Origin: an uncultured bacterium
GTDB taxonomy: Bacteria; Bacillota; Clostridia; Lachnospirales; Lachnospiraceae
DNA length: 64,000 nucleotides
Direction: 5' to 3'
Assembly: GCA_905215155.1 (NCBI GenBank)
Contig: CAJMPJ010000012.1
Coordinates: 1 to 64,000 of the forward strand
The position numbers and the translations under genes were made by a program. Under the pieces are notes generated by a model that did not search any database, had not been told where the DNA came from, and saw only the letters and a list, made by a program, of their open reading frames with translations. Below are positions 1 to 64,000 of the stretch, one piece after another; position 1 is the first letter of the stretch, and each line of letters starts with the position of its first letter.

Positions 1-293
1 TTTTTTGCAAGAAGGACCTGCCCCAGAGCGTTGTTGATTTTATGGGAACCGGTATGGTTTAAGTCCTCCCGTTTTAAATAGATTTTTGCACCGTTTAAAT
101 CCTCTGTCATCTGCCCGGCATAATAAAGCAGAGACGGTCTTCCGGTGTAGGTTTCGTGCAGAGCATTTAGCTCTGAAAGAAAGGCCGGGTCGTGGCTGTA
201 TGTTTCATAAGCCGCCTCAAGCTCCCCGACTGCGTTCATCAGCGTTTCGGGGATAAATTGTCCGCCGTGCTGTCCAAATCTTCCTTTTGACAT
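1..293 (-). CDS. trpB: Tryptophan synthase beta subunit, N-terminal part (cut by window edge)
   Basis: TrpB condenses indole with L-serine to make tryptophan, using PLP, in the cytosolic alpha2-beta2 complex. About 97 codons are visible, from the ATG at 291-293 to the left edge. They include the typical opening [14 protein letters not shown] and the PLP-lysine region [13 protein letters not shown] near residues 84-96, which is diagnostic of the family. The start overlaps the end of trpF by 55 bases in another frame, so translation is probably coupled. trpA is expected just beyond the edge. Identity is very secure; only the truncation limits the call. Confidence 0.96.
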
Positions 294-922
294 TGATTTT
301 CACTCCTTATAATTTGTATGATTTCTTTGATTTTTTCAGGGTCTTTCAAACCATCGGTCTCCACGCTGCTGCTTAGGTCCAGGCAGTAGGCATCGGTTTT
401 CATGGCCTCCTTTATGTTGGAGGCTTGAAGTCCTCCTGCCAGAAACCATGGTTTTTTTATATCCGGGATTAAGGTCCAGTCAAAGACTCTGCCGCTGCCG
501 CCGTAGGAGTCCTTGGAATAAGTATCGAAAAGCAGAAAGTCGGCAGGCAGATCAACAGCCTGGTCAATATCCTTTTTTGACCGGACCCTTATGGCCTTTA
601 TAATGGGAACCGGGTGGTCAAGCTGCTTTTTTAAAGATTTTATATACTCCTCATTTTCATCTCCGTGAAGCTGGATCAGCCCGATGGTATGCTCCCCGGC
701 CAGGGAAATGATTTCTTTTACCGGGCTGTTTACAAAGACTCCCACAGAAGGAATTTCAGGCAGTAGAGAGTCCCTTAGGACACGGGCTGCAGCAGGAGAG
801 ATCTGCCTTTTTCCAGGGGCAAATACGAAGCCTGCATAGTCCGGCTTCCATGTATTTACTGCCGTTATATCTTCCGGACGGGTCAGTCCGCATAGTTTGA
901 TCCGTTTTTTTCGATTCCTCAT
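239..922 (-). CDS. trpF: Phosphoribosylanthranilate isomerase
   Basis: Converts N-(5'-phosphoribosyl)anthranilate to the carboxyphenylamino-deoxyribulose phosphate, the third step from chorismate to tryptophan. The 227-residue protein opens with the family signature [11 protein letters not shown]. It carries QLHGDE near residue 84, the general-acid aspartate region LLFDTYS near 131, and phosphate-binding FLAGGL and LDLSSSVE segments in the C-terminal half of the TIM barrel. It overlaps trpC by 4 bases upstream. The last roughly 18 codons run past the normal family end and overlap trpB, giving a hydrophilic tail that is probably dispensable. Confidence 0.96.
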
Positions 923-1719
923 AGGGCAGCCCTCCGGAACCGGCCGATCACCTCTTTTTTATCCGGAGAGCGCATCAGGCTTTCTCCAATCAGGACACCA
1001 TGGACTCCGGCCCCTGCCAGGGTGCGGATGTCCGTGTCCGTTTTTATTCCGCTTTCTGCAACAAAGAGCACACCTTCGGGAACCATAGCTCTTAACCGGA
1101 GGGAGGTTTCAAAATCTACTTTAAAGTTTTTCAAATTCCGGTTATTGACTCCAATGATCCTGGCTCCTGCTGAAAGCGCAGAATGAACCTCCCCCTCGTC
1201 ATGGGCCTCAACCAGGGCACTTAACGAAAGGCTTTCACAAATTTTTAAATATTCCCTTAATTGATTCGTATCCAAAAGTGCGCAGATGAGCAGTACGGCA
1301 GATGCCCCAATGGCTTTTGCCTCATAAATCTGATAGGGGTCTATGGTAAAGTCCTTTCTCAGAAGAGGAAGAGAGACCAGCTCATGAATCTGGGACAGAT
1401 ACTCATTGCTTCCAAGGAAATATTCCGGTTCCGTAAGAACGGAAATGGCATTGGCTCCCGCCTGTTCATAATCCTTAGCGATCTCCAGATAAGGAAATTC
1501 AGGGGAGATAAGCCCTTTTGAGGGGGAGGCCCGCTTGATTTCACAGATAAAGGAGATTCCCGGTGCGGAAAGTGCCTGTTCAAAAGGAACGTCATTCCCG
1601 TTTTTCCCCGAATCTTCAAGTGCCAGATATGCCAGACGTTTCATTTCTTCCAAAGGAATTTTTTCTTTTGCTGCCTCTGCCCGTTTTTTAGAAGCAGCAG
1701 CTAATTTTTGAAGGATCAT
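919..1719 (-). CDS. trpC: Indole-3-glycerol phosphate synthase
   Basis: Closes the indole ring, converting the carboxyphenylamino-deoxyribulose phosphate to indole-3-glycerol phosphate with loss of CO2. The 266-residue TIM barrel shows the catalytic lysine segment CEIKRASPSKG near residue 60, the second catalytic lysine in PLLRKDFTID, GVNNRNLKNF, and the phosphate-binding AESGI and GVLIGESLM loops. Length is normal for a free-standing TrpC. The start overlaps trpD by 4 bases and the end overlaps trpF by 4 bases, consistent with tightly coupled operon translation. Confidence 0.97.
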   Translation of the reverse strand: MILQKLAAASKKRAEAAKEKIPLEEMKRLAYLALEDSGKNGNDVPFEQALSAPGISFICEIKRASPSKGLISPEFPYLEIAKDYEQAGANAISVLTEPEYFLGSNEYLSQIHELVSLPLLRKDFTIDPYQIYEAKAIGASAVLLICALLDTNQLREYLKICESLSLSALVEAHDEGEVHSALSAGARIIGVNNRNLKNFKVDFETSLRLRAMVPEGVLFVAESGIKTDTDIRTLAGAGVHGVLIGESLMRSPDKKEVIGRFRRAAL

Positions 1720-2735
1720 AAGACTACCTCACTGGTGGCGGTTACGAATTGTTCCAGCTTTTTTATCGCCTTTCCGGAATCAATCAAATCGGCTGCGGTT
1801 TTCATACACTGGAGGATGGAACAGTCATCAATTCCAAGATACAGGCTCAATGCGGAATTGAATATAACGATATCCCGTTTCGGTCCGTGAAGTTTTCCGG
1901 TGAGGATTTCCCTGGTGATCTTCGCGTTATCCGCCGGGGAACCGCCGGTCAGTTCCTGCAGAGTGGCACGGTTTAGTCCAAACTGCTCCGGTGTAATGTC
2001 ATAAGGAATCAGTTCCCCAAAGCGGATCTCGCACACATGGGTGGGCCCCGTGACCGTGGCTTCGTCCAGTCCGTCATGGCCGCATACCACCAATCCCCGT
2101 TTGACGCCAAGGTTGCTAAGCACCTGTGCCAATGGTTCCACCAGCTTTCTGTCATACACGCCCAGCAGCTGCATGGTCGCGCCTGCCGGATTGGACAAAG
2201 GCCCAAGAATGTTAAAGATGGTCCTTATGCCCAGCTCCTTTCGGACCGGACCGGCATATTTCATGGAAGCGTGGTAAGCCTGTGCGAAAAGAAAACACAT
2301 GCCCGTTTCCTTTAAAATTTTTTCGGACTGTTCCGCCGTAAGATTTAAATTGACGCCCAGGCACTCTAAAACGTCGGCAGCCCCGCTTTTGCTGGATACG
2401 CTCCGGTTTCCGTGCTTTGCCACCGGAACGCCCCCTGCGGCCACCACAAATGCGCTGGTGGTGGAAATATTAAAGGTCCCGGCTTCATCCCCTCCGGTGC
2501 CTACGATATCAATCACAGGGAAATCCGGTTCCAGCCGAAGTGCCTTTTCCCTCATGACCGTGGCGCAGGCTGTGATCTCATCAATGGTTTCCCCCTTCAT
2601 CCGCAGTCCGGTTAAAAATGCCGCCATTTGGGCAGGAGTCGTTTCTCCGCTCATAATTTCGTTCATGACTTCTCTTGCAGCTTCAAAGCTTAAATCCTGA
2701 CCTTCGATTACTTCATGGATTGCCTGTTGGATCAT
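1716..2735 (-). CDS. trpD: Anthranilate phosphoribosyltransferase
   Basis: Transfers phosphoribose from PRPP to anthranilate, the second step of tryptophan synthesis. The 339-residue protein has the PRPP-binding glycine-rich loop DIVGTGGDEAGTFN near residue 77 and the KHGNRSVSSKSGAADVLE segment near 108, both family hallmarks, after the N-terminal helical domain. It is a separate gene, not fused to trpG as in enterobacteria. Its start overlaps the end of trpG by 23 bases, and it overlaps trpC by 4 at its end. Confidence 0.97.
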   Translation of the reverse strand: MIQQAIHEVIEGQDLSFEAAREVMNEIMSGETTPAQMAAFLTGLRMKGETIDEITACATVMREKALRLEPDFPVIDIVGTGGDEAGTFNISTTSAFVVAAGGVPVAKHGNRSVSSKSGAADVLECLGVNLNLTAEQSEKILKETGMCFLFAQAYHASMKYAGPVRKELGIRTIFNILGPLSNPAGATMQLLGVYDRKLVEPLAQVLSNLGVKRGLVVCGHDGLDEATVTGPTHVCEIRFGELIPYDITPEQFGLNRATLQELTGGSPADNAKITREILTGKLHGPKRDIVIFNSALSLYLGIDDCSILQCMKTAADLIDSGKAIKKLEQFVTATSEVVL

Positions 2736-3327
2736 GGTGATTTCCTCCTTTAACTTTGATTTTTATGGAAAGAAAATTTTTTAAAATGGTTTCTCCGTCG
2801 GGAGTTAAGATGGATTCTGGGTGAAACTGCAGGCCATAGACCGGAGAATCCTTATGCTTTACCGCCATGATTTCCCCGGAGTCATCCGTGCCGATGACCT
2901 GTAAGCAGGAAGGAAAAGATTCTTTTGCGGCAATGAGAGAGTGGTATCTGGCAGCAGGAATGGTTTTTTTAAGCCCTTGAAACAGGGGATCATTAGAAGC
3001 AATGGTGATCATGCTCTGCTTTCCGTGCATCAGCTTCTGGGCCCGTTTTATCTTGGCTCCGAAAACTTCGCAGATTCCCTGATGCCCCAGACATACCCCC
3101 AGAATAGGCATTGATCCGGCAAGCCTTTTAACCACTTCCTCGCATACCCCGGCATCCCTTGGGTAGCCGGGACCGGGAGAGAGTATGATGTGGCTGGGAG
3201 ATAATTTTCTAATTTCTTCCACGGAAAGCTCATCGTTGCGGATCACCCGGATATTGGGGTCCAATCCTCCGATCATCTGTACCAGGTTATACGTAAAGCT
3301 GTCATAATTATCAATAAAAAGAATCAT
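2713..3327 (-). CDS. trpG: Anthranilate synthase glutamine amidotransferase component
   Basis: Supplies ammonia from glutamine to TrpE for anthranilate synthesis; it may also serve PabB, as in many Firmicutes. The 204-residue class I amidotransferase opens with FIDNYDSFTYN. It has the nucleophile loop GVCLGHQGI near residue 79 and the HPES catalytic His/Glu motif near 168. It lies between trpE (4-base overlap) and trpD (23-base overlap). The placement beside trpE makes anthranilate synthase the main role; a shared p-aminobenzoate role cannot be judged from here. Confidence 0.95.
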   Translation of the reverse strand: MILFIDNYDSFTYNLVQMIGGLDPNIRVIRNDELSVEEIRKLSPSHIILSPGPGYPRDAGVCEEVVKRLAGSMPILGVCLGHQGICEVFGAKIKRAQKLMHGKQSMITIASNDPLFQGLKKTIPAARYHSLIAAKESFPSCLQVIGTDDSGEIMAVKHKDSPVYGLQFHPESILTPDGETILKNFLSIKIKVKGGNHHDPTGNP

Positions 3328-4808
3328 TCGTTGTTCACCTCCACCGCCTGTTCCAGCGCATGTATCACTGCCTTTGCCTTGTTTTCCGATTCCTCGTATT
3401 CCCGTTCCGCATCGCTGTCAGCCACAATGCCGCCTCCTGCCTGCACCGTTACCGTTCCGTTTTTTCTGACCGCCATCCGTATGGCGATGCAGGTATCCAT
3501 ATTTCCGGTAAAGTCCACATATCCGAGAGCACCGCCGTAAATACCTCTTGGCTCTGATTCCAGTTCGTCAATGATCTGACATGCCCGGATCTTCGGAGCG
3601 CCTGACAGAGTGCCGGCAGGGAGGACCGATTCTATGGCAGAGAAAGCATCACAGTCCTTTCTGATTTGGGATTCCACCTGTGAGCAGATATGCATGATGC
3701 GGGAATACCGGTGGATCATCTGGTATCCGGTCACCTCCACGGTGGAAAACTCTGAGATTTTCCCAAGATCATTTCTTCCCAGATCCACCAGCATGTTGTG
3801 TTCCGCCAGTTCTTTTTCATCCGCCAAAAGCTCCTGTTCCAGCTTTTTGTCCTCCTCCTCATTGCTGCCTCTCGGCCGGGAGCCTGCCACCGGAAAGGTG
3901 GTAAGACGCCCCTCATTTAAGCGGACCAGGGTTTCCGGAGAAGTGCTCATGATCTCCATGTCTCCCGTATTTAAATACACCATGTAAGGAGAGGGATTGG
4001 TGGTTCTGAGCACCCGGTACGCATTGAAAAGATGATCCGGGTAATCGCTGGTAAAACGTCTGGAAAGAACCGCCTGGAAAATATCTCCGTTTGCGATATA
4101 TTCCTTTGCCCGTTCCACCATCTTGCAGTACTCCTCTTTGGTCACATTGCAGTGAAAGTCAGGTTTTACCCCGGCGGCAGGCGTTTGGAGAGGAGGTGGC
4201 TGAAGGATCATGCGGGCTATCTGTTCCAGTTTGCCGCAGGCCTTTTTGTAATTTTCCAGGACCTGACCGGTTTTCATATTTACCACAATGGTAATCTTCT
4301 GTGTCAGATGATCGTAGGCGATCACAGTATCGAAAAGCATTAAGTCAAAATCGTTGCAGTCCCCCTGCTTGATGGATAATACCGGCTCGGCATAACCAAT
4401 CATCCGGTAAGAAAAATATCCGACGAACCCCCCGGTAAAGGGCGGAAGTCCGGGGAGCTTGGGGGCATGGTACTCCTTTTGGATATTCCGGAGAATGTCA
4501 TAGGGAGCATCCGTTTTTATGATCTGGTCAGGAACCCCATCAGGACCGGTCCCGTAATGACGGAGTAAAACCTCCCGATCCTTGCAGGTAACGCTCATGA
4601 CCGGGTCGTATCCCAAAAAGGAGTAGCGTCCCCAGGTCTCTCCGCCCTCAATGCTTTCAAGCAGGTAATAACGGCTGCTTAACGCTGCGATCTTCTGCAG
4701 CAGGGTAATGGGGGTTACAGTGTCTGCATAGATTTCCCTGCAGACTGGGATTACGGGATAGGAAGCGGCAAGTGCTTCGATTTCCCGGTAGTCCGGTGTG
4801 ATGTTCAT
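3324..4808 (-). CDS. trpE: Anthranilate synthase component I
   Basis: Makes anthranilate from chorismate with ammonia from TrpG, the committed and feedback-controlled step. The 494-residue protein contains the tryptophan feedback-binding motif LLES in the N-terminal domain. The chorismate-binding domain carries STSPETLV, TFPVAGSRPRG, PAGTLSGAPK and GGIVADSD segments. A start at 4806-4808 is preferred because AAAGGAG (4819-4825) lies 10 bases upstream; an in-frame ATG at 4815-4817 is only 1 base from it and would add three residues. Expression should follow charged tRNA-Trp through the upstream T-box and tryptophan level through LLES. Confidence 0.96.
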   Translation of the reverse strand: MNITPDYREIEALAASYPVIPVCREIYADTVTPITLLQKIAALSSRYYLLESIEGGETWGRYSFLGYDPVMSVTCKDREVLLRHYGTGPDGVPDQIIKTDAPYDILRNIQKEYHAPKLPGLPPFTGGFVGYFSYRMIGYAEPVLSIKQGDCNDFDLMLFDTVIAYDHLTQKITIVVNMKTGQVLENYKKACGKLEQIARMILQPPPLQTPAAGVKPDFHCNVTKEEYCKMVERAKEYIANGDIFQAVLSRRFTSDYPDHLFNAYRVLRTTNPSPYMVYLNTGDMEIMSTSPETLVRLNEGRLTTFPVAGSRPRGSNEEEDKKLEQELLADEKELAEHNMLVDLGRNDLGKISEFSTVEVTGYQMIHRYSRIMHICSQVESQIRKDCDAFSAIESVLPAGTLSGAPKIRACQIIDELESEPRGIYGGALGYVDFTGNMDTCIAIRMAVRKNGTVTVQAGGGIVADSDAEREYEESENKAKAVIHALEQAVEVNNE

Positions 4809-4839
4809 GGTTTCCATACTCCTTTCTGAAATTTAATAT

Positions 4840-4896
4840 AAAAAAAAAGCTCCCGTCCCTCCTCCATATTCCTATGGAAAGAGGGACGGAAGCTTT
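4840..4896 (-). terminator. T-box terminator hairpin of the trp leader
   Basis: On the minus strand a roughly 15-bp stem pairs the arms at 4881-4895 and 4848-4862, with an inner CCATA/TATGG pairing. A run of at least eight T follows at 4840-4847. It lies immediately after the T-box bulge sequence and before trpE, so it is the termination half of the attenuator. Uncharged tRNA-Trp is expected to stabilise the competing antiterminator. Confidence 0.88.
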
Positions 4897-5150
4897 ATAA
4901 TCTGCGTTCCGCGGTACCACCCTGATTGGAGAAGATAGACTTCTCCCGCTTTATCACACACCAACATGTGCATCCCCTTGATAACGGATAGGAAACCCGT
5001 CAGCATCTACTCCCGGACATATCCGGTTTCAAGCCACCCTCGCAGGTCCATTCGGATCAGACATCAACGTTTCCTCTCACCGGCCGGAAACTCTCTGTGC
5101 ATGATGAAAAAATCTTACTTACTCCTGCTCAACAGTTTTACGATTTGCTT
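4840..5150 (-). promoter_or_regulatory. Tryptophan T-box leader (tRNA-Trp sensing riboswitch)
   Basis: The minus strand carries the T-box signature AGGGTGGTACCGCGGAACG (4904-4923), whose UGGN part binds the tRNA acceptor end. A long Stem I region lies upstream (about 5000-5120). The specifier is a TGG (Trp) codon at 5048-5050 in the context CGAATGGACC, followed by a purine as usual. The leader runs from the promoter at 5157-5185 into the terminator at 4840-4896 and then trpE. The mechanism known for the family is transcription antitermination by uncharged tRNA. Specifier assignment is by eye and fits the downstream genes. Confidence 0.92.
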
Positions 5151-5156
5151 TGCTAC

Positions 5157-5185
5157 AGTATATGAGATGCAAAGCAAAATGTCAA
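5157..5185 (-). promoter_or_regulatory. Sigma-A promoter of the trp operon
   Basis: On the minus strand TTGACA (5180-5185) and TATACT (5157-5162) are separated by 17 bases, nearly consensus. Initiation would fall near 5150, at the start of the T-box leader. Confidence 0.88.
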
Positions 5186-5215
5186 CAGTTATTTTTTTCA
5201 AACCGTTTCTCCTCA

Positions 5216-5243
5216 TTGACAATTTAAAAAATGGTGTTAAAAT
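5216..5243 (+). promoter_or_regulatory. Sigma-A promoter of proC
   Basis: TTGACA (5216-5221) and TAAAAT (5238-5243) are separated by 16 bases, about 50 bases before the proC start. It is divergent from the trp promoter, with only 30 bases between the two -35 boxes. Confidence 0.75.
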
Positions 5244-5291
5244 GGTGCTAATTGAATGTAAAACTGAAATAAAGGACAGGAGGGTTATCCT

Positions 5292-6086
5292 ATGGCAAAG
5301 ATCGGAATAATTGGAATCGGCAATATGGGACTGGCAATCGTAAAGGGGCTGTTGGGAACATACAGCAGGAAAGACATTCTTTTTACCGATGTGAACAAAG
5401 AGCGGTGCGAAGAAATCACAAAAGAGCTGGGAATAGAACACGTGGATAACAACGGACATCTGGCAGCCAGCGCACAATACATTGTCCTTGCTGTAAAACC
5501 CCAGTATTTTCCTGCCGTACTCTCGGATATCAGAAATACAGTGACGGAGAAGAATGTTATTATTTCCATAGCTCCCGGAATCACCACCACCCACCTGAAA
5601 GAAAAGCTTGGAGATGAAAAAAGAGTGGTTCGTGCCATGCCCAACACCCCCGCGCTCCTTGGAGAAGGAATGACCGGAGTCTGCTATGAGGAAAAGGCAT
5701 TTTCAGCAGAAGAAAAACAGGCCATTGCGGATATCTTCGGCTCCTTGGGAAAGATGCGTCTGGTGGAAGAACGTCTGATGAATGCGGTGGTCTGCGTCAG
5801 CGGAAGCTCTCCTGCCTATGTATATATGTTCATAGAAGCCCTTGCCGACAGTGCCGTAAAATACGGCTTGCCAAGGGAGGCGGCTTATGAGATGGCTGCC
5901 CAGTCCGTTCTCGGCAGTGCCAAAATGGTACTGGAGACCGGCGAGCATCCGGGAGCATTAAAGGACAAGGTCTGTTCCCCTGGGGGAACCACCATTGCGG
6001 CCGTTTCCGCCCTGGAAGAGGCAGGATTCAGGAACGCCGTCATAAAAGCAGCCGATGCCTGCTATAAAAAATGTACGGAACTATAA
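5292..6086 (+). CDS. proC: Pyrroline-5-carboxylate reductase
   Basis: Reduces 1-pyrroline-5-carboxylate to L-proline with NAD(P)H in the cytosol. The 264-residue protein has the N-terminal Rossmann loop GIIGIGNMGLAI, VLAVKPQ near residue 65, and RAMPNTPALLGEGMTG near 112. The C-terminal signature GALKDKVCSPGGTT is near 218. An AGGAGGG Shine-Dalgarno is 7-8 bases before the ATG. It is the first gene of a short unit with the Nudix gene 20 bases downstream. No proA or proB is nearby, so it is encoded apart from the rest of the pathway here. Confidence 0.97.
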   Translation: MAKIGIIGIGNMGLAIVKGLLGTYSRKDILFTDVNKERCEEITKELGIEHVDNNGHLAASAQYIVLAVKPQYFPAVLSDIRNTVTEKNVIISIAPGITTTHLKEKLGDEKRVVRAMPNTPALLGEGMTGVCYEEKAFSAEEKQAIADIFGSLGKMRLVEERLMNAVVCVSGSSPAYVYMFIEALADSAVKYGLPREAAYEMAAQSVLGSAKMVLETGEHPGALKDKVCSPGGTTIAAVSALEEAGFRNAVIKAADACYKKCTEL

Positions 6087-6106
6087 CACCGACCGGAGGA
6101 ATGAAA

Positions 6107-6655
6107 ATGGGACAGCCGCCTGTAAAACGCTTAAACAGAAACTTAAAATATAAAGGCAACATATTAACGATTTATGAAGATACCGTATTAGCCAATGGTC
6201 ATGAAGCCCACTGGGATTTTATCCATCACATCGGAGCCGCCGCAGTAGTGCCTGTAACAAAAGATGGAAAGATCCTGATGGTCCGCCAGTACCGCAACGC
6301 CATAGACCGGTTTACGTTGGAGGTACCGGCGGGAGCACTGGATGATCCGATGGAGCCAAAGATCGACTGTGCACAACGGGAGCTGGAGGAAGAGACCGGA
6401 TATAAGACCCGGAAAGAAAATCTGGAATACCTGGCCAGCGTCAATACGACTGTGGCATTTTGTGATGAAGCCATTGATATTTTTGTAGCCAGAGATTTGG
6501 AAGAATCCCAACAGAACCTCGATGAAGATGAATGCATTGAGGTGGAAGCGTGGTCCGTGAAGGATTTGGAGGAAAAGATATTCCGGGGAGAGATCACCGA
6601 CGCAAAGACCATAGCCGCCATTCTTGCCTATGCCCGGAAATATGATGTGAAATAA
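6107..6655 (+). CDS. Nudix hydrolase, ADP-ribose pyrophosphatase type
   Basis: Probably hydrolyses ADP-ribose or a related nucleoside diphosphate sugar to AMP plus a sugar phosphate. The Nudix box is REL-EEETGY with its upstream glycine and glutamate (PAGALDDPME), but there are six residues instead of five between the first glycine and the glutamate. The sequence around it (VPVTKDGKILMVRQYRN and LEVPAG) matches the ADPRase subfamily. The start at 6107 is chosen because GGAGG (6095-6099) is 7 bases upstream; an in-frame ATG at 6101 is too close and one at 6071 overlaps proC. The substrate is inferred. Confidence 0.88.
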   Translation: MGQPPVKRLNRNLKYKGNILTIYEDTVLANGHEAHWDFIHHIGAAAVVPVTKDGKILMVRQYRNAIDRFTLEVPAGALDDPMEPKIDCAQRELEEETGYKTRKENLEYLASVNTTVAFCDEAIDIFVARDLEESQQNLDEDECIEVEAWSVKDLEEKIFRGEITDAKTIAAILAYARKYDVK

Positions 6656-6670
6656 CAAACTGAATAAATG

Positions 6671-6717
6671 TCCCCCTGCAGGCATAAAGTGTGACAAGAC
6701 CTGTAGGGGGATTTTTT
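6671..6717 (+). terminator. Rho-independent terminator after the Nudix gene, overlapping the spoIIM ribosome site
   Basis: A 12-bp stem pairs 6671-6682 with 6700-6711 (one G-U), has a 17-base loop, and is followed by TTTTTT (6712-6717). The TAGGGGG in its 3' arm is also the only plausible Shine-Dalgarno for the ATG at 6718. Confidence 0.8.
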
Positions 6718-7314
6718 ATGCCCAGTTTATTTCGTACATTAAGAGTGAGACTTTTAAAGGCTCCGGGAGGAAACTATGTGACCGTGACCCGGAGCACAAG
6801 GACCTGGGACGTGTTCCTTCTCTGCTTTTTTGCGGGACTTTTTGCAGGGACGGTCATGGCAAATTTCTGGTATTCATCCTTTGCTGATGAAGCGGGCTAC
6901 TATCTGGGGCTTTTAAACAGAAATATGAATCTGACAAAGGATGAGCGCATGGAGCTTTTCGGACAGGTACTGAGCCAGAGAATGATGGAGGTTTGGATCA
7001 TCTGGCTGGTGGGTATGACCGCATATGCCCTGCCTTTATTTGGCATATTTACCGCCGGAGCAGGTTTCTCCATGGGATTTGTAGTGTCCGTCATAACCGT
7101 ACAAAAAGGTCTGATGGGGCTTCCCGTTTTCCTCATGACGGTCATGCCCCAGTGCCTTTGCTACCTTCCGGTTTTTTCCATCCTGCTGTTTTGGGGAGTG
7201 CAAAAAGAACGGCGTTTCCGGATTCCAGGCTTCCTGCTGCTTTTGCTCCTTACGTCCGCCGGCAGCGCACTGGAAGCGTGGATCAACCCGATTTTCCTGA
7301 AATATGTCCTGTGA
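6718..7314 (+). CDS. spoIIM: Stage II sporulation protein M family membrane protein
   Basis: SpoIIM is part of the SpoIID-M-P complex that drives peptidoglycan remodelling and engulfment during sporulation. The 198-residue protein has a basic N-terminus followed by about five hydrophobic segments: residues 34-52, 95-115, 117-135, 138-160 and a C-terminal one ending in ALEAWINPIFLKYVL. The pattern and position between proC/Nudix and xerD match clostridial spoIIM loci. The ATG at 6718 is preceded by AGGGGG 7 bases upstream, inside a terminator hairpin. The family call rests on topology, size and neighbourhood. Confidence 0.82.
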   Translation: MPSLFRTLRVRLLKAPGGNYVTVTRSTRTWDVFLLCFFAGLFAGTVMANFWYSSFADEAGYYLGLLNRNMNLTKDERMELFGQVLSQRMMEVWIIWLVGMTAYALPLFGIFTAGAGFSMGFVVSVITVQKGLMGLPVFLMTVMPQCLCYLPVFSILLFWGVQKERRFRIPGFLLLLLLTSAGSALEAWINPIFLKYVL

Positions 7315-7446
7315 TCAGAGAAAAAAAATAAAAAAATTACAACCGCAATATTACCATATCTAGCGAACAAATTTATCCAATAGCCAATATCTTGTATATA
7401 TTATGTAAAGTGGTCGGAAACTACCAGAAAAGTGGGAAAAATGTGT

Positions 7447-7475
7447 TTGATTTTATCGAAAATAGTCTATATAAT
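7447..7475 (+). promoter_or_regulatory. Sigma-A promoter of the xerD-type recombinase
   Basis: TTGATT (7447-7452) and a perfect TATAAT (7470-7475) with a 17-base spacer lie 60 bases before the gene. The preceding 130 bases are AT-rich non-coding sequence. Confidence 0.75.
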
Positions 7476-7534
7476 GGTAGAATGAAGCCTTATTTTAAGG
7501 TGTTTTTTAAACCGAACGGTTAGGGGAAATGGAA

Positions 7535-8422
7535 ATGGTAGTTGAGATTAATCATTTTATAATTTATTTGAGAGAGATAAAAAAAACATCAAAAAACACC
7601 GAGGTATCATACCAGAGGGATTTGATGCAGATGGCCTCCTTTTTGGGACGGCAGGGGATTGTAGAAGTAGGCAAAGTCACTAAGACAAGCCTTAATTCCT
7701 ATATCCTTTACCTGGAAAAGGAAGGAAAAGCAACGACTACTATTTCAAGAACACTGGCGTCCATGAAGGCATTTTTTCATTATGAATGTGCAGAAGGCAG
7801 AATCAGCAAGGACCCGGCAGAACTGCTCAAAGCACCCAAGGTGGAAAAAAAAGCGCCTACCATACTGACCGTGGATGAAGTGAACTGCTTATTAAGTCAG
7901 CCAGACGGAGATTCTCCCAAGGAACTGAGAGACCGGGCCATGCTGGAGCTTCTCTATGCCACAGGCATCCGGGTATCCGAGTTGATCAATTTAAAAAAAA
8001 CGGATTTAAACCTTATGGTAGGCTATATCACTTGCAGGGACCAGCATAAAGAGCGCATGATCCCCTTTGGAAAAGTGGCAAAGCTTGCCCTTTCTGCCTA
8101 TATGGAGCGGGGACGGAGCTATTTATTAAAGGAACAGGATGGGGAATGGCTGTTTACCAACTGCAACGGGAAGCCCATGAGCCGCCAGGGATTCTGGAAG
8201 ATCATCAAGTTTTACGGCGATAAGGCGGGAATTAAGGCGGATATCACCCCTCACTCTCTCCGCCATTCTTTTGCAGCTCATCTGCTCCGCAACGGAGCGG
8301 ACATCCATGTGGTACAAGCCATGCTGGGGCATTCGGATATGGCGACCACCCAGATGTATATGAATTACACCCAGAAAGATGCGGTCCGCCACGCTTATAC
8401 AGGAGTCCATCCAAGAGGTTAA
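7535..8422 (+). CDS. xerD: Tyrosine recombinase, XerD type
   Basis: Site-specific recombinase expected to resolve chromosome dimers at dif with FtsK. The 295-residue protein has an N-terminal SAM-like core-binding domain (about residues 1-90). The catalytic domain has the active arginine in YATGIRVSEL, HSLRHSFA, LGHSDMATTQ and the nucleophilic tyrosine in the TTQMYMNY segment. The start at 7535 is preferred because AGGGG (7522-7526) is 8 bases upstream; the ATG at 7529 is only 2 away. Its place after spoIIM matches the common clostridial order. XerC versus XerD cannot be settled without a tree. Confidence 0.88.
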   Translation: MVVEINHFIIYLREIKKTSKNTEVSYQRDLMQMASFLGRQGIVEVGKVTKTSLNSYILYLEKEGKATTTISRTLASMKAFFHYECAEGRISKDPAELLKAPKVEKKAPTILTVDEVNCLLSQPDGDSPKELRDRAMLELLYATGIRVSELINLKKTDLNLMVGYITCRDQHKERMIPFGKVAKLALSAYMERGRSYLLKEQDGEWLFTNCNGKPMSRQGFWKIIKFYGDKAGIKADITPHSLRHSFAAHLLRNGADIHVVQAMLGHSDMATTQMYMNYTQKDAVRHAYTGVHPRG

Positions 8423-8442
8423 GAATGAATAAGAACTTTGAC

Positions 8443-8480
8443 ATGCCTTCCGTCATACATTGCGGAAGGCATTTGTTGTT
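8443..8480 (+). terminator. Terminator after xerD-type gene
   Basis: A 10-bp perfect stem (8443-8452 with 8463-8472) with a 10-base loop is followed by the T-rich TTGTTGTT. It is weaker than a continuous T run. Confidence 0.6.
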
Positions 8481-8511
8481 GCCTAAAATGCCCGAACGGT
8501 AAAAACAACAT

Positions 8512-8540
8512 TTGCCTGTAAAGCAGGTTTGCGATATAAT
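8512..8540 (+). promoter_or_regulatory. Sigma-A promoter of apt
   Basis: TTGCCT (8512-8517) and a perfect TATAAT (8535-8540) with a 17-base spacer sit about 50 bases upstream of the apt start. Confidence 0.7.
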
Positions 8541-8592
8541 AGGAAAGGTCGTGCTTTTACCGTATGAATAATATAATGATGAGGTATAAAAA

Positions 8593-9117
8593 ATGAAAAA
8601 GTTAGAAGAATATGTCACAAGCATTCCTGATTTTCCGGAGGAAGGGATCATCTTCCGGGATGTGACGACCATACTGGAAGATCCCAATGGACTTTCCCTG
8701 GCCGTGGATGGCGTTCGCCAGATGCTTGAAGGAGTGGAATACGATTCTGTCATCGGTCCTGAATCCAGAGGGTTTATCTTCGGTGTTCCAGTGGCTTACG
8801 CAGAGCATAAAGGCTTTATCCCGATCCGTAAAAAGGGAAAGCTTCCAAGAGAGGTACTTTCTGCAGATTATGCACTGGAGTATGGGACCGCAACCATTGA
8901 GATCCATAAAGATTCCATCAAGCCGGGTCAGAAAGTGGTTATCATTGATGATCTGATCGCCACCGGAGGAACCATCGAAGCCATTATTAAATTAGTGGAG
9001 GAGCTTGGCGGTGAGGTGGTAAAGATCTGCTTTATCATGGAACTTGCAGGATTAAAAGGAAGAGAAAAACTTGCAGGATATGATGTGGAATCTCTGATCA
9101 TTTACGAAGGAAAGTAA
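8593..9117 (+). CDS. apt: Adenine phosphoribosyltransferase
   Basis: Salvages adenine to AMP using PRPP. The 174-residue protein begins with the APT-specific SIPDFPEEGIIFRDVTT. It has GPESRGFIFG near residue 53 and the PRPP loop VVIIDDLIATGGTIEA near 115, the standard family order and length. It is a single-gene unit with its own promoter. In this class of Firmicutes apt is often next to rel, which lies 3.4 kb downstream here after an inserted block. Confidence 0.97.
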   Translation: MKKLEEYVTSIPDFPEEGIIFRDVTTILEDPNGLSLAVDGVRQMLEGVEYDSVIGPESRGFIFGVPVAYAEHKGFIPIRKKGKLPREVLSADYALEYGTATIEIHKDSIKPGQKVVIIDDLIATGGTIEAIIKLVEELGGEVVKICFIMELAGLKGREKLAGYDVESLIIYEGK

Positions 9118-9199
9118 GAGGAAAAATCAGGCGGTTTTTCTTCAATTATCGATATATTTTTATCAAAATTTATTTTTTTCGATACATCTTTGGGTCCTA

Positions 9200-9229
9200 T
9201 TGATTTTATGATTTTCCCTATGATATGAT
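9200..9229 (+). promoter_or_regulatory. Possible promoter of the GltD-like gene
   Basis: TTGATT (9200-9205) and TATGAT (9224-9229) with an 18-base spacer lie in a 180-base AT-rich gap before the oxidoreductase. The match is modest. Confidence 0.35.
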
Positions 9230-9300
9230 ATGAATTAAAAAATAATGCTGTGTTGACTGCAGCAATTTCATAAACAGCAGATAGAGAAAGGATGAATCAT

Positions 9301-10527
9301 ATGGCCGTACATGTAATTGACGAAGCGAACCGTTGTTTAAATTGTAAAAAGCCTATGTGCCGGCAGGGCTGCCCGATTAACACCCCGATTCCACAGATGA
9401 TCCAGGCATTTAAGGGCGGAGATATCAACCAGGCCGGAGAGATGTTATTTGAGAATAATCCAATGTCCCTGGTGTGTTCTTTGGTATGCAATCACGAAAA
9501 GCAGTGCGAGGGGCACTGCATACTCGGGAAAAAGGGCCAATCCGTCCATATCAGCAGTATTGAAAACTATATTTCAGATACGGTTTTTGATAAATTGAAG
9601 ATCGAATGCAAGCCCAAGAATGGAAAAAAGGTGGCGGTGATCGGTGCAGGACCGGCGGGCATCACGATTGCCGTTCTTTTAACAAAGGAAGGCTACAGTG
9701 TGACCATTTTTGATGCAAAGGATAAGCTGGGCGGTGTCCTTCAGTACGGCATTCCGGATTTCCGCCTGCCCAAATCCATTTTGGAACGGTACCGCAAAAA
9801 ACTTTTGGACCTCGGCGTGAAGATTCGCCCCAATACAGCCATCGGTACCGCTTTGCAGATTAAAGATCTGGTGCGGGATGGATATCAGAGTATTTTTATC
9901 GGAACCGGAGTATGGAGACCAAAGACTCTGGGGGTAAAAGGGGAATCTCTGGGCAATGTCCACTATGCCATAGACTATCTGGCAAATCCCGATGCATATG
10001 ATCTGGGAGACCGGGTGGCTGTCATTGGAATGGGAAATTCTGCCATGGACGTAGCAAGAACGGTCATCCGCCATGGAGCGAGAAAGGTGACTCTCTATGC
10101 GAGAGGACTCCGCAGCAATGCCAGCGAGCATGAAACCACGTATGCCAAGCTTGACGGTGCAGATTTCCAGTTTGGAAAGCAGATCGTAGAGATTACGGAT
10201 GACGGTCCTGTGTTTTTAACGGTGAGCTATGATGAAGAAGGAAAACAGATTGGGATATCCGAGGAAAAGGAACAGGTTTATGCGGATTCCACCATCATTT
10301 CCATCAGTCAGGGACCAAAAAGTAAGCTTGTGAACACCACAGAAGGATTAAAAGCCAGTCAGAACGGTCTTCTTATGACCGATGACGAAGGGCGTACCAC
10401 CATTCCGGGTGTCTTTGCCTCCGGAGATGTGGTGTTAGGAGCCAGGACCGTGGTGGAGGCGGTCGCCTATTCTAAAATTGTGGCTCATGCCATGGATGAA
10501 TACATGAAATCAAAAGAAGAGAGATAA
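9301..10527 (+). CDS. GltD-like NAD(P)-dependent FAD/Fe-S oxidoreductase
   Basis: Resembles the small subunit of glutamate synthase and related flavoprotein electron-transfer subunits such as NfnB. The N-terminal domain has two cysteine clusters for Fe-S centres, CLNCKKPMCRQGCP and CSLVCNHEKQCEGHC. They are followed by the FAD loop GAGPAGI near residue 117, an NAD(P) loop GMGNSAMDVAR near 240, and the C-terminal FASGDVVLG signature. At 408 residues it is shorter than typical GltD. No gltB or electron-bifurcating partner is adjacent, so the electron partner is unknown. The ATG at 9301 is preferred because AGAAAGG ends 9 bases upstream; another in-frame ATG at 9292 abuts it. Confidence 0.87.
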   Translation: MAVHVIDEANRCLNCKKPMCRQGCPINTPIPQMIQAFKGGDINQAGEMLFENNPMSLVCSLVCNHEKQCEGHCILGKKGQSVHISSIENYISDTVFDKLKIECKPKNGKKVAVIGAGPAGITIAVLLTKEGYSVTIFDAKDKLGGVLQYGIPDFRLPKSILERYRKKLLDLGVKIRPNTAIGTALQIKDLVRDGYQSIFIGTGVWRPKTLGVKGESLGNVHYAIDYLANPDAYDLGDRVAVIGMGNSAMDVARTVIRHGARKVTLYARGLRSNASEHETTYAKLDGADFQFGKQIVEITDDGPVFLTVSYDEEGKQIGISEEKEQVYADSTIISISQGPKSKLVNTTEGLKASQNGLLMTDDEGRTTIPGVFASGDVVLGARTVVEAVAYSKIVAHAMDEYMKSKEER

Positions 10528-10529
10528 AT

Positions 10530-11438
10530 ATGGATTACAGCAGTCTCATAAATCTGCAGGGGATGCTTTTTCTTCTGGTAGCGGCAGGCATTGTGCTTCG
10601 GAAAAAAGGTATTTTACCGGAACATGCAAAAGCTGTATTGACGGATCTGGTCATTTACCTGATTCTTCCCTGCAATATCATCAGCTCCTTTTTTATTGAG
10701 TTTAATATGGAGATTTTAAAAGGATTTGCCGTAATTTTGGTGATCGCCACATTAATTCAATTTGGCTGTCTGCTGTTTGCCAGGACCCTTTATAACAGGG
10801 AACCGGACAGACGGAAAAAGGTGCTTCAGTATGGTACGGTATGTTCCAACGCAGGATTTATGGGAAATCCGATTGCAGAAGGAGTTTACGGGGGCCAGGG
10901 TCTGATGTATGCTTCTATCTTTCTGATCCCTCAAAGGATCGTAATGTGGTCGGCCGGAGTATCCTATTTTACAAAAAGCCCGGACCGGAAGACTGTAGTG
11001 AAAAAAGTCGTGACCCACCCTTGCATTGTTGCGGTATACATCGGCATGTTTTTAATGGTCACGCAGCTTAACCTTCCGGTATTTCTGGAGAATACAGTAA
11101 GGAACATCGGCGGGTGTACCACTACGGTATCCATGGTTTTGATCGGAACCATATTGGCTGAGGTGAAGCCTGGTACGATCCTTGACCGGGGAATCATAAA
11201 ATATACGGTGATCCGCCTGTTTTTGATCCCCCTGCTGGTATTTGCAGGCTGCCGTCTGTTTTCGGTAGATCCCCTGCTTTCCGGAGTATCCGTACTTCTT
11301 ACCGGAATGCCGGCCGGCAGCACCACCGCCATACTTGCTGCAAAGTATGACGGAGATTATATTTTTGCAACAAAGTGCGTGGTAGTGACCACTCTGTTGT
11401 CTTTGATCACCATACCCTTATGGTGTGTGGTTCTTTAA
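10530..11438 (+). CDS. AEC (auxin efflux carrier) family permease
   Basis: A 302-residue integral membrane protein with about ten hydrophobic segments and the AEC pattern: an early YLILPCNIISSFF, a central CSNAGFMGNP in a broken helix, and the C-terminal GMPAGSTTAILAAKYDGD. Known members move organic acids such as malate, but the substrate here is not evident. It begins two bases after the GltD-like gene, implying co-transcription. A strong terminator starts at its stop codon. Confidence 0.88.
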   Translation: MDYSSLINLQGMLFLLVAAGIVLRKKGILPEHAKAVLTDLVIYLILPCNIISSFFIEFNMEILKGFAVILVIATLIQFGCLLFARTLYNREPDRRKKVLQYGTVCSNAGFMGNPIAEGVYGGQGLMYASIFLIPQRIVMWSAGVSYFTKSPDRKTVVKKVVTHPCIVAVYIGMFLMVTQLNLPVFLENTVRNIGGCTTTVSMVLIGTILAEVKPGTILDRGIIKYTVIRLFLIPLLVFAGCRLFSVDPLLSGVSVLLTGMPAGSTTAILAAKYDGDYIFATKCVVVTTLLSLITIPLWCVVL

Positions 11439-11470
11439 AATGGCAGACGGATTTTCCCGTCTGCCATTTT
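11437..11470 (+). terminator. Rho-independent terminator after the AEC permease
   Basis: A 14-bp perfect inverted repeat (11437-11450 with 11457-11470) with a 6-base loop, starting at the permease stop codon, has A/T tracts at both feet. The 3' foot is TTTT. Confidence 0.85.
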
Positions 11471-11546
11471 AGATAATCCTGGAAACGGATTGTTGCTTTA
11501 CCGGGAATATGATAGAATGTTTCCAATGAAGGAAGGAGGGATCGTT

Positions 11547-12539
11547 ATGAAACGACCGGAAACGGATCTCCATTTGCATTTGGACGGCTCTTTGTCCATT
11601 GAGGTGATCAGGCAGCTGGCAGATGAGACAGGATATGATTTTGAGGGGCGCAGTATGAAAGAATGTGTCTCCGTGGGAGAAAATTGCGAAAGTCTGGTGG
11701 AGTATTTAAAGTGCTTTGATTTACCGGGGCAGCTTCTTCAGACCGAAAAGGCCCTGGAGCTGGCATCAAAGGATTTGGTGGAGCGGTTGGCGAAACAGGG
11801 GGTTATCTATGCTGAAATCCGGTTTGCACCCCAGCTTCATATAAAAAAAGGGCTTTCTAAGGAAAAAACGGTGGAAGCAGTGATCCGTGGAGTGGAAAAA
11901 GGAATGGAACACTCATCCATAAAAGCCGGAGTCCTGCTTTGTTCCATGGTCAACGGCTCTGACCGTGAAAATGAAGAAACCTTTGAGATTGCCGGATCTT
12001 ATTTAAAGAAAGGTGTGGCAGGTGTAGATATTGCCGGACCGGAGGGAATGGTGCCAATGGAACATTTTGAGCCTCTCTTTAAAAAGGCTTACCGGAAAGA
12101 CATTCCCTTTACCATTCATGCAGGCGAGTGCGGGGATAGCGATCATATTTTAAAAGCGGTGTCTTACGGCGCGAAGAGAATTGGACATGGCTGCGCGGCC
12201 ATTCATTCGGAAACGTGTATGGACCTTTTGAAAAAGGAAAAGATTACATTAGAGATGTGTGTGATCAGCAACTTACAGACAAAGGCAGTTGCGTCTATCA
12301 AAGAGCATCCTTTGAAGGCTTTTTATGACAGAGGAATCCGGGTGACTTACAATACGGACAACATTACCGTATCGGATACGACTCTTAACAAGGAAGCGGA
12401 GCTTATCAAGAAATATCTGGGATTTACAGAAGCAGATTTAAGGCAGATGAACCGTTATGCGCTGGAAGGGGCTTTTTTAGATCAGGCAGAGAAAGAAAAA
12501 ATAATTGCATTTTTCGACAATAATAATTATAATGAATGA
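11547..12539 (+). CDS. add: Adenosine deaminase
   Basis: Deaminates adenosine to inosine in purine salvage. The 330-residue TIM-barrel metalloenzyme shows the metal-binding DLHLHLDGSL at residues 7-16, FTIHAGE near 190 with the catalytic glutamate, GHGCAA near 212, and NTDN near 271. The last replaces the more common NTDD; its first aspartate is the metal ligand. AAGGAGGG lies 6 bases before the ATG at 11547, ruling out an upstream in-frame start at 11490. It stands between the permease terminator and rel. Confidence 0.92.
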   Translation: MKRPETDLHLHLDGSLSIEVIRQLADETGYDFEGRSMKECVSVGENCESLVEYLKCFDLPGQLLQTEKALELASKDLVERLAKQGVIYAEIRFAPQLHIKKGLSKEKTVEAVIRGVEKGMEHSSIKAGVLLCSMVNGSDRENEETFEIAGSYLKKGVAGVDIAGPEGMVPMEHFEPLFKKAYRKDIPFTIHAGECGDSDHILKAVSYGAKRIGHGCAAIHSETCMDLLKKEKITLEMCVISNLQTKAVASIKEHPLKAFYDRGIRVTYNTDNITVSDTTLNKEAELIKKYLGFTEADLRQMNRYALEGAFLDQAEKEKIIAFFDNNNYNE

Positions 12540-12596
12540 TAACTACGTTTAAAAAACGGTGAATACTGGGAATGCTACAAAAAAAGGTGACGGTAT

Positions 12597-14921
12597 ATGG
12601 CAGATTATCCAATCATGGAAAATAGTAATGAGACAGCTTTGGGAATGGGAAGACAGGAGAAGCGGAGGCTGGATACGGAATTGGAAGCTCCGGCAGATTT
12701 TACAAGCCCCGAGGTTCTTTATGAAGAACTGGTGAAATGCATCAGAAGATACCATCCATCCGATGATCTTACCATGATCCAAAAGGCTTATCAAATCGCA
12801 TACGATGCGCATAAGGACCAAAAACGAAAATCGGGTGAACCCTATATCATTCACCCTCTTTGCGTTGCCATTATACTGGCGGACTTGGAGATGGATAAGG
12901 AAACCATTGCAGCAGGCATCCTCCATGATGTGGTGGAGGACACCGTGATGTCCTTAGATGAGCTGAGAGAGGAATTCGGCGGGGAAGTGGCTCTTTTAGT
13001 GGACGGTGTAACAAAGCTGACCCAGATATCCTGGTCCATGGATAAGATGGAGCTTCAGGCGGAAAACCTGAGGAAGATGTTTTTAGCCATGGCAAAAGAT
13101 ATCCGTGTCATCATTATTAAGCTGTCTGACCGCCTGCACAACATGCGGACTCTGCAGTATATGAAGCCGGAGAAGCAGAAGGATAAGGCAAGGGAGACCA
13201 TGGAGATCTATGCTCCCATCGCACACCGTCTCGGTATATCAAAGATCAAGATTGAGCTGGATGATTTATCCTTAAAGTACCTCCATCCCGACACGTATTA
13301 CGAACTGGCAGAGAAAATATCACTAAAAAAGGATGCCAGGGAATACTTTGTAAAGAGCATTGTTGACGAGGTACAGGAGCATCTGCGTGCTTCCGGAATT
13401 GAAGGAAGGGTAGATGGCCGTGTAAAGCATTTTTTCAGTATCTATAAAAAGATGGTGAATCAGAATAAGACCCTAGACCAGATCTATGACCTGTTTGCAG
13501 TCAGGATCATCGTGGAAAGCGTCAAGGACTGCTATGCGGCCCTTGGAGTGATCCATGAGATGTATAAGCCGATTCCGGGCCGTTTCAAGGATTACATTGC
13601 CATGCCAAAGCCTAACATGTACCAGTCCCTTCACACTACGCTGATCGGCAACAATGGTCAGCCCTTTGAGATTCAGATCCGTACCTATGAGATGCACCGG
13701 ACGGCAGAATACGGAATCGCGGCCCATTGGAAGTACAAGGAAAGCGGCAGCGGGCAGGTGGCGGCCGCAAAAGAAGAAGAGAAGCTGAGCTGGCTGCGCC
13801 AGATACTGGAATGGCAGAAGGATATGTCCGATAACCTGGAGTTCTTGAACATGGTAAAGGGCGACCTGGATTTGTTTTCCGACAGTGTTTACTGCTTTAC
13901 GCCTTCCGGTGATGTAAAAAATCTTCCCAGCGGTTCAACGCCCATTGACTTTGCATACTCCATTCACAGTGCCGTAGGCAATAAGATGGTGGGAGCCAGG
14001 GTCAACGGCAAACTTGTCAATATTGAATATGTGATCCAGAACGGGGACCAGGTAGAGATTATAACCTCACAAAACAGCAAGGGTCCCAGCAGAGACTGGC
14101 TGAATCTGGTAAAGAGCACGCAGGCCAAGAATAAGATCAACCAGTGGTTCAAGACCGAGCTGAAGGAAGACAACATTATCCGCGGCAAGGAGATGGTGGA
14201 CCGTTACTGCAAGGCAAAAGGAATTACCTATTCGGATATTAACAAGCCGGAGTACCAGGAAAAAGTCATGAAGCGCTATGCGTTCCGCGACTGGGAGTCC
14301 GTTCTTGCCTCCATCGGCCACGGCGGATTAAAAGAGGGCCAGGTCATCAATAAGATGATTGATGAGAGGGATAAAAAACTAAAGAAGGAAGTTACGGACA
14401 ATACCATTTTAAATGGCATTGAAGACATGAGTAACAAGCTTCCCATTAAGCGGCGTTCCGGAAGCGGCATTGTCGTCAAGGGCATTCATGACCTTGCGGT
14501 TCGTTTTTCCAAATGCTGCAGCCCGGTGCCGGGAGACGAGATCGTCGGCTTTGTGACCAGAGGAAGAGGAATTTCCATTCACAGAACCGACTGCATCAAT
14601 GTCTTTAATCTGCCGGAGGAGGAGAGAAACCGGCTCATTGACGCAGAATGGCAGGAGCAGGAGGGTGACGATACCAAAGAGAGGTATTCCACAGAAATCA
14701 AAATATTTGCCAATAACCGAATCGGTATGTTTGTTGATATATCCAAGGTATTTACGGAACGGCAGATCGACATTACTTCCATGAATTCCAGAACCAACAA
14801 ACAGGGCAAGGCGACCATAACCATGACCTTTGATATCCACGGAGTGGAGGAACTGGGAAAACTGGTTGATAAGCTGAGACAAATCGAGGGTGTTATAGAC
14901 ATTGAGAGGACTGCGGGATAG
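12597..14921 (+). CDS. rel: Bifunctional (p)ppGpp synthetase/hydrolase
   Basis: Makes and degrades the stringent-response alarmone. The 774-residue protein has an N-terminal HD hydrolase domain with HDVVEDT near residue 109, then a synthetase domain with RVKHFFSIYKKM and the GRFKDYIAMPKPN segment. The RFKD loop is typical of bifunctional Rel enzymes. A TGS domain (SVYCFTPSGDVKNLP, near residue 428), a zinc/helical region with KCCSPVPGDEIVGF, and a C-terminal ACT domain (about 700-774) complete the standard long form. It is the only Rel/SpoT homologue in the window. Confidence 0.96.
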   Translation: MADYPIMENSNETALGMGRQEKRRLDTELEAPADFTSPEVLYEELVKCIRRYHPSDDLTMIQKAYQIAYDAHKDQKRKSGEPYIIHPLCVAIILADLEMDKETIAAGILHDVVEDTVMSLDELREEFGGEVALLVDGVTKLTQISWSMDKMELQAENLRKMFLAMAKDIRVIIIKLSDRLHNMRTLQYMKPEKQKDKARETMEIYAPIAHRLGISKIKIELDDLSLKYLHPDTYYELAEKISLKKDAREYFVKSIVDEVQEHLRASGIEGRVDGRVKHFFSIYKKMVNQNKTLDQIYDLFAVRIIVESVKDCYAALGVIHEMYKPIPGRFKDYIAMPKPNMYQSLHTTLIGNNGQPFEIQIRTYEMHRTAEYGIAAHWKYKESGSGQVAAAKEEEKLSWLRQILEWQKDMSDNLEFLNMVKGDLDLFSDSVYCFTPSGDVKNLPSGSTPIDFAYSIHSAVGNKMVGARVNGKLVNIEYVIQNGDQVEIITSQNSKGPSRDWLNLVKSTQAKNKINQWFKTELKEDNIIRGKEMVDRYCKAKGITYSDINKPEYQEKVMKRYAFRDWESVLASIGHGGLKEGQVINKMIDERDKKLKKEVTDNTILNGIEDMSNKLPIKRRSGSGIVVKGIHDLAVRFSKCCSPVPGDEIVGFVTRGRGISIHRTDCINVFNLPEEERNRLIDAEWQEQEGDDTKERYSTEIKIFANNRIGMFVDISKVFTERQIDITSMNSRTNKQGKATITMTFDIHGVEELGKLVDKLRQIEGVIDIERTAG

Positions 14922-14972
14922 CGCAGTTTTCTTAATTTTAGCCGAAGATCCGTGATGGAAAGGAGAATTTGG

Positions 14973-15995
14973 ATGATACAGGGTGTGCGCTACAACCCTT
15001 ATACCATCAGACAGGCAACGGTTTGTCCGCTGCCGGTACCAGGATCGGAAATGCAGTTTCCCTTGTTACAAATCGACGTTGACAGTTATATTGTGGGAGC
15101 TGAGATCCAGTCCGGAATCAATTTTAACTACGCGGAAGGTGTTCATTGTATACAAATAGGCAAATATTCTGCCCTGGCAGAAAAAATAACATTCCTGGTG
15201 AATCTAAATCACGATTATAAATCCGTTTTTCAGGGAAGTCCCTCCTTTATAAGCGGAAGTACGAAAAGCAGATTAAAGCGAAAGGGCTCCGTTCTGATCC
15301 AGAACGACGTCTGGATTGGGCATGGGGTGACGATCATAAGCGGGGTCACCATTCACAACGGAGCCATCATAGGTGCGGAAAGCGTGGTCACAAAGGATGT
15401 TCCTGCCTATGCAATTGCAGCAGGAAATCCCGCAAAGATCATTGGGTACCGTTTCCCGGAGGAGCAGAGAACTGCACTCAACGCCATCGCATGGTGGAAC
15501 TGGAGTCCGGATAAGCTGCTGGAACGAAAAGAAGCTCTCCTTTTGCCGGTGGAGGAGTTCATTAAAGCCTATCAAACGGAAGCAGAGGAATTCTGGAGTC
15601 CGGCAGCACCGGTAATTGAAAAAGATGACCGGAAGAACATCCTTTTTATTCCGGATGTGGAAGAACCGTTTCCGGTATGGCAGAAGGTCATAAAAGAGTA
15701 TAGTTCCTCCCCGGAACTCTGGCCGGAGACACGGCTTATTTTGTATCTTCATCCCTCTGGCGGGGGAAAGGGGCATAATGCTTTGCTCAGGGAGTTTTTG
15801 AAGGAGCACAAGAATCAAAATGCCCGGATATTGTTGCAGGAAGGAACCGCAGAAGAAGAGATACAAAGCCTGTTTGCAGCATCGGATTATTTTATCACCA
15901 CAAGACAGGAAAAGAATCTGCTGTGGACCGAATATGCGGACCACTATGGCGTGAAGCTGCAATATGGTACGGATATTCCCGTTTTTACCCTGTGA
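14973..15995 (+). CDS. CatB-like left-handed beta-helix acetyltransferase with C-terminal extension
   Basis: Residues about 35-165 form hexapeptide repeats ending in VLIQNDVWIGHGVTIISG and AIAAGNPAKIIGYRF, as in xenobiotic/CatB acetyltransferases that use acetyl-CoA. Residues about 215-340 are an added alpha/beta domain starting NILFIPDVEEPFP and ending near GVKLQYGTDIP; it looks like a glycosyltransferase-type Rossmann half without recognisable catalytic residues. The start at 14973 follows AAAGGAG by 7 bases; earlier in-frame starts at 14952 and 14955 overlap that site. The acceptor is unknown; cell-surface sugar modification is a guess. Confidence 0.75.
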   Translation: MIQGVRYNPYTIRQATVCPLPVPGSEMQFPLLQIDVDSYIVGAEIQSGINFNYAEGVHCIQIGKYSALAEKITFLVNLNHDYKSVFQGSPSFISGSTKSRLKRKGSVLIQNDVWIGHGVTIISGVTIHNGAIIGAESVVTKDVPAYAIAAGNPAKIIGYRFPEEQRTALNAIAWWNWSPDKLLERKEALLLPVEEFIKAYQTEAEEFWSPAAPVIEKDDRKNILFIPDVEEPFPVWQKVIKEYSSSPELWPETRLILYLHPSGGGKGHNALLREFLKEHKNQNARILLQEGTAEEEIQSLFAASDYFITTRQEKNLLWTEYADHYGVKLQYGTDIPVFTL

Positions 15996-16037
15996 GACAG
16001 AAATACATACAGATAATATCAGTAAGGAGACAAAATC

Positions 16038-16682
16038 ATGAGTGATTTCAGAATCAAAACTTATCCGGTGGGACAAATCGGCACCAATTGCTACATCCTT
16101 TACCGGGAAGCCTATAAGAAAGCAGTCATTGTAGATCCAGGCGCACAGGGAAACGATATCCTTGCCCGCTGCAGGGAGCTTAAAGTAACACCGGAGGCGA
16201 TTTTCTTAACCCACGGACATTTTGACCACATTCTTGGGGTGGAAGACATCAGACGTGAATTTCCCGAGATACGGATTTATGCCGGAGAACAGGAAAAAGA
16301 GCTTTTACAGAACCCCTCCGTTAATTTATCTGCTTCGTTTGGGAGAGCCTATTCTCTGGAGGCGGATCGGGACTTAAAGGATCAGGATCGTTTAGAGGTG
16401 GGAGGAATCTCGTTTCAGGTGATCCATACTCCGGGGCATACGGAAGGCTCCGTCTGCTTTTATGCGGCAGAGGAGGAGGTCTTAGTCAGCGGTGATACTC
16501 TCTTTTTGGAATCCCTGGGAAGAACGGATTTTCCAACCGGAGATCAGTCCAAGATCATAAACTCCATCCGGGAAAAGCTGTTTATACTGCCGGGAGATAC
16601 CCTTGTTTACCCCGGACACGGCGAAATGACCACGATCGGCCACGAGAAAGCCTTCAATCCGGTTGCATTATACAGAGGATAG
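16038..16682 (+). CDS. MBL-fold metallo-hydrolase, glyoxalase II-like
   Basis: The 214-residue protein has the zinc-binding THGHFDHILG near residue 54, HTPGHTEGSVCF near 135, SGDTLF near 155 and the final YPGHGEMTTIG near 195. This is the layout of small YcbL/glyoxalase II-like hydrolases. The natural substrate is not deducible; hydroxyacyl thioester hydrolysis is the family precedent. AAGGAGA is well placed before the ATG. It is 10 bases upstream of hemZ, probably in the same transcript, an order also common around rel-hisS in clostridia. Confidence 0.88.
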   Translation: MSDFRIKTYPVGQIGTNCYILYREAYKKAVIVDPGAQGNDILARCRELKVTPEAIFLTHGHFDHILGVEDIRREFPEIRIYAGEQEKELLQNPSVNLSASFGRAYSLEADRDLKDQDRLEVGGISFQVIHTPGHTEGSVCFYAAEEEVLVSGDTLFLESLGRTDFPTGDQSKIINSIREKLFILPGDTLVYPGHGEMTTIGHEKAFNPVALYRG

Positions 16683-16692
16683 GAAAAAGAAC

Positions 16693-18147
16693 ATGATAGG
16701 ATTAATATTAGACGACCAGTCTTTTGAACAGGATATCCGGGAATTGCTGATGGCATTTTATCCGGGAGAAACGTTTGCCCATGAAGAGGATGCAAATGAA
16801 ACCTACCGCCTTCTGGTCCATAGCCAGACAGGGGCGGACCGTTTCGGACTCCGGATAAAGGATATGGACAACGCAAGGGAATGCTCCGAAAGCACTCCTG
16901 TCCAGTTTGGGGACCGGTTTGATACGAAAAACCGCATTAAGAGGCTGCTTTACGGCATGGCAAGGGAACTTACCGGGAAGACACTTCCATGGGGGACCTT
17001 AACCGGGATCAGGCCCACCAAGATCGCCATGACAAAGCTTATGGAAGGACAGCCGGAGGAAGCTGTCCGGGCTTATATGAAGGAGACCTACTTAACCAGT
17101 GATGCAAAAATTGATTTGAGCATTGAGATCGCAAAAAGGGAATGGAATCTTCTTTCTGATATAGACTATGCTCATGGTTACAGCTTATATGTGGGAATCC
17201 CCTTTTGCCCCACCACCTGCTTATACTGTTCCTTTACCTCTTTCCCCATCGCACAGTGGGAAAAACGGATGGAAGAGTATTTAGAGGCGTTGTTTCGGGA
17301 AATGGATTATACAGCGGCAAAGATGGAAGGAAGGACGCTGGATACCGTTTATATTGGAGGCGGTACCCCCACCTCCCTTTCCGCCGCTCATTTGGACCGG
17401 CTGATCAAAAGACTGAAGGAAACGTTTGATTTTCAGACCGTCAAGGAATTTACGGTGGAGGCCGGACGGCCCGACAGCATTACAGAGGACAAGCTAAGGG
17501 TATTAAAAGGACATGGCGTGACCCGGATTTCCATCAATCCCCAGACCATGAAGCAGGAGACACTTTCCATCATTGGGCGGAGACATTCGGTGGATATGGT
17601 AAAGGAGCAGTATCACCTGGCCAGATCCTTAGGCTTTGACAACATCAATATGGATCTCATCATCGGCCTGCCGGAAGAGGATATGGACGATGTGAAGCAC
17701 ACCATGGAAGAGATAAAAGCCTTAGGCCCGGACAGCATCACCGTTCATTCCCTTGCCATCAAGCGTGCGGCGCGTCTGAATATGTTCAAGGAAAAGTATG
17801 GCGATTTAAAGATCACCAACACCCAGGAGATGATTGATTTAACGGCTGCTTATGCCAGAGAAATGGGGCAGGAACCCTACTACCTGTACCGCCAGAAGAA
17901 CATGGCGGGGAATTTTGAGAATGTAGGTTATTCCCTTCCCGGCAAAGCCTGTATTTACAACATTTTGATCATGGAGGAAAAACAGACCATCATCGCATTG
18001 GGCGCAGGAACCACCACGAAAGTGGTATTCCCATCAGAAAACCGTCTGGAGCGGGTGGAAAATGTAAAAGATGTGGAGCAATACATCACAAGGATTGATG
18101 AAATGCTGGAGAGAAAAGAAAAAATGCTTGCAAAATTGGAAATGTAA
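16693..18147 (+). CDS. hemZ: Coproporphyrinogen dehydrogenase HemZ-type radical SAM protein
   Basis: A radical SAM enzyme of the HemN/HemZ family, expected to oxidise coproporphyrinogen III without oxygen, or a close relative with another tetrapyrrole role. The 484-residue protein has a HemZ-type N-terminal domain (about 1-165) with GTLTGIRPTKI. The radical SAM core opens with PFCPTTCLYCSFTSFP, the CX3CX2C iron-sulfur loop near residue 176. Further motifs are YIGGGTPTSL and the C-terminal LYRQKNMAGNFENVGY, which is typical of HemZ. The start at 16693 fits the spacing from the upstream MBL gene better than an in-frame ATG at 16663 that overlaps it. Confidence 0.9.
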   Translation: MIGLILDDQSFEQDIRELLMAFYPGETFAHEEDANETYRLLVHSQTGADRFGLRIKDMDNARECSESTPVQFGDRFDTKNRIKRLLYGMARELTGKTLPWGTLTGIRPTKIAMTKLMEGQPEEAVRAYMKETYLTSDAKIDLSIEIAKREWNLLSDIDYAHGYSLYVGIPFCPTTCLYCSFTSFPIAQWEKRMEEYLEALFREMDYTAAKMEGRTLDTVYIGGGTPTSLSAAHLDRLIKRLKETFDFQTVKEFTVEAGRPDSITEDKLRVLKGHGVTRISINPQTMKQETLSIIGRRHSVDMVKEQYHLARSLGFDNINMDLIIGLPEEDMDDVKHTMEEIKALGPDSITVHSLAIKRAARLNMFKEKYGDLKITNTQEMIDLTAAYAREMGQEPYYLYRQKNMAGNFENVGYSLPGKACIYNILIMEEKQTIIALGAGTTTKVVFPSENRLERVENVKDVEQYITRIDEMLERKEKMLAKLEM

Positions 18148-18200
18148 TTTACAATAGAGGCAGGATAAATTTATAAATTCAGAAAAACGGAGTGAATAAA

Positions 18201-19460
18201 ATGGCATTAAAAAAGAAACCGGTTACCGGAATGAAGGATATTCTCCCCGCTGAGATGCAGGTGCGTGAATACGTAATGAAACAGATACGTGAAACTTACG
18301 GTGGCTTTGGCTTTCATTCCATTGAGACTCCCTGTGTGGAACATATCGAGAATCTTTCCAGCAAACAGGGCGGTGACAATGAGAAGCTGATCTTTAAGAT
18401 CATGAAACGCGGGGAAAAATTAAATTTAGAAGAGGCCAGGGAGGAAAATGATCTGGTAGACAGCGGACTCCGTTATGATTTAACGGTTCCCTTATCCAGA
18501 TATTATTCCAACAATGCAGCCGTTTTGCCCTCTCCCTTTAAATCCCTTCAGATGGGAAGTGTATGGAGAGCAGACCGTCCGCAAAAAGGCCGTTTCAGAC
18601 AGTTTGTACAGTGTGACATCGACATCCTTGGAGATCCCACCAGAATGGCAGAGATTGAACTCATCCTTGCGACCACCACACTCCTTGGAAAGATCGGTTT
18701 TAAAGGATATACGGTCCGGATCAATGACCGGAACATCTTAAAGGGAATGGCAGCATACTGCGGTTTCCCGGAAGAAGCCTATGACCAGGTATTTATCATT
18801 TTGGACAAGATGGACAAGATTGGCATGGACGGTGTGGCAAGAGAGCTTTCCGAGGCAGGCTATGAAGAGGAAAAGATCAGGAAATATTTGTCTCTTTTTG
18901 ATTCCGTCACCTTTGATGCCGCAGGAGTGCGCAGCCTGGGAGCCGTTTTGAACGGTGTTTTAAAACCGGGGGAAGCAGAGAATCTGGCGGCAATCATGGA
19001 CAGCGTGAGCGGCATATCCACCAGCAAGTTTGAGATCCGGTTTGATCCGACTCTGGTACGGGGGATGTCTTATTACACCGGAACTATTTTTGAGATCCAG
19101 GTAGACGGATTCCCGGGTTCCGTAGGCGGAGGCGGCCGTTATGATAAGATGATCGGCAAATTTACAGGCATGGATACTCCGGCCTGCGGATTTTCCATCG
19201 GTTTTGAGCGGATCATCACGATTTTAATGGACGAAGGATTTACCGTACCTGGAAGTGATGAGAAAAAAGTATTTCTCATTGAAAAAGGCGTAAGTGATGA
19301 AGTCACCAATCAGGTTATGAAAGAGGCGATGGAAGAACGGGCCAAGGGAGTGACCGTTTTGGTTTCCCAGATGAATAAGAATAAAAAATTCCAGAAGGAA
19401 AGTCTTATAAAGGAAGGGTATACCCAGTTCAAGGAATTCTACAAAGAAGAGCTGAAGTAA
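18201..19460 (+). CDS. hisS: Histidyl-tRNA synthetase
   Basis: Charges tRNA-His; a class II synthetase. The 419-residue protein begins with the family KPVTGMKDILPAEM. It shows motif 2 around SVWRADRPQKGRFRQFVQCDIDI near residue 115, the histidine-specific RGMSYYTGTIFEI near 281, and motif 3 in PACGFSIGFERI near 330, then the anticodon-binding domain. CGGAG lies about 9 bases before the ATG at 18201; a GTG at 18192 overlaps that site. It is followed 18 bases later by aspS, the usual hisS-aspS pair. No T-box was seen upstream. Confidence 0.97.
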   Translation: MALKKKPVTGMKDILPAEMQVREYVMKQIRETYGGFGFHSIETPCVEHIENLSSKQGGDNEKLIFKIMKRGEKLNLEEAREENDLVDSGLRYDLTVPLSRYYSNNAAVLPSPFKSLQMGSVWRADRPQKGRFRQFVQCDIDILGDPTRMAEIELILATTTLLGKIGFKGYTVRINDRNILKGMAAYCGFPEEAYDQVFIILDKMDKIGMDGVARELSEAGYEEEKIRKYLSLFDSVTFDAAGVRSLGAVLNGVLKPGEAENLAAIMDSVSGISTSKFEIRFDPTLVRGMSYYTGTIFEIQVDGFPGSVGGGGRYDKMIGKFTGMDTPACGFSIGFERIITILMDEGFTVPGSDEKKVFLIEKGVSDEVTNQVMKEAMEERAKGVTVLVSQMNKNKKFQKESLIKEGYTQFKEFYKEELK

Positions 19461-19478
19461 GGATATCAGGAGGATAAT

Positions 19479-21269
19479 ATGGCAGAGTCAATGCTGGGAT
19501 TAAAAAGATCCCATAGATGTACAGAGGTTACCACAGCAGATATAGGCAGTGAAGTTACTGTTATGGGCTGGGTTCAGAAAAGCAGAAATAAGGGAGGGCT
19601 TATCTTTGTCGATTTGAGAGACCGTTCCGGAATTCTGCAGATTATTTTTGAAGAGAGCAGCTGCGAAGCGGAAAGCTTTGCAAAAGCGGAAAAGTTAAGG
19701 AGTGAATTTGTGATCGCAGTCACCGGTGTGGTTGAGAGCCGGGCCGGCGGTGTCAATGAACATCTTGCAACCGGTGCGATTGAAGTACGTGCAAAGGGCT
19801 TAAGAATTCTGTCCGAATCCGAGACTCCCCCATTTCCGATTGAAGAAAACAGCAAGACAAAGGAAGAACTGAGATTAAAATACCGCTATCTGGATTTAAG
19901 AAGACCAGACATTCAAAAGAATATTAAGGTAAGAAGCCAGGTCGCTACACTGACCAGAGCATTTCTTGCGGAAGAGGGATTTTTGGAGATTGAGACCCCG
20001 ACGCTGATTAAAAGCACACCGGAAGGCGCCCGCGATTATCTGGTGCCGAGCCGGGTTCATAAAGGGGCCTTTTATGCGCTTCCCCAGTCTCCCCAGCTTT
20101 ATAAGCAGCTGCTGATGTGCTCCGGTTATGACCGTTACTTCCAGCTTGCAAGGTGCTACCGGGATGAAGACCTTCGTGCCGACCGGCAGCCGGAATTCAC
20201 TCAGATTGATATGGAGCTGTCATTTGTTGATGTAGAGGATGTTTTGGAAGTCAATGAAAGACTGTTGAAGAAATTATTCAAGGAGATCTGTAATGTGGAT
20301 ATTGATGTTCCTCTCCTGAGACTGACCTGGCGGGAAGCAATGGACCGTTTTGGTTCAGATAAGCCGGACATGCGTTTTGGCATGGAACTGAAAAATGTTT
20401 CCGACGTAGTCAGAAATACAGAATTTGCAGTCTTCAAAGGTGCACTGGAACAGGGCGGCTCTGTCCGCGGGATCAATGCCGAAGGCCAGGGAGCCATGCC
20501 GCGTAAAAAAATCGACGCTCTTGTGGAATATGCAAAAGGGTTTGGCGCAAAAGGCCTTGCCTACCTTGCCATTAACGAAGACGGAACTTACAAATGCTCC
20601 TTTGCCAAGTTCATGACCGAAGAAGAACTTCATGCGCTGGCAGATGCAATGGACGGAAAGCCCGGAGATCTTCTGCTGTTTGCAGCAGACCGTGACAAGG
20701 TAGTATTTGATGTACTGGGTAACTTGAGATTAGAGCTTGCAAGACAGCTGGATCTTCTGAAAAAGGATGATTTTAAGTTTTTATGGGTAACAGAATTCCC
20801 GCTTTTAGAGTATAACGAAGAACAGGGACGGTATACAGCGATGCACCATCCGTTCACCATGCCTATGGATGAAGACTGGGCTCTGATTGACAGCGACCCT
20901 GGTGCGGTCCGTGCCAAAGCATACGATATCGTATTAAACGGTACGGAACTTGGCGGCGGTTCTGTCCGTATCCACCAGAGCGACATCCAGTCCAAGATGC
21001 TGGAGCTGCTGGGCTTTACCAAAGAGCAGGCACAGGAACAGTTCGGCTTTTTGTTGGATGCGTTTAAGTATGGGGTTCCACCTCATGCAGGCCTTGCCTA
21101 TGGTCTTGACCGTGTGGTTATGCTGATGGTAGGTGCAGACAGCATCCGTGATGTAATCGCCTTCCCTAAGGTAAAAGATGCCTCCTGTCTGATGTCAGAA
21201 GCTCCTGCTCCGGTAGATTCAAAGCAGCTGGATGAATTGGGAATTGGAATCAGCGATGAAAATGAATAA
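19479..21269 (+). CDS. aspS: Aspartyl-tRNA synthetase
   Basis: Charges tRNA-Asp, or also tRNA-Asn if non-discriminating. The 596-residue bacterial-type protein has an N-terminal OB anticodon-binding domain (GWVQKSRNKGGLIFVDLRDRSG), motif 2 RCYRDEDLRADRQPEFTQID near residue 226, the bacterial GAD insertion (about 290-420), and motif 3 GLAYGLDRVVMLM near 540. An AGGAGGAT ribosome site precedes the ATG. Asn versus Asp discrimination cannot be decided without knowing whether gatCAB is present. Confidence 0.97.
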   Translation: MAESMLGLKRSHRCTEVTTADIGSEVTVMGWVQKSRNKGGLIFVDLRDRSGILQIIFEESSCEAESFAKAEKLRSEFVIAVTGVVESRAGGVNEHLATGAIEVRAKGLRILSESETPPFPIEENSKTKEELRLKYRYLDLRRPDIQKNIKVRSQVATLTRAFLAEEGFLEIETPTLIKSTPEGARDYLVPSRVHKGAFYALPQSPQLYKQLLMCSGYDRYFQLARCYRDEDLRADRQPEFTQIDMELSFVDVEDVLEVNERLLKKLFKEICNVDIDVPLLRLTWREAMDRFGSDKPDMRFGMELKNVSDVVRNTEFAVFKGALEQGGSVRGINAEGQGAMPRKKIDALVEYAKGFGAKGLAYLAINEDGTYKCSFAKFMTEEELHALADAMDGKPGDLLLFAADRDKVVFDVLGNLRLELARQLDLLKKDDFKFLWVTEFPLLEYNEEQGRYTAMHHPFTMPMDEDWALIDSDPGAVRAKAYDIVLNGTELGGGSVRIHQSDIQSKMLELLGFTKEQAQEQFGFLLDAFKYGVPPHAGLAYGLDRVVMLMVGADSIRDVIAFPKVKDASCLMSEAPAPVDSKQLDELGIGISDENE

Positions 21270-21276
21270 TTAAACG

Positions 21277-21325
21277 AGAGTGTACCTCTGCCAAAGATTT
21301 TTACAAGCGGAGGGCACTCTTTTTT
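21277..21325 (+). terminator. Terminator after aspS
   Basis: Imperfect stem AGAGTG...CCTC paired with GAGGG...CACTCT (5' arm from 21277, 3' arm to 21320), followed by a T run. It closes the rel-hisS-aspS block. Confidence 0.75.
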
Positions 21326-21411
21326 ATATGAAAAATACCGTTTCCTGCCCCCACTTTCGATTCTTTTGAAATTATCTCTGAAAAGATATCAGATAATTGG
21401 TAAATTTTAAG

Positions 21412-21448
21412 AAAATAATATATTATTTTTACATAAATCTGCTATAAT
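21412..21448 (+). promoter_or_regulatory. Extended -10 promoter and AT palindrome before the 5'-nucleotidase
   Basis: TGCTATAAT gives an extended -10 (TATAAT at 21443-21448) without a good -35. The -35 region instead contains an 18-bp perfect palindrome, AAAATAATATATTATTTT (21412-21429), which could be an operator. It is pure A/T, so it could also arise by chance. Confidence 0.5.
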
Positions 21449-21484
21449 GGAAAAAATGCACGTTTCAAAAGGAGGATTTAAGCA

Positions 21485-23314
21485 ATGAAAGAAGGTATAA
21501 AAAGAAGGGTTCTGTCATTGGGGCTTATTCTATTCCTGGTTGTGTCTTTGACAACAGGCATCTCCGTCACTTCTTTGGCTGCGGACAAGGATATTGTGGT
21601 TCTATACACCAATGATGTCCACTGCGGAATTGATGACAATATTGGATATGCCGGACTGGCACTCTATAAGAAGGAAATGCAGGCCCAGACCCCCTATGTG
21701 ACGCTGGTCGATGGTGGAGATGCCATTCAGGGAGCACCCATCGGAACACTGTCAGACGGAGGATACTTGATTGATATCATGAATCAGGTGGGGTATGATT
21801 TTGCAGTACCAGGCAATCATGAGTTTGATTACGGGATGCCCCGTTTCCTGGAACTGGCAGGAAAATTAAACAGCGGGTATTATTCCAGCAACTTTATGGA
21901 TCTGCGGACAGGCTTACCTGTGTTAGCCCCATATAAGATGTTTACCTATGGGGATACTAAAGTTGCATTTGTAGGTGCCACCACACCGGAGAGCTTTACA
22001 AAATCCACACCCAAGTATTTCCAGGATGAAACCGGAAACTATATCTATGGTTTCTGTGAAGATGAAAGCGGCCAAAAGCTCTATACCCAGATTCAGTCTT
22101 CGGTGGATCAGGCAAAAGCAGAAGGAGCGGATTATGTGGTTTTAGTTGGACACCTGGGAGAAAACGGGACCACAGAACCGTGGACATCAGATAACGTGAT
22201 CAAGCATACAAAAGGAATTGATGTACTGATCGACGGCCATTCCCATGAAGAATACAATAAATATGTGAAGAATAAAGAGGGCAGGGATGTGCTTCTTACC
22301 CAGACAGGAACAAAACTTAAAAATATTGGAAAGCTTACCATTAAAACCGACGGAACCATTGCAAGCGAACTGGTTTCCAAGGTTCCCGAAGCTGTAGTAA
22401 CAAGTACATATACCGTAAAAAAGGGCGATTCCTTGAGCCGGATCGCAAAAAGAGAATTAGGTTCTTATAACCGTTACCGGGAAATTTATGAAGCCAACAG
22501 AGAAACCATCAAAAACCCGGATGTTCTGACGGTAGGGACCCGGCTTGTAATACCGGCAAAAAGTTCCGTAACAGCAGATGGAAAAGCCGTCGATCATAAT
22601 ACGGACCAGTTCATCAAAAACATTCAGGCTCAGTATAACGAGACACTGAAAGCGGTGATCGGACATTCGGATGTGGAGCTGACTGTGAATGATCCGGCTA
22701 CCGGAAACCGTAAAGTCAGAAGCGGAGAAACCAATCTGGGTGATTTAAGTGCAGACGCGTACCGTCAGGTATTGGGAGCTGATATCGGACTGACAAACGG
22801 CGGCGGCATCAGAGCCAGCATTCAAGCAGGTGCCATTACCTACAACGATACGCTTTCCGTATTCCCGTTCGGCAATATGGGATGTGTGGCTGAGGTAACC
22901 GGACAGCAGATCAAGGATGCCCTTGAAATGGGGGCCAGGAATTATCCAAAAGAAAGCGGCGGTTTTCTTCAGGTTTCCGGCCTTACCTACACCATCAATT
23001 CCCAGGCGGCCTCCAATGTCCAGTTGGACGAAAAAGGAAACTTTGTTCAAGTAAACGGTGCGTACCGTGTCTCTGATATTATGGTTGGTGATGAGGCCCT
23101 TGATGTTCATAAGACTTATACGGTGGCGTCCCACAACTACATGTTAAAATCAGGCGGAGACGGGATGGCCATGTTTAAAGACAGCAAAATACTTCGTGAT
23201 GAGGTGATCACAGACGTAGACATCCTTTCCTCCTATATCCGCAATCAGTTGGGCGGCAACGTAGGTGAGGCGTATCAGGATCCTGCCGGTCAGGGCAGAA
23301 TTACCATTCAGTAA
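21485..23314 (+). CDS. Secreted 5'-nucleotidase/metallophosphatase with internal LysM domain
   Basis: Exported UshA/YfkN-type enzyme expected to hydrolyse nucleotides or sugar nucleotides outside the cell. A signal peptide (about residues 1-33, cleavage near SLAADK) precedes the metallophosphatase domain with YTNDVHCGID, DGGDAIQG, GNHEFDYG and DGHSHEEYN. Residues about 305-355 form a LysM module (YTVKKGDSLSRIAKRELG), which binds peptidoglycan. The 5'-nucleotidase C-terminal domain follows, with GETNLGDLSADAYRQ, TNGGGIRA and VSGLTYT. There is no LPXTG anchor. The LysM between the two catalytic halves, rather than at an end, is unusual. AAGGAGG precedes the ATG. Confidence 0.93.
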   Translation: MKEGIKRRVLSLGLILFLVVSLTTGISVTSLAADKDIVVLYTNDVHCGIDDNIGYAGLALYKKEMQAQTPYVTLVDGGDAIQGAPIGTLSDGGYLIDIMNQVGYDFAVPGNHEFDYGMPRFLELAGKLNSGYYSSNFMDLRTGLPVLAPYKMFTYGDTKVAFVGATTPESFTKSTPKYFQDETGNYIYGFCEDESGQKLYTQIQSSVDQAKAEGADYVVLVGHLGENGTTEPWTSDNVIKHTKGIDVLIDGHSHEEYNKYVKNKEGRDVLLTQTGTKLKNIGKLTIKTDGTIASELVSKVPEAVVTSTYTVKKGDSLSRIAKRELGSYNRYREIYEANRETIKNPDVLTVGTRLVIPAKSSVTADGKAVDHNTDQFIKNIQAQYNETLKAVIGHSDVELTVNDPATGNRKVRSGETNLGDLSADAYRQVLGADIGLTNGGGIRASIQAGAITYNDTLSVFPFGNMGCVAEVTGQQIKDALEMGARNYPKESGGFLQVSGLTYTINSQAASNVQLDEKGNFVQVNGAYRVSDIMVGDEALDVHKTYTVASHNYMLKSGGDGMAMFKDSKILRDEVITDVDILSSYIRNQLGGNVGEAYQDPAGQGRITIQ

Positions 23315-23326
23315 AGTGCGGCATAC

Positions 23327-23360
23327 AAAAGCCTGTTCCGTTTTTCGGGACAGGCTTTTT
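23327..23360 (+). terminator. Terminator after the 5'-nucleotidase
   Basis: A 14-bp stem (23327-23340 with 23346-23359, one G-U) with a TTTTT loop ends in a run of T; the gene is monocistronic. Confidence 0.88.
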
Positions 23361-23435
23361 CCAGGGTTGTATCTTTTTCCGGAGAATGATACACTGGTAA
23401 GAAAATGATGACCAAATACGCTAGGAGATGAAATT

Positions 23436-23957
23436 ATGTTTTTAAACGCCCCCCAATCCCGCTTTGAGGAAATATACAGAGTTTATGAAGAAGCTTTTCC
23501 AGAAGTGGAGCGCCGGACCAGAGAAGGCCAGAAAAAAGTCTTTCAAAATCCGGATTACAGAATCCGCATTGCAGAGGAGGAAGGAGAGGTTGCCGCATTC
23601 CTGGGATACTGGAATCTGCCGGGCTGTGTTTTTTTAGAACATCTTGCCACTGCGGAAAAAAGCCGGGGAAAAGGTTATGGAAAATTACTGGTTGAAGAGG
23701 TATTAGCGGAAGCGGAAAAACCGGTTTTCCTTGAGATAGAGCCTGTAACAGAGGACGATCCGATGACAGCCCGCAGGGCCAGATTTTATGAACGTCTTGG
23801 GTTTTATCTTAACTCCTTTGATTACCTGCAGATGCCGTTAAAACCGGAAGATGAACCGATAAAGCTGATGATCATGAGCTATGGAGGTCCGGTGGCGGAA
23901 AAAGAATTTGATGTCTATAAAAAGGAAATATACCGGTTGGTCTACGGGGTAAATTAG
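23436..23957 (+). CDS. GNAT family N-acetyltransferase
   Basis: The 173-residue protein has the acetyl-CoA loop in LATAEKSRGKGYGKLLVEEVL near residue 70 (RGKGYG = motif A), followed by the VFLEIEPVTEDD strand and RRARFYERLGF, typical of GNAT enzymes. The acceptor is not predictable. TAGGAGA lies 8 bases before the ATG. It stands alone between the nucleotidase terminator and the glycosyltransferase pair. Confidence 0.88.
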   Translation: MFLNAPQSRFEEIYRVYEEAFPEVERRTREGQKKVFQNPDYRIRIAEEEGEVAAFLGYWNLPGCVFLEHLATAEKSRGKGYGKLLVEEVLAEAEKPVFLEIEPVTEDDPMTARRARFYERLGFYLNSFDYLQMPLKPEDEPIKLMIMSYGGPVAEKEFDVYKKEIYRLVYGVN

Positions 23958-24083
23958 TCCCATCTGCTTCTCCGGGTTCACAGAACAAGTCCTAAACGCA
24001 TATATTTAACTTAGCAGAATAATTTGGGGTTCAAAGCCGGTTACCTGTAGGGAACAAAAGATCCCCGGAAGGAGTTGTTCATA

Positions 24084-25196
24084 GTGAATCATTACAAAAT
24101 ATGTGTGTATGCCATTTGTAAAAATGAAGAGCAGTTTGTAGACCGCTGGATGGATGCGGTATCCGAAGCTGATGAAGTAATTGTAACAGACACCGGTTCC
24201 ACGGACGATACGGTGAAAAAGCTTAGGGAAAGAGGGGCTGTGGTTTACGAGGAAAACATTTCTCCCTGGCGTTTTGATACAGCCCGGAATGTGGCTATGG
24301 ATCATGTGCCTGAAGATGCTGATATATGTGTATCCAATGACCTTGATGAGGTCTTTGAACCAGGCTGGAGAAAGAAGCTGGAATCCTCCTGGAAACCGGA
24401 CCAGACACGGGCTAGTTATTTATTTACATTTTCCACCAATCCTGACGGTACTCCTAAAAAACAGTTTACTATGGAGAAAATCCATGCAAGACATGGATAC
24501 CGCTGGGTCCATCCGGTTCATGAGGTGTTGAAATACAGCGGCGAAAAACCGGAAAAAAATGGCTGGATCAATGGACTTGTTCTGAATCATTACCCGGATT
24601 TGTCAAAGCCAAGGACCCAGTACCTTCCTCTTTTGGAGTTATCCGTCAAAGAGAACCCGGAAGATGACCGGGCTGCCTTCTGGCTTGGAAGAGAGTATGT
24701 ATTTTATAAAGAGTATGACAAAGCAATCAAAATGTTAAAGCATCATCTTACGATGCCGTCAGCAACCTGGGCGGAAGAACGCAGCGCCTCCATGCGTTTT
24801 ATTGCCCATTCTTATGATGCAAAAGGTGAAAAAGCAGAGGCCAGATCCTGGCTGTATCGTGCACTTGCAGAATGTCCCATTGTCCGGGAGCCCTATGTTG
24901 CACTTGCAAAGGCTGGTTATCTGGAAAAAAACTGGCCCCTTTGCTATGCCATGGCGGAAAAAGGACTGACAATCACACAAAGCACCGGAAGCTATCTGGT
25001 GGACCCTGCAAGCTGGGGATATACATTATATGATTATTGCGCAATCAGTGCCTATTGCCTGGGGATGTATGAACAATCCCTGGAATATGCCAAAAAGGCA
25101 CTCAAGGAAGACCCTTCCAACGAGAGATTAAAAAATAATCTGAAACTCATAGAATACAGACTAAAAAAAGAACATGGTGAGGGGGTGGCATCATGA
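24084..25196 (+). CDS. Family 2 glycosyltransferase with TPR-like C-terminus (first of tandem pair)
   Basis: The 370-residue protein starts with a GT-A domain: VYAICKNEEQFVDRWMD, VIVTDTGSTDDTV, and the metal-binding DLDEVF near residue 92. The second half (about 185-370) has helical TPR-like repeats (WLGREYVFYKEYDKAIKML, ALKEDPSNERLKNNL). It probably transfers a sugar to a protein or surface glycan; target unknown. The GTG at 24084 is preferred because GGAAGGAG ends 9 bases upstream; an in-frame TTG at 24075 abuts that site. It overlaps the next gene by 4 bases and is its paralogue, equal in length. Confidence 0.83.
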   Translation: MNHYKICVYAICKNEEQFVDRWMDAVSEADEVIVTDTGSTDDTVKKLRERGAVVYEENISPWRFDTARNVAMDHVPEDADICVSNDLDEVFEPGWRKKLESSWKPDQTRASYLFTFSTNPDGTPKKQFTMEKIHARHGYRWVHPVHEVLKYSGEKPEKNGWINGLVLNHYPDLSKPRTQYLPLLELSVKENPEDDRAAFWLGREYVFYKEYDKAIKMLKHHLTMPSATWAEERSASMRFIAHSYDAKGEKAEARSWLYRALAECPIVREPYVALAKAGYLEKNWPLCYAMAEKGLTITQSTGSYLVDPASWGYTLYDYCAISAYCLGMYEQSLEYAKKALKEDPSNERLKNNLKLIEYRLKKEHGEGVAS

Positions 25197-26305
25197 GCAA
25201 ATTAAAAATCTGTGTGTATGCTATTTGTAAAAATGAAGTTAAATTTGTCGACAAATGGATGGATTCCATGAAGGAAGCGGATCTGATTGTGGTCACCGAT
25301 ACCGGTTCAGACGATGGCACCGTAGAAAAGTTAAGAGAGCGGGGAGCCATTGTCTATGTAGATATTGTAAAACCATGGAGATTTGATGTAGCCAGAAATA
25401 TTTCTCTCGATCATGTCCCAGAGGATGTGGATATTTGCGTTTGCACAGATTTGGATGAAGTGTTTAACCCTGGCTGGCGGAAGAAGCTGGAGGAGGCATG
25501 GCTGAACCACAAGCCCATACATCAAGGTCCCATTGCGAAGACAGGACGTTATCTATACAACTGGAGTGTGAAGAAAGACGGAACTCCGGATGTCCAGTTT
25601 TATTACTTTAAGGTCCATGAGCGGAAAGGCTTCCGGTGGAAATGCCCCATTCATGAATTTGTTCAATACTATGGGGAAGTGCCCCTGGAAACCATATATA
25701 TAGAAGGAATGGTCCTCAGTCATTATCCCGATCCCTCAAAATCCCGCGGCTCCTATCTGCCGCTTTTGGAGCTTGCAGTGAAGGAAGCGCCGGAAGATGA
25801 AAGAATGCGTTACTATCTTGGTAGAGAGTATATGTATAAAGGTGAGTGGCAGAAATGCATTGATACCTTAAAGGACTATTTAAACCTTCCTTCTGCAGGC
25901 TGGAATGATGAGCGCTGTGCAGCGATGCGGTGGATCGCAAGATCTTATTATCGGCTGGGAAATACGAAGGAAGCATACAACTGGTATTTTAAAGCGATCG
26001 CAGAGGTTCCTTCTATGAGGGACCCCTATGTGGAATTTGCTAAAATGTGTTATGAGCTGAAAGACTGGCCCATGTGCTATTTCCTGGCAGAAGAGGCATT
26101 AAAGATCAAAGAGAAATCCAGGACCTTTGTCAATATGGGGTATTCCTGGGATTACACTCCCGATGATCTGTGTGCCATCGCAGCTTATCGGCTGGGGATG
26201 CTTGATGTATCAGAAGAGCATGCCGTAAAAGCGCTGGAACATGCTCCCGAAGATCCCCGTTTACAGAGTAATTTGAGATTAATCAAAGCTGCAAAAAAGA
26301 AATAG
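25193..26305 (+). CDS. Family 2 glycosyltransferase with TPR-like C-terminus (second of tandem pair)
   Basis: Paralogue of the preceding gene, also 370 residues, with the same order: VYAICKNEVKFVDKWMD, VVTDTGSDDGTV, CTDLDEVF, then TPR-like helices from about residue 185 (YYLGREYMYKGEWQKCIDTL, ALEHAPEDPRLQSNLRLI). The ATGA overlap with the first gene implies coupled translation and possibly joint action. The closest general relatives are GT2-TPR proteins that glycosylate surface proteins in clostridia. That role is inferred, and no substrate gene is adjacent. Confidence 0.83.
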   Translation: MSKLKICVYAICKNEVKFVDKWMDSMKEADLIVVTDTGSDDGTVEKLRERGAIVYVDIVKPWRFDVARNISLDHVPEDVDICVCTDLDEVFNPGWRKKLEEAWLNHKPIHQGPIAKTGRYLYNWSVKKDGTPDVQFYYFKVHERKGFRWKCPIHEFVQYYGEVPLETIYIEGMVLSHYPDPSKSRGSYLPLLELAVKEAPEDERMRYYLGREYMYKGEWQKCIDTLKDYLNLPSAGWNDERCAAMRWIARSYYRLGNTKEAYNWYFKAIAEVPSMRDPYVEFAKMCYELKDWPMCYFLAEEALKIKEKSRTFVNMGYSWDYTPDDLCAIAAYRLGMLDVSEEHAVKALEHAPEDPRLQSNLRLIKAAKKK

Positions 26306-26348
26306 AAGAAAACGGTCCCTGACTGCTGGTTCTATTTCATAATGATAC

Positions 26349-26394
26349 AAATACGTCTTGATTGGGCTTAAACCAGAATCAAGACGTATTTTAA
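26349..26394 (+). terminator. Terminator after the glycosyltransferase pair
   Basis: A 15-bp perfect stem (26349-26363 with 26377-26391) with a 13-base loop, followed by T-rich sequence, 43 bases after the second glycosyltransferase. Confidence 0.82.
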
Positions 26395-26684
26395 TTGCGG
26401 TTATTTTTTGATATTAAATCACAATTAACTACATTTTCTGTATCCAAGCCTTATTTGTCTGATATGTGTATTGACAATTTATTAATATAAAAAAACAGCT
26501 TATAAAGAATATATAGAATAAATATTACAATAAAAATCGACAAATTTTTACAATTGATATAACAAAAACCAATAAAAGTTTGAAAAGTCAAACATGCTTC
26601 CCTTAAACTTGCGTTGCGTTACAATCATAATGGTTGTATTATATTGGATATGAAAAAGTATGTGCAATCACGGAGGACATTCAA
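26395..26684. other. AT-rich non-coding gap before the chemoreceptor gene
   Basis: About 290 bases with no credible gene. It contains an isolated TTGACA followed by AT-rich sequence, and a TACAAT near 26620, but no well-spaced promoter pair and no GCCGATAA-like sigma-28 box. Only the Shine-Dalgarno CGGAGG (26671-26676) is clear. Confidence 0.6.
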
Positions 26685-28424
26685 ATGATAAAATCGAAAA
26701 TGCATCGATTGCAGGTAAGAGGAAAGCTGATTTTATTTGTCAGTGTTATGGTATTTTTTACAATTCTTGCGCTGACATCAATTTTTTACGTAAGTTTAAA
26801 TCGTGCATATCAAAACTGGATTAATGAAAGTTATCAAAGCTATGACCAGAAGATAAAGATAGCAGTCGAAAATATGGTAAGTGTGCTGGAAGTCAATTAC
26901 AAGCGGTATGAAAATGGAGAGATCACAGAAGCAGAAGCCCGAAAAAATGCGGAGAGCCTGGTACGTGACTCCAGGTATGACAACGGAAACGGCTATTTCT
27001 GGGCGGATACTTCCAAAGGCATTTGTGCGGTACATAGGAATCCGGAATATGAAGGCAAGGAACGCTACGACGATAAGGATATGGCAGGAAACTTTTATAT
27101 CCGGGATTTGATTAAAAGCGGCTCCAAATCAGGAGGCGGATATACGGACTTTTATTTTACAAAACCCGGACAGGATGGCGTATTTGCAAAACGGGCTTAT
27201 ACCCTTAAATTTGAACCCTATGACTGGTACATCAGCACTGGAAATTATATTGATGACATCGACCGGGCGGTTGCAGAGCACCAGAAGGAGAAAATGACAG
27301 AGGTGGTACTGCTCCTGGCGGTTGCGGTCGCTGTATGTGTGGTGGGACTTTTGATACTCGCTTCCGTGCTGCACCGGATCACCGCCCCTCTGACCCCTAT
27401 CGCCGGTCGTTTAAAGCTTCTGGCGGAAGGAGATGTGCAGACACCCCCCGTTACCATCAGCCAGACCGGGGATGAGATGGAAGTGTTATCCCGTGCCACC
27501 GATGAGCTTATAACAGAAATGAAAGAAGTGGTCAATGATATCACCAGACATATGAAAAGCATGTCTCTGGGGGATATGACACTTCCGGTGGATAAGGTTT
27601 ATGCCGGTGACTTTGCCCCCATCCATGATTCCCTGGTTTTGATTTATCAGCAGTTAAATAGGACTCTGCTGACCATCAGTCAGTCTGCGGAACAGGTCAA
27701 TGCCGGTTCCACCCAGGTGGCAGATGCAGCACAGGCTCTGGCAGCAGGAGCGACGGAGCAGGCAGGCACCATTGAAGAACTCTCTTCCTCCATTGCGGAA
27801 GTTTCTGATAAGGTGGAACAGAGCGCCGCTCATATTGAAGAAGCAACCGGTTATGTGGAACAAACCGTAATGCGGGTGGAAGAAAGCAATGCCAGGATGC
27901 AGCAGATGCTAAGTGCGATGGATGAAATCAAAAGCGCTTCTGACGAGATCGGAAAGATCACAAAAGAGGTGGATGCCATTGCCTCCCAGACCAATTTACT
28001 GGCCTTGAATGCTGCAGTGGAAGCTGCACGTGCCGGTGAGGCAGGAAAAGGCTTTGCTGTTGTGGCAGATGAAGTGCGCACGCTTGCAGCAAATGTAGCC
28101 GAAGCCGCAAAGAAAACCGCAGAATTGGTTGAAAATGCAACCCATGCAGTGGAGGGAGGCTTAGTCATTGCCAAAGAAAATGCAGAGATTCTTGGGGAAG
28201 TGACCGGTCAGGCCAATCAGGTAAAGGTGCTTATGGAAAATGTAGAGCGTGCGTCCAGAGAACAGGCAGAGGCCATGAATGAAGTTACTTATGGAATCGG
28301 TCAGATTTCCGCTGTGGTACAAAGCAATGCAGCTACAGCAGAAGAAAGCTCTGCTTCCAGTGAGGAGCTTTCCGCACAGGCCAATGTTTTACGAAATGAA
28401 GTTGAAAAATTTAAGATTGTATAA
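26685..28424 (+). CDS. Methyl-accepting chemotaxis protein with single Cache domain
   Basis: Membrane chemoreceptor that would signal to CheA. The 579-residue protein has TM1 (about residues 14-36) and a periplasm-facing single Cache type 2 domain (about 45-200, with [12 protein letters not shown] and [13 protein letters not shown]). TM2 is at about 210-235 and a HAMP domain ([12 protein letters not shown]) follows. The cytoplasmic signalling hairpin centres on [31 protein letters not shown]. The ligand is unknown; many sCache_2 receptors sense small organic acids. The ATG at 26685 follows GGAGG by 8 bases; an in-frame ATG at 26634 lacks a ribosome site. No CheW-binding pentapeptide or CheR tail was noted. 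Confidence 0.93.
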
Positions 28425-28472
28425 AATTTTTGAAAAACTGAATTAATTCAAACAATACATACGATTATAGGG

Positions 28473-28500
28473 AGCCAGAGTCGAAAATACGCTGGCTTTT
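28473..28500 (+). terminator. Short terminator after the chemoreceptor
   Basis: AGCCAG...CTGGCT stem (about 28473-28478 with 28492-28497) with a 13-base interior, followed by TTTT. The stem is short, so strength is uncertain. Confidence 0.45.
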
Positions 28501-28619
28501 CTGCATTATTTTGTACTTTTTTCACAATAAATCTAAGAAGCTGTTGAATAAAAAACATGCATGTGATACCATGGGAGTGGTCAGTTATTTCTATATAAAA
28601 AGAAGGAGGGTTTTAATAA

Positions 28620-29462
28620 ATGGATATCCGTTATTCAGCAAATCAGAAAGATTTTAAACGTTATACAACAGAAGAAACCAGAAAAGAGTTTTTAATTGAA
28701 AATTTATACGTTGCCAATGAAGTGGTTGCTGTTTACTCCCATGTAGACCGTATGGTTACCCTGGGCTGCATGCCGACAACAGAGACTGTTTCCATCGACA
28801 AGGGGATTGATATTTGGAAAAATTTTGGTACAGGCTATTTCCTTGAGAGACGCGAGATCGGTATTTTCAATATCGGTGGAGCAGGAACCATTGCAGCAGA
28901 TGGGGAAGAGTTTAAGATGGGATATAAAGACTGCTTATACATCACCAAAGGGACCAGGGAGGTTACCTTTTCAAGCGCAGATGCGGCAAATCCTGCAAAA
29001 TTCTATATGGTAAGTGCTCCTGCGCATAAGGCTTGCAAGACGACCTTTATTCCGATTGAAAAGGCAGCAAAGAAACCTCTTGGCGCCATGGAGACCTCCA
29101 ACAAACGTGTCATCAACCAGTTCATTCATCCGGATGTACTGGAGACCTGCCAGCTTTCCATGGGTATGACTGTTTTAGACCCAGGCAGCGTATGGAACAC
29201 CATGCCGTCCCATACCCATGAGAGACGTATGGAAATCTATATGTACTTCGAGATTCCAGAAAACAATGTGGTATTCCATATGATGGGCGAAGGCAATGAG
29301 ACAAGACACATCGTTATGCAGAATGAGCAGGCTGTGATCAGCCCCTCCTGGAGCATTCACTCCGGTGCCGGCACCAGCAATTACACCTTCATCTGGGCCA
29401 TGGGCGGTGAGAACCAGGCATTCGATGATATGGATACCATTCCTACAACTGAATTAAGATAG
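28620..29462 (+). CDS. kduI: 5-dehydro-4-deoxy-D-glucuronate isomerase
   Basis: Isomerises 5-keto-4-deoxyuronate to 3-deoxy-D-glycero-2,5-hexodiulosonate in the breakdown of pectin- or glycosaminoglycan-derived unsaturated uronates. The 280-residue cupin has the zinc ligands in PSHTHERRMEIYMYFE near residue 195 and in SWSIHSGAG near 243; length is standard. GAAGGAGGG lies before the ATG. The partner kduD, lyases and uptake genes are not adjacent, so it is an isolated copy here. A terminator follows closely. Confidence 0.95.
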   Translation: MDIRYSANQKDFKRYTTEETRKEFLIENLYVANEVVAVYSHVDRMVTLGCMPTTETVSIDKGIDIWKNFGTGYFLERREIGIFNIGGAGTIAADGEEFKMGYKDCLYITKGTREVTFSSADAANPAKFYMVSAPAHKACKTTFIPIEKAAKKPLGAMETSNKRVINQFIHPDVLETCQLSMGMTVLDPGSVWNTMPSHTHERRMEIYMYFEIPENNVVFHMMGEGNETRHIVMQNEQAVISPSWSIHSGAGTSNYTFIWAMGGENQAFDDMDTIPTTELR

Positions 29463-29475
29463 TTTTTTCTTTGCG

Positions 29476-29508
29476 GCAGATACATTCTACGGGATGTATC
29501 TGCTTTTT
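29476..29508 (+). terminator. Terminator after kduI
   Basis: A 10-bp perfect stem (29476-29485 with 29494-29503) with an 8-base loop and TTTTT. Confidence 0.87.
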
Positions 29509-29580
29509 GCTGCCAGAAAACGGAATAGTGTCGGATCATTGAGGGTATTCTCTTATGGACAGTCATTTCTATTCAAATCA

Positions 29581-29630
29581 TGTGAAATCTCTGTGAAAAT
29601 GTAGAAATTCCCGGGATCATTTGTTACAAT
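29581..29630 (+). promoter_or_regulatory. Promoter of the two-component operon with upstream direct repeat
   Basis: TAGAAA (29602-29607) and TACAAT (29625-29630) are 17 bases apart. Immediately upstream, TGTGAAA occurs twice (29581-29587 and 29592-29598) with an 11-base period. This is the spacing of tandem OmpR/PhoB-type binding half-sites, suggesting autoregulation by the downstream regulator. Confidence 0.5.
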
Positions 29631-29680
29631 ATGTCTCAGAAATACACGGAGAGAAAGAGATCTGATTTCAGGAGGTTGCA

Positions 29681-30358
29681 ATGGAACAGTTAAAGATATT
29701 AGTGGTCGATGACGAAGCAAGAATGAGAAAACTGGTTAAGGATTTTTTGAGCGTAAAGGGCTTTACTGTGGCGGAGGCGTCCAATGGAGAAGAAGCGGTG
29801 GATGTGTTCTTTGAGCAGAAAGACATTGTACTCATTATCCTTGATGTAATGATGCCCAAGATGGATGGCTGGGAGACGCTGAAAACCATCCGCAAATATT
29901 CCCAGGTTCCCATCATCATGCTGACGGCAAGAGGAGAAGAACGGGATGAATTACAGGGCTTTGATCTGGGCGTGGATGAATATATTTCAAAGCCCTTCAG
30001 TCCCAAAATTCTGGTAGCCAGGGTGGAAGCCATTTTAAGAAGAAGCAATGCAGTGCCTGCAGATGAAGTGGAGATTGGAGGAATCTGTATCGACAAGGCC
30101 GCCCATCAGGTGACCATTGACGGGAAAAACATTGAATTGAGCTATAAGGAATTTGAACTGCTCGCTTATTTTCTGGAAAATCAGGGAATTGCCCTGTCCA
30201 GGGAAAAGATTTTGAATAATGTATGGAATTACGATTATTTCGGAGATGCCAGAACCATAGATACCCATGTGAAAAAGCTGAGAAGCAAGATGGGAGACAA
30301 AGGAGATTATATCAAAACCATATGGGGAATGGGATATAAATTTGAGGTGAATCAATGA
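29681..30358 (+). CDS. OmpR/PhoB-family response regulator
   Basis: The 225-residue protein has a receiver domain (1-118) with acidic pocket VVDDEARM, phospho-acceptor aspartate in LIILDVMMPKMDG near residue 52, LTARGEE and the KPFSP lysine. A winged-helix DNA-binding domain follows (about 130-225, with LSYKEFELLAYFLEN and RTIDTHVKKLRSKMG). AGGAGG lies before the ATG. It overlaps the histidine kinase by 4 bases, forming a cognate pair. The stimulus is unknown; the adjacent sigma-28-like promoter and motility genes are only circumstantial. Confidence 0.94.
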   Translation: MEQLKILVVDDEARMRKLVKDFLSVKGFTVAEASNGEEAVDVFFEQKDIVLIILDVMMPKMDGWETLKTIRKYSQVPIIMLTARGEERDELQGFDLGVDEYISKPFSPKILVARVEAILRRSNAVPADEVEIGGICIDKAAHQVTIDGKNIELSYKEFELLAYFLENQGIALSREKILNNVWNYDYFGDARTIDTHVKKLRSKMGDKGDYIKTIWGMGYKFEVNQ

Positions 30359-31890
30359 AACATTCCATTAAAGTGCGTTACGCCATCATCTTTGTGGGCC
30401 TGATGGCATTTATGCTTCTTTCTACCTGGTGTGCCAACAGCTGGTTCCTGGAACGTTTTTATACCAGTGATAAGGTGCACATTCTGGAAAAAGCCTACAC
30501 GGAGATCGACAACATGGTGGCACAGGCCAATAAAAGCGGCAAAGGGATCATTGATTATTATAAAGCTACCTATGATCAGGACTATAAAAATGAAGGTCCT
30601 GCCCAGAAGCTGTTCCGCACCATGGGGGAGAAATATAACTTAATGCTGGTCCTCATCGACAGCACCACGGATGAGGCACTTATGTCAACCAGCGGTGACC
30701 GGCAGTTTTTAAAAAACAAGGTGGAGGACTACATCTTTGGAAAGGATATGCCCGATGCCAGTGTCTTAAAGAAGCATGATAATTATGTGATCCAAAAGAC
30801 TTATGACCACCGCTCCGATTCTTATTATCTGGAAAGCTGGGGGTATTTTTCGGACAATAAAACCATTTTTCTCCTGTCCATTCCGCTTGCCAGCATCCGG
30901 GAAAGTGTTTCCCTTTCCAACCGGTTCCTGGCTTATGTGGGGATTGTGGCACTTTTAATAGGAAGTATTATTATTTACCTGACAACCAAAAGGATCACTT
31001 CCCCCATTCTCACCCTTGCTAACTTATCGGAAAAGATGTCTGATCTTGACTTTGATGTGAAATACAATGGAACAGAGGAAGACGAGATCGGTGTGCTGGG
31101 AAACAGCATGAATAAGCTGGCCGACCGGTTAAAAGATACCATTGGAAAACTGCGGGCAGCTAATGAGGAGCTGCAAAAGGACATAGAAGAAAAAGTGAAA
31201 ATTGACGAGATGCGGAAGGATTTCATTGCCAATGTATCCCATGAACTGAAAACTCCCATCGCCCTGATCCAGGGATATGCAGAGGGGCTGACGGAAGGAA
31301 TGGCCGAAGACCCGGAAAGCAGGGATTATTACTGCGAAGTCATTATGGATGAAGCCAATAAGATGAATAAAATGGTTCGCCAGCTCCTGAATCTTACAGC
31401 CCTTGAATTTGGCAATGACAGCCTGCAGCTGGAACGGTTTGATTTAACAGAGCTGATCCGTGGTGTGATTAGTTCGGCGGGAATTTTGATTCAGCATAAG
31501 GAGGCCACTGTAAAACTGGAGGATTCCGGTCCCATTTTTGTTTACGCCGATGAATTTAAAATTGAAGAAGTCATCACCAACTATTTAAATAATGCCCTCA
31601 ATCATTTGTCGGGAGAACGTAACATCGTCATCACTGCGGAGGAAAATGGGGAAAAAGCCCTGGTAACGGTGTTCAATACGGGACAAAGCATACCAGAGGA
31701 GGATTTATCAAAATTATGGACCAAATTCTTTAAAGTGGATAAAGCCCATACCAGGGAATACGGAGGCAGCGGCATTGGACTCTCTATCGTAAAGGCAATC
31801 ATGGATTCCCACAGGCAATCCTGCGGCGTCCGCAACGTGGTAGGCGGAGTGGAATTCTGGTTTACTCTGGAGTGTTACAGGGAAACTTAA
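30355..31890 (+). CDS. Membrane sensor histidine kinase
   Basis: The 511-residue protein has TM1 (about 10-30), an extracellular sensor region of about 150 residues with no recognised fold, and TM2 (about 185-205). A HAMP linker (RITSPILTLANLSEKM), the HisKA dimerisation domain with phospho-histidine in NVSHELKTPI near residue 300, and the ATPase domain (N box NNALNH, G boxes GGSGIGLSIV) follow. It is the cognate partner of the response regulator, overlapping it by 4 bases. The ligand is not deducible. Confidence 0.94.
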   Translation: MKHSIKVRYAIIFVGLMAFMLLSTWCANSWFLERFYTSDKVHILEKAYTEIDNMVAQANKSGKGIIDYYKATYDQDYKNEGPAQKLFRTMGEKYNLMLVLIDSTTDEALMSTSGDRQFLKNKVEDYIFGKDMPDASVLKKHDNYVIQKTYDHRSDSYYLESWGYFSDNKTIFLLSIPLASIRESVSLSNRFLAYVGIVALLIGSIIIYLTTKRITSPILTLANLSEKMSDLDFDVKYNGTEEDEIGVLGNSMNKLADRLKDTIGKLRAANEELQKDIEEKVKIDEMRKDFIANVSHELKTPIALIQGYAEGLTEGMAEDPESRDYYCEVIMDEANKMNKMVRQLLNLTALEFGNDSLQLERFDLTELIRGVISSAGILIQHKEATVKLEDSGPIFVYADEFKIEEVITNYLNNALNHLSGERNIVITAEENGEKALVTVFNTGQSIPEEDLSKLWTKFFKVDKAHTREYGGSGIGLSIVKAIMDSHRQSCGVRNVVGGVEFWFTLECYRET

Positions 31891-31907
31891 TTTTACGAAT
31901 CTACTCT

Positions 31908-31934
31908 TATCATGGGATTCCCATAAGCCGATAG
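31908..31934 (+). promoter_or_regulatory. Sigma-28-like promoter of the YjfB-like gene
   Basis: GCCGATAG (31927-31934) matches seven of eight bases of the sigma-D/sigma-28 -10 element GCCGATAA. TATC (31908-31911) lies 15 bases upstream in the -35 position. The same TATC-N15-GYCGATAR pattern precedes fliD. Bacillus subtilis yjfB is a sigma-D gene, which supports the call. Confidence 0.6.
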
Positions 31935-31992
31935 TTACCATGTAGCCAATGTTTGGAATTACCGAAAGTGCAGATTCGTGAAGGGAGAACCT

Positions 31993-32184
31993 ATGGATAT
32001 TGCAGCAGTCAGTATGGAGATGAGTACCGCCAGATTACAGCAAAGCGCAAGTCTTAGTGTCGCAAAGAAAGCCATGGATTATCAGGAACAGCAGGCTGCA
32101 GGACTGCTTGACATGATGAGCCAGACAGCATCTGCTCAGCTTCCCGGAAGCGGTGTGGGACACATAATTGATGTAAAAGCATAG
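31993..32184 (+). CDS. YjfB-family putative motility protein
   Basis: A 63-residue protein opening MDIAAVSMEMSTARLQQSASLSVAKKAMD, the signature of the small YjfB motility-associated family. It ends in GSGVGHIIDVKA. The biochemical role of this family is not established. The ATG at 31993 has AAGGGAGA 4 bases upstream; an in-frame ATG at 31978 precedes that site. The likely sigma-28 promoter at 31908-31934 would place it in the late flagellar class. Confidence 0.8.
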   Translation: MDIAAVSMEMSTARLQQSASLSVAKKAMDYQEQQAAGLLDMMSQTASAQLPGSGVGHIIDVKA

Positions 32185-32200
32185 ATCTGTCAACCACATG

Positions 32201-32248
32201 AAAATGCGTCTTAAATAGCTTTTAAGCTGTTTCAAGACGCATTTTTTG
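32201..32248. terminator. Shared bidirectional terminator between yjfB-like gene and glycosyltransferase
   Basis: A 12-bp perfect outer stem (32201-32212 with 32234-32245) with further inner pairing has T run TTTTTT on the plus side and AAAA on the left side. It lies between convergent genes and could serve both. Confidence 0.78.
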
Positions 32249-32255
32249 TATATCT

Positions 32256-34070
32256 TTATTCTGGTTTTTCTGCAATGATCAAATACCGGTTTAAATGTTC
32301 GGTCCGGTTCTTGTTCAGTTCAGCCGGAGGATTGGGTTCCAGAATGGCATTTAAGCGGGTCTTTATCCCAAACCCCTCTAAAATGGAAATGGGTTCTGTG
32401 ACAGGAATCAGAGTGACCGAATGTTTTCCGTTTAAGAGCCTTTCTTCCTCCAGTTCTTTTTTGACAACCAGAGAATAGGGATTGTTCACATAAAATGCCA
32501 GCACTCCTCCGGTTCTCAGCCGTGAGGCACATTCCTTTAAAAGCTCTGCAAAATTTGGATAAACAGATAATTCTCTTCCTATTATAATATACTGGTAGCT
32601 TCCTGCCGGAATATGGCTGTGCAGTTCTAAGACCGATTTGGAAACAGAGGTCACGCCCTTTAATGGTTTTATATCATCTTTTAATCTCTGGTCACTGATT
32701 GCAAAGGAAAAGGAGATGTTTTTTCCCAGTCTCTTTAAAAGCGTCTTTAACTGTATCACATCAGCCCCGTAACCGGGATCAATTCCAAGAATGGGAACAT
32801 CCACAGGCTGGTCTTTAAAGGTAGTCTCCAGATGGTTCAGCAGGTAAGGATCATAGCAGAAGTTATTGCCCCATGGATCGACACCGTGTTTCTGCATGAA
32901 TAGAATTCTGCCGTTTTGCAGAGTCCGGTTTTTTAACTGGTCTTCCCGCCCCGAAACGCTGCCAAAGTGATAGCACCAGGTGTCCTTGCATAGAATCTGT
33001 TTGTAACCGGCTCTTCTGGCACGGAGACTGAAATCATCATCCCAGAATTCCATAGTATAAAAATACCGGTCAGCGAACCCGATGGTATTTACCTTATCCA
33101 CATCGTAAAGCGCAATAACAGGCATAAGCCGGCAGCGTTCTTCCCATAAGTAGGGGCATGGAGTATTATGCTTTTTTGCTGTTTCCTCCGCATTTTCCGG
33201 AGTGAAATCCGCCACCATGCCCTGGCGGTTGCTGGTGTTTGGAGTGCTGGGAGCAACGGATATAATGTCCGGATCGGACTGAATACAGGTCAGCAAATTA
33301 TCCAGCCAGAGACTTGTTAGAATGGTGTCATTATTAACAAAAACAGCATATTTTCCTTCGCTCACCCGAAACATCAGGGAAAAGATCATAGCTTTTACAT
33401 TCTCTTTCAATGTCAGCACCTTGCGTACGCCCAGTTCCCTGAAATAATCCTCTGTCCCGTCGGTAGAACCGTCGTTAAGAAGGATCAGCTCGCAGGAGTT
33501 TTTTGACAGGTCCGTGTTTCTGTAAAGACTTTCTAAGCACTTCTTTGTATACTCCAGTTTATTATAGACCGGAATTAATATAGAAACCAGATATTTTTCT
33601 CCCCGGTTTTCGTATGTGTTTCTATGGTTTGGAATAAATTCATATTTATAGTAGTGTTCCATTTTCTTCTTATCAGGATAGAGCAAAAGCCAGAAGTAAG
33701 TATCCTCCTTCCATTCGATTAAAAATGGCACCAGCTGAAACTCTGTCAGGTCTTCTGCTTCGCTGATCAGACCCGATTCAATGAGCTCGGATATTTTTTT
33801 TATGGTCCACTTGATATTTGTGTGCATGGCGCGGTAAGAAATGGGCAGTTCAAGCACCTTCTGGTCCAGACAAAGGGGTTCCAATTCAGTCAGAACGATG
33901 GAAATGATCTTTAAATGACTCTTGCTGTAATCTGTTTGCTGATGAAATAAGGATATATTCAGTTCCTGGGCAATTGGAATGAGAAATTTCTGGAGTTTAA
34001 CTGCCTTTCTATAGAACCCTTCTGCTTCTGCTGCAGCAATGGTTCCTGTGGTTGAAGTATCTGTATTCAT
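32256..34070 (-). CDS. Large family 2 glycosyltransferase with N- and C-terminal extra domains
   Basis: A 604-residue protein. Residues 1-155 are mainly helical and unrecognised. Residues about 158-390 are a GT-A domain with SILIPVYNKLEYTKKCLESL, LLNDGSTDGTEDYF, VFVNNDTIL (metal-binding position) and EFWDDDFSLRARRAGYK. Residues about 420-604 form an alpha/beta domain (LGIDPGYGADVIQLKTLL, LRTGGVLAFYVNNP) resembling a degenerate methyltransferase fold. Similar proteins occur by clostridial flagellar loci and are suspected flagellin glycosyltransferases. That role is inferred from position, directly divergent from the flagellar cluster. Confidence 0.8.
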   Translation of the reverse strand: MNTDTSTTGTIAAAEAEGFYRKAVKLQKFLIPIAQELNISLFHQQTDYSKSHLKIISIVLTELEPLCLDQKVLELPISYRAMHTNIKWTIKKISELIESGLISEAEDLTEFQLVPFLIEWKEDTYFWLLLYPDKKKMEHYYKYEFIPNHRNTYENRGEKYLVSILIPVYNKLEYTKKCLESLYRNTDLSKNSCELILLNDGSTDGTEDYFRELGVRKVLTLKENVKAMIFSLMFRVSEGKYAVFVNNDTILTSLWLDNLLTCIQSDPDIISVAPSTPNTSNRQGMVADFTPENAEETAKKHNTPCPYLWEERCRLMPVIALYDVDKVNTIGFADRYFYTMEFWDDDFSLRARRAGYKQILCKDTWCYHFGSVSGREDQLKNRTLQNGRILFMQKHGVDPWGNNFCYDPYLLNHLETTFKDQPVDVPILGIDPGYGADVIQLKTLLKRLGKNISFSFAISDQRLKDDIKPLKGVTSVSKSVLELHSHIPAGSYQYIIIGRELSVYPNFAELLKECASRLRTGGVLAFYVNNPYSLVVKKELEEERLLNGKHSVTLIPVTEPISILEGFGIKTRLNAILEPNPPAELNKNRTEHLNRYLIIAEKPE

Positions 34071-34900
34071 TTTAAGTCCTCTTATTCTATAACAATAATA
34101 TCATCAGAATGATGGTGTTTCCTGTTTGATAAGCCCTTTGGGGACAAGTATCTCTCATTATGCCTGAATGATATAAATTAACAGGTTACTAAAGGGGTAT
34201 GTCTTTATTGCTATATTATATGAAGCATAATTTGATTAAAACACACCAATTGGAAATGAAACCAGGAAATGGTTTCTGTAATGTTGCAGAAATATGCAAT
34301 ACCGGTTTTCAGAACAGATTAAAAAATTGAAAAAATATAATTTTTTTTTAATATAAAAAAGTTCATTTTACGGTTTTTACTTTATACCAAAAAACGGTTG
34401 TGTAAAGATCCTGATAAAAAGACATTAATCGACTAAAATCACTTAATATTTTACAATCAGGTTTCGATATATGTATAGAAATGGTAATAATTGGAAATAT
34501 ATAACCAGATTTTTGAAAAATGAATCACTTTTGTTTGCTTTAGCAAACCAAGCTTGTAAATGGAAAAATGATATTTATATTTTTACATCCAGAAAAAGAT
34601 TCATTAATTATGGAAGAAGAAATAGGAAAACTACAGGAAAGATTTTCCGTTTGTACTTTGAAAATTAAGAGATTATACAAATTGCCAAATAGAAGGTCCT
34701 AATATAACCAGTATTTGGATATTGGCTTACTAGAACTTTCTTGACAATATTTGTAATAAAATGTAAAATAAAGTAAGTTTAAAATTACAAAAATAATATG
34801 ATTTTGCAATAGGTTGTCGAAATTTAACTACATTTTACATATTTGACAGTCTGATACGAAGGAAAAGTTTTTTAAAGAAGTGAAAGTGAGGAACAATCCG
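34071..34900. other. 830-bp AT-rich intergenic region upstream of the flagellar cluster
   Basis: Separates the divergent glycosyltransferase from flgB. It contains short inverted repeats (for example 34258-34264 with 34270-34276), long A and T tracts, one strong sigma-A promoter (34741-34769), and two small open frames (34471-34668 and 34568-34702). Neither frame has a ribosome site or recognisable similarity; the second (44 codons, MIFIFLHPEKDSLIMEEEIG...) has a more protein-like composition. It is probably a regulatory hub with curved DNA; no RNA gene was identified. Confidence 0.55.
34741..34769 (+). promoter_or_regulatory. Sigma-A promoter of the flagellar cluster
   Basis: TTGACA (34741-34746) and TAAAAT (34764-34769) with a 17-base spacer lie about 130 bases before flgB. 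This is the only near-consensus promoter seen at the head of the cluster. Confidence 0.75.
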
Positions 34901-35281
34901 ATGAATTCAATATTTGGAAACAATATTTCCATGGCAGAGAAAACTCTGGATTATCTGTGGTCGAAACAAAAGATAACCCTTAACAACATTGCCAATGGGG
35001 ATACCCCTGGGTATAAAGCCCAATATGTAACGTTTGAAGATGAATTCCGCAAGCGTCTGATGGCAGGGAGAAGAGGTACATCCAAGGAAATAAGCAATAT
35101 CATAGGAAGTTCCAGGCACTTTATACGGAATACGAATGATGAATCTGCAAGGCTGGATGGGAATAACGTCAATATGGACGTAGAGAATGTAGAATTGGCC
35201 CGGACTACATTACAGTACCAATATGAACTGAGTGCTTTAAACAGCGACATAAGCAGACTTAGAACGATCATTAAAGGTTAA
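34901..35281 (+). CDS. flgB: Flagellar basal-body rod protein FlgB
   Basis: Proximal rod subunit connecting the MS ring/FliE to the distal rod. The 126-residue protein has the FlgB N-terminal pattern (LDYLWSKQKITLNNIANGDTPGYKAQYVTFEDEF) and the C-terminal VELARTTLQYQYELSALNSDISRLRTII that packs the D0 coiled coil. The ATG at 34901 follows GTGAGGA by 8 bases; an in-frame ATG at 34880 lacks a site. It heads the cluster and is followed by fliE rather than flgC, which lies 13 kb away. Confidence 0.94.
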   Translation: MNSIFGNNISMAEKTLDYLWSKQKITLNNIANGDTPGYKAQYVTFEDEFRKRLMAGRRGTSKEISNIIGSSRHFIRNTNDESARLDGNNVNMDVENVELARTTLQYQYELSALNSDISRLRTIIKG

Positions 35282-35298
35282 AACAGGAGGTACATAAT

Positions 35299-35610
35299 AT
35301 GGAACAGATGTTCATTACACCCATCAAGCCGCTCAATTCGATAGGAAATGTAGGGAATGACAAAAAGGTAACATCCGGACAGACCGGAAGCACCATGTTT
35401 CAGGATATTTTTAAAGAGGCAATTCAGAATGTAAAAGATACAGATAAAGATTTGGCAACTCAGGAATATTTATTGTCTACTGGACAGATTGATGATGCAC
35501 ATACGGTGCCTGCAGCGGCAGCAAAAGCCCAGTTATCGGTAGATCTTTTGACAGTGCTTAGGAATAAAGCATTGGAGTCTTATAATGAGATCATTAGAAT
35601 TAATATTTAA
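35299..35610 (+). CDS. fliE: Flagellar hook-basal body complex protein FliE
   Basis: Adaptor between the MS ring/export gate and the rod. The 103-residue protein ends with the FliE signature AQLSVDLLTVLRNKALESYNEIIRINI and carries FQDIFKEAIQNVKDTDKD in the middle. It has an AGGAGG site and sits 17 bases after flgB and 26 before fliF, as in the Bacillus fla/che order minus flgC. Confidence 0.94.
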   Translation: MEQMFITPIKPLNSIGNVGNDKKVTSGQTGSTMFQDIFKEAIQNVKDTDKDLATQEYLLSTGQIDDAHTVPAAAAKAQLSVDLLTVLRNKALESYNEIIRINI

Positions 35611-35636
35611 GATGGATAACGGGGCGGACTAATGCG

Positions 35637-37283
35637 ATGGAAAAAATCAAGGAATTATTAGGCAATCTTAACAGCAGAACAAAGAAAATCGTTTTAGCTG
35701 GTGTTGTAGGTGTTTTAGTTGTAGCCGGAGCGGTAATCATAGCATTGTCAATGAGGCAGAAGCCTTATGAAGTAATGTTTACGAGTGTAGGCAGCGAGGA
35801 AGCAAAGCAGATCATAGGAAAACTTCAGGAAGACGGAGTCTCCTATCAATATGAGGGTGGAGACATTCTGGTTCCCGCAGAACAAATGGATATCACCAGA
35901 GCAAAACTTGTCTCAGAAGGATATCCAAAAAGCGGTTTTACATACGATGTATTTAAAAACAATGTTAATTTAATGACCACAGATTCTGACCGCCAGACCT
36001 TCAAACTTTACGATCTGGAGACAAGAATTGGATCAACGATTCAACTTTTTGATGGAGTAAAAGAAGCATATGTTACGATAGCCCTGGGAGAATCTTCTAA
36101 GTATGCGCTGTCTGAGGACAGTGCAAAGGAAGCGAGTGCCCAGGCTGTTGTAGTTATGAAGGATGGGGGCTCTCCCACGGAGGAACAGGCCAAGTCCATT
36201 CAGCTTTTGATTTCCCGAAGCATTCCGGGAATGGTAATTGATAATGTTTCTGTATTTGACGGAAATGGCCGTGAGGTTTCTGTTGATTCAGAGGATGAAG
36301 GTATTGATAATGGGAAAGCCAGTGAAGAGATCGCCAAAGTAATTGAGGACCAGATTGCTGCAAAGGTCATGAATGTTTTAGGGCCTGTATATGGAAACGG
36401 AAATGTAAAGGTTTCTGCCAAGTGTACGGTCAATATGGATAAACTGATCCGTGAAAGTATTACTTACAACACTCCGGATAAGATTGACCAAAACGATAAA
36501 ACAGGCATAATCTCAGAAGAATCCATTGGCAGAGAGTTTTCCGGTGATAAGCAGACTGCGTCCGGCGTAGCAGGGTCAGAGGCAAATGCCGACATTCCCG
36601 AATATAATGCAGCAGGGACCGGTACAGGTGCGGATAATTCCTATGGGTCCAGCACTCTGGACAGAAAGTTCCTTGTGAATCAGATTAAAGAACAGGGACA
36701 GGTGAATCCAGGCAGTCTTGAGAATCTCACGGTCTCTGTTGTGGTGAATGGAGCTGATTTTGGCACGTTGACAGTGGATGATATTCGTAATTTGGCGGGG
36801 AATGCCGCTGGTATTGCGCAGGCGGACAGAGCGGAAAAGATTACAGCAGTGGCGGCTCCGTTCTATACCGTAGAAGTACCGAAAAAACCGGATACGCCGG
36901 TTGAGACAGGAGTAAACGGCCTTCTTATTAATCAGTGGATTCTTATTGCGGCGGCAGCCGGCCTGTTATTGCTTGTATTGATCATTGTTCTGGCAATAAG
37001 ACACAGGAATAAGAAGAAAGCGATGGCTGCTGATGCTGAAGACAGCCAGGAGGATGTTCCTGTTCTGCCTGAAATTACGGAAGAAGAGGAAGAGGATGAA
37101 ATAAAGGAAGAGGAAGAGATGGCAGAGGAGGTAAAGGAAGAAGAACCCGAGATTGTGGTTCCGGAAGTGGACCGGGGTGCAGAGCTGCGTGAAAGCATCC
37201 GCGACTTTGCGGAACAGAATCCGGAGATATCAGCCCAACTGCTGAAAACATGGTTGAACGGAGGGGACAATAATGGCAACTAG
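35637..37283 (+). CDS. fliF: Flagellar MS-ring protein FliF
   Basis: Forms the membrane ring that templates motor assembly. The 548-residue protein has TM1 (about 17-40), the periplasmic ring-building motif domains (MRQKPYEVMFTSVGSEEAKQIIGKL, DNVSVFDGNGREV), TM2 (about 430-455), and a long acidic cytoplasmic tail (EEEEEDEIKEEEE, about 480-515). The tail ends in the FliG-binding helix ELRESIRDFAEQNPEISAQLLKTWL. The last 11 bases overlap fliG. The very acidic linker before the FliG-binding end is longer than usual. Confidence 0.95.
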   Translation: MEKIKELLGNLNSRTKKIVLAGVVGVLVVAGAVIIALSMRQKPYEVMFTSVGSEEAKQIIGKLQEDGVSYQYEGGDILVPAEQMDITRAKLVSEGYPKSGFTYDVFKNNVNLMTTDSDRQTFKLYDLETRIGSTIQLFDGVKEAYVTIALGESSKYALSEDSAKEASAQAVVVMKDGGSPTEEQAKSIQLLISRSIPGMVIDNVSVFDGNGREVSVDSEDEGIDNGKASEEIAKVIEDQIAAKVMNVLGPVYGNGNVKVSAKCTVNMDKLIRESITYNTPDKIDQNDKTGIISEESIGREFSGDKQTASGVAGSEANADIPEYNAAGTGTGADNSYGSSTLDRKFLVNQIKEQGQVNPGSLENLTVSVVVNGADFGTLTVDDIRNLAGNAAGIAQADRAEKITAVAAPFYTVEVPKKPDTPVETGVNGLLINQWILIAAAAGLLLLVLIIVLAIRHRNKKKAMAADAEDSQEDVPVLPEITEEEEEDEIKEEEEMAEEVKEEEPEIVVPEVDRGAELRESIRDFAEQNPEISAQLLKTWLNGGDNNGN

Positions 37284-38289
37284 TATGACAGCTGGCCTTA
37301 GACCAGAACAAAAAGCCGCAACTGTCATTGTTTCGCTCGGAGTAGAGAAAGCGTCCAAGATTTACAAGTATCTGTCTGAAGAAGAGATTGAAAAGTTGAC
37401 CGTTGAAGTGGCGAAGCTTGGTCATGTAGAGGCAAAAGCCACAGAAGAAATACTCGATGAATTTTATAAAACCTGTTTGACTCAGAAGGTTGTTACAGAC
37501 GGTGGTCTGGAGTATGCAAGAACAGTGCTGGAGAAGGCATTTGGGGAAAGTACGGCCAGCAATCTCCTTCAGAAAGTGACGCAATCCTTAAAATCCAGAT
37601 CGTTTGGATTTATCCGAAAAAGCGATTCAAAGAACTTGTTATCGATTCTGCAGCATGAAAGAGCCCAGACCATTGCGCTGGTTCTTTCTTACACAACAGA
37701 AGATATGACGGCAGAATTGATTTCAGAGCTTCCTCCCGACAAGCGCTTTAAAGTGGTGGAAGCCATCGCAAGAATGGAGAGCGCGTCTCCGGAGGGTATT
37801 AAGATTGTAGAAGATGAAATTAAGAGAAAATTCTCCGGAATCATTACAACGGATTACACAACCATTGGCGGCATCGATTACATTGCAAACGTTATGAACC
37901 GTATGGACCGTGGAAACGAAAAGCTCATCTTCGAGGAACTGGGGAAAAAGGACGCAAGTCTTGCAGATACCATCCGAAAGAAGATGTTTGTATTCGAAGA
38001 TATTGTTACCATGGACAATCGCTCGATCCAGCGTTTTATCCGCGAATGCGATATGAAGGATATGGTTTATGCGCTTAAAGGAACAACAGAGCAGATTGCT
38101 GAAGTTATTTTCGCCAATATGTCAAGCCGTATGAAAGAAAGCATCAAATCTGATATGGAAGTAACGGTCAATGTTCGTGTGAAGGATGTTCAGGAAGCTC
38201 AGCAGAGAATTGTTGCTACGATCAGACGTTTGGAAGAAGAAGGTGAGCTGATTATCAGCAAGGGCGGAAAGGATGATATCATTGCCTAA
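37273..38289 (+). CDS. fliG: Flagellar motor switch protein FliG
   Basis: Rotor subunit that binds FliF and FliM and exchanges force with MotA. The 338-residue protein has the three FliG domains in order: N-terminal LRPEQKAATVIVSLGVEKASKIYKYL, middle LLSILQHERAQTIALVLSY (an EHPQ-like region reading QHERAQ), and C-terminal torque domain with FEELGKKDASLADTIRKKMFVFEDI and MSSRMKESIKSDMEV. AGGGG precedes the ATG. It overlaps fliF by 11 bases and fliH by several bases. Confidence 0.96.
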   Translation: MATSMTAGLRPEQKAATVIVSLGVEKASKIYKYLSEEEIEKLTVEVAKLGHVEAKATEEILDEFYKTCLTQKVVTDGGLEYARTVLEKAFGESTASNLLQKVTQSLKSRSFGFIRKSDSKNLLSILQHERAQTIALVLSYTTEDMTAELISELPPDKRFKVVEAIARMESASPEGIKIVEDEIKRKFSGIITTDYTTIGGIDYIANVMNRMDRGNEKLIFEELGKKDASLADTIRKKMFVFEDIVTMDNRSIQRFIRECDMKDMVYALKGTTEQIAEVIFANMSSRMKESIKSDMEVTVNVRVKDVQEAQQRIVATIRRLEEEGELIISKGGKDDIIA

Positions 38290-39091
38290 TATTATTAAGG
38301 GGATGGAAAGCGCAGATCGTGTTTTGGACTATGGCTTTAACAAAACATTTGATGATATTATTATGATTCCGAAAAAACAGCAGCCGGTAGAAGGTTCCTT
38401 GGAAGAACCGGTCATGGAGCCGGAAATTGACCATAAAGCGGAACAGCTGAGAGAAGAAGCAAAGAACCTCCATAAACAGGCTTCGGAAATATATGAGGAA
38501 GCGTCAAAAAGGGCAGAGGAGATTCTTTCAAAGGCCAGAGAAGAAGCAGATAAAATCTGTGTAGAGGCCAGGGAAAAAGGATATCAGGAAGGGTATGAGG
38601 AAGGGCTCCTGGAAGGAAGCGCCAAGGCATACCATGATCATAAGTCAGAGTATGATTTACAGCTGGAAGAATTCCGTTCTGCGATGAAGACTTCGATTGA
38701 AAGTGTGACACAGGAAAAAGAAAGGCTTCTGGAAAAATATATTGATGATTTAAAGAAGATCACCCTGACCATTGCTGAAAAGGTGATTCAGACCAGCTTG
38801 AAATCAAGCGGTGAGATCGTAAAGCGAATGATTGTCGGGGCAGCTGGGAAGCTGAAAAAGACCCAATGGGTAAAAATCTATGTGTCCCAAAAGGATGCTG
38901 GAATGATGATACAGGGAGATGTGGGATTGTTGAATGAATTGTCCCACATCTCAGGAAATATTAAAATTATTTCCATGGATCATGCGGAAGACGGTACCTG
39001 TATCATAGAGCTTCCGGAAGAGATTATTGATGTCAGTGTAAACACCCAGATCGAGAATATTAAGGGAATACTGAACAACGCCAGACTGTAG
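38282..39091 (+). CDS. fliH: Flagellar export ATPase regulator FliH
   Basis: Stator-like protein that binds and restrains the FliI ATPase and tethers it to the C ring. The 269-residue protein is a long coiled coil (about 55-110, HKQASEIYEEASKRAEEI) with the GYQEGYEEGLLEG glycine-repeat segment typical of FliH, then a globular C-terminal domain. The TTG at 38282 is preferred: GGAAAGGA ends about 8 bases upstream and the resulting MPNIIKG matches clostridial FliH openings. An ATG at 38273 abuts the ribosome site. The start lies inside the end of fliG. Confidence 0.87.
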   Translation: MPNIIKGMESADRVLDYGFNKTFDDIIMIPKKQQPVEGSLEEPVMEPEIDHKAEQLREEAKNLHKQASEIYEEASKRAEEILSKAREEADKICVEAREKGYQEGYEEGLLEGSAKAYHDHKSEYDLQLEEFRSAMKTSIESVTQEKERLLEKYIDDLKKITLTIAEKVIQTSLKSSGEIVKRMIVGAAGKLKKTQWVKIYVSQKDAGMMIQGDVGLLNELSHISGNIKIISMDHAEDGTCIIELPEEIIDVSVNTQIENIKGILNNARL

Positions 39092-39105
39092 CAGGAGGAG
39101 TCCGT

Positions 39106-40407
39106 ATGTTTAAGGAGCTTTCCGATCTTATTATGAAGACAGAGACCATTGACCATATTGGTAAGATTGAAAATATTGTAGGGATGTCCATGGAGGCATC
39201 TGGCGGCAAAGCCAGCATCGGTGACATCGCTTATATCTATAGTGAGGATAAGCAGGAACAGATCCCTGTGGAAGTGGTCGGATTTAAAGATGATAAAATA
39301 CAGCTGATGGCATATGAAAATATGAGCGGTATTGCAGCCGGCAGTTTTGTAAGAAATACCAAGCGCCGTTTAAAGATACCGGTAGGTGAGTTTTTAAGAG
39401 GACGGATCATTGATGCAAAAGGGGAACCCATGGATGGAAAAGGCCCCTTTGAATCACCCCGTTTTTATTATGTCGAAAATCCGTACATAAATCCTATGAC
39501 CAGACCTCCGATTACAGAAAAACTGGAATTTGGAGTTAAGGCGATTGATGGTATGAATACCATAGGAAAAGGACAGCGTATCGGGATCTTTGCAGGCAGC
39601 GGTGTGGGAAAAAGTACGCTGCTTGGTATGATTGCAAGGAATGTAAAAGCGGATATCAATGTAGTGGCTCTGGTTGGAGAGCGTGGCCGCGAGGTCCGGG
39701 AATTCATTGAGAAGGATCTTGGGCCGGAGGGAATGAAACGCTCTGTTTTGGTGGTCGCCACCTCAGACCAGCCGGCGATGCTTCGGATGAAGTGCCCGCT
39801 GGTTGCAACCACGATAGCCGAGTATTTTAAAAACCAGGGAAAAGATGTTTTGCTGATGATGGATTCTCTTACCAGGTTTGCCATGGCCCAGAGGGAGATT
39901 GGACTTGCCATTGGAGAGCCGCCGGTAGCGCGTGGGTACACGCCTTCCATTTATGCGGAATTCCCTAAATTATTGGAGCGAAGCGGTAATTTTGAGCAAG
40001 GCTCCATCACAGGAATCTATACGGTTCTGGTGGAGGGGGATGATACCAATGAACCCATTGCGGATACGGTACGAGGGATCGTGGATGGCCATGTGGTTCT
40101 CAGCAGAAAGCTGGCCAACGCAAACCATTTCCCGGCCATAGATGTAAGTGCCAGTATCTCTCGTCTGATGAACAATATCGTATCAGAAGAACACCGGAAG
40201 ATGGCATCCCAGATTCGTGATATTTTAAGCATTTATGAAAAGAATGAAGATCTGATCTCCATCGGTGCCTATAAAAGCGGAACCAATCCTAAGCTGGATA
40301 TAGCAATTGCAAAGATTGATAAGATCAATGAATTTCTTTGTCAGGGCATACAGGAGAATAACAGCTATGAAGAAATACTTGACAAAATGAAAGAAATTTT
40401 AAGATAA
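39106..40407 (+). CDS. fliI: Flagellum-specific ATP synthase FliI
   Basis: Export ATPase that unfolds and delivers substrates to the type III gate. The 433-residue protein has Walker A GSGVGKSTLLGM near residue 165, GERGREVREF, Walker B VLLMMDSLTRFAMAQREIGLAIGEPP near 247, and GRGY-like RGYTPSIYAELPKLLER-type sequence. All are F1-beta-like features of FliI. It lies between fliH and fliJ in the canonical order with an AGGAGGAG site. Confidence 0.97.
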   Translation: MFKELSDLIMKTETIDHIGKIENIVGMSMEASGGKASIGDIAYIYSEDKQEQIPVEVVGFKDDKIQLMAYENMSGIAAGSFVRNTKRRLKIPVGEFLRGRIIDAKGEPMDGKGPFESPRFYYVENPYINPMTRPPITEKLEFGVKAIDGMNTIGKGQRIGIFAGSGVGKSTLLGMIARNVKADINVVALVGERGREVREFIEKDLGPEGMKRSVLVVATSDQPAMLRMKCPLVATTIAEYFKNQGKDVLLMMDSLTRFAMAQREIGLAIGEPPVARGYTPSIYAEFPKLLERSGNFEQGSITGIYTVLVEGDDTNEPIADTVRGIVDGHVVLSRKLANANHFPAIDVSASISRLMNNIVSEEHRKMASQIRDILSIYEKNEDLISIGAYKSGTNPKLDIAIAKIDKINEFLCQGIQENNSYEEILDKMKEILR

Positions 40408-40428
40408 AGTTGAGAAAGCAGGCTGCAA

Positions 40429-40878
40429 ATGAAGAAATTTAGTTTCCCACTGGATACTGTTTTGAATTATAAGGACCAGGCATTGAATAATTTGAAAAGT
40501 GAACATGCTCAGATCATTGCTCTGGTGGAGCAGCAGGAACAAAAGATCAGGAGTTTGACGGAACAGAGAAAAGCTGCCTGTGTGCGGTTTCAGGAGGAGA
40601 CCCATTGCGGCATGACGGTCAATGTTATGCGTGAGTATGAGTGCTACATCACTTATATGCAGCAAAAGATCCTTTTAGAGGAAGCAACGCTGAAAAAACT
40701 CAGAAAGAAAGAAGAACTGAAACGCAATGAGGTGGTGGAAGCCAGAAAAGAGAAGGCTTCTATTGAAAAGCTGAAAGAAAAGAAGCTTGTGCAGTATAAC
40801 AAACAGGTACTGCGCAGTGAAGAACTGTTCATTGAGGAATTTGTCTCCAACAAAATGTCGGTTCAGGCAAGCAGGTAA
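40429..40878 (+). CDS. fliJ: Flagellar export chaperone/ATPase stalk FliJ
   Basis: Antiparallel coiled-coil protein that inserts into the FliI hexamer. The 149-residue protein is almost entirely heptad-like (QIIALVEQQEQKIRSLTEQRKA, KKLRKKEELKRNEVVEARKEKASIEKLKEKK), opens with KKFSFPLDTVLNYKDQ as FliJ proteins do, and directly follows fliI. The identification rests on that opening, length and position. Confidence 0.9.
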   Translation: MKKFSFPLDTVLNYKDQALNNLKSEHAQIIALVEQQEQKIRSLTEQRKAACVRFQEETHCGMTVNVMREYECYITYMQQKILLEEATLKKLRKKEELKRNEVVEARKEKASIEKLKEKKLVQYNKQVLRSEELFIEEFVSNKMSVQASR

Positions 40879-40879
40879 T

Positions 40880-40900
40880 CTGTCTGGGAAATCCAGACAG
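40880..40900 (+). other. Intra-operon hairpin between fliJ and fliK
   Basis: A perfect 8-bp stem, CTGTCTGG (40880-40887) and CCAGACAG (40893-40900), with a GAAAT loop. There is no T run, so a processing or stability element is more likely than a terminator. Confidence 0.6.
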
Positions 40901-40950
40901 TTGCCATAGATAAAAATGCTTAACGGCAGAAAAGAAAGGAGGGAAATGAG

Positions 40951-42183
40951 ATGGAAATAAAGAACAGTTATGTGGACCTTGTTGACAGACAGATGTCAGG
41001 AACTCAGAAAAAAGAGGGAAAGACGGAGGATGGTATTTCCGGTTTTAAGAACTTGTTAAAGGAGAAACACCAGAAAAAGAACATGGAATCCGAAAATCAT
41101 GGATCAGATGCTCAAACTCCTGGCGCAGAGTCCATAATACCGCATTTGAATGGCAAGGTGGATGAATTACAACGTGAGGAGGCGGCACTTTTCATTCCGG
41201 TACAGAAATTGCTTGAGACTCAGACAGGAATGGAAGCCTCTGCCGGGGCAGTACCGGTCAATCATGAAACGGCAAACCGCTCAGGTACAATCAGCCAGAT
41301 TCAGATGTTAAATCCATTCAATATGAAAAATCAGCCAGTCGGAGAGAAGCAAATAATATCTAACGACGGCATTTTTTCGGAGGTTCTCACAGGAAAGTCA
41401 AAAAAAGATTCGGGTGTATTTCTTCTCCATGGTCTTAACTCACAGCAGACAGGAGATCAGACAGATGGGGCAGATGCATTGAAGCTGCTAAAAGACGCAG
41501 ATCAAGCCATGAAACTGACTGCTTTATCGAATGATGCATTGACAGACACAGCTTTGACGGAAGATGGTACAAATGCAGAAGTGCTGGCAGCGGCAAAGAA
41601 TGGCAGGCTTTTTGAAAAAAAAGGAACCGTTAAAGAAGAAAAAGTATCTGAAAACGTTTTGGGCAATGTCCAGGAAAAACGCTTTGAACCGGCTCACGTG
41701 ATTCGGATGGAAGACAAAGCTGTCGCGGTAACTGTAAATGAAAACAATCCGGAAGAGCTGGAGGCTAAGCTGTCTGAACAGATCTTAAGCCAGATCAGAA
41801 CTGGAAAGAATAATCTGGAACTTCAGCTGGAACCGCACAATTTAGGAAAGATTCTTCTGAAGATTTCCTATGAAGAAAATCAGGTTAATGTTTCAATTGT
41901 TTGTTCCGAGAGCAAGACTTTAAAACTTCTCTCCCATTCAGCAAATGAAATTGGTTCCATATTGGAAGCAAATGTGGAACGTCCGTTTCAGGTCATGGTT
42001 GATAAACAGGAAGCTGATTATCTGCAGAACCAGCAGCAAAACCAGCAGGATGGAAGACAGGAACAGCAGCAGCATCACCAGCAGCAGAACCACACAGATG
42101 ACAATGCTGAGGATTTCATTCAAAAGCTGAGGCTTGGATTTTTTGGAGAAGACAGCGGTATATACAGCCAAGTAAGTGATTGA
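40951..42183 (+). CDS. fliK: Flagellar hook-length control protein FliK
   Basis: Molecular ruler that ends hook growth and switches export specificity. The 410-residue protein has a variable N-terminal region. Residues about 265-355 form the C-terminal specificity-switch domain (ELEAKLSEQILSQIRTGKNNLELQLEPHNLGKILLKI). A Q/H-rich tail follows (about 358-385, repeated QQQ and QQHHQQQ) before AEDFIQKLRLGFFGED. Position between fliJ and flgD is canonical. AAAGGAGGG precedes the ATG. Confidence 0.9.
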   Translation: MEIKNSYVDLVDRQMSGTQKKEGKTEDGISGFKNLLKEKHQKKNMESENHGSDAQTPGAESIIPHLNGKVDELQREEAALFIPVQKLLETQTGMEASAGAVPVNHETANRSGTISQIQMLNPFNMKNQPVGEKQIISNDGIFSEVLTGKSKKDSGVFLLHGLNSQQTGDQTDGADALKLLKDADQAMKLTALSNDALTDTALTEDGTNAEVLAAAKNGRLFEKKGTVKEEKVSENVLGNVQEKRFEPAHVIRMEDKAVAVTVNENNPEELEAKLSEQILSQIRTGKNNLELQLEPHNLGKILLKISYEENQVNVSIVCSESKTLKLLSHSANEIGSILEANVERPFQVMVDKQEADYLQNQQQNQQDGRQEQQQHHQQQNHTDDNAEDFIQKLRLGFFGEDSGIYSQVSD

Positions 42184-42197
42184 TAAGGAGATAAAGT

Positions 42198-42779
42198 ATG
42201 GTGAATGAGGTAAATGGTTTAACAACGAATGCGCTGACCGGAGCAACCACAGCCAAAAAGAATAGTGAACTGAGTACGGAGAGCTTTTTCAAACTTTTGG
42301 CAGCCCAGCTGCAGAATCAGGATATGTCAAGTCCGATGAACAACTCAGAGATGATGACTCAGATGACTCAGATTGCCATGATGCAGGCGATGGATAATTT
42401 CTCCACAGCGATGGACGATTTTGCTAAAGTCAATACCATTAACTATGGCACCTCTATGATCGGCAAAAAGGTTTTAATCGCCACTACCGACAAGGCTGGG
42501 AATATGGTTAATAAAGAAGGTGTCGTATCCAGAGTGGATATTTATAATGGAAGTCCTACTATTTTTCTTGAAGGTAATTCAAAGGATGGTTATCCTGTTT
42601 CCGGTATCATGAGCGTATACGATAAGACTGCTGCTAATACAGATACAGGAAACAATACCAATACAGACACCAATGCTAATACAGACACCAATACAGATAC
42701 AGATACCAATACAAACACAGATACCAATACAAACACCGGTACAGATGGTTCTGACAAAAAGACTGGTGAGGGCGAATAA
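42198..42779 (+). CDS. flgD: Flagellar hook capping protein FlgD with Asn/Thr/Asp repeat tail
   Basis: Scaffold cap that directs FlgE polymerisation. Residues about 28-75 are the conserved FlgD N-terminus (LSTESFFKLLAAQLQNQDMSSPMNNSEMM), followed by the short Firmicutes-type C-terminal region (SMIGKKVLIATTDKAGN, VDIYNGSPTIFLEG). The last roughly 45 residues are a low-complexity run of NTDT/NTNT units encoded by near-identical DNA repeats. The repeat tail has no counterpart in the core family. AAGGAGA lies before the ATG. Confidence 0.92.
   Translation: MVNEVNGLTTNALTGATTAKKNSELSTESFFKLLAAQLQNQDMSSPMNNSEMMTQMTQIAMMQAMDNFSTAMDDFAKVNTINYGTSMIGKKVLIATTDKAGNMVNKEGVVSRVDIYNGSPTIFLEGNSKDGYPVSGIMSVYDKTAANTDTGNNTNTDTNANTDTNTDTDTNTNTDTNTNTGTDGSDKKTGEGE
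42636..42742 (+). repeat. Imperfect tandem repeat encoding the FlgD tail
   Basis: Repeated 6- and 12-base units related to AATACAGACACC run for about 105 bases, in frame, encoding Asn-Thr-Asp-Thr units. Units vary by single bases, so the array is partly degenerate. It is likely to change copy number by slippage. Confidence 0.8.
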
Positions 42780-42839
42780 AGCATAAAAGATAGTGACATA
42801 GCAGATGCCAACAACAATAATTAAGACAGGTGATGCTAC

Positions 42840-43214
42840 ATGATTGAAAAGTTAAATCAATATGAAGATGTCCGGCAGTTGAAACTGCGGAGCTCTGCAG
42901 CGATTACAGAATGTGGCAGCAGCTTTAGTGATTTGCTTCATAGCCGCATAAACAGTAATGGAAATCTTCAATTTTCCCGTCATGCGGCAGAGCGGGTGAG
43001 TGAAAGAGGGATTGAGATGTCCGATTCATTTTTGAATGACTTACAGTCTGCTGTTGAAAAAGCCCGTTCAAAAGGTGCAAAAGATGTGGTGATAATAAGT
43101 GAAAGAGGTGCATTTATTGTAAATGTCCCCAACAATACGGTTGTTACTACCATGTCGGGAAATGAAATGAAAGATAATATTTTTACTAAAATTGACAGTG
43201 CCGTTTTATTATAG
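42840..43214 (+). CDS. Flagellar operon protein, TIGR02530-like
   Basis: A 124-residue soluble protein between flgD and flgE. It contains LQFSRHAAERVSERGIEMSDSFLNDLQSAVEKARSKGAKDVVII and FIVNVPNNTVVTTMSGNEMKDNIFTKIDSAVLL. This is the conserved pattern of the small Firmicutes flagellar-operon protein that usually occupies this slot. Its exact function is not established; it may assist hook assembly. The ATG follows a weak GACAGGTGA site. Confidence 0.85.
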   Translation: MIEKLNQYEDVRQLKLRSSAAITECGSSFSDLLHSRINSNGNLQFSRHAAERVSERGIEMSDSFLNDLQSAVEKARSKGAKDVVIISERGAFIVNVPNNTVVTTMSGNEMKDNIFTKIDSAVLL

Positions 43215-43295
43215 CCGGACCATTAAGGGGGCTTATCCTGTGGGTCCGATTGATCCCAGGAGAACGGCCAATCAAGTACAGAGAGGAAAAAGCGT

Positions 43296-44900
43296 ATGGT
43301 CAAATCAATGTTTGCTGGTGTAGCAGGACTTAGAGCACATCAGTCGAAAATGGATGTTATCGGTAACAATATAGCTAATGTGAATACATGGGGGTTTAAA
43401 GCTGCAAATATGTCCTTTAAGGACGCCATGTATCAGACTACTTCCGCAGGATCTGGTGGCAGCACGGAAGATGGAGGATATGGTGCGGTAAATGGTAATC
43501 AGGTTGGATATGGCGTTACGACTGGTTCTATTTCATATGATTTTAGTACAGGAGGAGTATCTCCGTCTAACAGCGGTCTGGATTGTATGATAGAAGGAAC
43601 CGGATTTTTTCTTGTAGGGCCAATGATCAATGGAGGAACCATTTCCCTGGACTCAGAGGAAGCTGTAAAATCCAGCGGTTTATACCTGTCCAGAGTCGGC
43701 AAATTTAAAGTAGACCCTAACGGATATCTGGTCGATGACAGTGGTAACTATGTATATGGTTTTAAAAACAGTGATTTAAGCGGGAATAAAAGTTTTGATA
43801 CCAGTGCATTGAGTCCTTTAAAGATTCCTACCAATGGAGATATGGCAAATGTGTCTGGAAAAACATCAAACAATGCGTTAGAGACAGCTAAAAAGGCATT
43901 AGAGGATGCGAGAGTGGCTTATCAAAACGCTTCTTTAGGGTTGGCAGATGCCAGAAAGATAAGCATTGCTGCCAAAGATAAATATCAGTTAGAATATGAT
44001 AATAATAAAATTGCAGATAAATTAAAAATCCGCAATGATGCAAAAGAAGCATCAGAAAAAGCTTATGCCGCATGGAACAGTGAAACAGATCCGGTGAAGG
44101 CAAAAACATTAAAAGAGGAATATGAAACCGCTTTAAAAGCCTATGAGGATGCAGATGCAGATCTCCTGGTTGCTCAGTCCGCGCTTCGGAAATCACCTAC
44201 AGGTACGGGGTATACGGCTGACCAATTAAAAACTGCAATTAAAGCATATCGGGATGCGAATGATGCCATTCAGGGAATTCCGGAAACAGATGCCAATTAT
44301 GAAAATTTGAAAAAAACTCTGGATGATGCAAAGGATAAATTAAAGGAAATACAGACAGCGCTTGCAAAAGTTGATCCTGATTCAATTGAAGGAAAACGTG
44401 ATGCAGCTGTATTAGCAGAAAATGCGGCTGTAGCAAAAGAAAAATCCGCAAAAGAAGCTCAGACTGCTGCAGAAGCTAGTTATGCCAATGCTCAAAAATC
44501 CAACTCGAAAACACAGGAAAAAGGAGCGGTAGATCCAGATAGCCTGGCCAAGTTTGACAGCTATAAGATTCTGGAAGATGGTTCCGTCCAGGGAACTACA
44601 TTGGATAGTGTAAGTGTGATCATTGGTAAGATTGCATTAGGCGGCGTAACGAATACCGGAGGTCTTGAAAAGGACAGCGGGTATTATTATACAGTTGGAG
44701 CCAGTGCAGGAAATGTCAGTGTGTACGAGGGCGGCGGTACACAGGGAAGAATCCGTGGTAACGCTCTTGAGATGGCAAAGGTAGACCTTGCCACCGAGAT
44801 GACAGATATGATCACCACCCAGAGAGGATTCCAGGCCAATTCAAAGATCATCACTGTAACCGATCAGATGTTAGAAGAATTAGTTAATATGAAGCGGTAG
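43296..44900 (+). CDS. flgE: Flagellar hook protein FlgE with large helical insertion
   Basis: Hook subunit. The N-terminus (MVKSMFAGVAGLRAHQSKMDVIGNNIANVNTWGFK region) and C-terminus (MTDMITTQRGFQANSKIITVTDQMLEELVNM) are the standard D0/D1 rod-hook segments, and DCMIEGTGFFLVG is the family core. Residues about 190-408 (DNA about 43863-44520) are an A/E/K/D-rich, strongly helical insert with heptad-like pattern, where hooks usually carry a beta-rich outer domain. The total of 534 residues is long for a Firmicute hook. GAGAGGA precedes the ATG. Confidence 0.93.
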   Translation: MVKSMFAGVAGLRAHQSKMDVIGNNIANVNTWGFKAANMSFKDAMYQTTSAGSGGSTEDGGYGAVNGNQVGYGVTTGSISYDFSTGGVSPSNSGLDCMIEGTGFFLVGPMINGGTISLDSEEAVKSSGLYLSRVGKFKVDPNGYLVDDSGNYVYGFKNSDLSGNKSFDTSALSPLKIPTNGDMANVSGKTSNNALETAKKALEDARVAYQNASLGLADARKISIAAKDKYQLEYDNNKIADKLKIRNDAKEASEKAYAAWNSETDPVKAKTLKEEYETALKAYEDADADLLVAQSALRKSPTGTGYTADQLKTAIKAYRDANDAIQGIPETDANYENLKKTLDDAKDKLKEIQTALAKVDPDSIEGKRDAAVLAENAAVAKEKSAKEAQTAAEASYANAQKSNSKTQEKGAVDPDSLAKFDSYKILEDGSVQGTTLDSVSVIIGKIALGGVTNTGGLEKDSGYYYTVGASAGNVSVYEGGGTQGRIRGNALEMAKVDLATEMTDMITTQRGFQANSKIITVTDQMLEELVNMKR

Positions 44901-44914
44901 TCATTATAATGATT

Positions 44915-44939
44915 TGGAGAGGCATGTATTGCCTCTCCA
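44915..44939 (+). other. Intra-operon hairpin between flgE and flbD
   Basis: A perfect 9-bp stem, TGGAGAGGC (44915-44923) and GCCTCTCCA (44931-44939), with a 7-base loop and no T run, 15 bases after the flgE stop. It could stabilise the abundant hook mRNA or reduce read-through. Confidence 0.65.
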
Positions 44940-44958
44940 GATTTAGGGGGATCATGCA

Positions 44959-45162
44959 ATGATACATTTGACAAGGTTAAATGACGAGGAATTTGTGATC
45001 AACTGTGCACAAATTGAACGTATTGAATCCATTCCGGAATCCAATGTCATATTGATGAATGGCAAGCACTATGTGGTGCAGGAAAGTGTCGATGAGATCA
45101 TTGACCGGGTAGTGGAATACAATGCACGGATTTTAAAAGAGGTTCAGGGAGTGAAGCTATGA
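44959..45162 (+). CDS. flbD: FlbD-family flagellar protein
   Basis: A 67-residue protein of the Firmicutes FlbD/SwrD type: MIHLTRLNDEEFVINCAQIERIE, then SNVILMNGKHYVVQESVDEIIDRV. Bacillus SwrD boosts motor torque. This is distinct from the Caulobacter regulator FlbD. AGGGGG precedes the ATG at 44959; a nearer ATG at 44954 is blocked by an immediate stop. It lies directly before motA, the usual order. Confidence 0.9.
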   Translation: MIHLTRLNDEEFVINCAQIERIESIPESNVILMNGKHYVVQESVDEIIDRVVEYNARILKEVQGVKL

Positions 45163-45193
45163 TCCGTGTTTGAAGGAAAACGGGAGGTTGTTC

Positions 45194-46003
45194 ATGGATG
45201 TATCTTTGATAGTGGGGTGGATACTGGGGATTATTCTGATCGTTGTTGGGATCGGGGTGGAAAAGGTTGTTAATTTTATTGACGTACCCAGTGTTATCAT
45301 CGTTATCGGAGGAATGGCAGCAGCGCTTATTGCCAGTTATCCATTTAGAATGCTGGTCCAGATCCCCAAACATGTGGCAATCATGCTGGGAACTCAGAAA
45401 TACAATGCAGGTGAGGTCATTTATAAGTTTGCTGATATGGCACAGACAGCCAGAAAAAGGGGGCTACTGGTGCTGGAAGAGGAAGCCGCTATGATACAGG
45501 ATCCTTTTTTGAAACAGAGTGTGATGCTGATTGTTGATGCAGTAGACGCGGAACGGATCCGTGAGATTCTGGAGGGAGAAGTCAATGCGTTGATTGACCG
45601 GCACGAACAGCAGATCAGTATTTATGAAAAATGTACTTCACTGGCACCTGCCTTTGGTCTTGTAGGAACTCTTGTGGGATTAATCAATATGCTGAAGGGA
45701 GTGAATATGGACCAAGGTGCAGGCAGCATTGGTGCAGACATGTCACTGGCACTGATCGCAACCTTTTATGGCTGTATACTGGCCCATCTGGTCTTTGCGC
45801 CGATGGCAAAAAAACTTCGGATCCGCAATGAAGAAGAAGTAATATATAAGCAGATCATTATAGAAGGTGTGCTGTCGATTCAGGCTGGGGATAATCCCAA
45901 ATTTCTGGTGGAAAAGCTTTTCTCTTATTTATCTCAAAGCCAGCAGAAAAAATTTATGAGAGATGAAAGTACCGGGGGATACGGCGGGGATGCTGCATCG
46001 TAA
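45194..46003 (+). CDS. motA: Flagellar stator protein MotA
   Basis: Ion-channel stator subunit that pushes on FliG. The 269-residue protein has four TM segments (about 5-23, 30-50, 148-170, 183-205) and the family FIDVPSVIIVIGG. The cytoplasmic torque charges are in ARKRGLLVLEEE, and the channel prolines are in SLAPAFGLVGTLVGL and FAPMAKKL. These key residues are intact. The ATG at 45194 follows GGGAGG by 6 bases; an in-frame upstream start at 45170 precedes that site. The partner motB follows 39 bases later. Confidence 0.95.
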   Translation: MDVSLIVGWILGIILIVVGIGVEKVVNFIDVPSVIIVIGGMAAALIASYPFRMLVQIPKHVAIMLGTQKYNAGEVIYKFADMAQTARKRGLLVLEEEAAMIQDPFLKQSVMLIVDAVDAERIREILEGEVNALIDRHEQQISIYEKCTSLAPAFGLVGTLVGLINMLKGVNMDQGAGSIGADMSLALIATFYGCILAHLVFAPMAKKLRIRNEEEVIYKQIIIEGVLSIQAGDNPKFLVEKLFSYLSQSQQKKFMRDESTGGYGGDAAS

Positions 46004-46042
46004 AATGATTTCCGACTAAGAGAACTTAAAACAGGTGGTTAT

Positions 46043-46855
46043 ATGATTAAGAAGTATAAGAAACAGGAAGAATCCGGAGGCTGGCTGGATACATATGGTG
46101 GAATCGTTACGCTTCTTTTGTGCTTTTTTATCCTTTTGTATTCCGTTTCTTATGTTGACCAGAACAAATGGAAGATGTTAGTTGGAAGTTTTAAACCCAT
46201 TTCGTCGGAAGGGAGCGGTAACGATGTACCGCCGGTAAGTGGTAATGAGAGAGAGTCCGTCCAAAATGTTCCTTCTGAGAATGATGATATTACAGAGTTT
46301 GATCAACTTTACCAGGTTTTAAAGCAGGTAATTGAATCGCGGAATTTACAGGATTCTGTCGAGATAACTCCTGGAGATGACTTCACATTTATAACATTTC
46401 GTGATAAAGTATTTTTTGATGGAGACAGCTCTGTACTCCGGCAGGAAGGCAAAGAAGTACTGGACCAATTTGCGGCTGCTTTTTTGCGGGCAAACGGCAT
46501 GATAAAAGATGTGCAGGTTTTGGCACACACGTCTCAGGAGAATCCGGAAAGACCGAACAATATCCGCAATGACCGGATGCTGTCAGCACAGCGTTCCGCA
46601 GAAGTTATCATATATCTTCAAAGTAAAAATGCGATTTCTCCGGAAAAGCTGGTGAGTATGAGTTTTGGCCAGTATCGCCCGATTGCACCACTTGATACCG
46701 AAGATGGGAGGGCGCGAAACCGGCGTGTGGAGATTTTGATCACCAAAAGCAACACGGTGGAAAAATCCTTAGAAGAGTACTACAACCAGGTATACCATCA
46801 GGATCAGTTAGAAACGGACAATCAAATAAAAAGCGGGAGTGAAACAGATGGCTGA
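46043..46855 (+). CDS. motB: MotB-type stator/OmpA-like protein lacking the channel aspartate
   Basis: The 270-residue protein has one N-terminal TM (about 19-38) and a C-terminal OmpA-like peptidoglycan-binding domain (VFFDGDSSVLRQEGKEVLDQFA, and NDRMLSAQRSAEVIIYL, SFGQYRPIAP). In the TM entry the usual Y-A/S-D-x-x-T motif, whose Asp carries the proton, reads Y18-G19-G20-I-V-T: the Asp position is glycine (codon 46100-46102). The only nearby acid is D16, four residues toward the N-terminus. The reading frame is intact, and motA and fliM neighbours are normal. Either an altered conduction path or an inactive stator is possible. Confidence 0.88.
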   Translation: MIKKYKKQEESGGWLDTYGGIVTLLLCFFILLYSVSYVDQNKWKMLVGSFKPISSEGSGNDVPPVSGNERESVQNVPSENDDITEFDQLYQVLKQVIESRNLQDSVEITPGDDFTFITFRDKVFFDGDSSVLRQEGKEVLDQFAAAFLRANGMIKDVQVLAHTSQENPERPNNIRNDRMLSAQRSAEVIIYLQSKNAISPEKLVSMSFGQYRPIAPLDTEDGRARNRRVEILITKSNTVEKSLEEYYNQVYHQDQLETDNQIKSGSETDG

Positions 46856-47867
46856 AGTATTATCCCAAAGTCAAATTGATGCACTGCTCAATTCCCTTGC
46901 GGGAACGGATGAGCCGATCGATGAGATTGAAAAAAAAGGAAACGAAACGAAATACAGAAAATATGATTTTTATAGTCCTAAGAAATTTACAAAAGATAAA
47001 CTAAAAATATTAAAGAGCATATTTGATAATTATTCCAGGATTGCTGGTTCCCAGATTAACGGCCTATACCGGACCTCCAGTGAATTATCGGTTATTACGG
47101 TAGAGGAACAGCGTTATTATGAGTTTGGAAATGCACTGAATGATAATGATGTGCTGACCATTGTTAATGTAACAGTCCCGAATGCTCCTCAGAGCCCTCC
47201 TCTTTTAATAAATGCCAGTATGAGTCTGATGTTAAGCCTCATCGACCGTATGCTTGGAGGGGTAGGGGAAGAAGCAGACGTTGATGAATATTATACCTAT
47301 ACAGAGATCGAGATGGCTCTGTACAAAAAAGTAGTTCAGTACTTAATCGGGGCGCTGAAAGATTCATGGTCCAGTTATGTTGATTTAAACTTTGAATTAG
47401 ACAGGCTGGAAGAAAACCCGGGAATGTTTCAGGAAATTGGTGTCGATGAAACCATTGTGATTGTTGTGATAGATGTGGAATTAAAAGAATGTACCGGCAG
47501 GCTGAATGTATGTATACCGGGATCATTGCTTATGAACATATTTGCCATCATGGATAAGAAGAAACACAGTGCGATGGGCGATGAGCTCAAGAGCCAGGAC
47601 AACAGGCAGGAAATCTTTAACAGTATTAAAGGTTCTGATTTACTGGTTCGTGCAAAAGTCGGCGATGCTGTGATTACTCTTGATGATATCTATAACCTTC
47701 ATGTGGGGGATGTTGTCAATCTGAATACTCCAAAGGATTCAGACGTAGAGCTGTATGTAGAGGAACAGCCGTGGTTTAAAGGCCAGCTGGGTGTTCACAA
47801 GAGGAATGTTGCAGTACAGATTGATGATTTAGTTGATAAGGGAAATTACCAGACCAGTGAAAACTGA
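46848..47867 (+). CDS. fliM: Flagellar motor switch protein FliM
   Basis: C-ring protein that binds phospho-CheY. The 339-residue protein starts with the CheY-P-binding peptide LSQSQIDALLNSL (residues 5-17), followed by the CheC-like middle domain (FDNYSRIAGSQINGLYRTSSELS) and the C-terminal SpoA domain (LLVRAKVGDAVITLDDIYNLHVGDVV). The ATG at 46848 follows GGGAGTGA by about 5 bases; an in-frame ATG at 46839 overlaps that site. It overlaps motB by 8 bases, with no fliL between them. Confidence 0.95.
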   Translation: MAEVLSQSQIDALLNSLAGTDEPIDEIEKKGNETKYRKYDFYSPKKFTKDKLKILKSIFDNYSRIAGSQINGLYRTSSELSVITVEEQRYYEFGNALNDNDVLTIVNVTVPNAPQSPPLLINASMSLMLSLIDRMLGGVGEEADVDEYYTYTEIEMALYKKVVQYLIGALKDSWSSYVDLNFELDRLEENPGMFQEIGVDETIVIVVIDVELKECTGRLNVCIPGSLLMNIFAIMDKKKHSAMGDELKSQDNRQEIFNSIKGSDLLVRAKVGDAVITLDDIYNLHVGDVVNLNTPKDSDVELYVEEQPWFKGQLGVHKRNVAVQIDDLVDKGNYQTSEN

Positions 47868-47917
47868 GTCAGGGATTAAATAAAGTAATTTAGGATAATA
47901 AAAGGAGATGTAAAGAA

Positions 47918-48277
47918 ATGGCAAAAATATTATTAGTAGATGATGCAGCATTTATGAGAATGATGATTAAGGACACGTTATCTAAAAATGGTTATACGGA
48001 TTTGTACGAAGCTTCTGATGGTGCACAGGCAGTGCAGATGTTCTCTGAAATTAATCCGGATCTGGTTATTATGGATATCACCATGCCGAACATGGACGGA
48101 TTGGAAGCATTGAAGGCAATCAAGGCAAAGGCACCGGATGCAGCGGTTGTTATGTGTTCTGCAATGGGTCAGGAGAGCATGGTTATTGAAGCGATTAAGT
48201 CAGGGGCAAAGGATTTTATTGTAAAGCCATTTAAGCCAGACCGTATTCTTAAGACAGTCACTGGCATTATCGGCTAA
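47918..48277 (+). CDS. cheY: Chemotaxis response regulator CheY
   Basis: A 119-residue single receiver domain: acidic pocket LLVDDAAFMRMMI, phospho-acceptor Asp in LVIMDITMPNMDG near residue 54, CSAMGQE (switch Ser/Thr position) and the KPFKPDR lysine. Phosphorylated by CheA (not in the window), it would bind FliM and FliY. Its place between fliM and fliY supports the CheY assignment over a generic receiver. AAGGAGA lies before the ATG. Confidence 0.93.
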   Translation: MAKILLVDDAAFMRMMIKDTLSKNGYTDLYEASDGAQAVQMFSEINPDLVIMDITMPNMDGLEALKAIKAKAPDAAVVMCSAMGQESMVIEAIKSGAKDFIVKPFKPDRILKTVTGIIG

Positions 48278-48301
48278 AGCTGATATTTGAGGAGGGTACC
48301 T

Positions 48302-48748
48302 ATGTCATTTTTGAGTTCTATGAACATCAGTGCGTCAGCAATGACCGCACAGCGCCTTCGTTTGGATGTCGCATCTGAGAATATTGCAAATATTGATACC
48401 ACAAGGACAGAAGCCGGCGGTCCCTATCGAAGAAAAATGGTAGTACTTGAAGCCAGAAACGAGAATAGTTTTAAAAGAACACTGATGAATGCGGCAGGCA
48501 GAAGTCTGCAGCAAAGTACAGGGGGTGTCAGGGTTTCACAGATTATGGATGACACCAGTCCTTTAAAGTCTGTTTATAACCCGGAACATCCGGATGCGGA
48601 TGAAGATGGCTATGTGCAGATGCCTAATGTGGATTTGATCAAAGAGACCGTAGACAGTATGTCTGCAACCAGGTCCTATGAAGCCAACATAACTGCATTT
48701 AATGCCATAAAGATGATGGCTTCCAAGGCATTGGAAATCGGGAAATAA
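48302..48748 (+). CDS. flgC: Flagellar basal-body rod protein FlgC (displaced)
   Basis: Proximal rod subunit. The 148-residue protein has the FlgC opening MSFLSSMNISASAMTAQRLRLDVASENIANIDTT and the C-terminal VDLIKETVDSMSATRSYEANITAFNAIKMMASKALEIGK. It is clearly FlgC and not another rod protein. In almost all Firmicutes it follows flgB; here it lies between cheY and fliY, 13 kb downstream. GAGGAGGG precedes the ATG at 48302, excluding an in-frame ATG at 48287. Confidence 0.95.
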   Translation: MSFLSSMNISASAMTAQRLRLDVASENIANIDTTRTEAGGPYRRKMVVLEARNENSFKRTLMNAAGRSLQQSTGGVRVSQIMDDTSPLKSVYNPEHPDADEDGYVQMPNVDLIKETVDSMSATRSYEANITAFNAIKMMASKALEIGK

Positions 48749-48798
48749 GGCAAAGTATGGCATAGAGGGCTAAATGAGTATAAAGGGAGAAAAGTTGT

Positions 48799-50145
48799 AT
48801 GGATTCGAAGAATTTTAGCGCATTTGAGATTGATGCCATAGGTGAAATACTGAATATAAGCCTTGGTGCCTCAGCCACTGCAGTATCTACCATGCTCAAT
48901 GCCAGAGTTGATATTACTACGCCAGTGGTTAGAGTATTAACAAGGGAAGAGTTTGAAATTTCAAACCTGGAGCCGGCAGTAGGGGTGGAAATTACATATA
49001 CTGCAGGATTAAGCGGAAGCAATATTATGCTTCTTAAAAAACATGATGTAAAGATAATCGTGGATATGATGATGGGGATGGAGACCCCGGAGGAAGAGTT
49101 CGAGTTAAATGAGCTTAATATCAGTGCCATCTGTGAAGTTATGAATCAGATGATGGGTGCCTCTGCAACAGCGCTTTCTGAATTTTTGACGAAGGCAGTG
49201 AATATTTCCACTCCCAGTTCTTTTGAAATTGGGGATATAGATGATTTTAAGAAAAAATATTACGACGAAAACGAAATAATGGTCGTAGTAGGATTTACAT
49301 TAAAGATTGCGGACCGTTTGGAGAGTGAATTTATTAACGTAATGCCTCCGAGCCTTGCAAAAGAACTGGTTGGCGGATTCTTTACCCAGGAAACACAGGA
49401 TTCAGAACCGGAACCATTGAAGGAATCTGAAAAACCGGCCCCATCTTCAGGCAGCGGCATTTTGTCTCAGGATGAGATTGAAAAGCTTTTATCCGGCGGT
49501 GCAGCCCAGGAATCAAAGCCAGAACCGGAACCACAGCCAAAAGCTGAACCACAGCCGGCTGGGGGATCGTCAGGCGGTACACTGTCTCAGGCAGAGATCG
49601 AAAGTCTTCTGGCTGGCAGCAAAATCGCAGAGGAGCCAAAACCGGTACAGCCAACAGCATCAGCTGCTGCACCTATTGCAGGAGGACAGATGCCAGGTGT
49701 AGACCAATCATCCATACAGCAGTTAATGAGCCAGATACAGATGCAGCAGCAAATGATGAACCAGATGCAGCAGATGATATTGCAGCTGCAGAATGATCAG
49801 CAGAACATAAGCAAGGAAGTAGCTGCTCCGAAAACAATCAATGTAAAACCGGTTCCTCAAAAGAATTTACAGGATAAAGCCGGTAATTATGAGGAACAGG
49901 AAGAAAACCGTGAATTGATCATGGGAGTGCCGCTGGAGGTTTCCGTAGAAATAGGAAGAACCAGAAAGCTGGTGAAAGATATCCTGGAATTTACAAAAGG
50001 ATCTCTGGTTGTTCTTGATAAATTGGCAGGTGATCAGGTTGATTTATACGTAAATGGACGCTGCATCGCCAAAGGGGACGTTGTTGTTGTCGATGACAAT
50101 TTTGGAATTCGGATTACGGAAATCGTAAAAGGGAATATGATGTAG
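48799..50145 (+). CDS. fliY: FliY, CheC-like phosphatase fused to FliN-type switch domain
   Basis: C-ring component and CheY-P phosphatase. The 448-residue protein has two CheC-type active sites, D12-xxx-E16-xx-N19 and S109-xxx-E113-xx-N116, both intact. A long P/E/Q-rich linker (about 200-365) and a C-terminal SpoA/FliN domain (VPLEVSVEIGRTRKLVKDILEFTKGSLVVLD, about 378-445) follow. The linker holds two CheY-binding-like peptides, LSQDEIEKLLSGG (about 222-234) and LSQAEIESLLAGS (about 262-274), resembling the FliM N-terminus. It is followed by fliO. Confidence 0.94.
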   Translation: MDSKNFSAFEIDAIGEILNISLGASATAVSTMLNARVDITTPVVRVLTREEFEISNLEPAVGVEITYTAGLSGSNIMLLKKHDVKIIVDMMMGMETPEEEFELNELNISAICEVMNQMMGASATALSEFLTKAVNISTPSSFEIGDIDDFKKKYYDENEIMVVVGFTLKIADRLESEFINVMPPSLAKELVGGFFTQETQDSEPEPLKESEKPAPSSGSGILSQDEIEKLLSGGAAQESKPEPEPQPKAEPQPAGGSSGGTLSQAEIESLLAGSKIAEEPKPVQPTASAAAPIAGGQMPGVDQSSIQQLMSQIQMQQQMMNQMQQMILQLQNDQQNISKEVAAPKTINVKPVPQKNLQDKAGNYEEQEENRELIMGVPLEVSVEIGRTRKLVKDILEFTKGSLVVLDKLAGDQVDLYVNGRCIAKGDVVVVDDNFGIRITEIVKGNMM

Positions 50146-50162
50146 AGAGGAAGTGGCAGTCG

Positions 50163-50522
50163 TTGAACAGTGTGATAAGTCTGGCATCGGTATTGATTCT
50201 TACCATTCTGATTCTTTACTTAAGCTATGTATTTACAAAGAGTCTGGGGAAGGGCATCGGATTAAGACGTGGGGGAACAGGTATGCAGATGCTGGACAGG
50301 CTTCCGCTGGGACAGGATAAAGCGGTTGCAGTTGTTCGGCTGGGCAGTCACTATTACCTCATTGGTATCGCATCTTCACAGATTACGCTTCTTGCGGAGG
50401 TAGCAGAAGAAGACATCAATTTGGAAACCGTTGGAGCCTCACTGCCTGAAGGCGGAGAAGGATATCCTGATTTTAAAAAATTATTAAAGAAATATACAGA
50501 CAGACACAGGAAAGATGAGTAA
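50163..50522 (+). CDS. fliO: Flagellar biosynthesis protein FliO
   Basis: Small membrane factor that helps assemble FliP in the export gate. The 119-residue protein has one N-terminal TM (about 6-25) and a cytoplasmic beta domain with MLDRLPLGQDKAVAVVRLGSHYYLIGIASSQITLLAEV, the FliO/FliZ pattern. It uses a TTG start at 50163 with AGAGGAAG 9 bases upstream; a GTG four codons on is the alternative. It is immediately upstream of fliP. Confidence 0.88.
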   Translation: MNSVISLASVLILTILILYLSYVFTKSLGKGIGLRRGGTGMQMLDRLPLGQDKAVAVVRLGSHYYLIGIASSQITLLAEVAEEDINLETVGASLPEGGEGYPDFKKLLKKYTDRHRKDE

Positions 50523-50533
50523 GGAGGAACAGA

Positions 50534-51196
50534 ATGAATACAGATGCCTTGATTAATATTAATGGCGGCCGGGTACCGACCCTCGAGCTTTTTCTCATTC
50601 TGACCATCATATCATTGATGCCTTCTATCTTAGTGATGATGACATCCTTTACAAGGATTGTCATTATCTTGTCTTTTACCAGAAATGCACTTGGAATTCA
50701 GCAAACACCTCCGAACATGGTATTGGTGGGAATCGCATTGTTCTTAACGCTGTTCATTATGGACCCTGTAATTAAAGATATCAACACCAATGCATACCAG
50801 CCCTATGTACGGGAAGAGATAAAACAGGAAGAGGCGCTGAAGCGGGCAGAGGTTCCCTTAAAAAGGTTTATGCTGAAGCAGACAGAAACAGAAACCTTAA
50901 ATGTTTTTGTGGATCTCTCAAAAATAGAAAAGCCTGAGAATTTGGAAGACCTTCCGATGACAGTTGTAATTCCCTCATTTATGACTTCTGAGCTGAAAAG
51001 AGCATTTACAGCAGGATTTATGATTTTTCTGCCGTTTATGCTGGTGGATATTATTGTATCCAGTACGCTGATGTCCATGGGTATGGTAATGCTTCCGCCG
51101 GCGATGATCTCCCTTCCCTTTAAGCTTCTTTTATTTGTGACGGTCAATGGCTGGGAACTGTTGTTTACAAATCTGGTTAAAAGTTTTCATTACTGA
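50534..51196 (+). CDS. fliP: Flagellar export gate protein FliP
   Basis: Core of the type III export channel (FliP5-Q4-R1). The 220-residue membrane protein shows the conserved LMPSILVMMTSFTRIVIILSFTRNALGIQQTPPNMVLVGIALFLTLFIMDP-type sequence in its first half and FLPFMLVDIIVSSTLMSMGMVMLPPAMISLPFKLLLFV-type helices at the end. Short segments such as SFTRIVIILSF and VDIIVSS are diagnostic. There is no cleaved signal peptide. AAGGAGGA precedes the ATG. Confidence 0.96.
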   Translation: MNTDALININGGRVPTLELFLILTIISLMPSILVMMTSFTRIVIILSFTRNALGIQQTPPNMVLVGIALFLTLFIMDPVIKDINTNAYQPYVREEIKQEEALKRAEVPLKRFMLKQTETETLNVFVDLSKIEKPENLEDLPMTVVIPSFMTSELKRAFTAGFMIFLPFMLVDIIVSSTLMSMGMVMLPPAMISLPFKLLLFVTVNGWELLFTNLVKSFHY

Positions 51197-51210
51197 CAGG
51201 AGGAATTTAA

Positions 51211-51471
51211 ATGACAGAAGTTGCGCTTAGCAGCCTGATGTATGAGATGTTTGGGGCAGCAGTTAAACTTGCAGGTCCCATTTTGGTAGTAAGTATGGTA
51301 ATTGGTATTTTGATATCAATTTTGCAGGCAGCCACACAGATTCACGAGCAGACCATCACGTTTGTACCCAAGCTGCTGGTAATCGGACTGATGCTTCTGA
51401 TTATGGGAGGCAATATGATGGAAATGCTTAGTGATTATACGATACATATTTTTAACACTATGCTGGGCTAG
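51211..51471 (+). CDS. fliQ: Flagellar export gate protein FliQ
   Basis: An 86-residue export-gate protein with two TM segments (about 18-38 and 50-72) and the family pair GILISILQAATQIHEQTITFVPK and MLSDYTIHIFN. It lies between fliP and fliR with an AGGAGGA site. Its stop codon is followed 25 bases later by the fliR start. Confidence 0.95.
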   Translation: MTEVALSSLMYEMFGAAVKLAGPILVVSMVIGILISILQAATQIHEQTITFVPKLLVIGLMLLIMGGNMMEMLSDYTIHIFNTMLG

Positions 51472-51496
51472 ATGAAAGCAGGAGAGGAAGATTTAA

Positions 51497-52258
51497 ATGC
51501 CGGATATCGAACAGATGATGCTGTTTTCCCTGGTATTCATGAGGATGTCAGGATTCATCCTGCTGAATCCTATACTGGGAAGAAAAAATATTCCGCTGCA
51601 GGTGAAGGGTGGAATGGTTATTGTATTCACGCTTCTCATTTATTCCTTTTCCTCTGCTCAGGTACCGGAGCCTGTCAATTCTATAGAATATGCAGTACTG
51701 CTGATTAAAGAATTTGCCATGGGATATGTGATCGGATTTGTAATGGAACTGTTTTTTCTTATCATTACATTTGCCGGGTCCATCATTGATTTTCAGATGG
51801 GATTGTCTATGTCTACCATTTATGATCCTCAAAGCAACGCACAGATTGCGCTGAGCGGTAGTATTTATTATACCTACTTTATCCTGCTGTTCTTTGCGGT
51901 CGATGGCCATTTGGCACTTTTTAAGCTTTTGATAACATCAGCCGATATCGTGCCCTATGGACAGGTGGTATTTGGTACAAAGGTAGCATGGGCGATGTTG
52001 GAAATCTTTATACAATGTATTGTCATGGCGGTTAAGTTTGCCTTTCCAATTCTGGCGATACAATTTTTAACAGAAATAGCAGTAGGGGTACTGATGAAGA
52101 TTATTCCCCAGATCAACGTATTTGTTATTAATATACAGATCAAGATCATCATTGGTTTGTTGATGCTTATTTTCTTGTTTTCCCCTATGTCTGACTATTT
52201 GGGTGATATTATAAGTCAGATGCTTTTAACAATTCAGAGTACAATTCAACTTCTATGA
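51497..52258 (+). CDS. fliR: Flagellar export gate protein FliR
   Basis: A 253-residue polytopic membrane protein with about six TM segments. It includes MRMSGFILLNPILGRKNIP near residue 10, EFAMGYVIGFVMELFF near 70, and the conserved GSIIDFQMGLSMSTIYDPQ near 92. It caps the FliP5-Q4 assembly and contacts FlhB. It sits between fliQ and flhB in the canonical gate cluster. Confidence 0.95.
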   Translation: MPDIEQMMLFSLVFMRMSGFILLNPILGRKNIPLQVKGGMVIVFTLLIYSFSSAQVPEPVNSIEYAVLLIKEFAMGYVIGFVMELFFLIITFAGSIIDFQMGLSMSTIYDPQSNAQIALSGSIYYTYFILLFFAVDGHLALFKLLITSADIVPYGQVVFGTKVAWAMLEIFIQCIVMAVKFAFPILAIQFLTEIAVGVLMKIIPQINVFVINIQIKIIIGLLMLIFLFSPMSDYLGDIISQMLLTIQSTIQLL

Positions 52259-52282
52259 TTGAAAAGGATGTGAAGAAGGAAA

Positions 52283-53344
52283 ATGGCAGAGGGCTCAAAG
52301 ACCGAGAAGGCCACCCCGAAAAAAAGACGGGATGAACGAAAAAAAGGGCATGTTGCAGTAAGCAAAGATGTGGTCATGATTTGTTCTCTTCTTGGAACAT
52401 TTGTGATGCTGAAGATGCTGTTTCCGCTGATTTACCGTACGATGCGGGATTACATGATAAAATATTTAAGTCTGGCACCCATGACTGAGACGTTGTCTGA
52501 TTATACAACCAGTGCTTATACCGACACTGTAACGGCAATTATAAAAGGTGCGCTGCCCATTCTGCTGGTGTCCTTGCTGTTGGCAGTTATAGGAACAGGG
52601 CTGCAGACTAGATTTATTTTCACAAAGAAAAATCTTCTTCCTCAATTTAACAGACTGAATCCGCTGAAAGGAATCAAGAATATTATTTCTTTAAAAAGCC
52701 TGGTGGAATTGATCAAAAACATCATAAAAATCATCATATTAACCATTATCCTTTATCAAATCATCATGGGGGAATTAAAAGGCGTAGCAAGGACCATTGA
52801 TATGGATTTTAAGGAATCTACAGTATTTGTTCTTAATTCCGTAATGAATATGATCTTTAAGGTGTCCATTGTATTTCTGGCGATTGCAGGGTTTGACTAT
52901 TTCTATCAGTGGTGGGATTATGAGCGCCAGATTAAGATGTCAAAGCAGGAGCTGAAAGAGGAATATAAGCAGACAGAAGGAAACCCTGAAATCAAGGGGC
53001 GGATTCGTAATTTACAGAGAGAAAGAGCCAAATCCCGTATGATGCAGGCGGTTCCTGCCGCAGATGTGATTATCCGTAACCCCACCCACTATGCGGTGGC
53101 CTTGCGCTATAATCTTGAGAAAGACAATGCACCGATGCTGGTAGCCAAGGGACAGGATGAGCTTGCACTCAGGATCGTCGCAGTAGGTGAGGAACATGGA
53201 GTGTACGTGCTGGAAAATAAACCCTTAGCCAGAGGGATTTATGCCAGTACTCAGGTTGGGGCGGAGATTCCTCCGGAGTATTATGGTATGGTTGCGGAGA
53301 TCTTGGTTTACGTATACCGTATGAATAACAAAATCATAGAATAG
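52283..53344 (+). CDS. flhB: Flagellar export switch protein FlhB
   Basis: Controls the change from rod/hook to filament export. The 353-residue protein starts EKATPKKRRDERKKGHVAVSKDV, has four TM segments (about 30-50, 85-110, 140-162, 185-210), and a cytoplasmic domain. That domain carries the self-cleaving NPTH in VIIRNPTHYAVALRY near residue 266. All key residues are present. It is followed by flhA. Confidence 0.96.
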   Translation: MAEGSKTEKATPKKRRDERKKGHVAVSKDVVMICSLLGTFVMLKMLFPLIYRTMRDYMIKYLSLAPMTETLSDYTTSAYTDTVTAIIKGALPILLVSLLLAVIGTGLQTRFIFTKKNLLPQFNRLNPLKGIKNIISLKSLVELIKNIIKIIILTIILYQIIMGELKGVARTIDMDFKESTVFVLNSVMNMIFKVSIVFLAIAGFDYFYQWWDYERQIKMSKQELKEEYKQTEGNPEIKGRIRNLQRERAKSRMMQAVPAADVIIRNPTHYAVALRYNLEKDNAPMLVAKGQDELALRIVAVGEEHGVYVLENKPLARGIYASTQVGAEIPPEYYGMVAEILVYVYRMNNKIIE

Positions 53345-53385
53345 AAAAAAGCAGAAGAGATACTTGAAAGAAATGGTGTAAAAGA

Positions 53386-55455
53386 ATGAAGAATTTACTG
53401 AAAAATTCCGTTGTAATATTTGTCATTATGATTGTACTTCTGTTGATCATCCCATTGCCTCCCTTTTTCATGGACGTAATGATTATCATAAATATTGCCC
53501 TATCCTTGATTATCTTACTGATAAGCATGAATATTAGAGAGCCATTGGAATTTTCCATATTTCCTTCCCTGCTCTTAATTACCACATTGTTGCGGTTGGG
53601 ATTGAACGTATCCTCCACACGTAATATTTTGTCCAAACAGGGATCTTCCGGCCAGGTAATTAAGGCATTTGGAGATTTCGTTTTACAGGGGAACATCGTT
53701 GTCGGTTTTATCGTATTTTTAATCATAGTTTTAGTAAACTTCCTTGTTATCACAAAAGGTACGGAACGTGTATCAGAAGTAGCGGCCAGATTTACGCTGG
53801 ATGCCATGCCAGGTAAGCAGATGGCCATTGATGCCGATTTGAGTTCCGGTCTGATCAATGAACAGGAAGCAAAGCTAAGACGTTATAAGATTCAGAAGGA
53901 AGCCGATTTTTACGGTGCGATGGATGGTGCTACCAAGTTTGTAAAAGGTGATGCGATCATGGCCATCGTTATTACTTTCATCAACTTTATCGGTGGTGCC
54001 GTGATCGGTATGGTACAGTCCAATCTGCCATTTTCTGAAGTGATGACTATTTACAGCATTGCTACGGTAGGTGACGGCCTGGTTTCTCAGATCCCTTCTC
54101 TTTTGGTTGCAACTGCCACTGGTATGATTGTAACCAGAGCCGTATCAGAAGGAAGTCTGAATGAAGATGTGTCCGCACAGTTTCTGGCTCAGCCCAAGGC
54201 GATCATGCTTACCGGCTTCGTCATGGTAATATTGATGTTAGTGCCTGGAATGCCCAAAATACAGCTTGCAGTTATGGCAGTAATTCTTGTTGCAGCTGGC
54301 TTTCAGCTAGAGCGGAAAGTGAAAGAGGCAGCTATTAAGACCCAGGTCGCTGAGGCGGCACAGGCTGCGGAAGAGCTGGCTCAGCCACCTTCTGATGAAG
54401 AATCTTATTACCGTGATGTGAATAATGTTTATACGTTGATCAATGTGGAACCCATTGAGATGGAGTTTGGATATAGCCTCATTCCTCTGATTGATGAGAG
54501 CAGCGGCGGGAAGATGATTAACCGAATCGTCATTTTCAGGAGACAGTATGCCCAGGATATGGGATTTGTAATTCCGTCTGTCAGACTCAGAGACAGTTCC
54601 AGTTTAAATACCAACCAGTATGTAATAAAAATCAGAGGCGAAGAAGTAGCCAAAGGAGAAATCCTGGTGGATTATTATCTCGCTCTTGAACCACCGGTAC
54701 TTGCTGGAGAGGTAGACGGCATTGAAACGATTGAACCTGCCTATGGAATCCCCAGCAAATGGATCCGTCCTGAGAATAAAGAAATGGCAGAAATCTATGG
54801 ATATACAGTAATTGACCCACTTTCCGTAATGCTTACACATCTGTCTGAAACCATTAAGCAGCATGCGTATGAGCTGTTGGGACGTCAGGAAGTAATGCAG
54901 CTGTTGGATAATGTAAAAAAACATTCCGCAGAGTTGGTGGATGAATTGTTTCCAAATCAATTTACCTATGGAAATCTTCAGAAAATTCTGATTAACCTGA
55001 TAAAAGAAGGAGTTCCGATTAAGGATATGGAGACGATTCTGGAGACGATTGTAGACTCGCTCTCTACAACCAGGGATTTGGATGTCATAACTGAAAATAT
55101 CAGAATTTCCTTAAAGAGAACAATTACCAGAATGTTCTGCGAAGGAGGGCAAATGAAAGTTTTGACTCTGGACGCAGAACTGGAAAAAAATATTATCAGC
55201 AGTATGGCTAAGGGAGAACAGGGCGTATATCTGGCCCTAAGCCCTGATGTAATGCAATCGGTAATCGGACAGATGGGTGAGCAGATTAAGAAATTCAGTG
55301 ATCTGAATCAGAAACCGGTAGTTTTAACGAGCCAGGTTGTCAGACTGTATTTTTATCGCTTGATGGAACAGTTTTATCCTAATGTATATGTCCTTTCATT
55401 TAATGAGATTGCAAATAATATTCAGATTCAGGCAGTCGGAAATATTACCGTTTGA
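53386..55455 (+). CDS. flhA: Flagellar export gate protein FlhA
   Basis: Large gate subunit forming the cytoplasmic nonameric ring that docks substrates. The 689-residue protein has about eight TM segments in residues 1-320. The FHIPEP region includes [44 protein letters not shown]-type sequence and [14 protein letters not shown]. The cytoplasmic domains (about 330-689) follow. It is adjacent to the sigma-28 gene; flhF and flhG, which normally lie between, are absent. Confidence 0.97.
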   Translation: [689 protein letters not shown]

Positions 55456-55490
55456 CGGGTGTTTATGTCAGAAAGGCAGTGTTAGTCGGA

Positions 55491-56267
55491 ATGGAACAGG
55501 ATTTTAGCCAAAATACCAATGAAGATTTACTAATTAAATATAAGCAGACAAAGGATATAAAGATCAAGCATGAGCTGGTGATGCGTTATATGTATATGGT
55601 TAAAAGTATATCCATTCAAATGAGAGATGTATATTTAAGCTTTGCACAGGTGGAAGATATTGTAAATGAAGGCGTTTTAACGATTATGAGCGGGATCGAA
55701 AAATTTGATCCGGAATTAAATGTCAAGTTTGAAACATACATCTCCAAGCGGATACGCGGTATGATCATTGATATGGCAAGAAAGCAGGACTGGATTCCGA
55801 GAAGCGTCAGAAAGAATGCGAAAGATCTTGATAACGCTGCTATGGAGCTTTGCAACCGGCTGGGCCGTTTCCCAACGCCCCAGGAGACTGCGGATCATAT
55901 GAATATCAGTCTGGAAAAATATCAGGAGGCTTTGGGGAAAACCAATATTTACAGTGTTCTTTCTCTGGATATGGTTCTGGAAGCAGGTAACGAAAGCAAA
56001 AAAGTGCTTCAGCTCCCTTCCATTAATGAAAATGACCAGCCGGAGGACCATTATCTGCAGGAGGAATTTAAGCAGGTTCTGGTTTCTGCCATAAATAATT
56101 TAAAAGAAAACGAGCAAAAGGTTATTTCTTTGTATTATATGGACGAATTAAATATGAAGGAGATTGCGCAGGTCATGAGCGTCAGTGAGCCGAGGATCTC
56201 GCAGATTCACTCCAATGCGATACAAAAACTTCGGCTGTATTTGACTAATTTTATAAATGGGAAATAA
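55491..56267 (+). CDS. sigD: Flagellar sigma factor SigD/FliA (sigma-28)
   Basis: Directs transcription of late flagellar, motility and chemotaxis genes. The 258-residue sigma-70 group 3 protein has region 2 (IVNEGVLTIMSGIEKFDPELNVKFETYISKRIRGMIIDMARKQDW-type; short match FETYISKRIRG), region 3 (RLGRFPTPQETADHMN) and region 4 (EQKVISLYYMDELNMKEIAQVMSVSEPRISQIHSNAI). The start is uncertain: no good ribosome site is seen, and the ATG at 55491 was chosen over an in-frame TTG at 55452 inside the flhA end. FlgM was not seen. Confidence 0.92.
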   Translation: MEQDFSQNTNEDLLIKYKQTKDIKIKHELVMRYMYMVKSISIQMRDVYLSFAQVEDIVNEGVLTIMSGIEKFDPELNVKFETYISKRIRGMIIDMARKQDWIPRSVRKNAKDLDNAAMELCNRLGRFPTPQETADHMNISLEKYQEALGKTNIYSVLSLDMVLEAGNESKKVLQLPSINENDQPEDHYLQEEFKQVLVSAINNLKENEQKVISLYYMDELNMKEIAQVMSVSEPRISQIHSNAIQKLRLYLTNFINGK

Positions 56268-56282
56268 GAAAGGGGAAAAAAT

Positions 56283-57086
56283 ATGTTTCATGGATTTTAT
56301 AATCTGGCATCTGGAATGCTGTATCAGAACCGGAACTTGAATACGATCAGCAATAACATGGTTAACACAAGTACCCCAGGATATAAATCTGACCGTATGG
56401 TCAGTACCACCTTTAAAGATGAGATTCTATACCGCAATGGCAATTTAAACAAAAACAATGCAACACAGATCGGTTCTTTGTCCTCAATCCGGGCCGTAGG
56501 ATTAACTAAGACCAGTTACAATCAGGGAAATGTAGAGGAAACAGGGGAGAATTTAGATTTTGCCCTCACAAAACCAGGATTTTTTGCAGTACAGGATACA
56601 AAAGGAAACAGACTCTATACAAGAAATGGTTCTTTTCAGATTGATCAGGAAGGCTATCTTTGTTTATCTTCCCTTGGAAGAGTGCTTGGAGAAGACGGAA
56701 ATCCCATTGAAATGACCACGGATCATATCTCGGTTGATAAATCGGGGAATATCTATGAAGTACCGTTAAAAGGTCTTGGAAAAGAGGAAGACGGAGCCGA
56801 TTCAGAAGAGGAGGAGCCTCAATTAATTGGAAAAATAGGGGTTTTTGATTTTAATGATTATAACCAGCTTGTAAAAGGGAATAATGGAACCTTTACTACA
56901 ACTGCAGATGGGAACGCCGTCGATGGGGGAATCCAGTGGAAATCCCTGGAACGATCCAATAGTGATCCCATTGATCAGATGACTGCCATGATGACCAGCC
57001 AGAGGGCTTCACAAAGTGCAGCCCAGGTTCTAAAGATGTATGACCAGCTTATGGGCAAGATCGTAAGCGATATAGGCAGAGTATAA
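56283..57086 (+). CDS. flhO: Flagellar rod/hook-basal body protein (FlgF/FlhO type)
   Basis: Distal rod-type protein. The 267-residue protein has the rod N-terminus (GMLYQNRNLNTISNNMVNTSTPGYKSDRM), the core LDFALTKPGFFAVQDTKGNRLYTRNGSFQID, and the C-terminal MTAMMTSQRASQSAAQVLKMYDQLMGKIVSDIGRV. A short acidic patch (GADSEEEEPQ, about residue 175) interrupts the middle domain. AAAGGGG lies before the ATG. It is paired with a paralogue 13 bases downstream, as flhO-flhP in Bacillus. Confidence 0.9.
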   Translation: MFHGFYNLASGMLYQNRNLNTISNNMVNTSTPGYKSDRMVSTTFKDEILYRNGNLNKNNATQIGSLSSIRAVGLTKTSYNQGNVEETGENLDFALTKPGFFAVQDTKGNRLYTRNGSFQIDQEGYLCLSSLGRVLGEDGNPIEMTTDHISVDKSGNIYEVPLKGLGKEEDGADSEEEEPQLIGKIGVFDFNDYNQLVKGNNGTFTTTADGNAVDGGIQWKSLERSNSDPIDQMTAMMTSQRASQSAAQVLKMYDQLMGKIVSDIGRV

Positions 57087-57099
57087 GGAGGTATAGCGG

Positions 57100-57870
57100 A
57101 TGAATCAGTCCTTTTACATAGGAGCTTTGGGAGCAATGAACCAGCAGACAAAGCTTAATATTGTTTCCAATAATATTGCAAATGTCAACACCGTAGGCTT
57201 TAAACCAGAATACGGTGTGTTTTCTGATTTAATTTATAATGAAGTAAGAAATGCGCAGGGAGAGAATGGCGCTAAAACAGGAAGCGGCACCACAATTGAT
57301 ACGGTGAAGACCAATATGAGTGTCATGCCTTCCCGCACCACTGGGTTGGAGAACGATTACGCGATTGAAGGGGAAGGGTTTTTTATGTTAAAAGACCCTG
57401 TTACAGGAGACATCACTTATTCAAGAGACGGACGTTTTCAGCTGGCAAAAACAGAAGATAAATTCTATCTGGTGAATGTAGATGGAAAAAGAGTTCTGAA
57501 TATGGATAAAGAAGAAATATCTTATGATGTAAAGCCCACTTCCTATCCTGATGGGGAAGAGGAAGAAGAAGAGGAAGAAGAGGAGCTGGAAGAGGGGGAA
57601 CATGACCCAAGGGCGATTGGTGTGTACACCTTCTCTAAAATGGACGGCATTCATAGTGTGGGAGACAATGGTTTTGTTGCTTCAGCAAAGAATGGCGAAC
57701 CCATTCTTCTGGAAAATGCAAAAGTGGTAAAAGGTTCTCTGGAGGAGTCAGGAACCGATTTTGCCCTTGAGATGACCAGAATGATGGAAGCTCAGAGAGC
57801 GTATTCCTATGCGCTTAAAATGGTACAGACTTCTGATGAAGTGGAGTCAACAATTAATTCACTGCGATAA
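57100..57870 (+). CDS. flhP: Flagellar rod/hook-basal body protein (FlgG/FlhP type) with poly-Glu insert
   Basis: Paralogue of the preceding gene, 256 residues. The N-terminus is GALGAMNQQTKLNIVSNNIANVNTVGFK, the core is AIEGEGFFMLKDPVTGDITYSRDGRF, and the C-terminus is MTRMMEAQRAYSYALKMVQTSDEVESTINSL. The middle domain contains an almost pure glutamate run of ten residues followed by LEEGE (DNA about 57557-57600, a GAA/GAG tract). AAGGAGG precedes the ATG. FlgF versus FlgG assignment follows the Bacillus order. Confidence 0.9.
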   Translation: MNQSFYIGALGAMNQQTKLNIVSNNIANVNTVGFKPEYGVFSDLIYNEVRNAQGENGAKTGSGTTIDTVKTNMSVMPSRTTGLENDYAIEGEGFFMLKDPVTGDITYSRDGRFQLAKTEDKFYLVNVDGKRVLNMDKEEISYDVKPTSYPDGEEEEEEEEEELEEGEHDPRAIGVYTFSKMDGIHSVGDNGFVASAKNGEPILLENAKVVKGSLEESGTDFALEMTRMMEAQRAYSYALKMVQTSDEVESTINSLR

Positions 57871-57907
57871 ATAATAAACGTATGCGTTGAGGAAAGAGGG
57901 CGATTAT

Positions 57908-58534
57908 ATGAAAATAAGGCGTTATGATGAAATGAATGGATTAGGCCTTGATCTGATTCGGGAAATCGGCAGTATCGGAACCGGTAATTCCGCAACTGCA
58001 CTGTCTTCCATGCTTGGAAAATCCGTGCGCATGACTCTTCCTGATGTTCAGATCCTTGGCTATAACGAAGCTATAAAATTTCTTGGTGATCCAGAGGAAA
58101 TTGTTGCTGCAATTCTGGTAAAGATGACTGGAGAAATCAACGGATTAATGCTGTTTATACTGAAACTTGATTTTATCAATGAAGTTTTAAGCAGCGTGAT
58201 GCAGAAGGAAATAAAAGACTATTATCAGTTAAATGTTATGGAAACCTCTGCACTTGAAGAAATTGGTAACATTATCATTTCTTCTTATGTGAATGCCATG
58301 TCGACACTTAGTGATGTGACCATTAATTTATCGGTTCCTGATATTGCTGTAAATATGCTTGGAGGCATTTTAAGCGTACCGATGGTAGAGTTTGGATACC
58401 AGACGGATAAGATGATGATGATCAGCGGACAGTTTGTTATAGGGGGGAAAGCTCTCCAGAGCGATCTTTTGATGATGCCGGATATAGAATCATTAAACTT
58501 TCTAATGGAGAAGCTGGGGATTACGAATGGATAA
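57908..58534 (+). CDS. cheC: CheY-P phosphatase CheC
   Basis: Dephosphorylates CheY-P and partners CheD in adaptation. The 208-residue protein has two CheC phosphatase segments. The first, D15-xxx-E19-xx-S22, has serine where the catalytic asparagine is expected. The second, S114-xxx-E118-xx-N121, is intact, and in Bacillus CheC the second site does most of the work. The ATG at 57908 follows GAGGG by about 8 bases; an in-frame ATG at 57887 precedes it. It overlaps cheD by 8 bases, supporting CheC over CheX. Confidence 0.93.
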   Translation: MKIRRYDEMNGLGLDLIREIGSIGTGNSATALSSMLGKSVRMTLPDVQILGYNEAIKFLGDPEEIVAAILVKMTGEINGLMLFILKLDFINEVLSSVMQKEIKDYYQLNVMETSALEEIGNIIISSYVNAMSTLSDVTINLSVPDIAVNMLGGILSVPMVEFGYQTDKMMMISGQFVIGGKALQSDLLMMPDIESLNFLMEKLGITNG

Positions 58535-59009
58535 ACAAATTACAGTAGGGATCGCGGATATGAAATTTGCCAGGCAGGAAGGTACACTTATCACTTATGC
58601 ACTTGGTTCCTGTATCGGCATTAGTCTATATGATCCCATGATTAAGCTGGGAGCACTTGTACACATCATGCTCCCGGAAGTATACGGTTCAGGAGACGGA
58701 AATGTTTTTAAGTATGCAGATACAGGTCTTGCAGAAACTTTTCGTAAAATTGAAATAATGGGAGCCAGAAAGCCCAGGTTGATCGCTAAGATTGCCGGAG
58801 GGGCAAAGATGTTCCAATTGCAGGGGAATAGCACTCTTGGCAATATCGGAGCGAGAAATATAACCAGCGTAAAGCAGATATTAAAAGCATCAGGGATACG
58901 GCTTGCAGCAGAGGATGTTGGGGAAAATTATGCACGTACCATGTCGGTTGATATCAGTACCGGATTGGTCAAAATTCGTACATATGGAAGAGCAGAAATT
59001 GTTATGTAA
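58527..59009 (+). CDS. cheD: Chemoreceptor glutamine deamidase CheD
   Basis: Deamidates receptor glutamines and binds CheC. The 160-residue protein has the catalytic cysteine C29 in TYALGSCIGISLYDP, histidine H46 in LVHIMLPE, and the GGAKMF and IGARNI loops. All are family hallmarks at normal spacing. Its overlap with cheC by 8 bases matches their known physical interaction. Confidence 0.96.
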   Translation: MDKQITVGIADMKFARQEGTLITYALGSCIGISLYDPMIKLGALVHIMLPEVYGSGDGNVFKYADTGLAETFRKIEIMGARKPRLIAKIAGGAKMFQLQGNSTLGNIGARNITSVKQILKASGIRLAAEDVGENYARTMSVDISTGLVKIRTYGRAEIVM

Positions 59010-59091
59010 GCATTATGAACCAGCGGATGAGTGTCGATAAATCAGTAGGCAGTTGTTTTTGCTGATCATATAGGGATAAAGGAGAAAAAGT

Positions 59092-60015
59092 ATGGCAGAA
59101 ACAGAAATTTTGTTAGAATCAGGAACCAATGAGATAGAAATAATGGAATTCACCATTTATGGCGAGTTATATGGGATCAATGTTGCAAAAGTTCGTGAAA
59201 TTATGATGTCAGATAAAGTAAAGCCTATCCCCCATGCCCATCCTTCTGTAGAAGGTATTTTCAAACCAAGGGATCTTTTGCTTACGGTGATTGATCTTCC
59301 TCACTACCTGACAGGAAGAGTTTCTGAGAAGCAGCCGAAAGATTTGTTTATTATTACAAATTTCAATAAACTGCATATCGCATTCCGTGTTCATAGTGTA
59401 GTTGGAATCAGCCGTATTTCTTGGAAGGATATCCAAAAACCGGATGATACCATCAGCCGGGGCGATGAAGGTGTAGCGACTGGAATAGCTCAGTGCGGAG
59501 ATGACCTGGTTACGATTTTGGATTTTGAAAAAATCGTTGCAGAAATTGCTCCTGAGACAGGAATTCAGCTGGACGAGCTTAATAAGCTTGGACAGAGAAC
59601 CGCAATTGACTGTCCGATTCTGATTGCAGAAGATTCGATTCTTTTGACAAAGATGATAGAAGCAGCGCTTAGAAAAGCCGGATATCAAAATCTGACATTT
59701 AAAAATAACGGACAGGAAGCCTGGGACTACCTGGAAAAGATACGCGATGATTCGGATCTGGAGAAAAAAGTAAGCCTTATCATAACTGACATTGAGATGC
59801 CGGAGATGGATGGCCACAGGCTGACAAAGCTTGTAAAGACGGATCCTAAGCTACAACAGATACCTCTTATTATTTTCTCATCCATGATCAATCAGGAATT
59901 GATGATAAAGGGAAAACAGTTAGGGGCTGATGAGCAGTTGAGTAAACCGGAGATCGGCCATCTGGTTGAAGTAATAGACCATCTGACTCAGAGGAGGAAG
60001 AATAATAATGGATAG
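59092..60015 (+). CDS. cheV: CheV-type CheW-receiver fusion
   Basis: Chemotaxis coupling protein with phosphorylation control. The 307-residue protein has an N-terminal CheW domain (about 15-160, with LYGINVAKVREIM and VEGIFKPRDLLLTVIDLP) and a C-terminal receiver (about 172-300). The receiver has ILIAEDSILLTKMIE, phospho-acceptor Asp in IITDIEMPEMDG and FSSMINQE. It couples receptors to CheA, and the receiver may tune adaptation. It overlaps the HDOD gene by 8 bases. AAAGGAGA precedes the ATG. Confidence 0.93.
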   Translation: MAETEILLESGTNEIEIMEFTIYGELYGINVAKVREIMMSDKVKPIPHAHPSVEGIFKPRDLLLTVIDLPHYLTGRVSEKQPKDLFIITNFNKLHIAFRVHSVVGISRISWKDIQKPDDTISRGDEGVATGIAQCGDDLVTILDFEKIVAEIAPETGIQLDELNKLGQRTAIDCPILIAEDSILLTKMIEAALRKAGYQNLTFKNNGQEAWDYLEKIRDDSDLEKKVSLIITDIEMPEMDGHRLTKLVKTDPKLQQIPLIIFSSMINQELMIKGKQLGADEQLSKPEIGHLVEVIDHLTQRRKNNNG

Positions 60016-61288
60016 ATATGTCACCCGACAGCCGATTAAGGCTTTGAAGGAGGACAGGATTGTTGGATATGAAGTATTGTTTCAGAAGGACTATAATTCC
60101 ATCTACAGCAGTTCTGATGTAGCAGTTGCTGACACCATTTCGGATTTTCTTATGCAGAATTCCGATAGTTTTGCAGATGATAAACTTACCTTTGTTACTT
60201 TTACTCCGGCTTTGCTGTTTAGAAATACACCCAGGATTTTTGACAAAGAGAAAATGGTAATCCAGATTGAAGATCATGTCATGATTCACCCTCTGGCACC
60301 TACGATTATTAGAAAGTACAGATCGGAAGGGTATGAGTTCGCTATTAATGATTTTCAGTTTTCGCCCAGTTTTTTCTCCATGCTGGACTTTGCCACATAC
60401 ATAAAAATTGATATCGGGAATAAGAGAGATCCAAAAGACCGGGAATCATTAATTAATATCATAAACACCATGAAAGGTCTTGATAAAAAGTGTATTGCAA
60501 CTGGTGTGAAAGAAAAAGAAGACTACGACCTTGCCTTGGAGATCAATGCTGATTTTGTTGAAGGAAGTTATGTTGCAGAAGCATTGGCCAAAAAAGTAAA
60601 CCGTATGGAATTCCTGCAGGGAAACTTCTTTCAGTTGGTTGTAGAAGTATCAAAGGATGAACCGGACATCGAGCAGATCGAAGAGATCATCAGCCGGGAT
60701 ACCGCTTTGAGTTATACACTTCTTAAGATTGTAAACTCTGCTTATTTTGCAATGCGCTGCAGAGTATCCTCCATTCGCCAGGCCCTGATTACCATGGGGA
60801 TCAGTCAGTTAAAGCAGTGGGTTTATCTCCTGAGCTTTAACAATGATTCTCATCATGATCAGGCTCTGGAAGCAATCATGAAAATATCATTCCTGAGAGC
60901 AAATTTTGCTATGGTTCTTTCTGACCATGTCCGTGATTTCCCGATTCTCCGCTCAGAAGCATACATCATGGGAATGTTTTCAACCCTTCAGTACATGATC
61001 AATGCTCCGTTGGAGGAGATTTTAAAGGAAATACCGGTAGCACAGGAGATCAAAGATGCTTTAATAAAAAAAGAAGGAGTCTGCGGCACGCTATATAAAC
61101 TCATCTTAAGCTATGAAAATGCGGAATGGAAGAGTGTAAAAGCCATGTCTGACGAACTGGGATTGCCTTCCGGATTACTTGCACAAACATATATGGATTG
61201 TGTAGATGCGGTAAATGAGATATGGAATAGTCTCATTATCAGTGCAGAACAGGAAACAGATCTTTCAGAAGAAAAAACCCACGCCTAA
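60008..61288 (+). CDS. HDOD domain protein with degenerate EAL-like N-terminus
   Basis: The 426-residue protein resembles Bacillus YuxH. Residues about 1-200 have an EAL-like fold layout (IVGYEVLFQK, MVIQIED, AINDFQFSP, KIDIGN, ADFVEGSYVAE). The EAL signature glutamate-alanine-leucine and several metal ligands are missing, so c-di-GMP hydrolysis is unlikely. Residues about 205-400 form an HDOD domain (EIISRDTALSYTLLKIVNSAYF, IRQALITMGISQLKQWVYLL), a non-catalytic signalling module. It is translationally coupled to the CheV-like gene. Its stop overlaps that of the convergent ComFB gene. Function unknown, probably signal integration for motility. Confidence 0.85.
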   Translation: MDRYVTRQPIKALKEDRIVGYEVLFQKDYNSIYSSSDVAVADTISDFLMQNSDSFADDKLTFVTFTPALLFRNTPRIFDKEKMVIQIEDHVMIHPLAPTIIRKYRSEGYEFAINDFQFSPSFFSMLDFATYIKIDIGNKRDPKDRESLINIINTMKGLDKKCIATGVKEKEDYDLALEINADFVEGSYVAEALAKKVNRMEFLQGNFFQLVVEVSKDEPDIEQIEEIISRDTALSYTLLKIVNSAYFAMRCRVSSIRQALITMGISQLKQWVYLLSFNNDSHHDQALEAIMKISFLRANFAMVLSDHVRDFPILRSEAYIMGMFSTLQYMINAPLEEILKEIPVAQEIKDALIKKEGVCGTLYKLILSYENAEWKSVKAMSDELGLPSGLLAQTYMDCVDAVNEIWNSLIISAEQETDLSEEKTHA

Positions 61289-61301
61289 TGGTGTGGGTTT
61301 T
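61274..61301. terminator. Bidirectional terminator spanning two convergent stop codons
   Basis: A 12-bp stem (61274-61285 with 61290-61301, one G-U) has a four-base TAAT loop. It is flanked by an A run on the left and TTTTGTTTT on the right. The hairpin includes the last codons and stops of both the HDOD and ComFB genes, so both transcripts would end here. Confidence 0.85.
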
Positions 61302-61986
61302 GTTTTACGACAAAACAGGATTTTGTAATTTCAACAATTACCTGCTGCGAATATCGGTTGGTATAAAAATTTAACAGTGGAGATGCAGAATTTGATTCCA
61401 CAACAATATACTTTGGAGCTAGTTTTGTTAGCGTCAGCGCTGTGATGTCTGCAACGCATCGTCCGCAGGAACAGGTGTCAAATTTACTCACATAGGTATC
61501 CACCAAACTTTTCACGATATATTCCATAACATTTACATATTGGTAGGTTGGAATCGGTGGTCTTTGGGTTGCCACGTCTTCTTTTGGAACCGGGTCCATT
61601 GTACTGGAAGATTCCTCAGAAACAGAACGATCAGCTTCTGGAACGCTGTTCTCTATAGATGTAATTTCCAAAGGGACAGATTCTGTATCATCTTCTGGAG
61701 CAATCCCTTCCTCCTCTTCCAGCTGTTGCCGGATCAATTCAGAAACCGGGTCAGGAGCAGAAGAAGACATATCAATAATGGAAATGGGGGAAGGGGACAA
61801 CGGTCCCTCCTGTGTCTGAATGGAAGCTTTATGAGCCAATACAGTAAGCTCTTTTATCGTTTCGGAGGAATCTGTATTCAGACTTGCAGCAAGATTCTCT
61901 TTCGCTGCTTCTGATTTGGAGGATTCTGATTCCTCACCCGCCAACAGATTCATGACATGGGCAGTCTTACTGCTTTTTCTAGCCAT
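61285..61986 (-). CDS. ComFB-domain protein
   Basis: The 233-residue protein has a short basic start (MARKSSKTAHVMNLL) and a long acidic, S/P/E-rich disordered region (about 20-145). A C-terminal ComFB-like domain (about 150-230) follows, with VMEYIVKSLVDTYVSKFDTCSCGRCVADITALTLTKLAPKY split by the cysteine cluster C172-C174-C177, a possible metal site. ComFB proteins are linked to late competence in Bacillus, and some bind cyclic dinucleotides. It is 24 bases downstream of the ParA gene, in the same transcript. The domain call is by pattern; the role is unknown. Confidence 0.75.
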   Translation of the reverse strand: MARKSSKTAHVMNLLAGEESESSKSEAAKENLAASLNTDSSETIKELTVLAHKASIQTQEGPLSPSPISIIDMSSSAPDPVSELIRQQLEEEEGIAPEDDTESVPLEITSIENSVPEADRSVSEESSSTMDPVPKEDVATQRPPIPTYQYVNVMEYIVKSLVDTYVSKFDTCSCGRCVADITALTLTKLAPKYIVVESNSASPLLNFYTNRYSQQVIVEITKSCFVVKQNPHH

Positions 61987-62010
61987 TGTTTCAAACTCCT
62001 CTCATATATA

Positions 62011-62784
62011 TTAATTTTTACGCTGATTAATCAATTTTAGAATCTCATCCACCAATGACATGTAATCCATTGCAGGTTTTGACCGTGGGGCATAATCCAG
62101 AAGGCTTTCGCCCTGTGCCGGTGCCTCCGCCACACTGACACTGGAGCGGATATGTGTATCAAATACGATAGTGCCTATCTGAGACGCAATATCCTGAGCC
62201 ATTTCTTTTACTTCCTTTGATAGAAGTGTTCTGAAATTGTACTTATTAAGCAGAATGCCAAGAACATCAAGATTGGGGTTTACAGAGGCCCGAACCGTAT
62301 TGATCGTTTCTTTAATCTGGGAAACACCCAACAGGCTTAAGATTTCCGGAATCATGGGAATTACCAGATAGTCAGCAGCTGCATAAGCATTCACAGTGAG
62401 AATGTTTAATGCAGGAGGAGTATCAATGATAATATAGTCATAGTAACCAGCTACAGTAGAAAGAATATTCTTCAACATGCTTTCCCGCTGTTTTCCGGTA
62501 AATTCCAGTTCAGCACCGCTTAAAAGGATGTTGGATGAAATAACATCACAATATTTTGCAGAACGAATCGCCTCCTGCAAAGTTGCTGTACCCTTAAAAA
62601 CTTCATATATGGTAGCACAGGATTCAATTTCAAGACCAAGGCTAAAGCCCAGATTACCCTGTGGATCTAAATCGACTGCCAATACTCTTTTTTGCTTCAT
62701 AGCCAGACCGCATGCAAGAGAGCAGGAAGTGGTTGTTTTGCCTACGCCGCCCTTTTGGTTAGTAATGGTAATTACCGTTGACAA
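62011..62784 (-). CDS. ParA/Soj-type ATPase, no ParB partner
   Basis: The 257-residue protein has a deviant Walker A TNQKGGVGKTTTS at residues 8-20, LAVDLDPQGNLGFSLG (Walker A'), and IIIDTPPALNILTVNA (Walker B region). It is a full Soj-type MinD/ParA ATPase, not the FlhG-type. It uses a TTG start (62782-62784) with GGAGG 8 bases upstream; no ATG is available. No parB or parS is near. It is followed by the ComFB gene and divergent from fliD. Orphan ParA proteins can position chemoreceptor arrays, pili or other cargo; that is the inferred role. Confidence 0.88.
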   Translation of the reverse strand: MSTVITITNQKGGVGKTTTSCSLACGLAMKQKRVLAVDLDPQGNLGFSLGLEIESCATIYEVFKGTATLQEAIRSAKYCDVISSNILLSGAELEFTGKQRESMLKNILSTVAGYYDYIIIDTPPALNILTVNAYAAADYLVIPMIPEILSLLGVSQIKETINTVRASVNPNLDVLGILLNKYNFRTLLSKEVKEMAQDIASQIGTIVFDTHIRSSVSVAEAPAQGESLLDYAPRSKPAMDYMSLVDEILKLINQRKN

Positions 62785-62808
62785 CTTCTATACCTCCATT
62801 CGTAAATT

Positions 62809-62827
62809 AAGATAATACTATTATCTT
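62809..62827. promoter_or_regulatory. Perfect dyad between parA-like gene and fliD
   Basis: AAGATAAT (62809-62816) and ATTATCTT (62820-62827) form an 8-bp perfect inverted repeat around ACT. It lies just upstream of the ParA ribosome site, and its right arm contains the TATC -35 of the fliD promoter. It is a candidate operator shared by both units. Confidence 0.45.
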
Positions 62828-62848
62828 TAGTATACAATATGTCGATAA
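62822..62848 (+). promoter_or_regulatory. Sigma-28-like promoter of fliD
   Basis: GTCGATAA (62841-62848) matches seven of eight bases of the sigma-28 -10 element, with TATC (62822-62825) 15 bases upstream. The arrangement is identical to that before the YjfB-like gene. Confidence 0.6.
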
Positions 62849-62925
62849 ATAAGTATAGCAAAAACAAGAAAAAAACCGAATTTTGACGAAAAAACGGTTA
62901 TAAGATAATAGAAAGGAGTTTATAT

Positions 62926-64000
62926 ATGGCATCAATATCGAGCAGTAGCAGCAGTACCAATGGTGCATCTTCTATCAGAGGTTATGGCGGCCTTGCCAGT
63001 GGTTTGGACAGAGACAGTTTGATTGAAGGAATGACGGCCTCCACCAGAGCCAAGATTGCAAAACAGCAAAAGAGCAGACAGTCTTTATTATGGAAACAGG
63101 AGGCATATCAGTCGATCAGCTCAAAGCTGGTTGAATTTAACAAGAAATATGCTTCTTATACCAATTCGTCAACAAACCTATCCAGTCCAAGTTTCTGGTC
63201 CAGAAGTAATATTACCGTATCCGGAACGAATAGCAAATATGTAACTGCTTCAGGAAGTTCCTCGATTACAGATTCTATTTCAATTCTTGGTGTAAAGCAG
63301 TTGGCTAAGAATGCTTCTATGACTTCTAAAGCAGGTGTATCCGATCCTTCCCTGAATACTGGAAATATAAATTTAGGAGAAGAACCAGTCAGCACCTTAG
63401 AGGGAGGCTATATAACTTTCAAATACGGCAGTAAGTCTTTTAGTGTAACGCTTGGTACGGGAACGACGAATGACGGATTTACCTATGACTACTCCAATGG
63501 CAAGAATGCTGCTGATTCTATCAACAGATCATTAAAGGAAGTATCGATTGGCAATGGAAAGACATTGGCCGATGTGATTGATGTTACGGCCAGTTCTGTT
63601 GATGGAAATCCTTCAAAAGCCAGCGAGCTGTCAGGAACACCGTTTCAACTGGATTTTAAATCTAAGGATACGGCTGGCAACACCTTATTAGTGGAAGGTG
63701 GAAGTAAGGCTGCTTTAGACGCTTTGGGATTTAAGGATATTGACAAGATGGAGGAAAGCGACAGAAAGGTTACGTCAGAAGGCTTATCAGAAGTAGTGAA
63801 GAAAAACCAGAAAGAAGCCAATAAGCCCAACGATGCAGGAAACTCTTCGTTTTTTGAAATGAAGTCTTTTGCAGAACGGTTAGGTGGAAAGAGCGTTACC
63901 TTTACCTATAATGGTACATCAAAATCCATATCCTTTGGCACGCAGGCAGAACTTGAGGCCCGGATGGTTGCAGGTAATGACAAAGCGTCCTTAGACAATA
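62926..64000 (+). CDS. fliD: Flagellar filament cap protein FliD, N-terminal part (cut by window edge)
   Basis: Cap that guides flagellin polymerisation at the filament tip. About 358 residues are visible. A serine-rich start precedes the FliD N-terminal domain (GGLASGLDRDSLIEGMTASTRAKIAKQQKSRQSLLWKQEAYQ region, short match GLASGLDRDSLIEGM). Beta-rich domains with SDSISILGV-like and ITFKYGSKSF segments follow. AAAGGAG lies 7 bases before the ATG at 62926, and a sigma-28-like promoter lies 78 bases upstream. It has its own transcription unit, separated from the main cluster by the ParA-ComFB pair. Confidence 0.92.
   Translation, partial: MASISSSSSSTNGASSIRGYGGLASGLDRDSLIEGMTASTRAKIAKQQKSRQSLLWKQEAYQSISSKLVEFNKKYASYTNSSTNLSSPSFWSRSNITVSGTNSKYVTASGSSSITDSISILGVKQLAKNASMTSKAGVSDPSLNTGNINLGEEPVSTLEGGYITFKYGSKSFSVTLGTGTTNDGFTYDYSNGKNAADSINRSLKEVSIGNGKTLADVIDVTASSVDGNPSKASELSGTPFQLDFKSKDTAGNTLLVEGGSKAALDALGFKDIDKMEESDRKVTSEGLSEVVKKNQKEANKPNDAGNSSFFEMKSFAERLGGKSVTFTYNGTSKSISFGTQAELEARMVAGNDKASLDN

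Follow-up and report, generated by a model that had tools for sequence, protein, structure and literature searches.

A natural, clade-wide flagellar-operon MotAB without the MotB ion-binding aspartate in relatives of Lacrimispora, probably a non-conducting stator

Introduction

Bacillus subtilis possesses two flagellar stators, MotAB and MotPS, and the MotB-type proteins of both carry the conserved ion-binding aspartate. Pseudomonas aeruginosa likewise possesses MotAB and MotCD, and excerpts of a study of this bacterium place the aspartate in both MotB and MotD (PMC12288467). The residue has been replaced in Salmonella MotB D33N, Vibrio PomB D24N and P. aeruginosa MotB-D30A, in which the rest of the protein is intact according to the excerpted reports. 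The D30A protein, acting beside the second stator MotCD, reduced swimming below that of a motB deletion and was possibly dominant negative, competing for the motor (excerpts of PMC12288467), and the D33N stator of Salmonella, with the same aspartate lost, had a lower affinity for the motor (excerpts of PMC11673145). On the MotA side, any one of the PomA changes T158A, T185A and T186A left Vibrio non-motile and almost entirely without ion transport, and T185A also affected complex formation (excerpts of PMC6677748). Among the matches listed from the open-licence literature, judged by title and the start of the abstract, none reported a natural flagellar MotB without the aspartate, and the words aspartate, aspartic and D32 occur 0 times in a 2025 stator survey (PMC12505986).

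Here we describe such a protein. It is encoded in a window of 64,000 nucleotides (the whole stretch of DNA analysed) from a bacterium that is, judged by its sequence, related to Lacrimispora. The motAB pair resembles the Na+-type stators MotPS and PomAB in that its MotA matches the MotP model best, its MotB has a plug region and an OmpA-like domain, and it keeps its place in the operon. Unlike these stators, its MotB has no aspartate at the place of PomB D24 and its MotA has alanine at the place of PomA T185. Whereas the mutants above were made in the laboratory, the loss described here is natural, is shared by a clade and is accompanied by a change in MotA. Most of the relatives that share it, among those with searchable genomes, resemble the P. 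aeruginosa D30A strain in having a second stator, and the dual-stator species in having several stator pairs per genome; in contrast to P. aeruginosa, one of their three pairs is without the aspartate.

Results

The motAB pair and its operon

The features of the locus are as follows.

45194 to 46003, plus strand: motA, 269 aa, with an alternative TTG start at 45170 (ORF, Pfam/NCBIfam, alignment)
45758 to 45760, plus strand: codon GCA of MotA Ala189, opposite PomA T185 in the alignment; all 18 full-length operon MotAs that accompany an Asp-bearing MotB have Thr here
46043 to 46855, plus strand: motB without the aspartate (Asp-less), 270 aa, ATG start; one transmembrane (TM) helix (14–49 in the model), a linker and an OmpA-like domain
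46088 to 46090, plus strand: codon of MotB Asp16, which precedes the lost aspartate by one turn of the helix; 12 of the 13 Asp-less proteins have an acid here
46100 to 46102, plus strand: codon GGA of MotB Gly20, at the column of the family's ion-binding aspartate (alignments and codon reading)
46848 to 47867, plus strand: fliM, whose first 8 bases, counted from the ATG, are also the last 8 of motB; GTG start at 46839

MotB residues 14–29 read WLDTYGGIVTLLLCFF. Aligned with two solved PomB chains, Gly20 stands opposite D24 in the first and opposite Asn24 in the other, which is presumably the D24N mutant, and the absence of the conserved aspartate that the preliminary description had claimed for this codon is thereby borne out. 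The same description had called motB otherwise intact and the flagellar synteny normal, and this agrees with what we found. Both reading frames are open, motB adjoins motA inside a flagellar operon, and the domains exceed the Pfam cut-offs (MotB_plug, 6.6e-15, and OmpA, 7.2e-12, in MotB; MotA_ExbB, 5.6e-28, in MotA). An NCBIfam scan of ten operon proteins placed FliF, FliG, FliI, FliY, FliP, FliR, FlhB and FlhA above the cut-offs, and FliM and FlgE were best matches just or well below them. The top NCBIfam model for MotA was MotP (NF005383), at 240.8 bits and thus below its cut-off of 394, followed by MotA and PomA models, and several MotB, MotD and MotS models matched MotB best; among the matches listed, neither protein reached an equivalog cut-off. 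No second motA or motB was found among the window's ORFs of at least 90 aa.

In the AlphaFold model of MotB (mean pLDDT 78.7), helix 14–49 runs unbroken through Gly19-Gly20, yet glycine occupies the column of the conserved ion-binding aspartate. The OmpA-like domain was modelled confidently (pLDDT 88–98 per ten residues over 81–250), and its fold, that of a peptidoglycan-binding domain by family, is intact in the model.

The ORF at 48302–48748, which we take to encode a FlgC-like rod protein, follows cheY and does not lie between the flgB-like (34880) and fliE-like (35299) genes, its frequent place. At 534 aa, FlgE (43296–44900) is long; its middle is rich in Lys, Ala and Asp, and in most pairs its dN exceeds that of every other operon gene compared. 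Of 27 loci compared, 24 contain a match to an ORF of 124 aa between flgD and flgE (42840–43214); the three loci without one are the short loci L078–L080.

Distribution of the loss

A search of 5.8 billion proteins gave 653 matches, the best 120 of which were aligned with the query (121 rows). P0078, a fragment without the TM region and with a gap at the aspartate column, was left out, leaving 120 proteins with this column. It holds Asp in 107 rows, Gly in 6, Val, His and Asn in 2 each and Tyr in 1, besides the gap, so that 13 of the 120 aligned proteins are Asp-less through five different replacements. Besides the query, these are the nearest homolog, at 92% identity, and 11 more. The preliminary description had raised the possibility of a glycine fixed among relatives; instead G, V, H, N and Y all occur, and the column has thus lost its old constraint. 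Asp-less members are Lacrimispora algidixylanolytica (L001, Val), Clostridium sp. HBUAS56010 (L002, Gly), a MAG called Hungatella sp. (L004, Val) and the genomes G025, G026 and G027. Among the Asp-bearing relatives the codon is GAC in 17 of 19 and GAT in 2 of 19.

When a profile of the 13 Asp-less proteins served as the query, the best 120 of 517 matches included 19 not seen before, and all 19 have Asp. From the larger family, 397 genomes were drawn, of which 34 matched and 30 were read; 28 of these have Asp, and the 2 that are Asp-less were both already known. The His/Tyr and Asn types had no close genome match among the 397 (best 63% and 56% identity, both to genomes of the known Gly type). 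Within the proteins and genomes searched, the loss is thus rare and local; these sets are small and related, and their counts are not independent. In a first tree, which included the trait's own columns, the Gly/Val rows formed one clade (99/96). On a tree built without residues 14–40 the trait needs two changes, and an AU test did not reject a single clade of all 13 Asp-less proteins (p-AU 0.152), which together leave the number of losses at one to three, related.

The aspartate of the MotB motif HTD helps to bind peptidoglycan. At the corresponding place of the OmpA-like domain (window 46526–46534), HTS stands in 98 of the 121 rows (query and best 120 of 653), HTT in 20 and HTA in 3, with HTD in the MotB of PDB 6ysf; HTS, HTT and HTA are common to Asp-bearing and Asp-less proteins.

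Selection on motB and motA

Read as DNA, both motA and motB are open in seven of seven Asp-less loci. Stops inside the DNA matches were also seen in Asp-bearing relatives, and since the matches overrun the ends of proteins shorter than the query, we read these stops as the genes' own ends. Two such stops occur in G026, whose MotB is six residues shorter than that of G025.

Omega was estimated with an iqtree codon model as one value per set and not as a branch test. The Asp-less set comprised six of the seven sequences (G027 was left out as a near-copy of G025), and the Asp-bearing sets comprised 12 or 6 of 18, the six being picked by hand for spread; their sizes differed for motA (11), fliY (10 and 5) and fliR (11 and 5). 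Ten genes were compared, leaving out flgD, flgE and the ORF between them. For motB, omega was 0.179 in the six Asp-less sequences versus 0.103 and 0.099 in the 12 and 6 Asp-bearing ones, and the ranges from 40 codon bootstraps each (0.134–0.236 versus 0.064–0.139) just overlap. The Asp-less value for motA was 0.065 versus 0.069 and 0.059. For the other genes, with the two Asp-bearing values in brackets, it was 0.058 for fliM (0.061, 0.064), 0.100 for fliY (0.116, 0.117), 0.036 for fliP (0.044, 0.042), 0.055 for fliR (0.063, 0.060), 0.142 for fliO (0.140, 0.144), 0.046 for ORF 48302–48748 (0.064, 0.056), 0.021 for cheY (0.014, 0.015) and 0.043 for fliQ (0.064, 0.073). A clear rise was thus seen in motB only. 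Within motB, the OmpA part rose (0.140 Asp-less versus 0.063 Asp-bearing), whereas the first 52 residues, a short and noisy stretch, did not (0.102 versus 0.162). The parts of MotA gave, in the same order, 0.111 and 0.098 for TM1-2, 0.043 and 0.026 for the cytoplasmic loop, 0.033 and 0.051 for TM3-4, and 0.019 and 0.022 for the tail. Taken together, the Asp-less MotB is under purifying but relaxed selection, and MotA is not relaxed.

Changes in MotA

Twenty-seven loci were compared, in which the MotAs of G004 and G010 and the MotB of G008 are shorter than 240 aa; the 25 full-length operon MotAs comprise 18 from Asp-bearing and seven from Asp-less loci. Ten positions that are invariant in the 18 have lost their residue in all seven. 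At the place of PomA T185 (PomA numbers were counted on the printed alignment), Thr is found in 18 of 18 Asp-bearing loci and also in eight further ones (L017–L024), versus Ala or Ser in seven of seven Asp-less loci (Ser in G027). The Na+-type threonine trio of PomA T158, T185 and T186 is incomplete in the window's protein, which keeps the first and third places and has Ala189 at the second. The preliminary description had stated that MotA keeps its key charges and prolines, which is partly right for the key residues. The two prolines are kept, as is an Arg-x7-Glu pair (R87, E95), which is present in all 12 MotAs printed and is a candidate counterpart of E. coli R90/E98 in a set without E. coli MotA, but the threonine was lost along with the aspartate. 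The seven Asp-less MotAs fall in one clade, so perhaps one event accounts for them. Ala also occupies the T185 position in the remaining MotA genes of these genomes; with Ala normal in other MotA types, the change alone does not show inactivity, and it may reflect a changed ion choice instead.

Additional stators in the relatives

As the preliminary description had suggested, other motAB genes exist elsewhere, namely in relatives that share the loss: two further pairs with the aspartate occur in five of the six Asp-less genomes, all of which are relatives of the window's organism. Three copies each of motA and motB are present in G001, G002, G025, G026 and G027, with Asp in two of the motBs; these genomes represent about three independent lineages, given that G025, G026 and G027 are close and G025 and G027 nearly identical. 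Omega of the two extra motBs was 0.055 and 0.059 (four Asp-less genomes). Both pairs stand alone outside the flagellar operon (three genomes looked at for each), among neighbours that, by the identities we take them to have, do not look flagellar. One pair is a canonical MotAB, whose MotA exceeds the NF005997 cut-off in G001 and G002, and the other matches MotC/MotD-type models best, below the cut-offs.

In the sixth genome, G003 (a 3.1 Mb MAG), only the Asp-less pair was found. It was rejected as a case of a genome without other stators, because the 10 kb around both pairs of its near-twin G001 are also missing, the sole match to these surroundings being 88 bases at 73%, which points to an assembly gap. 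With the tally made by hand, G003 left out and G004 (extra motB split) counted as having the stator, both extra types occur in 5 of 5 Asp-less versus 6 of 18 Asp-bearing genomes (Fisher 0.014, kinship ignored), and any extra stator in 5 of 5 versus 14 of 18 (Fisher 0.35, kinship ignored). The operon stator alone was found in 4 of 18 Asp-bearing genomes, where, provided that nothing is missing from the assemblies and that these bacteria are motile, it does the work.

Split or short stator genes occur in Asp-bearing genomes (loci L034, L003, L013 and L011), namely the extra motB of G004, the operon motA of G004 and G010, and the operon motB of G008; these are perhaps assembly errors. A fourth motAB type (WQDSYSDLMTDLLAIF) is present in G020 and G011 (L116, L117).

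The acid at MotB position 16

The preliminary description had proposed that D16 may serve in place of the lost aspartate and might co-vary with it. Across the query and the best 120 of 653 homologs, D16 is found in 105 of the 107 Asp-bearing rows (S and G in the other two) and is therefore no new replacement, which weakens it as a new compensating acid. The 13 Asp-less rows have D in 6, E in 6 and Y in 1 (P0004, together with Gly20), and none of these proteins has another acid in TM residues 14–38. The proposal keeps some probability in so far as 12 of the 13 retain an acid and Glu16 is present in 6 of the 13 Asp-less but 0 of 107 Asp-bearing rows, whose kinship means that a Fisher value for Glu16 is not to be taken as a fair probability; it is weakened in that D16 is common beside Asp20 and that P0004 does without an acid. 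The confinement of Glu16 to proteins without Asp20 is the best sign that the acid may matter more after the loss, or else that Asp and Glu are now interchangeable there, an alternative favoured by the Tyr16 row.

Discussion

The operon MotAB described here, MotP/PomA-like and Asp-less across a natural clade, is probably a non-conducting complex that selection maintains, the motor being driven by other stators. With the carboxylate lost, the operon complex would pass no ions and would not step, and torque would come from the two other, Asp-bearing stators. The MotA5B2 complex would still assemble, as the constraint on the TM region and MotA and the unbroken model helix suggest, and it may compete for or tune motor sites as a non-powered stator or have another structural role at the rotor. 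MotA is fully constrained, including most of its cytoplasmic part, so that the rotor-side contact is likely still in use. By analogy with the P. aeruginosa D30A protein, an Asp-less stator may exert an effect through competition where a second stator is present. On the other hand, the weaker motor binding of Salmonella D33N makes lasting occupancy doubtful, the relaxed omega of motB could mean a slowly failing gene, and extra stators are also present in 14 of 18 Asp-bearing relatives, all of which count against a non-powered stator.

A slowly failing gene would be a relic: the other stators would have made the operon stator dispensable, and its frame would be partly kept by the overlap of motB with the start of fliM, where a break would be polar. 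The near doubling of motB omega, clearest in the OmpA domain, fits such a decay, as do the loss of Trp14 in P0008, P0017 and L002, the altered NRRVEI in P0004 and P0017, the long branch of P0017 (0.45) and the earlier end of MotB in G026. We nevertheless consider it unlikely, because an omega of 0.18 is far below 1 over pairs with synonymous distances up to 1.2 to 2.0, all seven DNA copies are open, motA should have decayed alongside and is not relaxed, and polarity guards the frame but not the amino acids.

Alternatively, the ion could be carried by the acid at position 16, which lies on the same face of the helix but one turn closer to the cytoplasm, perhaps with a changed ion choice. The D or E in 12 of 13 Asp-less proteins and the E confined to them among related rows (best 120 of 653), the constraint on the first 52 residues of MotB and on all of MotA, and an Ala189 like that of the other two stator types of these genomes are in line with this. 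However, D16 in 105 of 107 Asp-bearing proteins (best 120 of 653) points to another role that it already had, P0004 combines Y16 with G20, TM residues 14–38 offer no other acid in the 13 proteins, and the aspartate is the critical residue of published stators (excerpts of PMC6677748 and PMC9389320). A re-sited carboxylate is improbable on this balance, and we are more sceptical still of a fully working natural stator whose ion would sit on D16/E16, one helical turn below the classical aspartate, with a matching change in MotA. An error in sequencing or assembly, or a mutation confined to one strain, which the preliminary description had also considered, would suit a change confined to a single codon, but the aspartate is also missing from 12 other listed proteins (best 120 of 653) and six relatives' genomes, and GGA is two bases from GAC; this recurrence refutes it, and we give it practically no credence.

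Weighing the possible competition by D30A against the weak binding of D33N, we rank a weak, conditional competitor or tuning part before a relic, and a relic before a moved ion site. The aspartate of MotB is regarded as central to the flagellar stator, and here a clade has lost it with both genes still under selection. If the non-powered stator is real, these bacteria would offer a wild-type system for stator competition and exchange; if the ion site has moved, they would probe how far the 5:2 rotary mechanism can vary.
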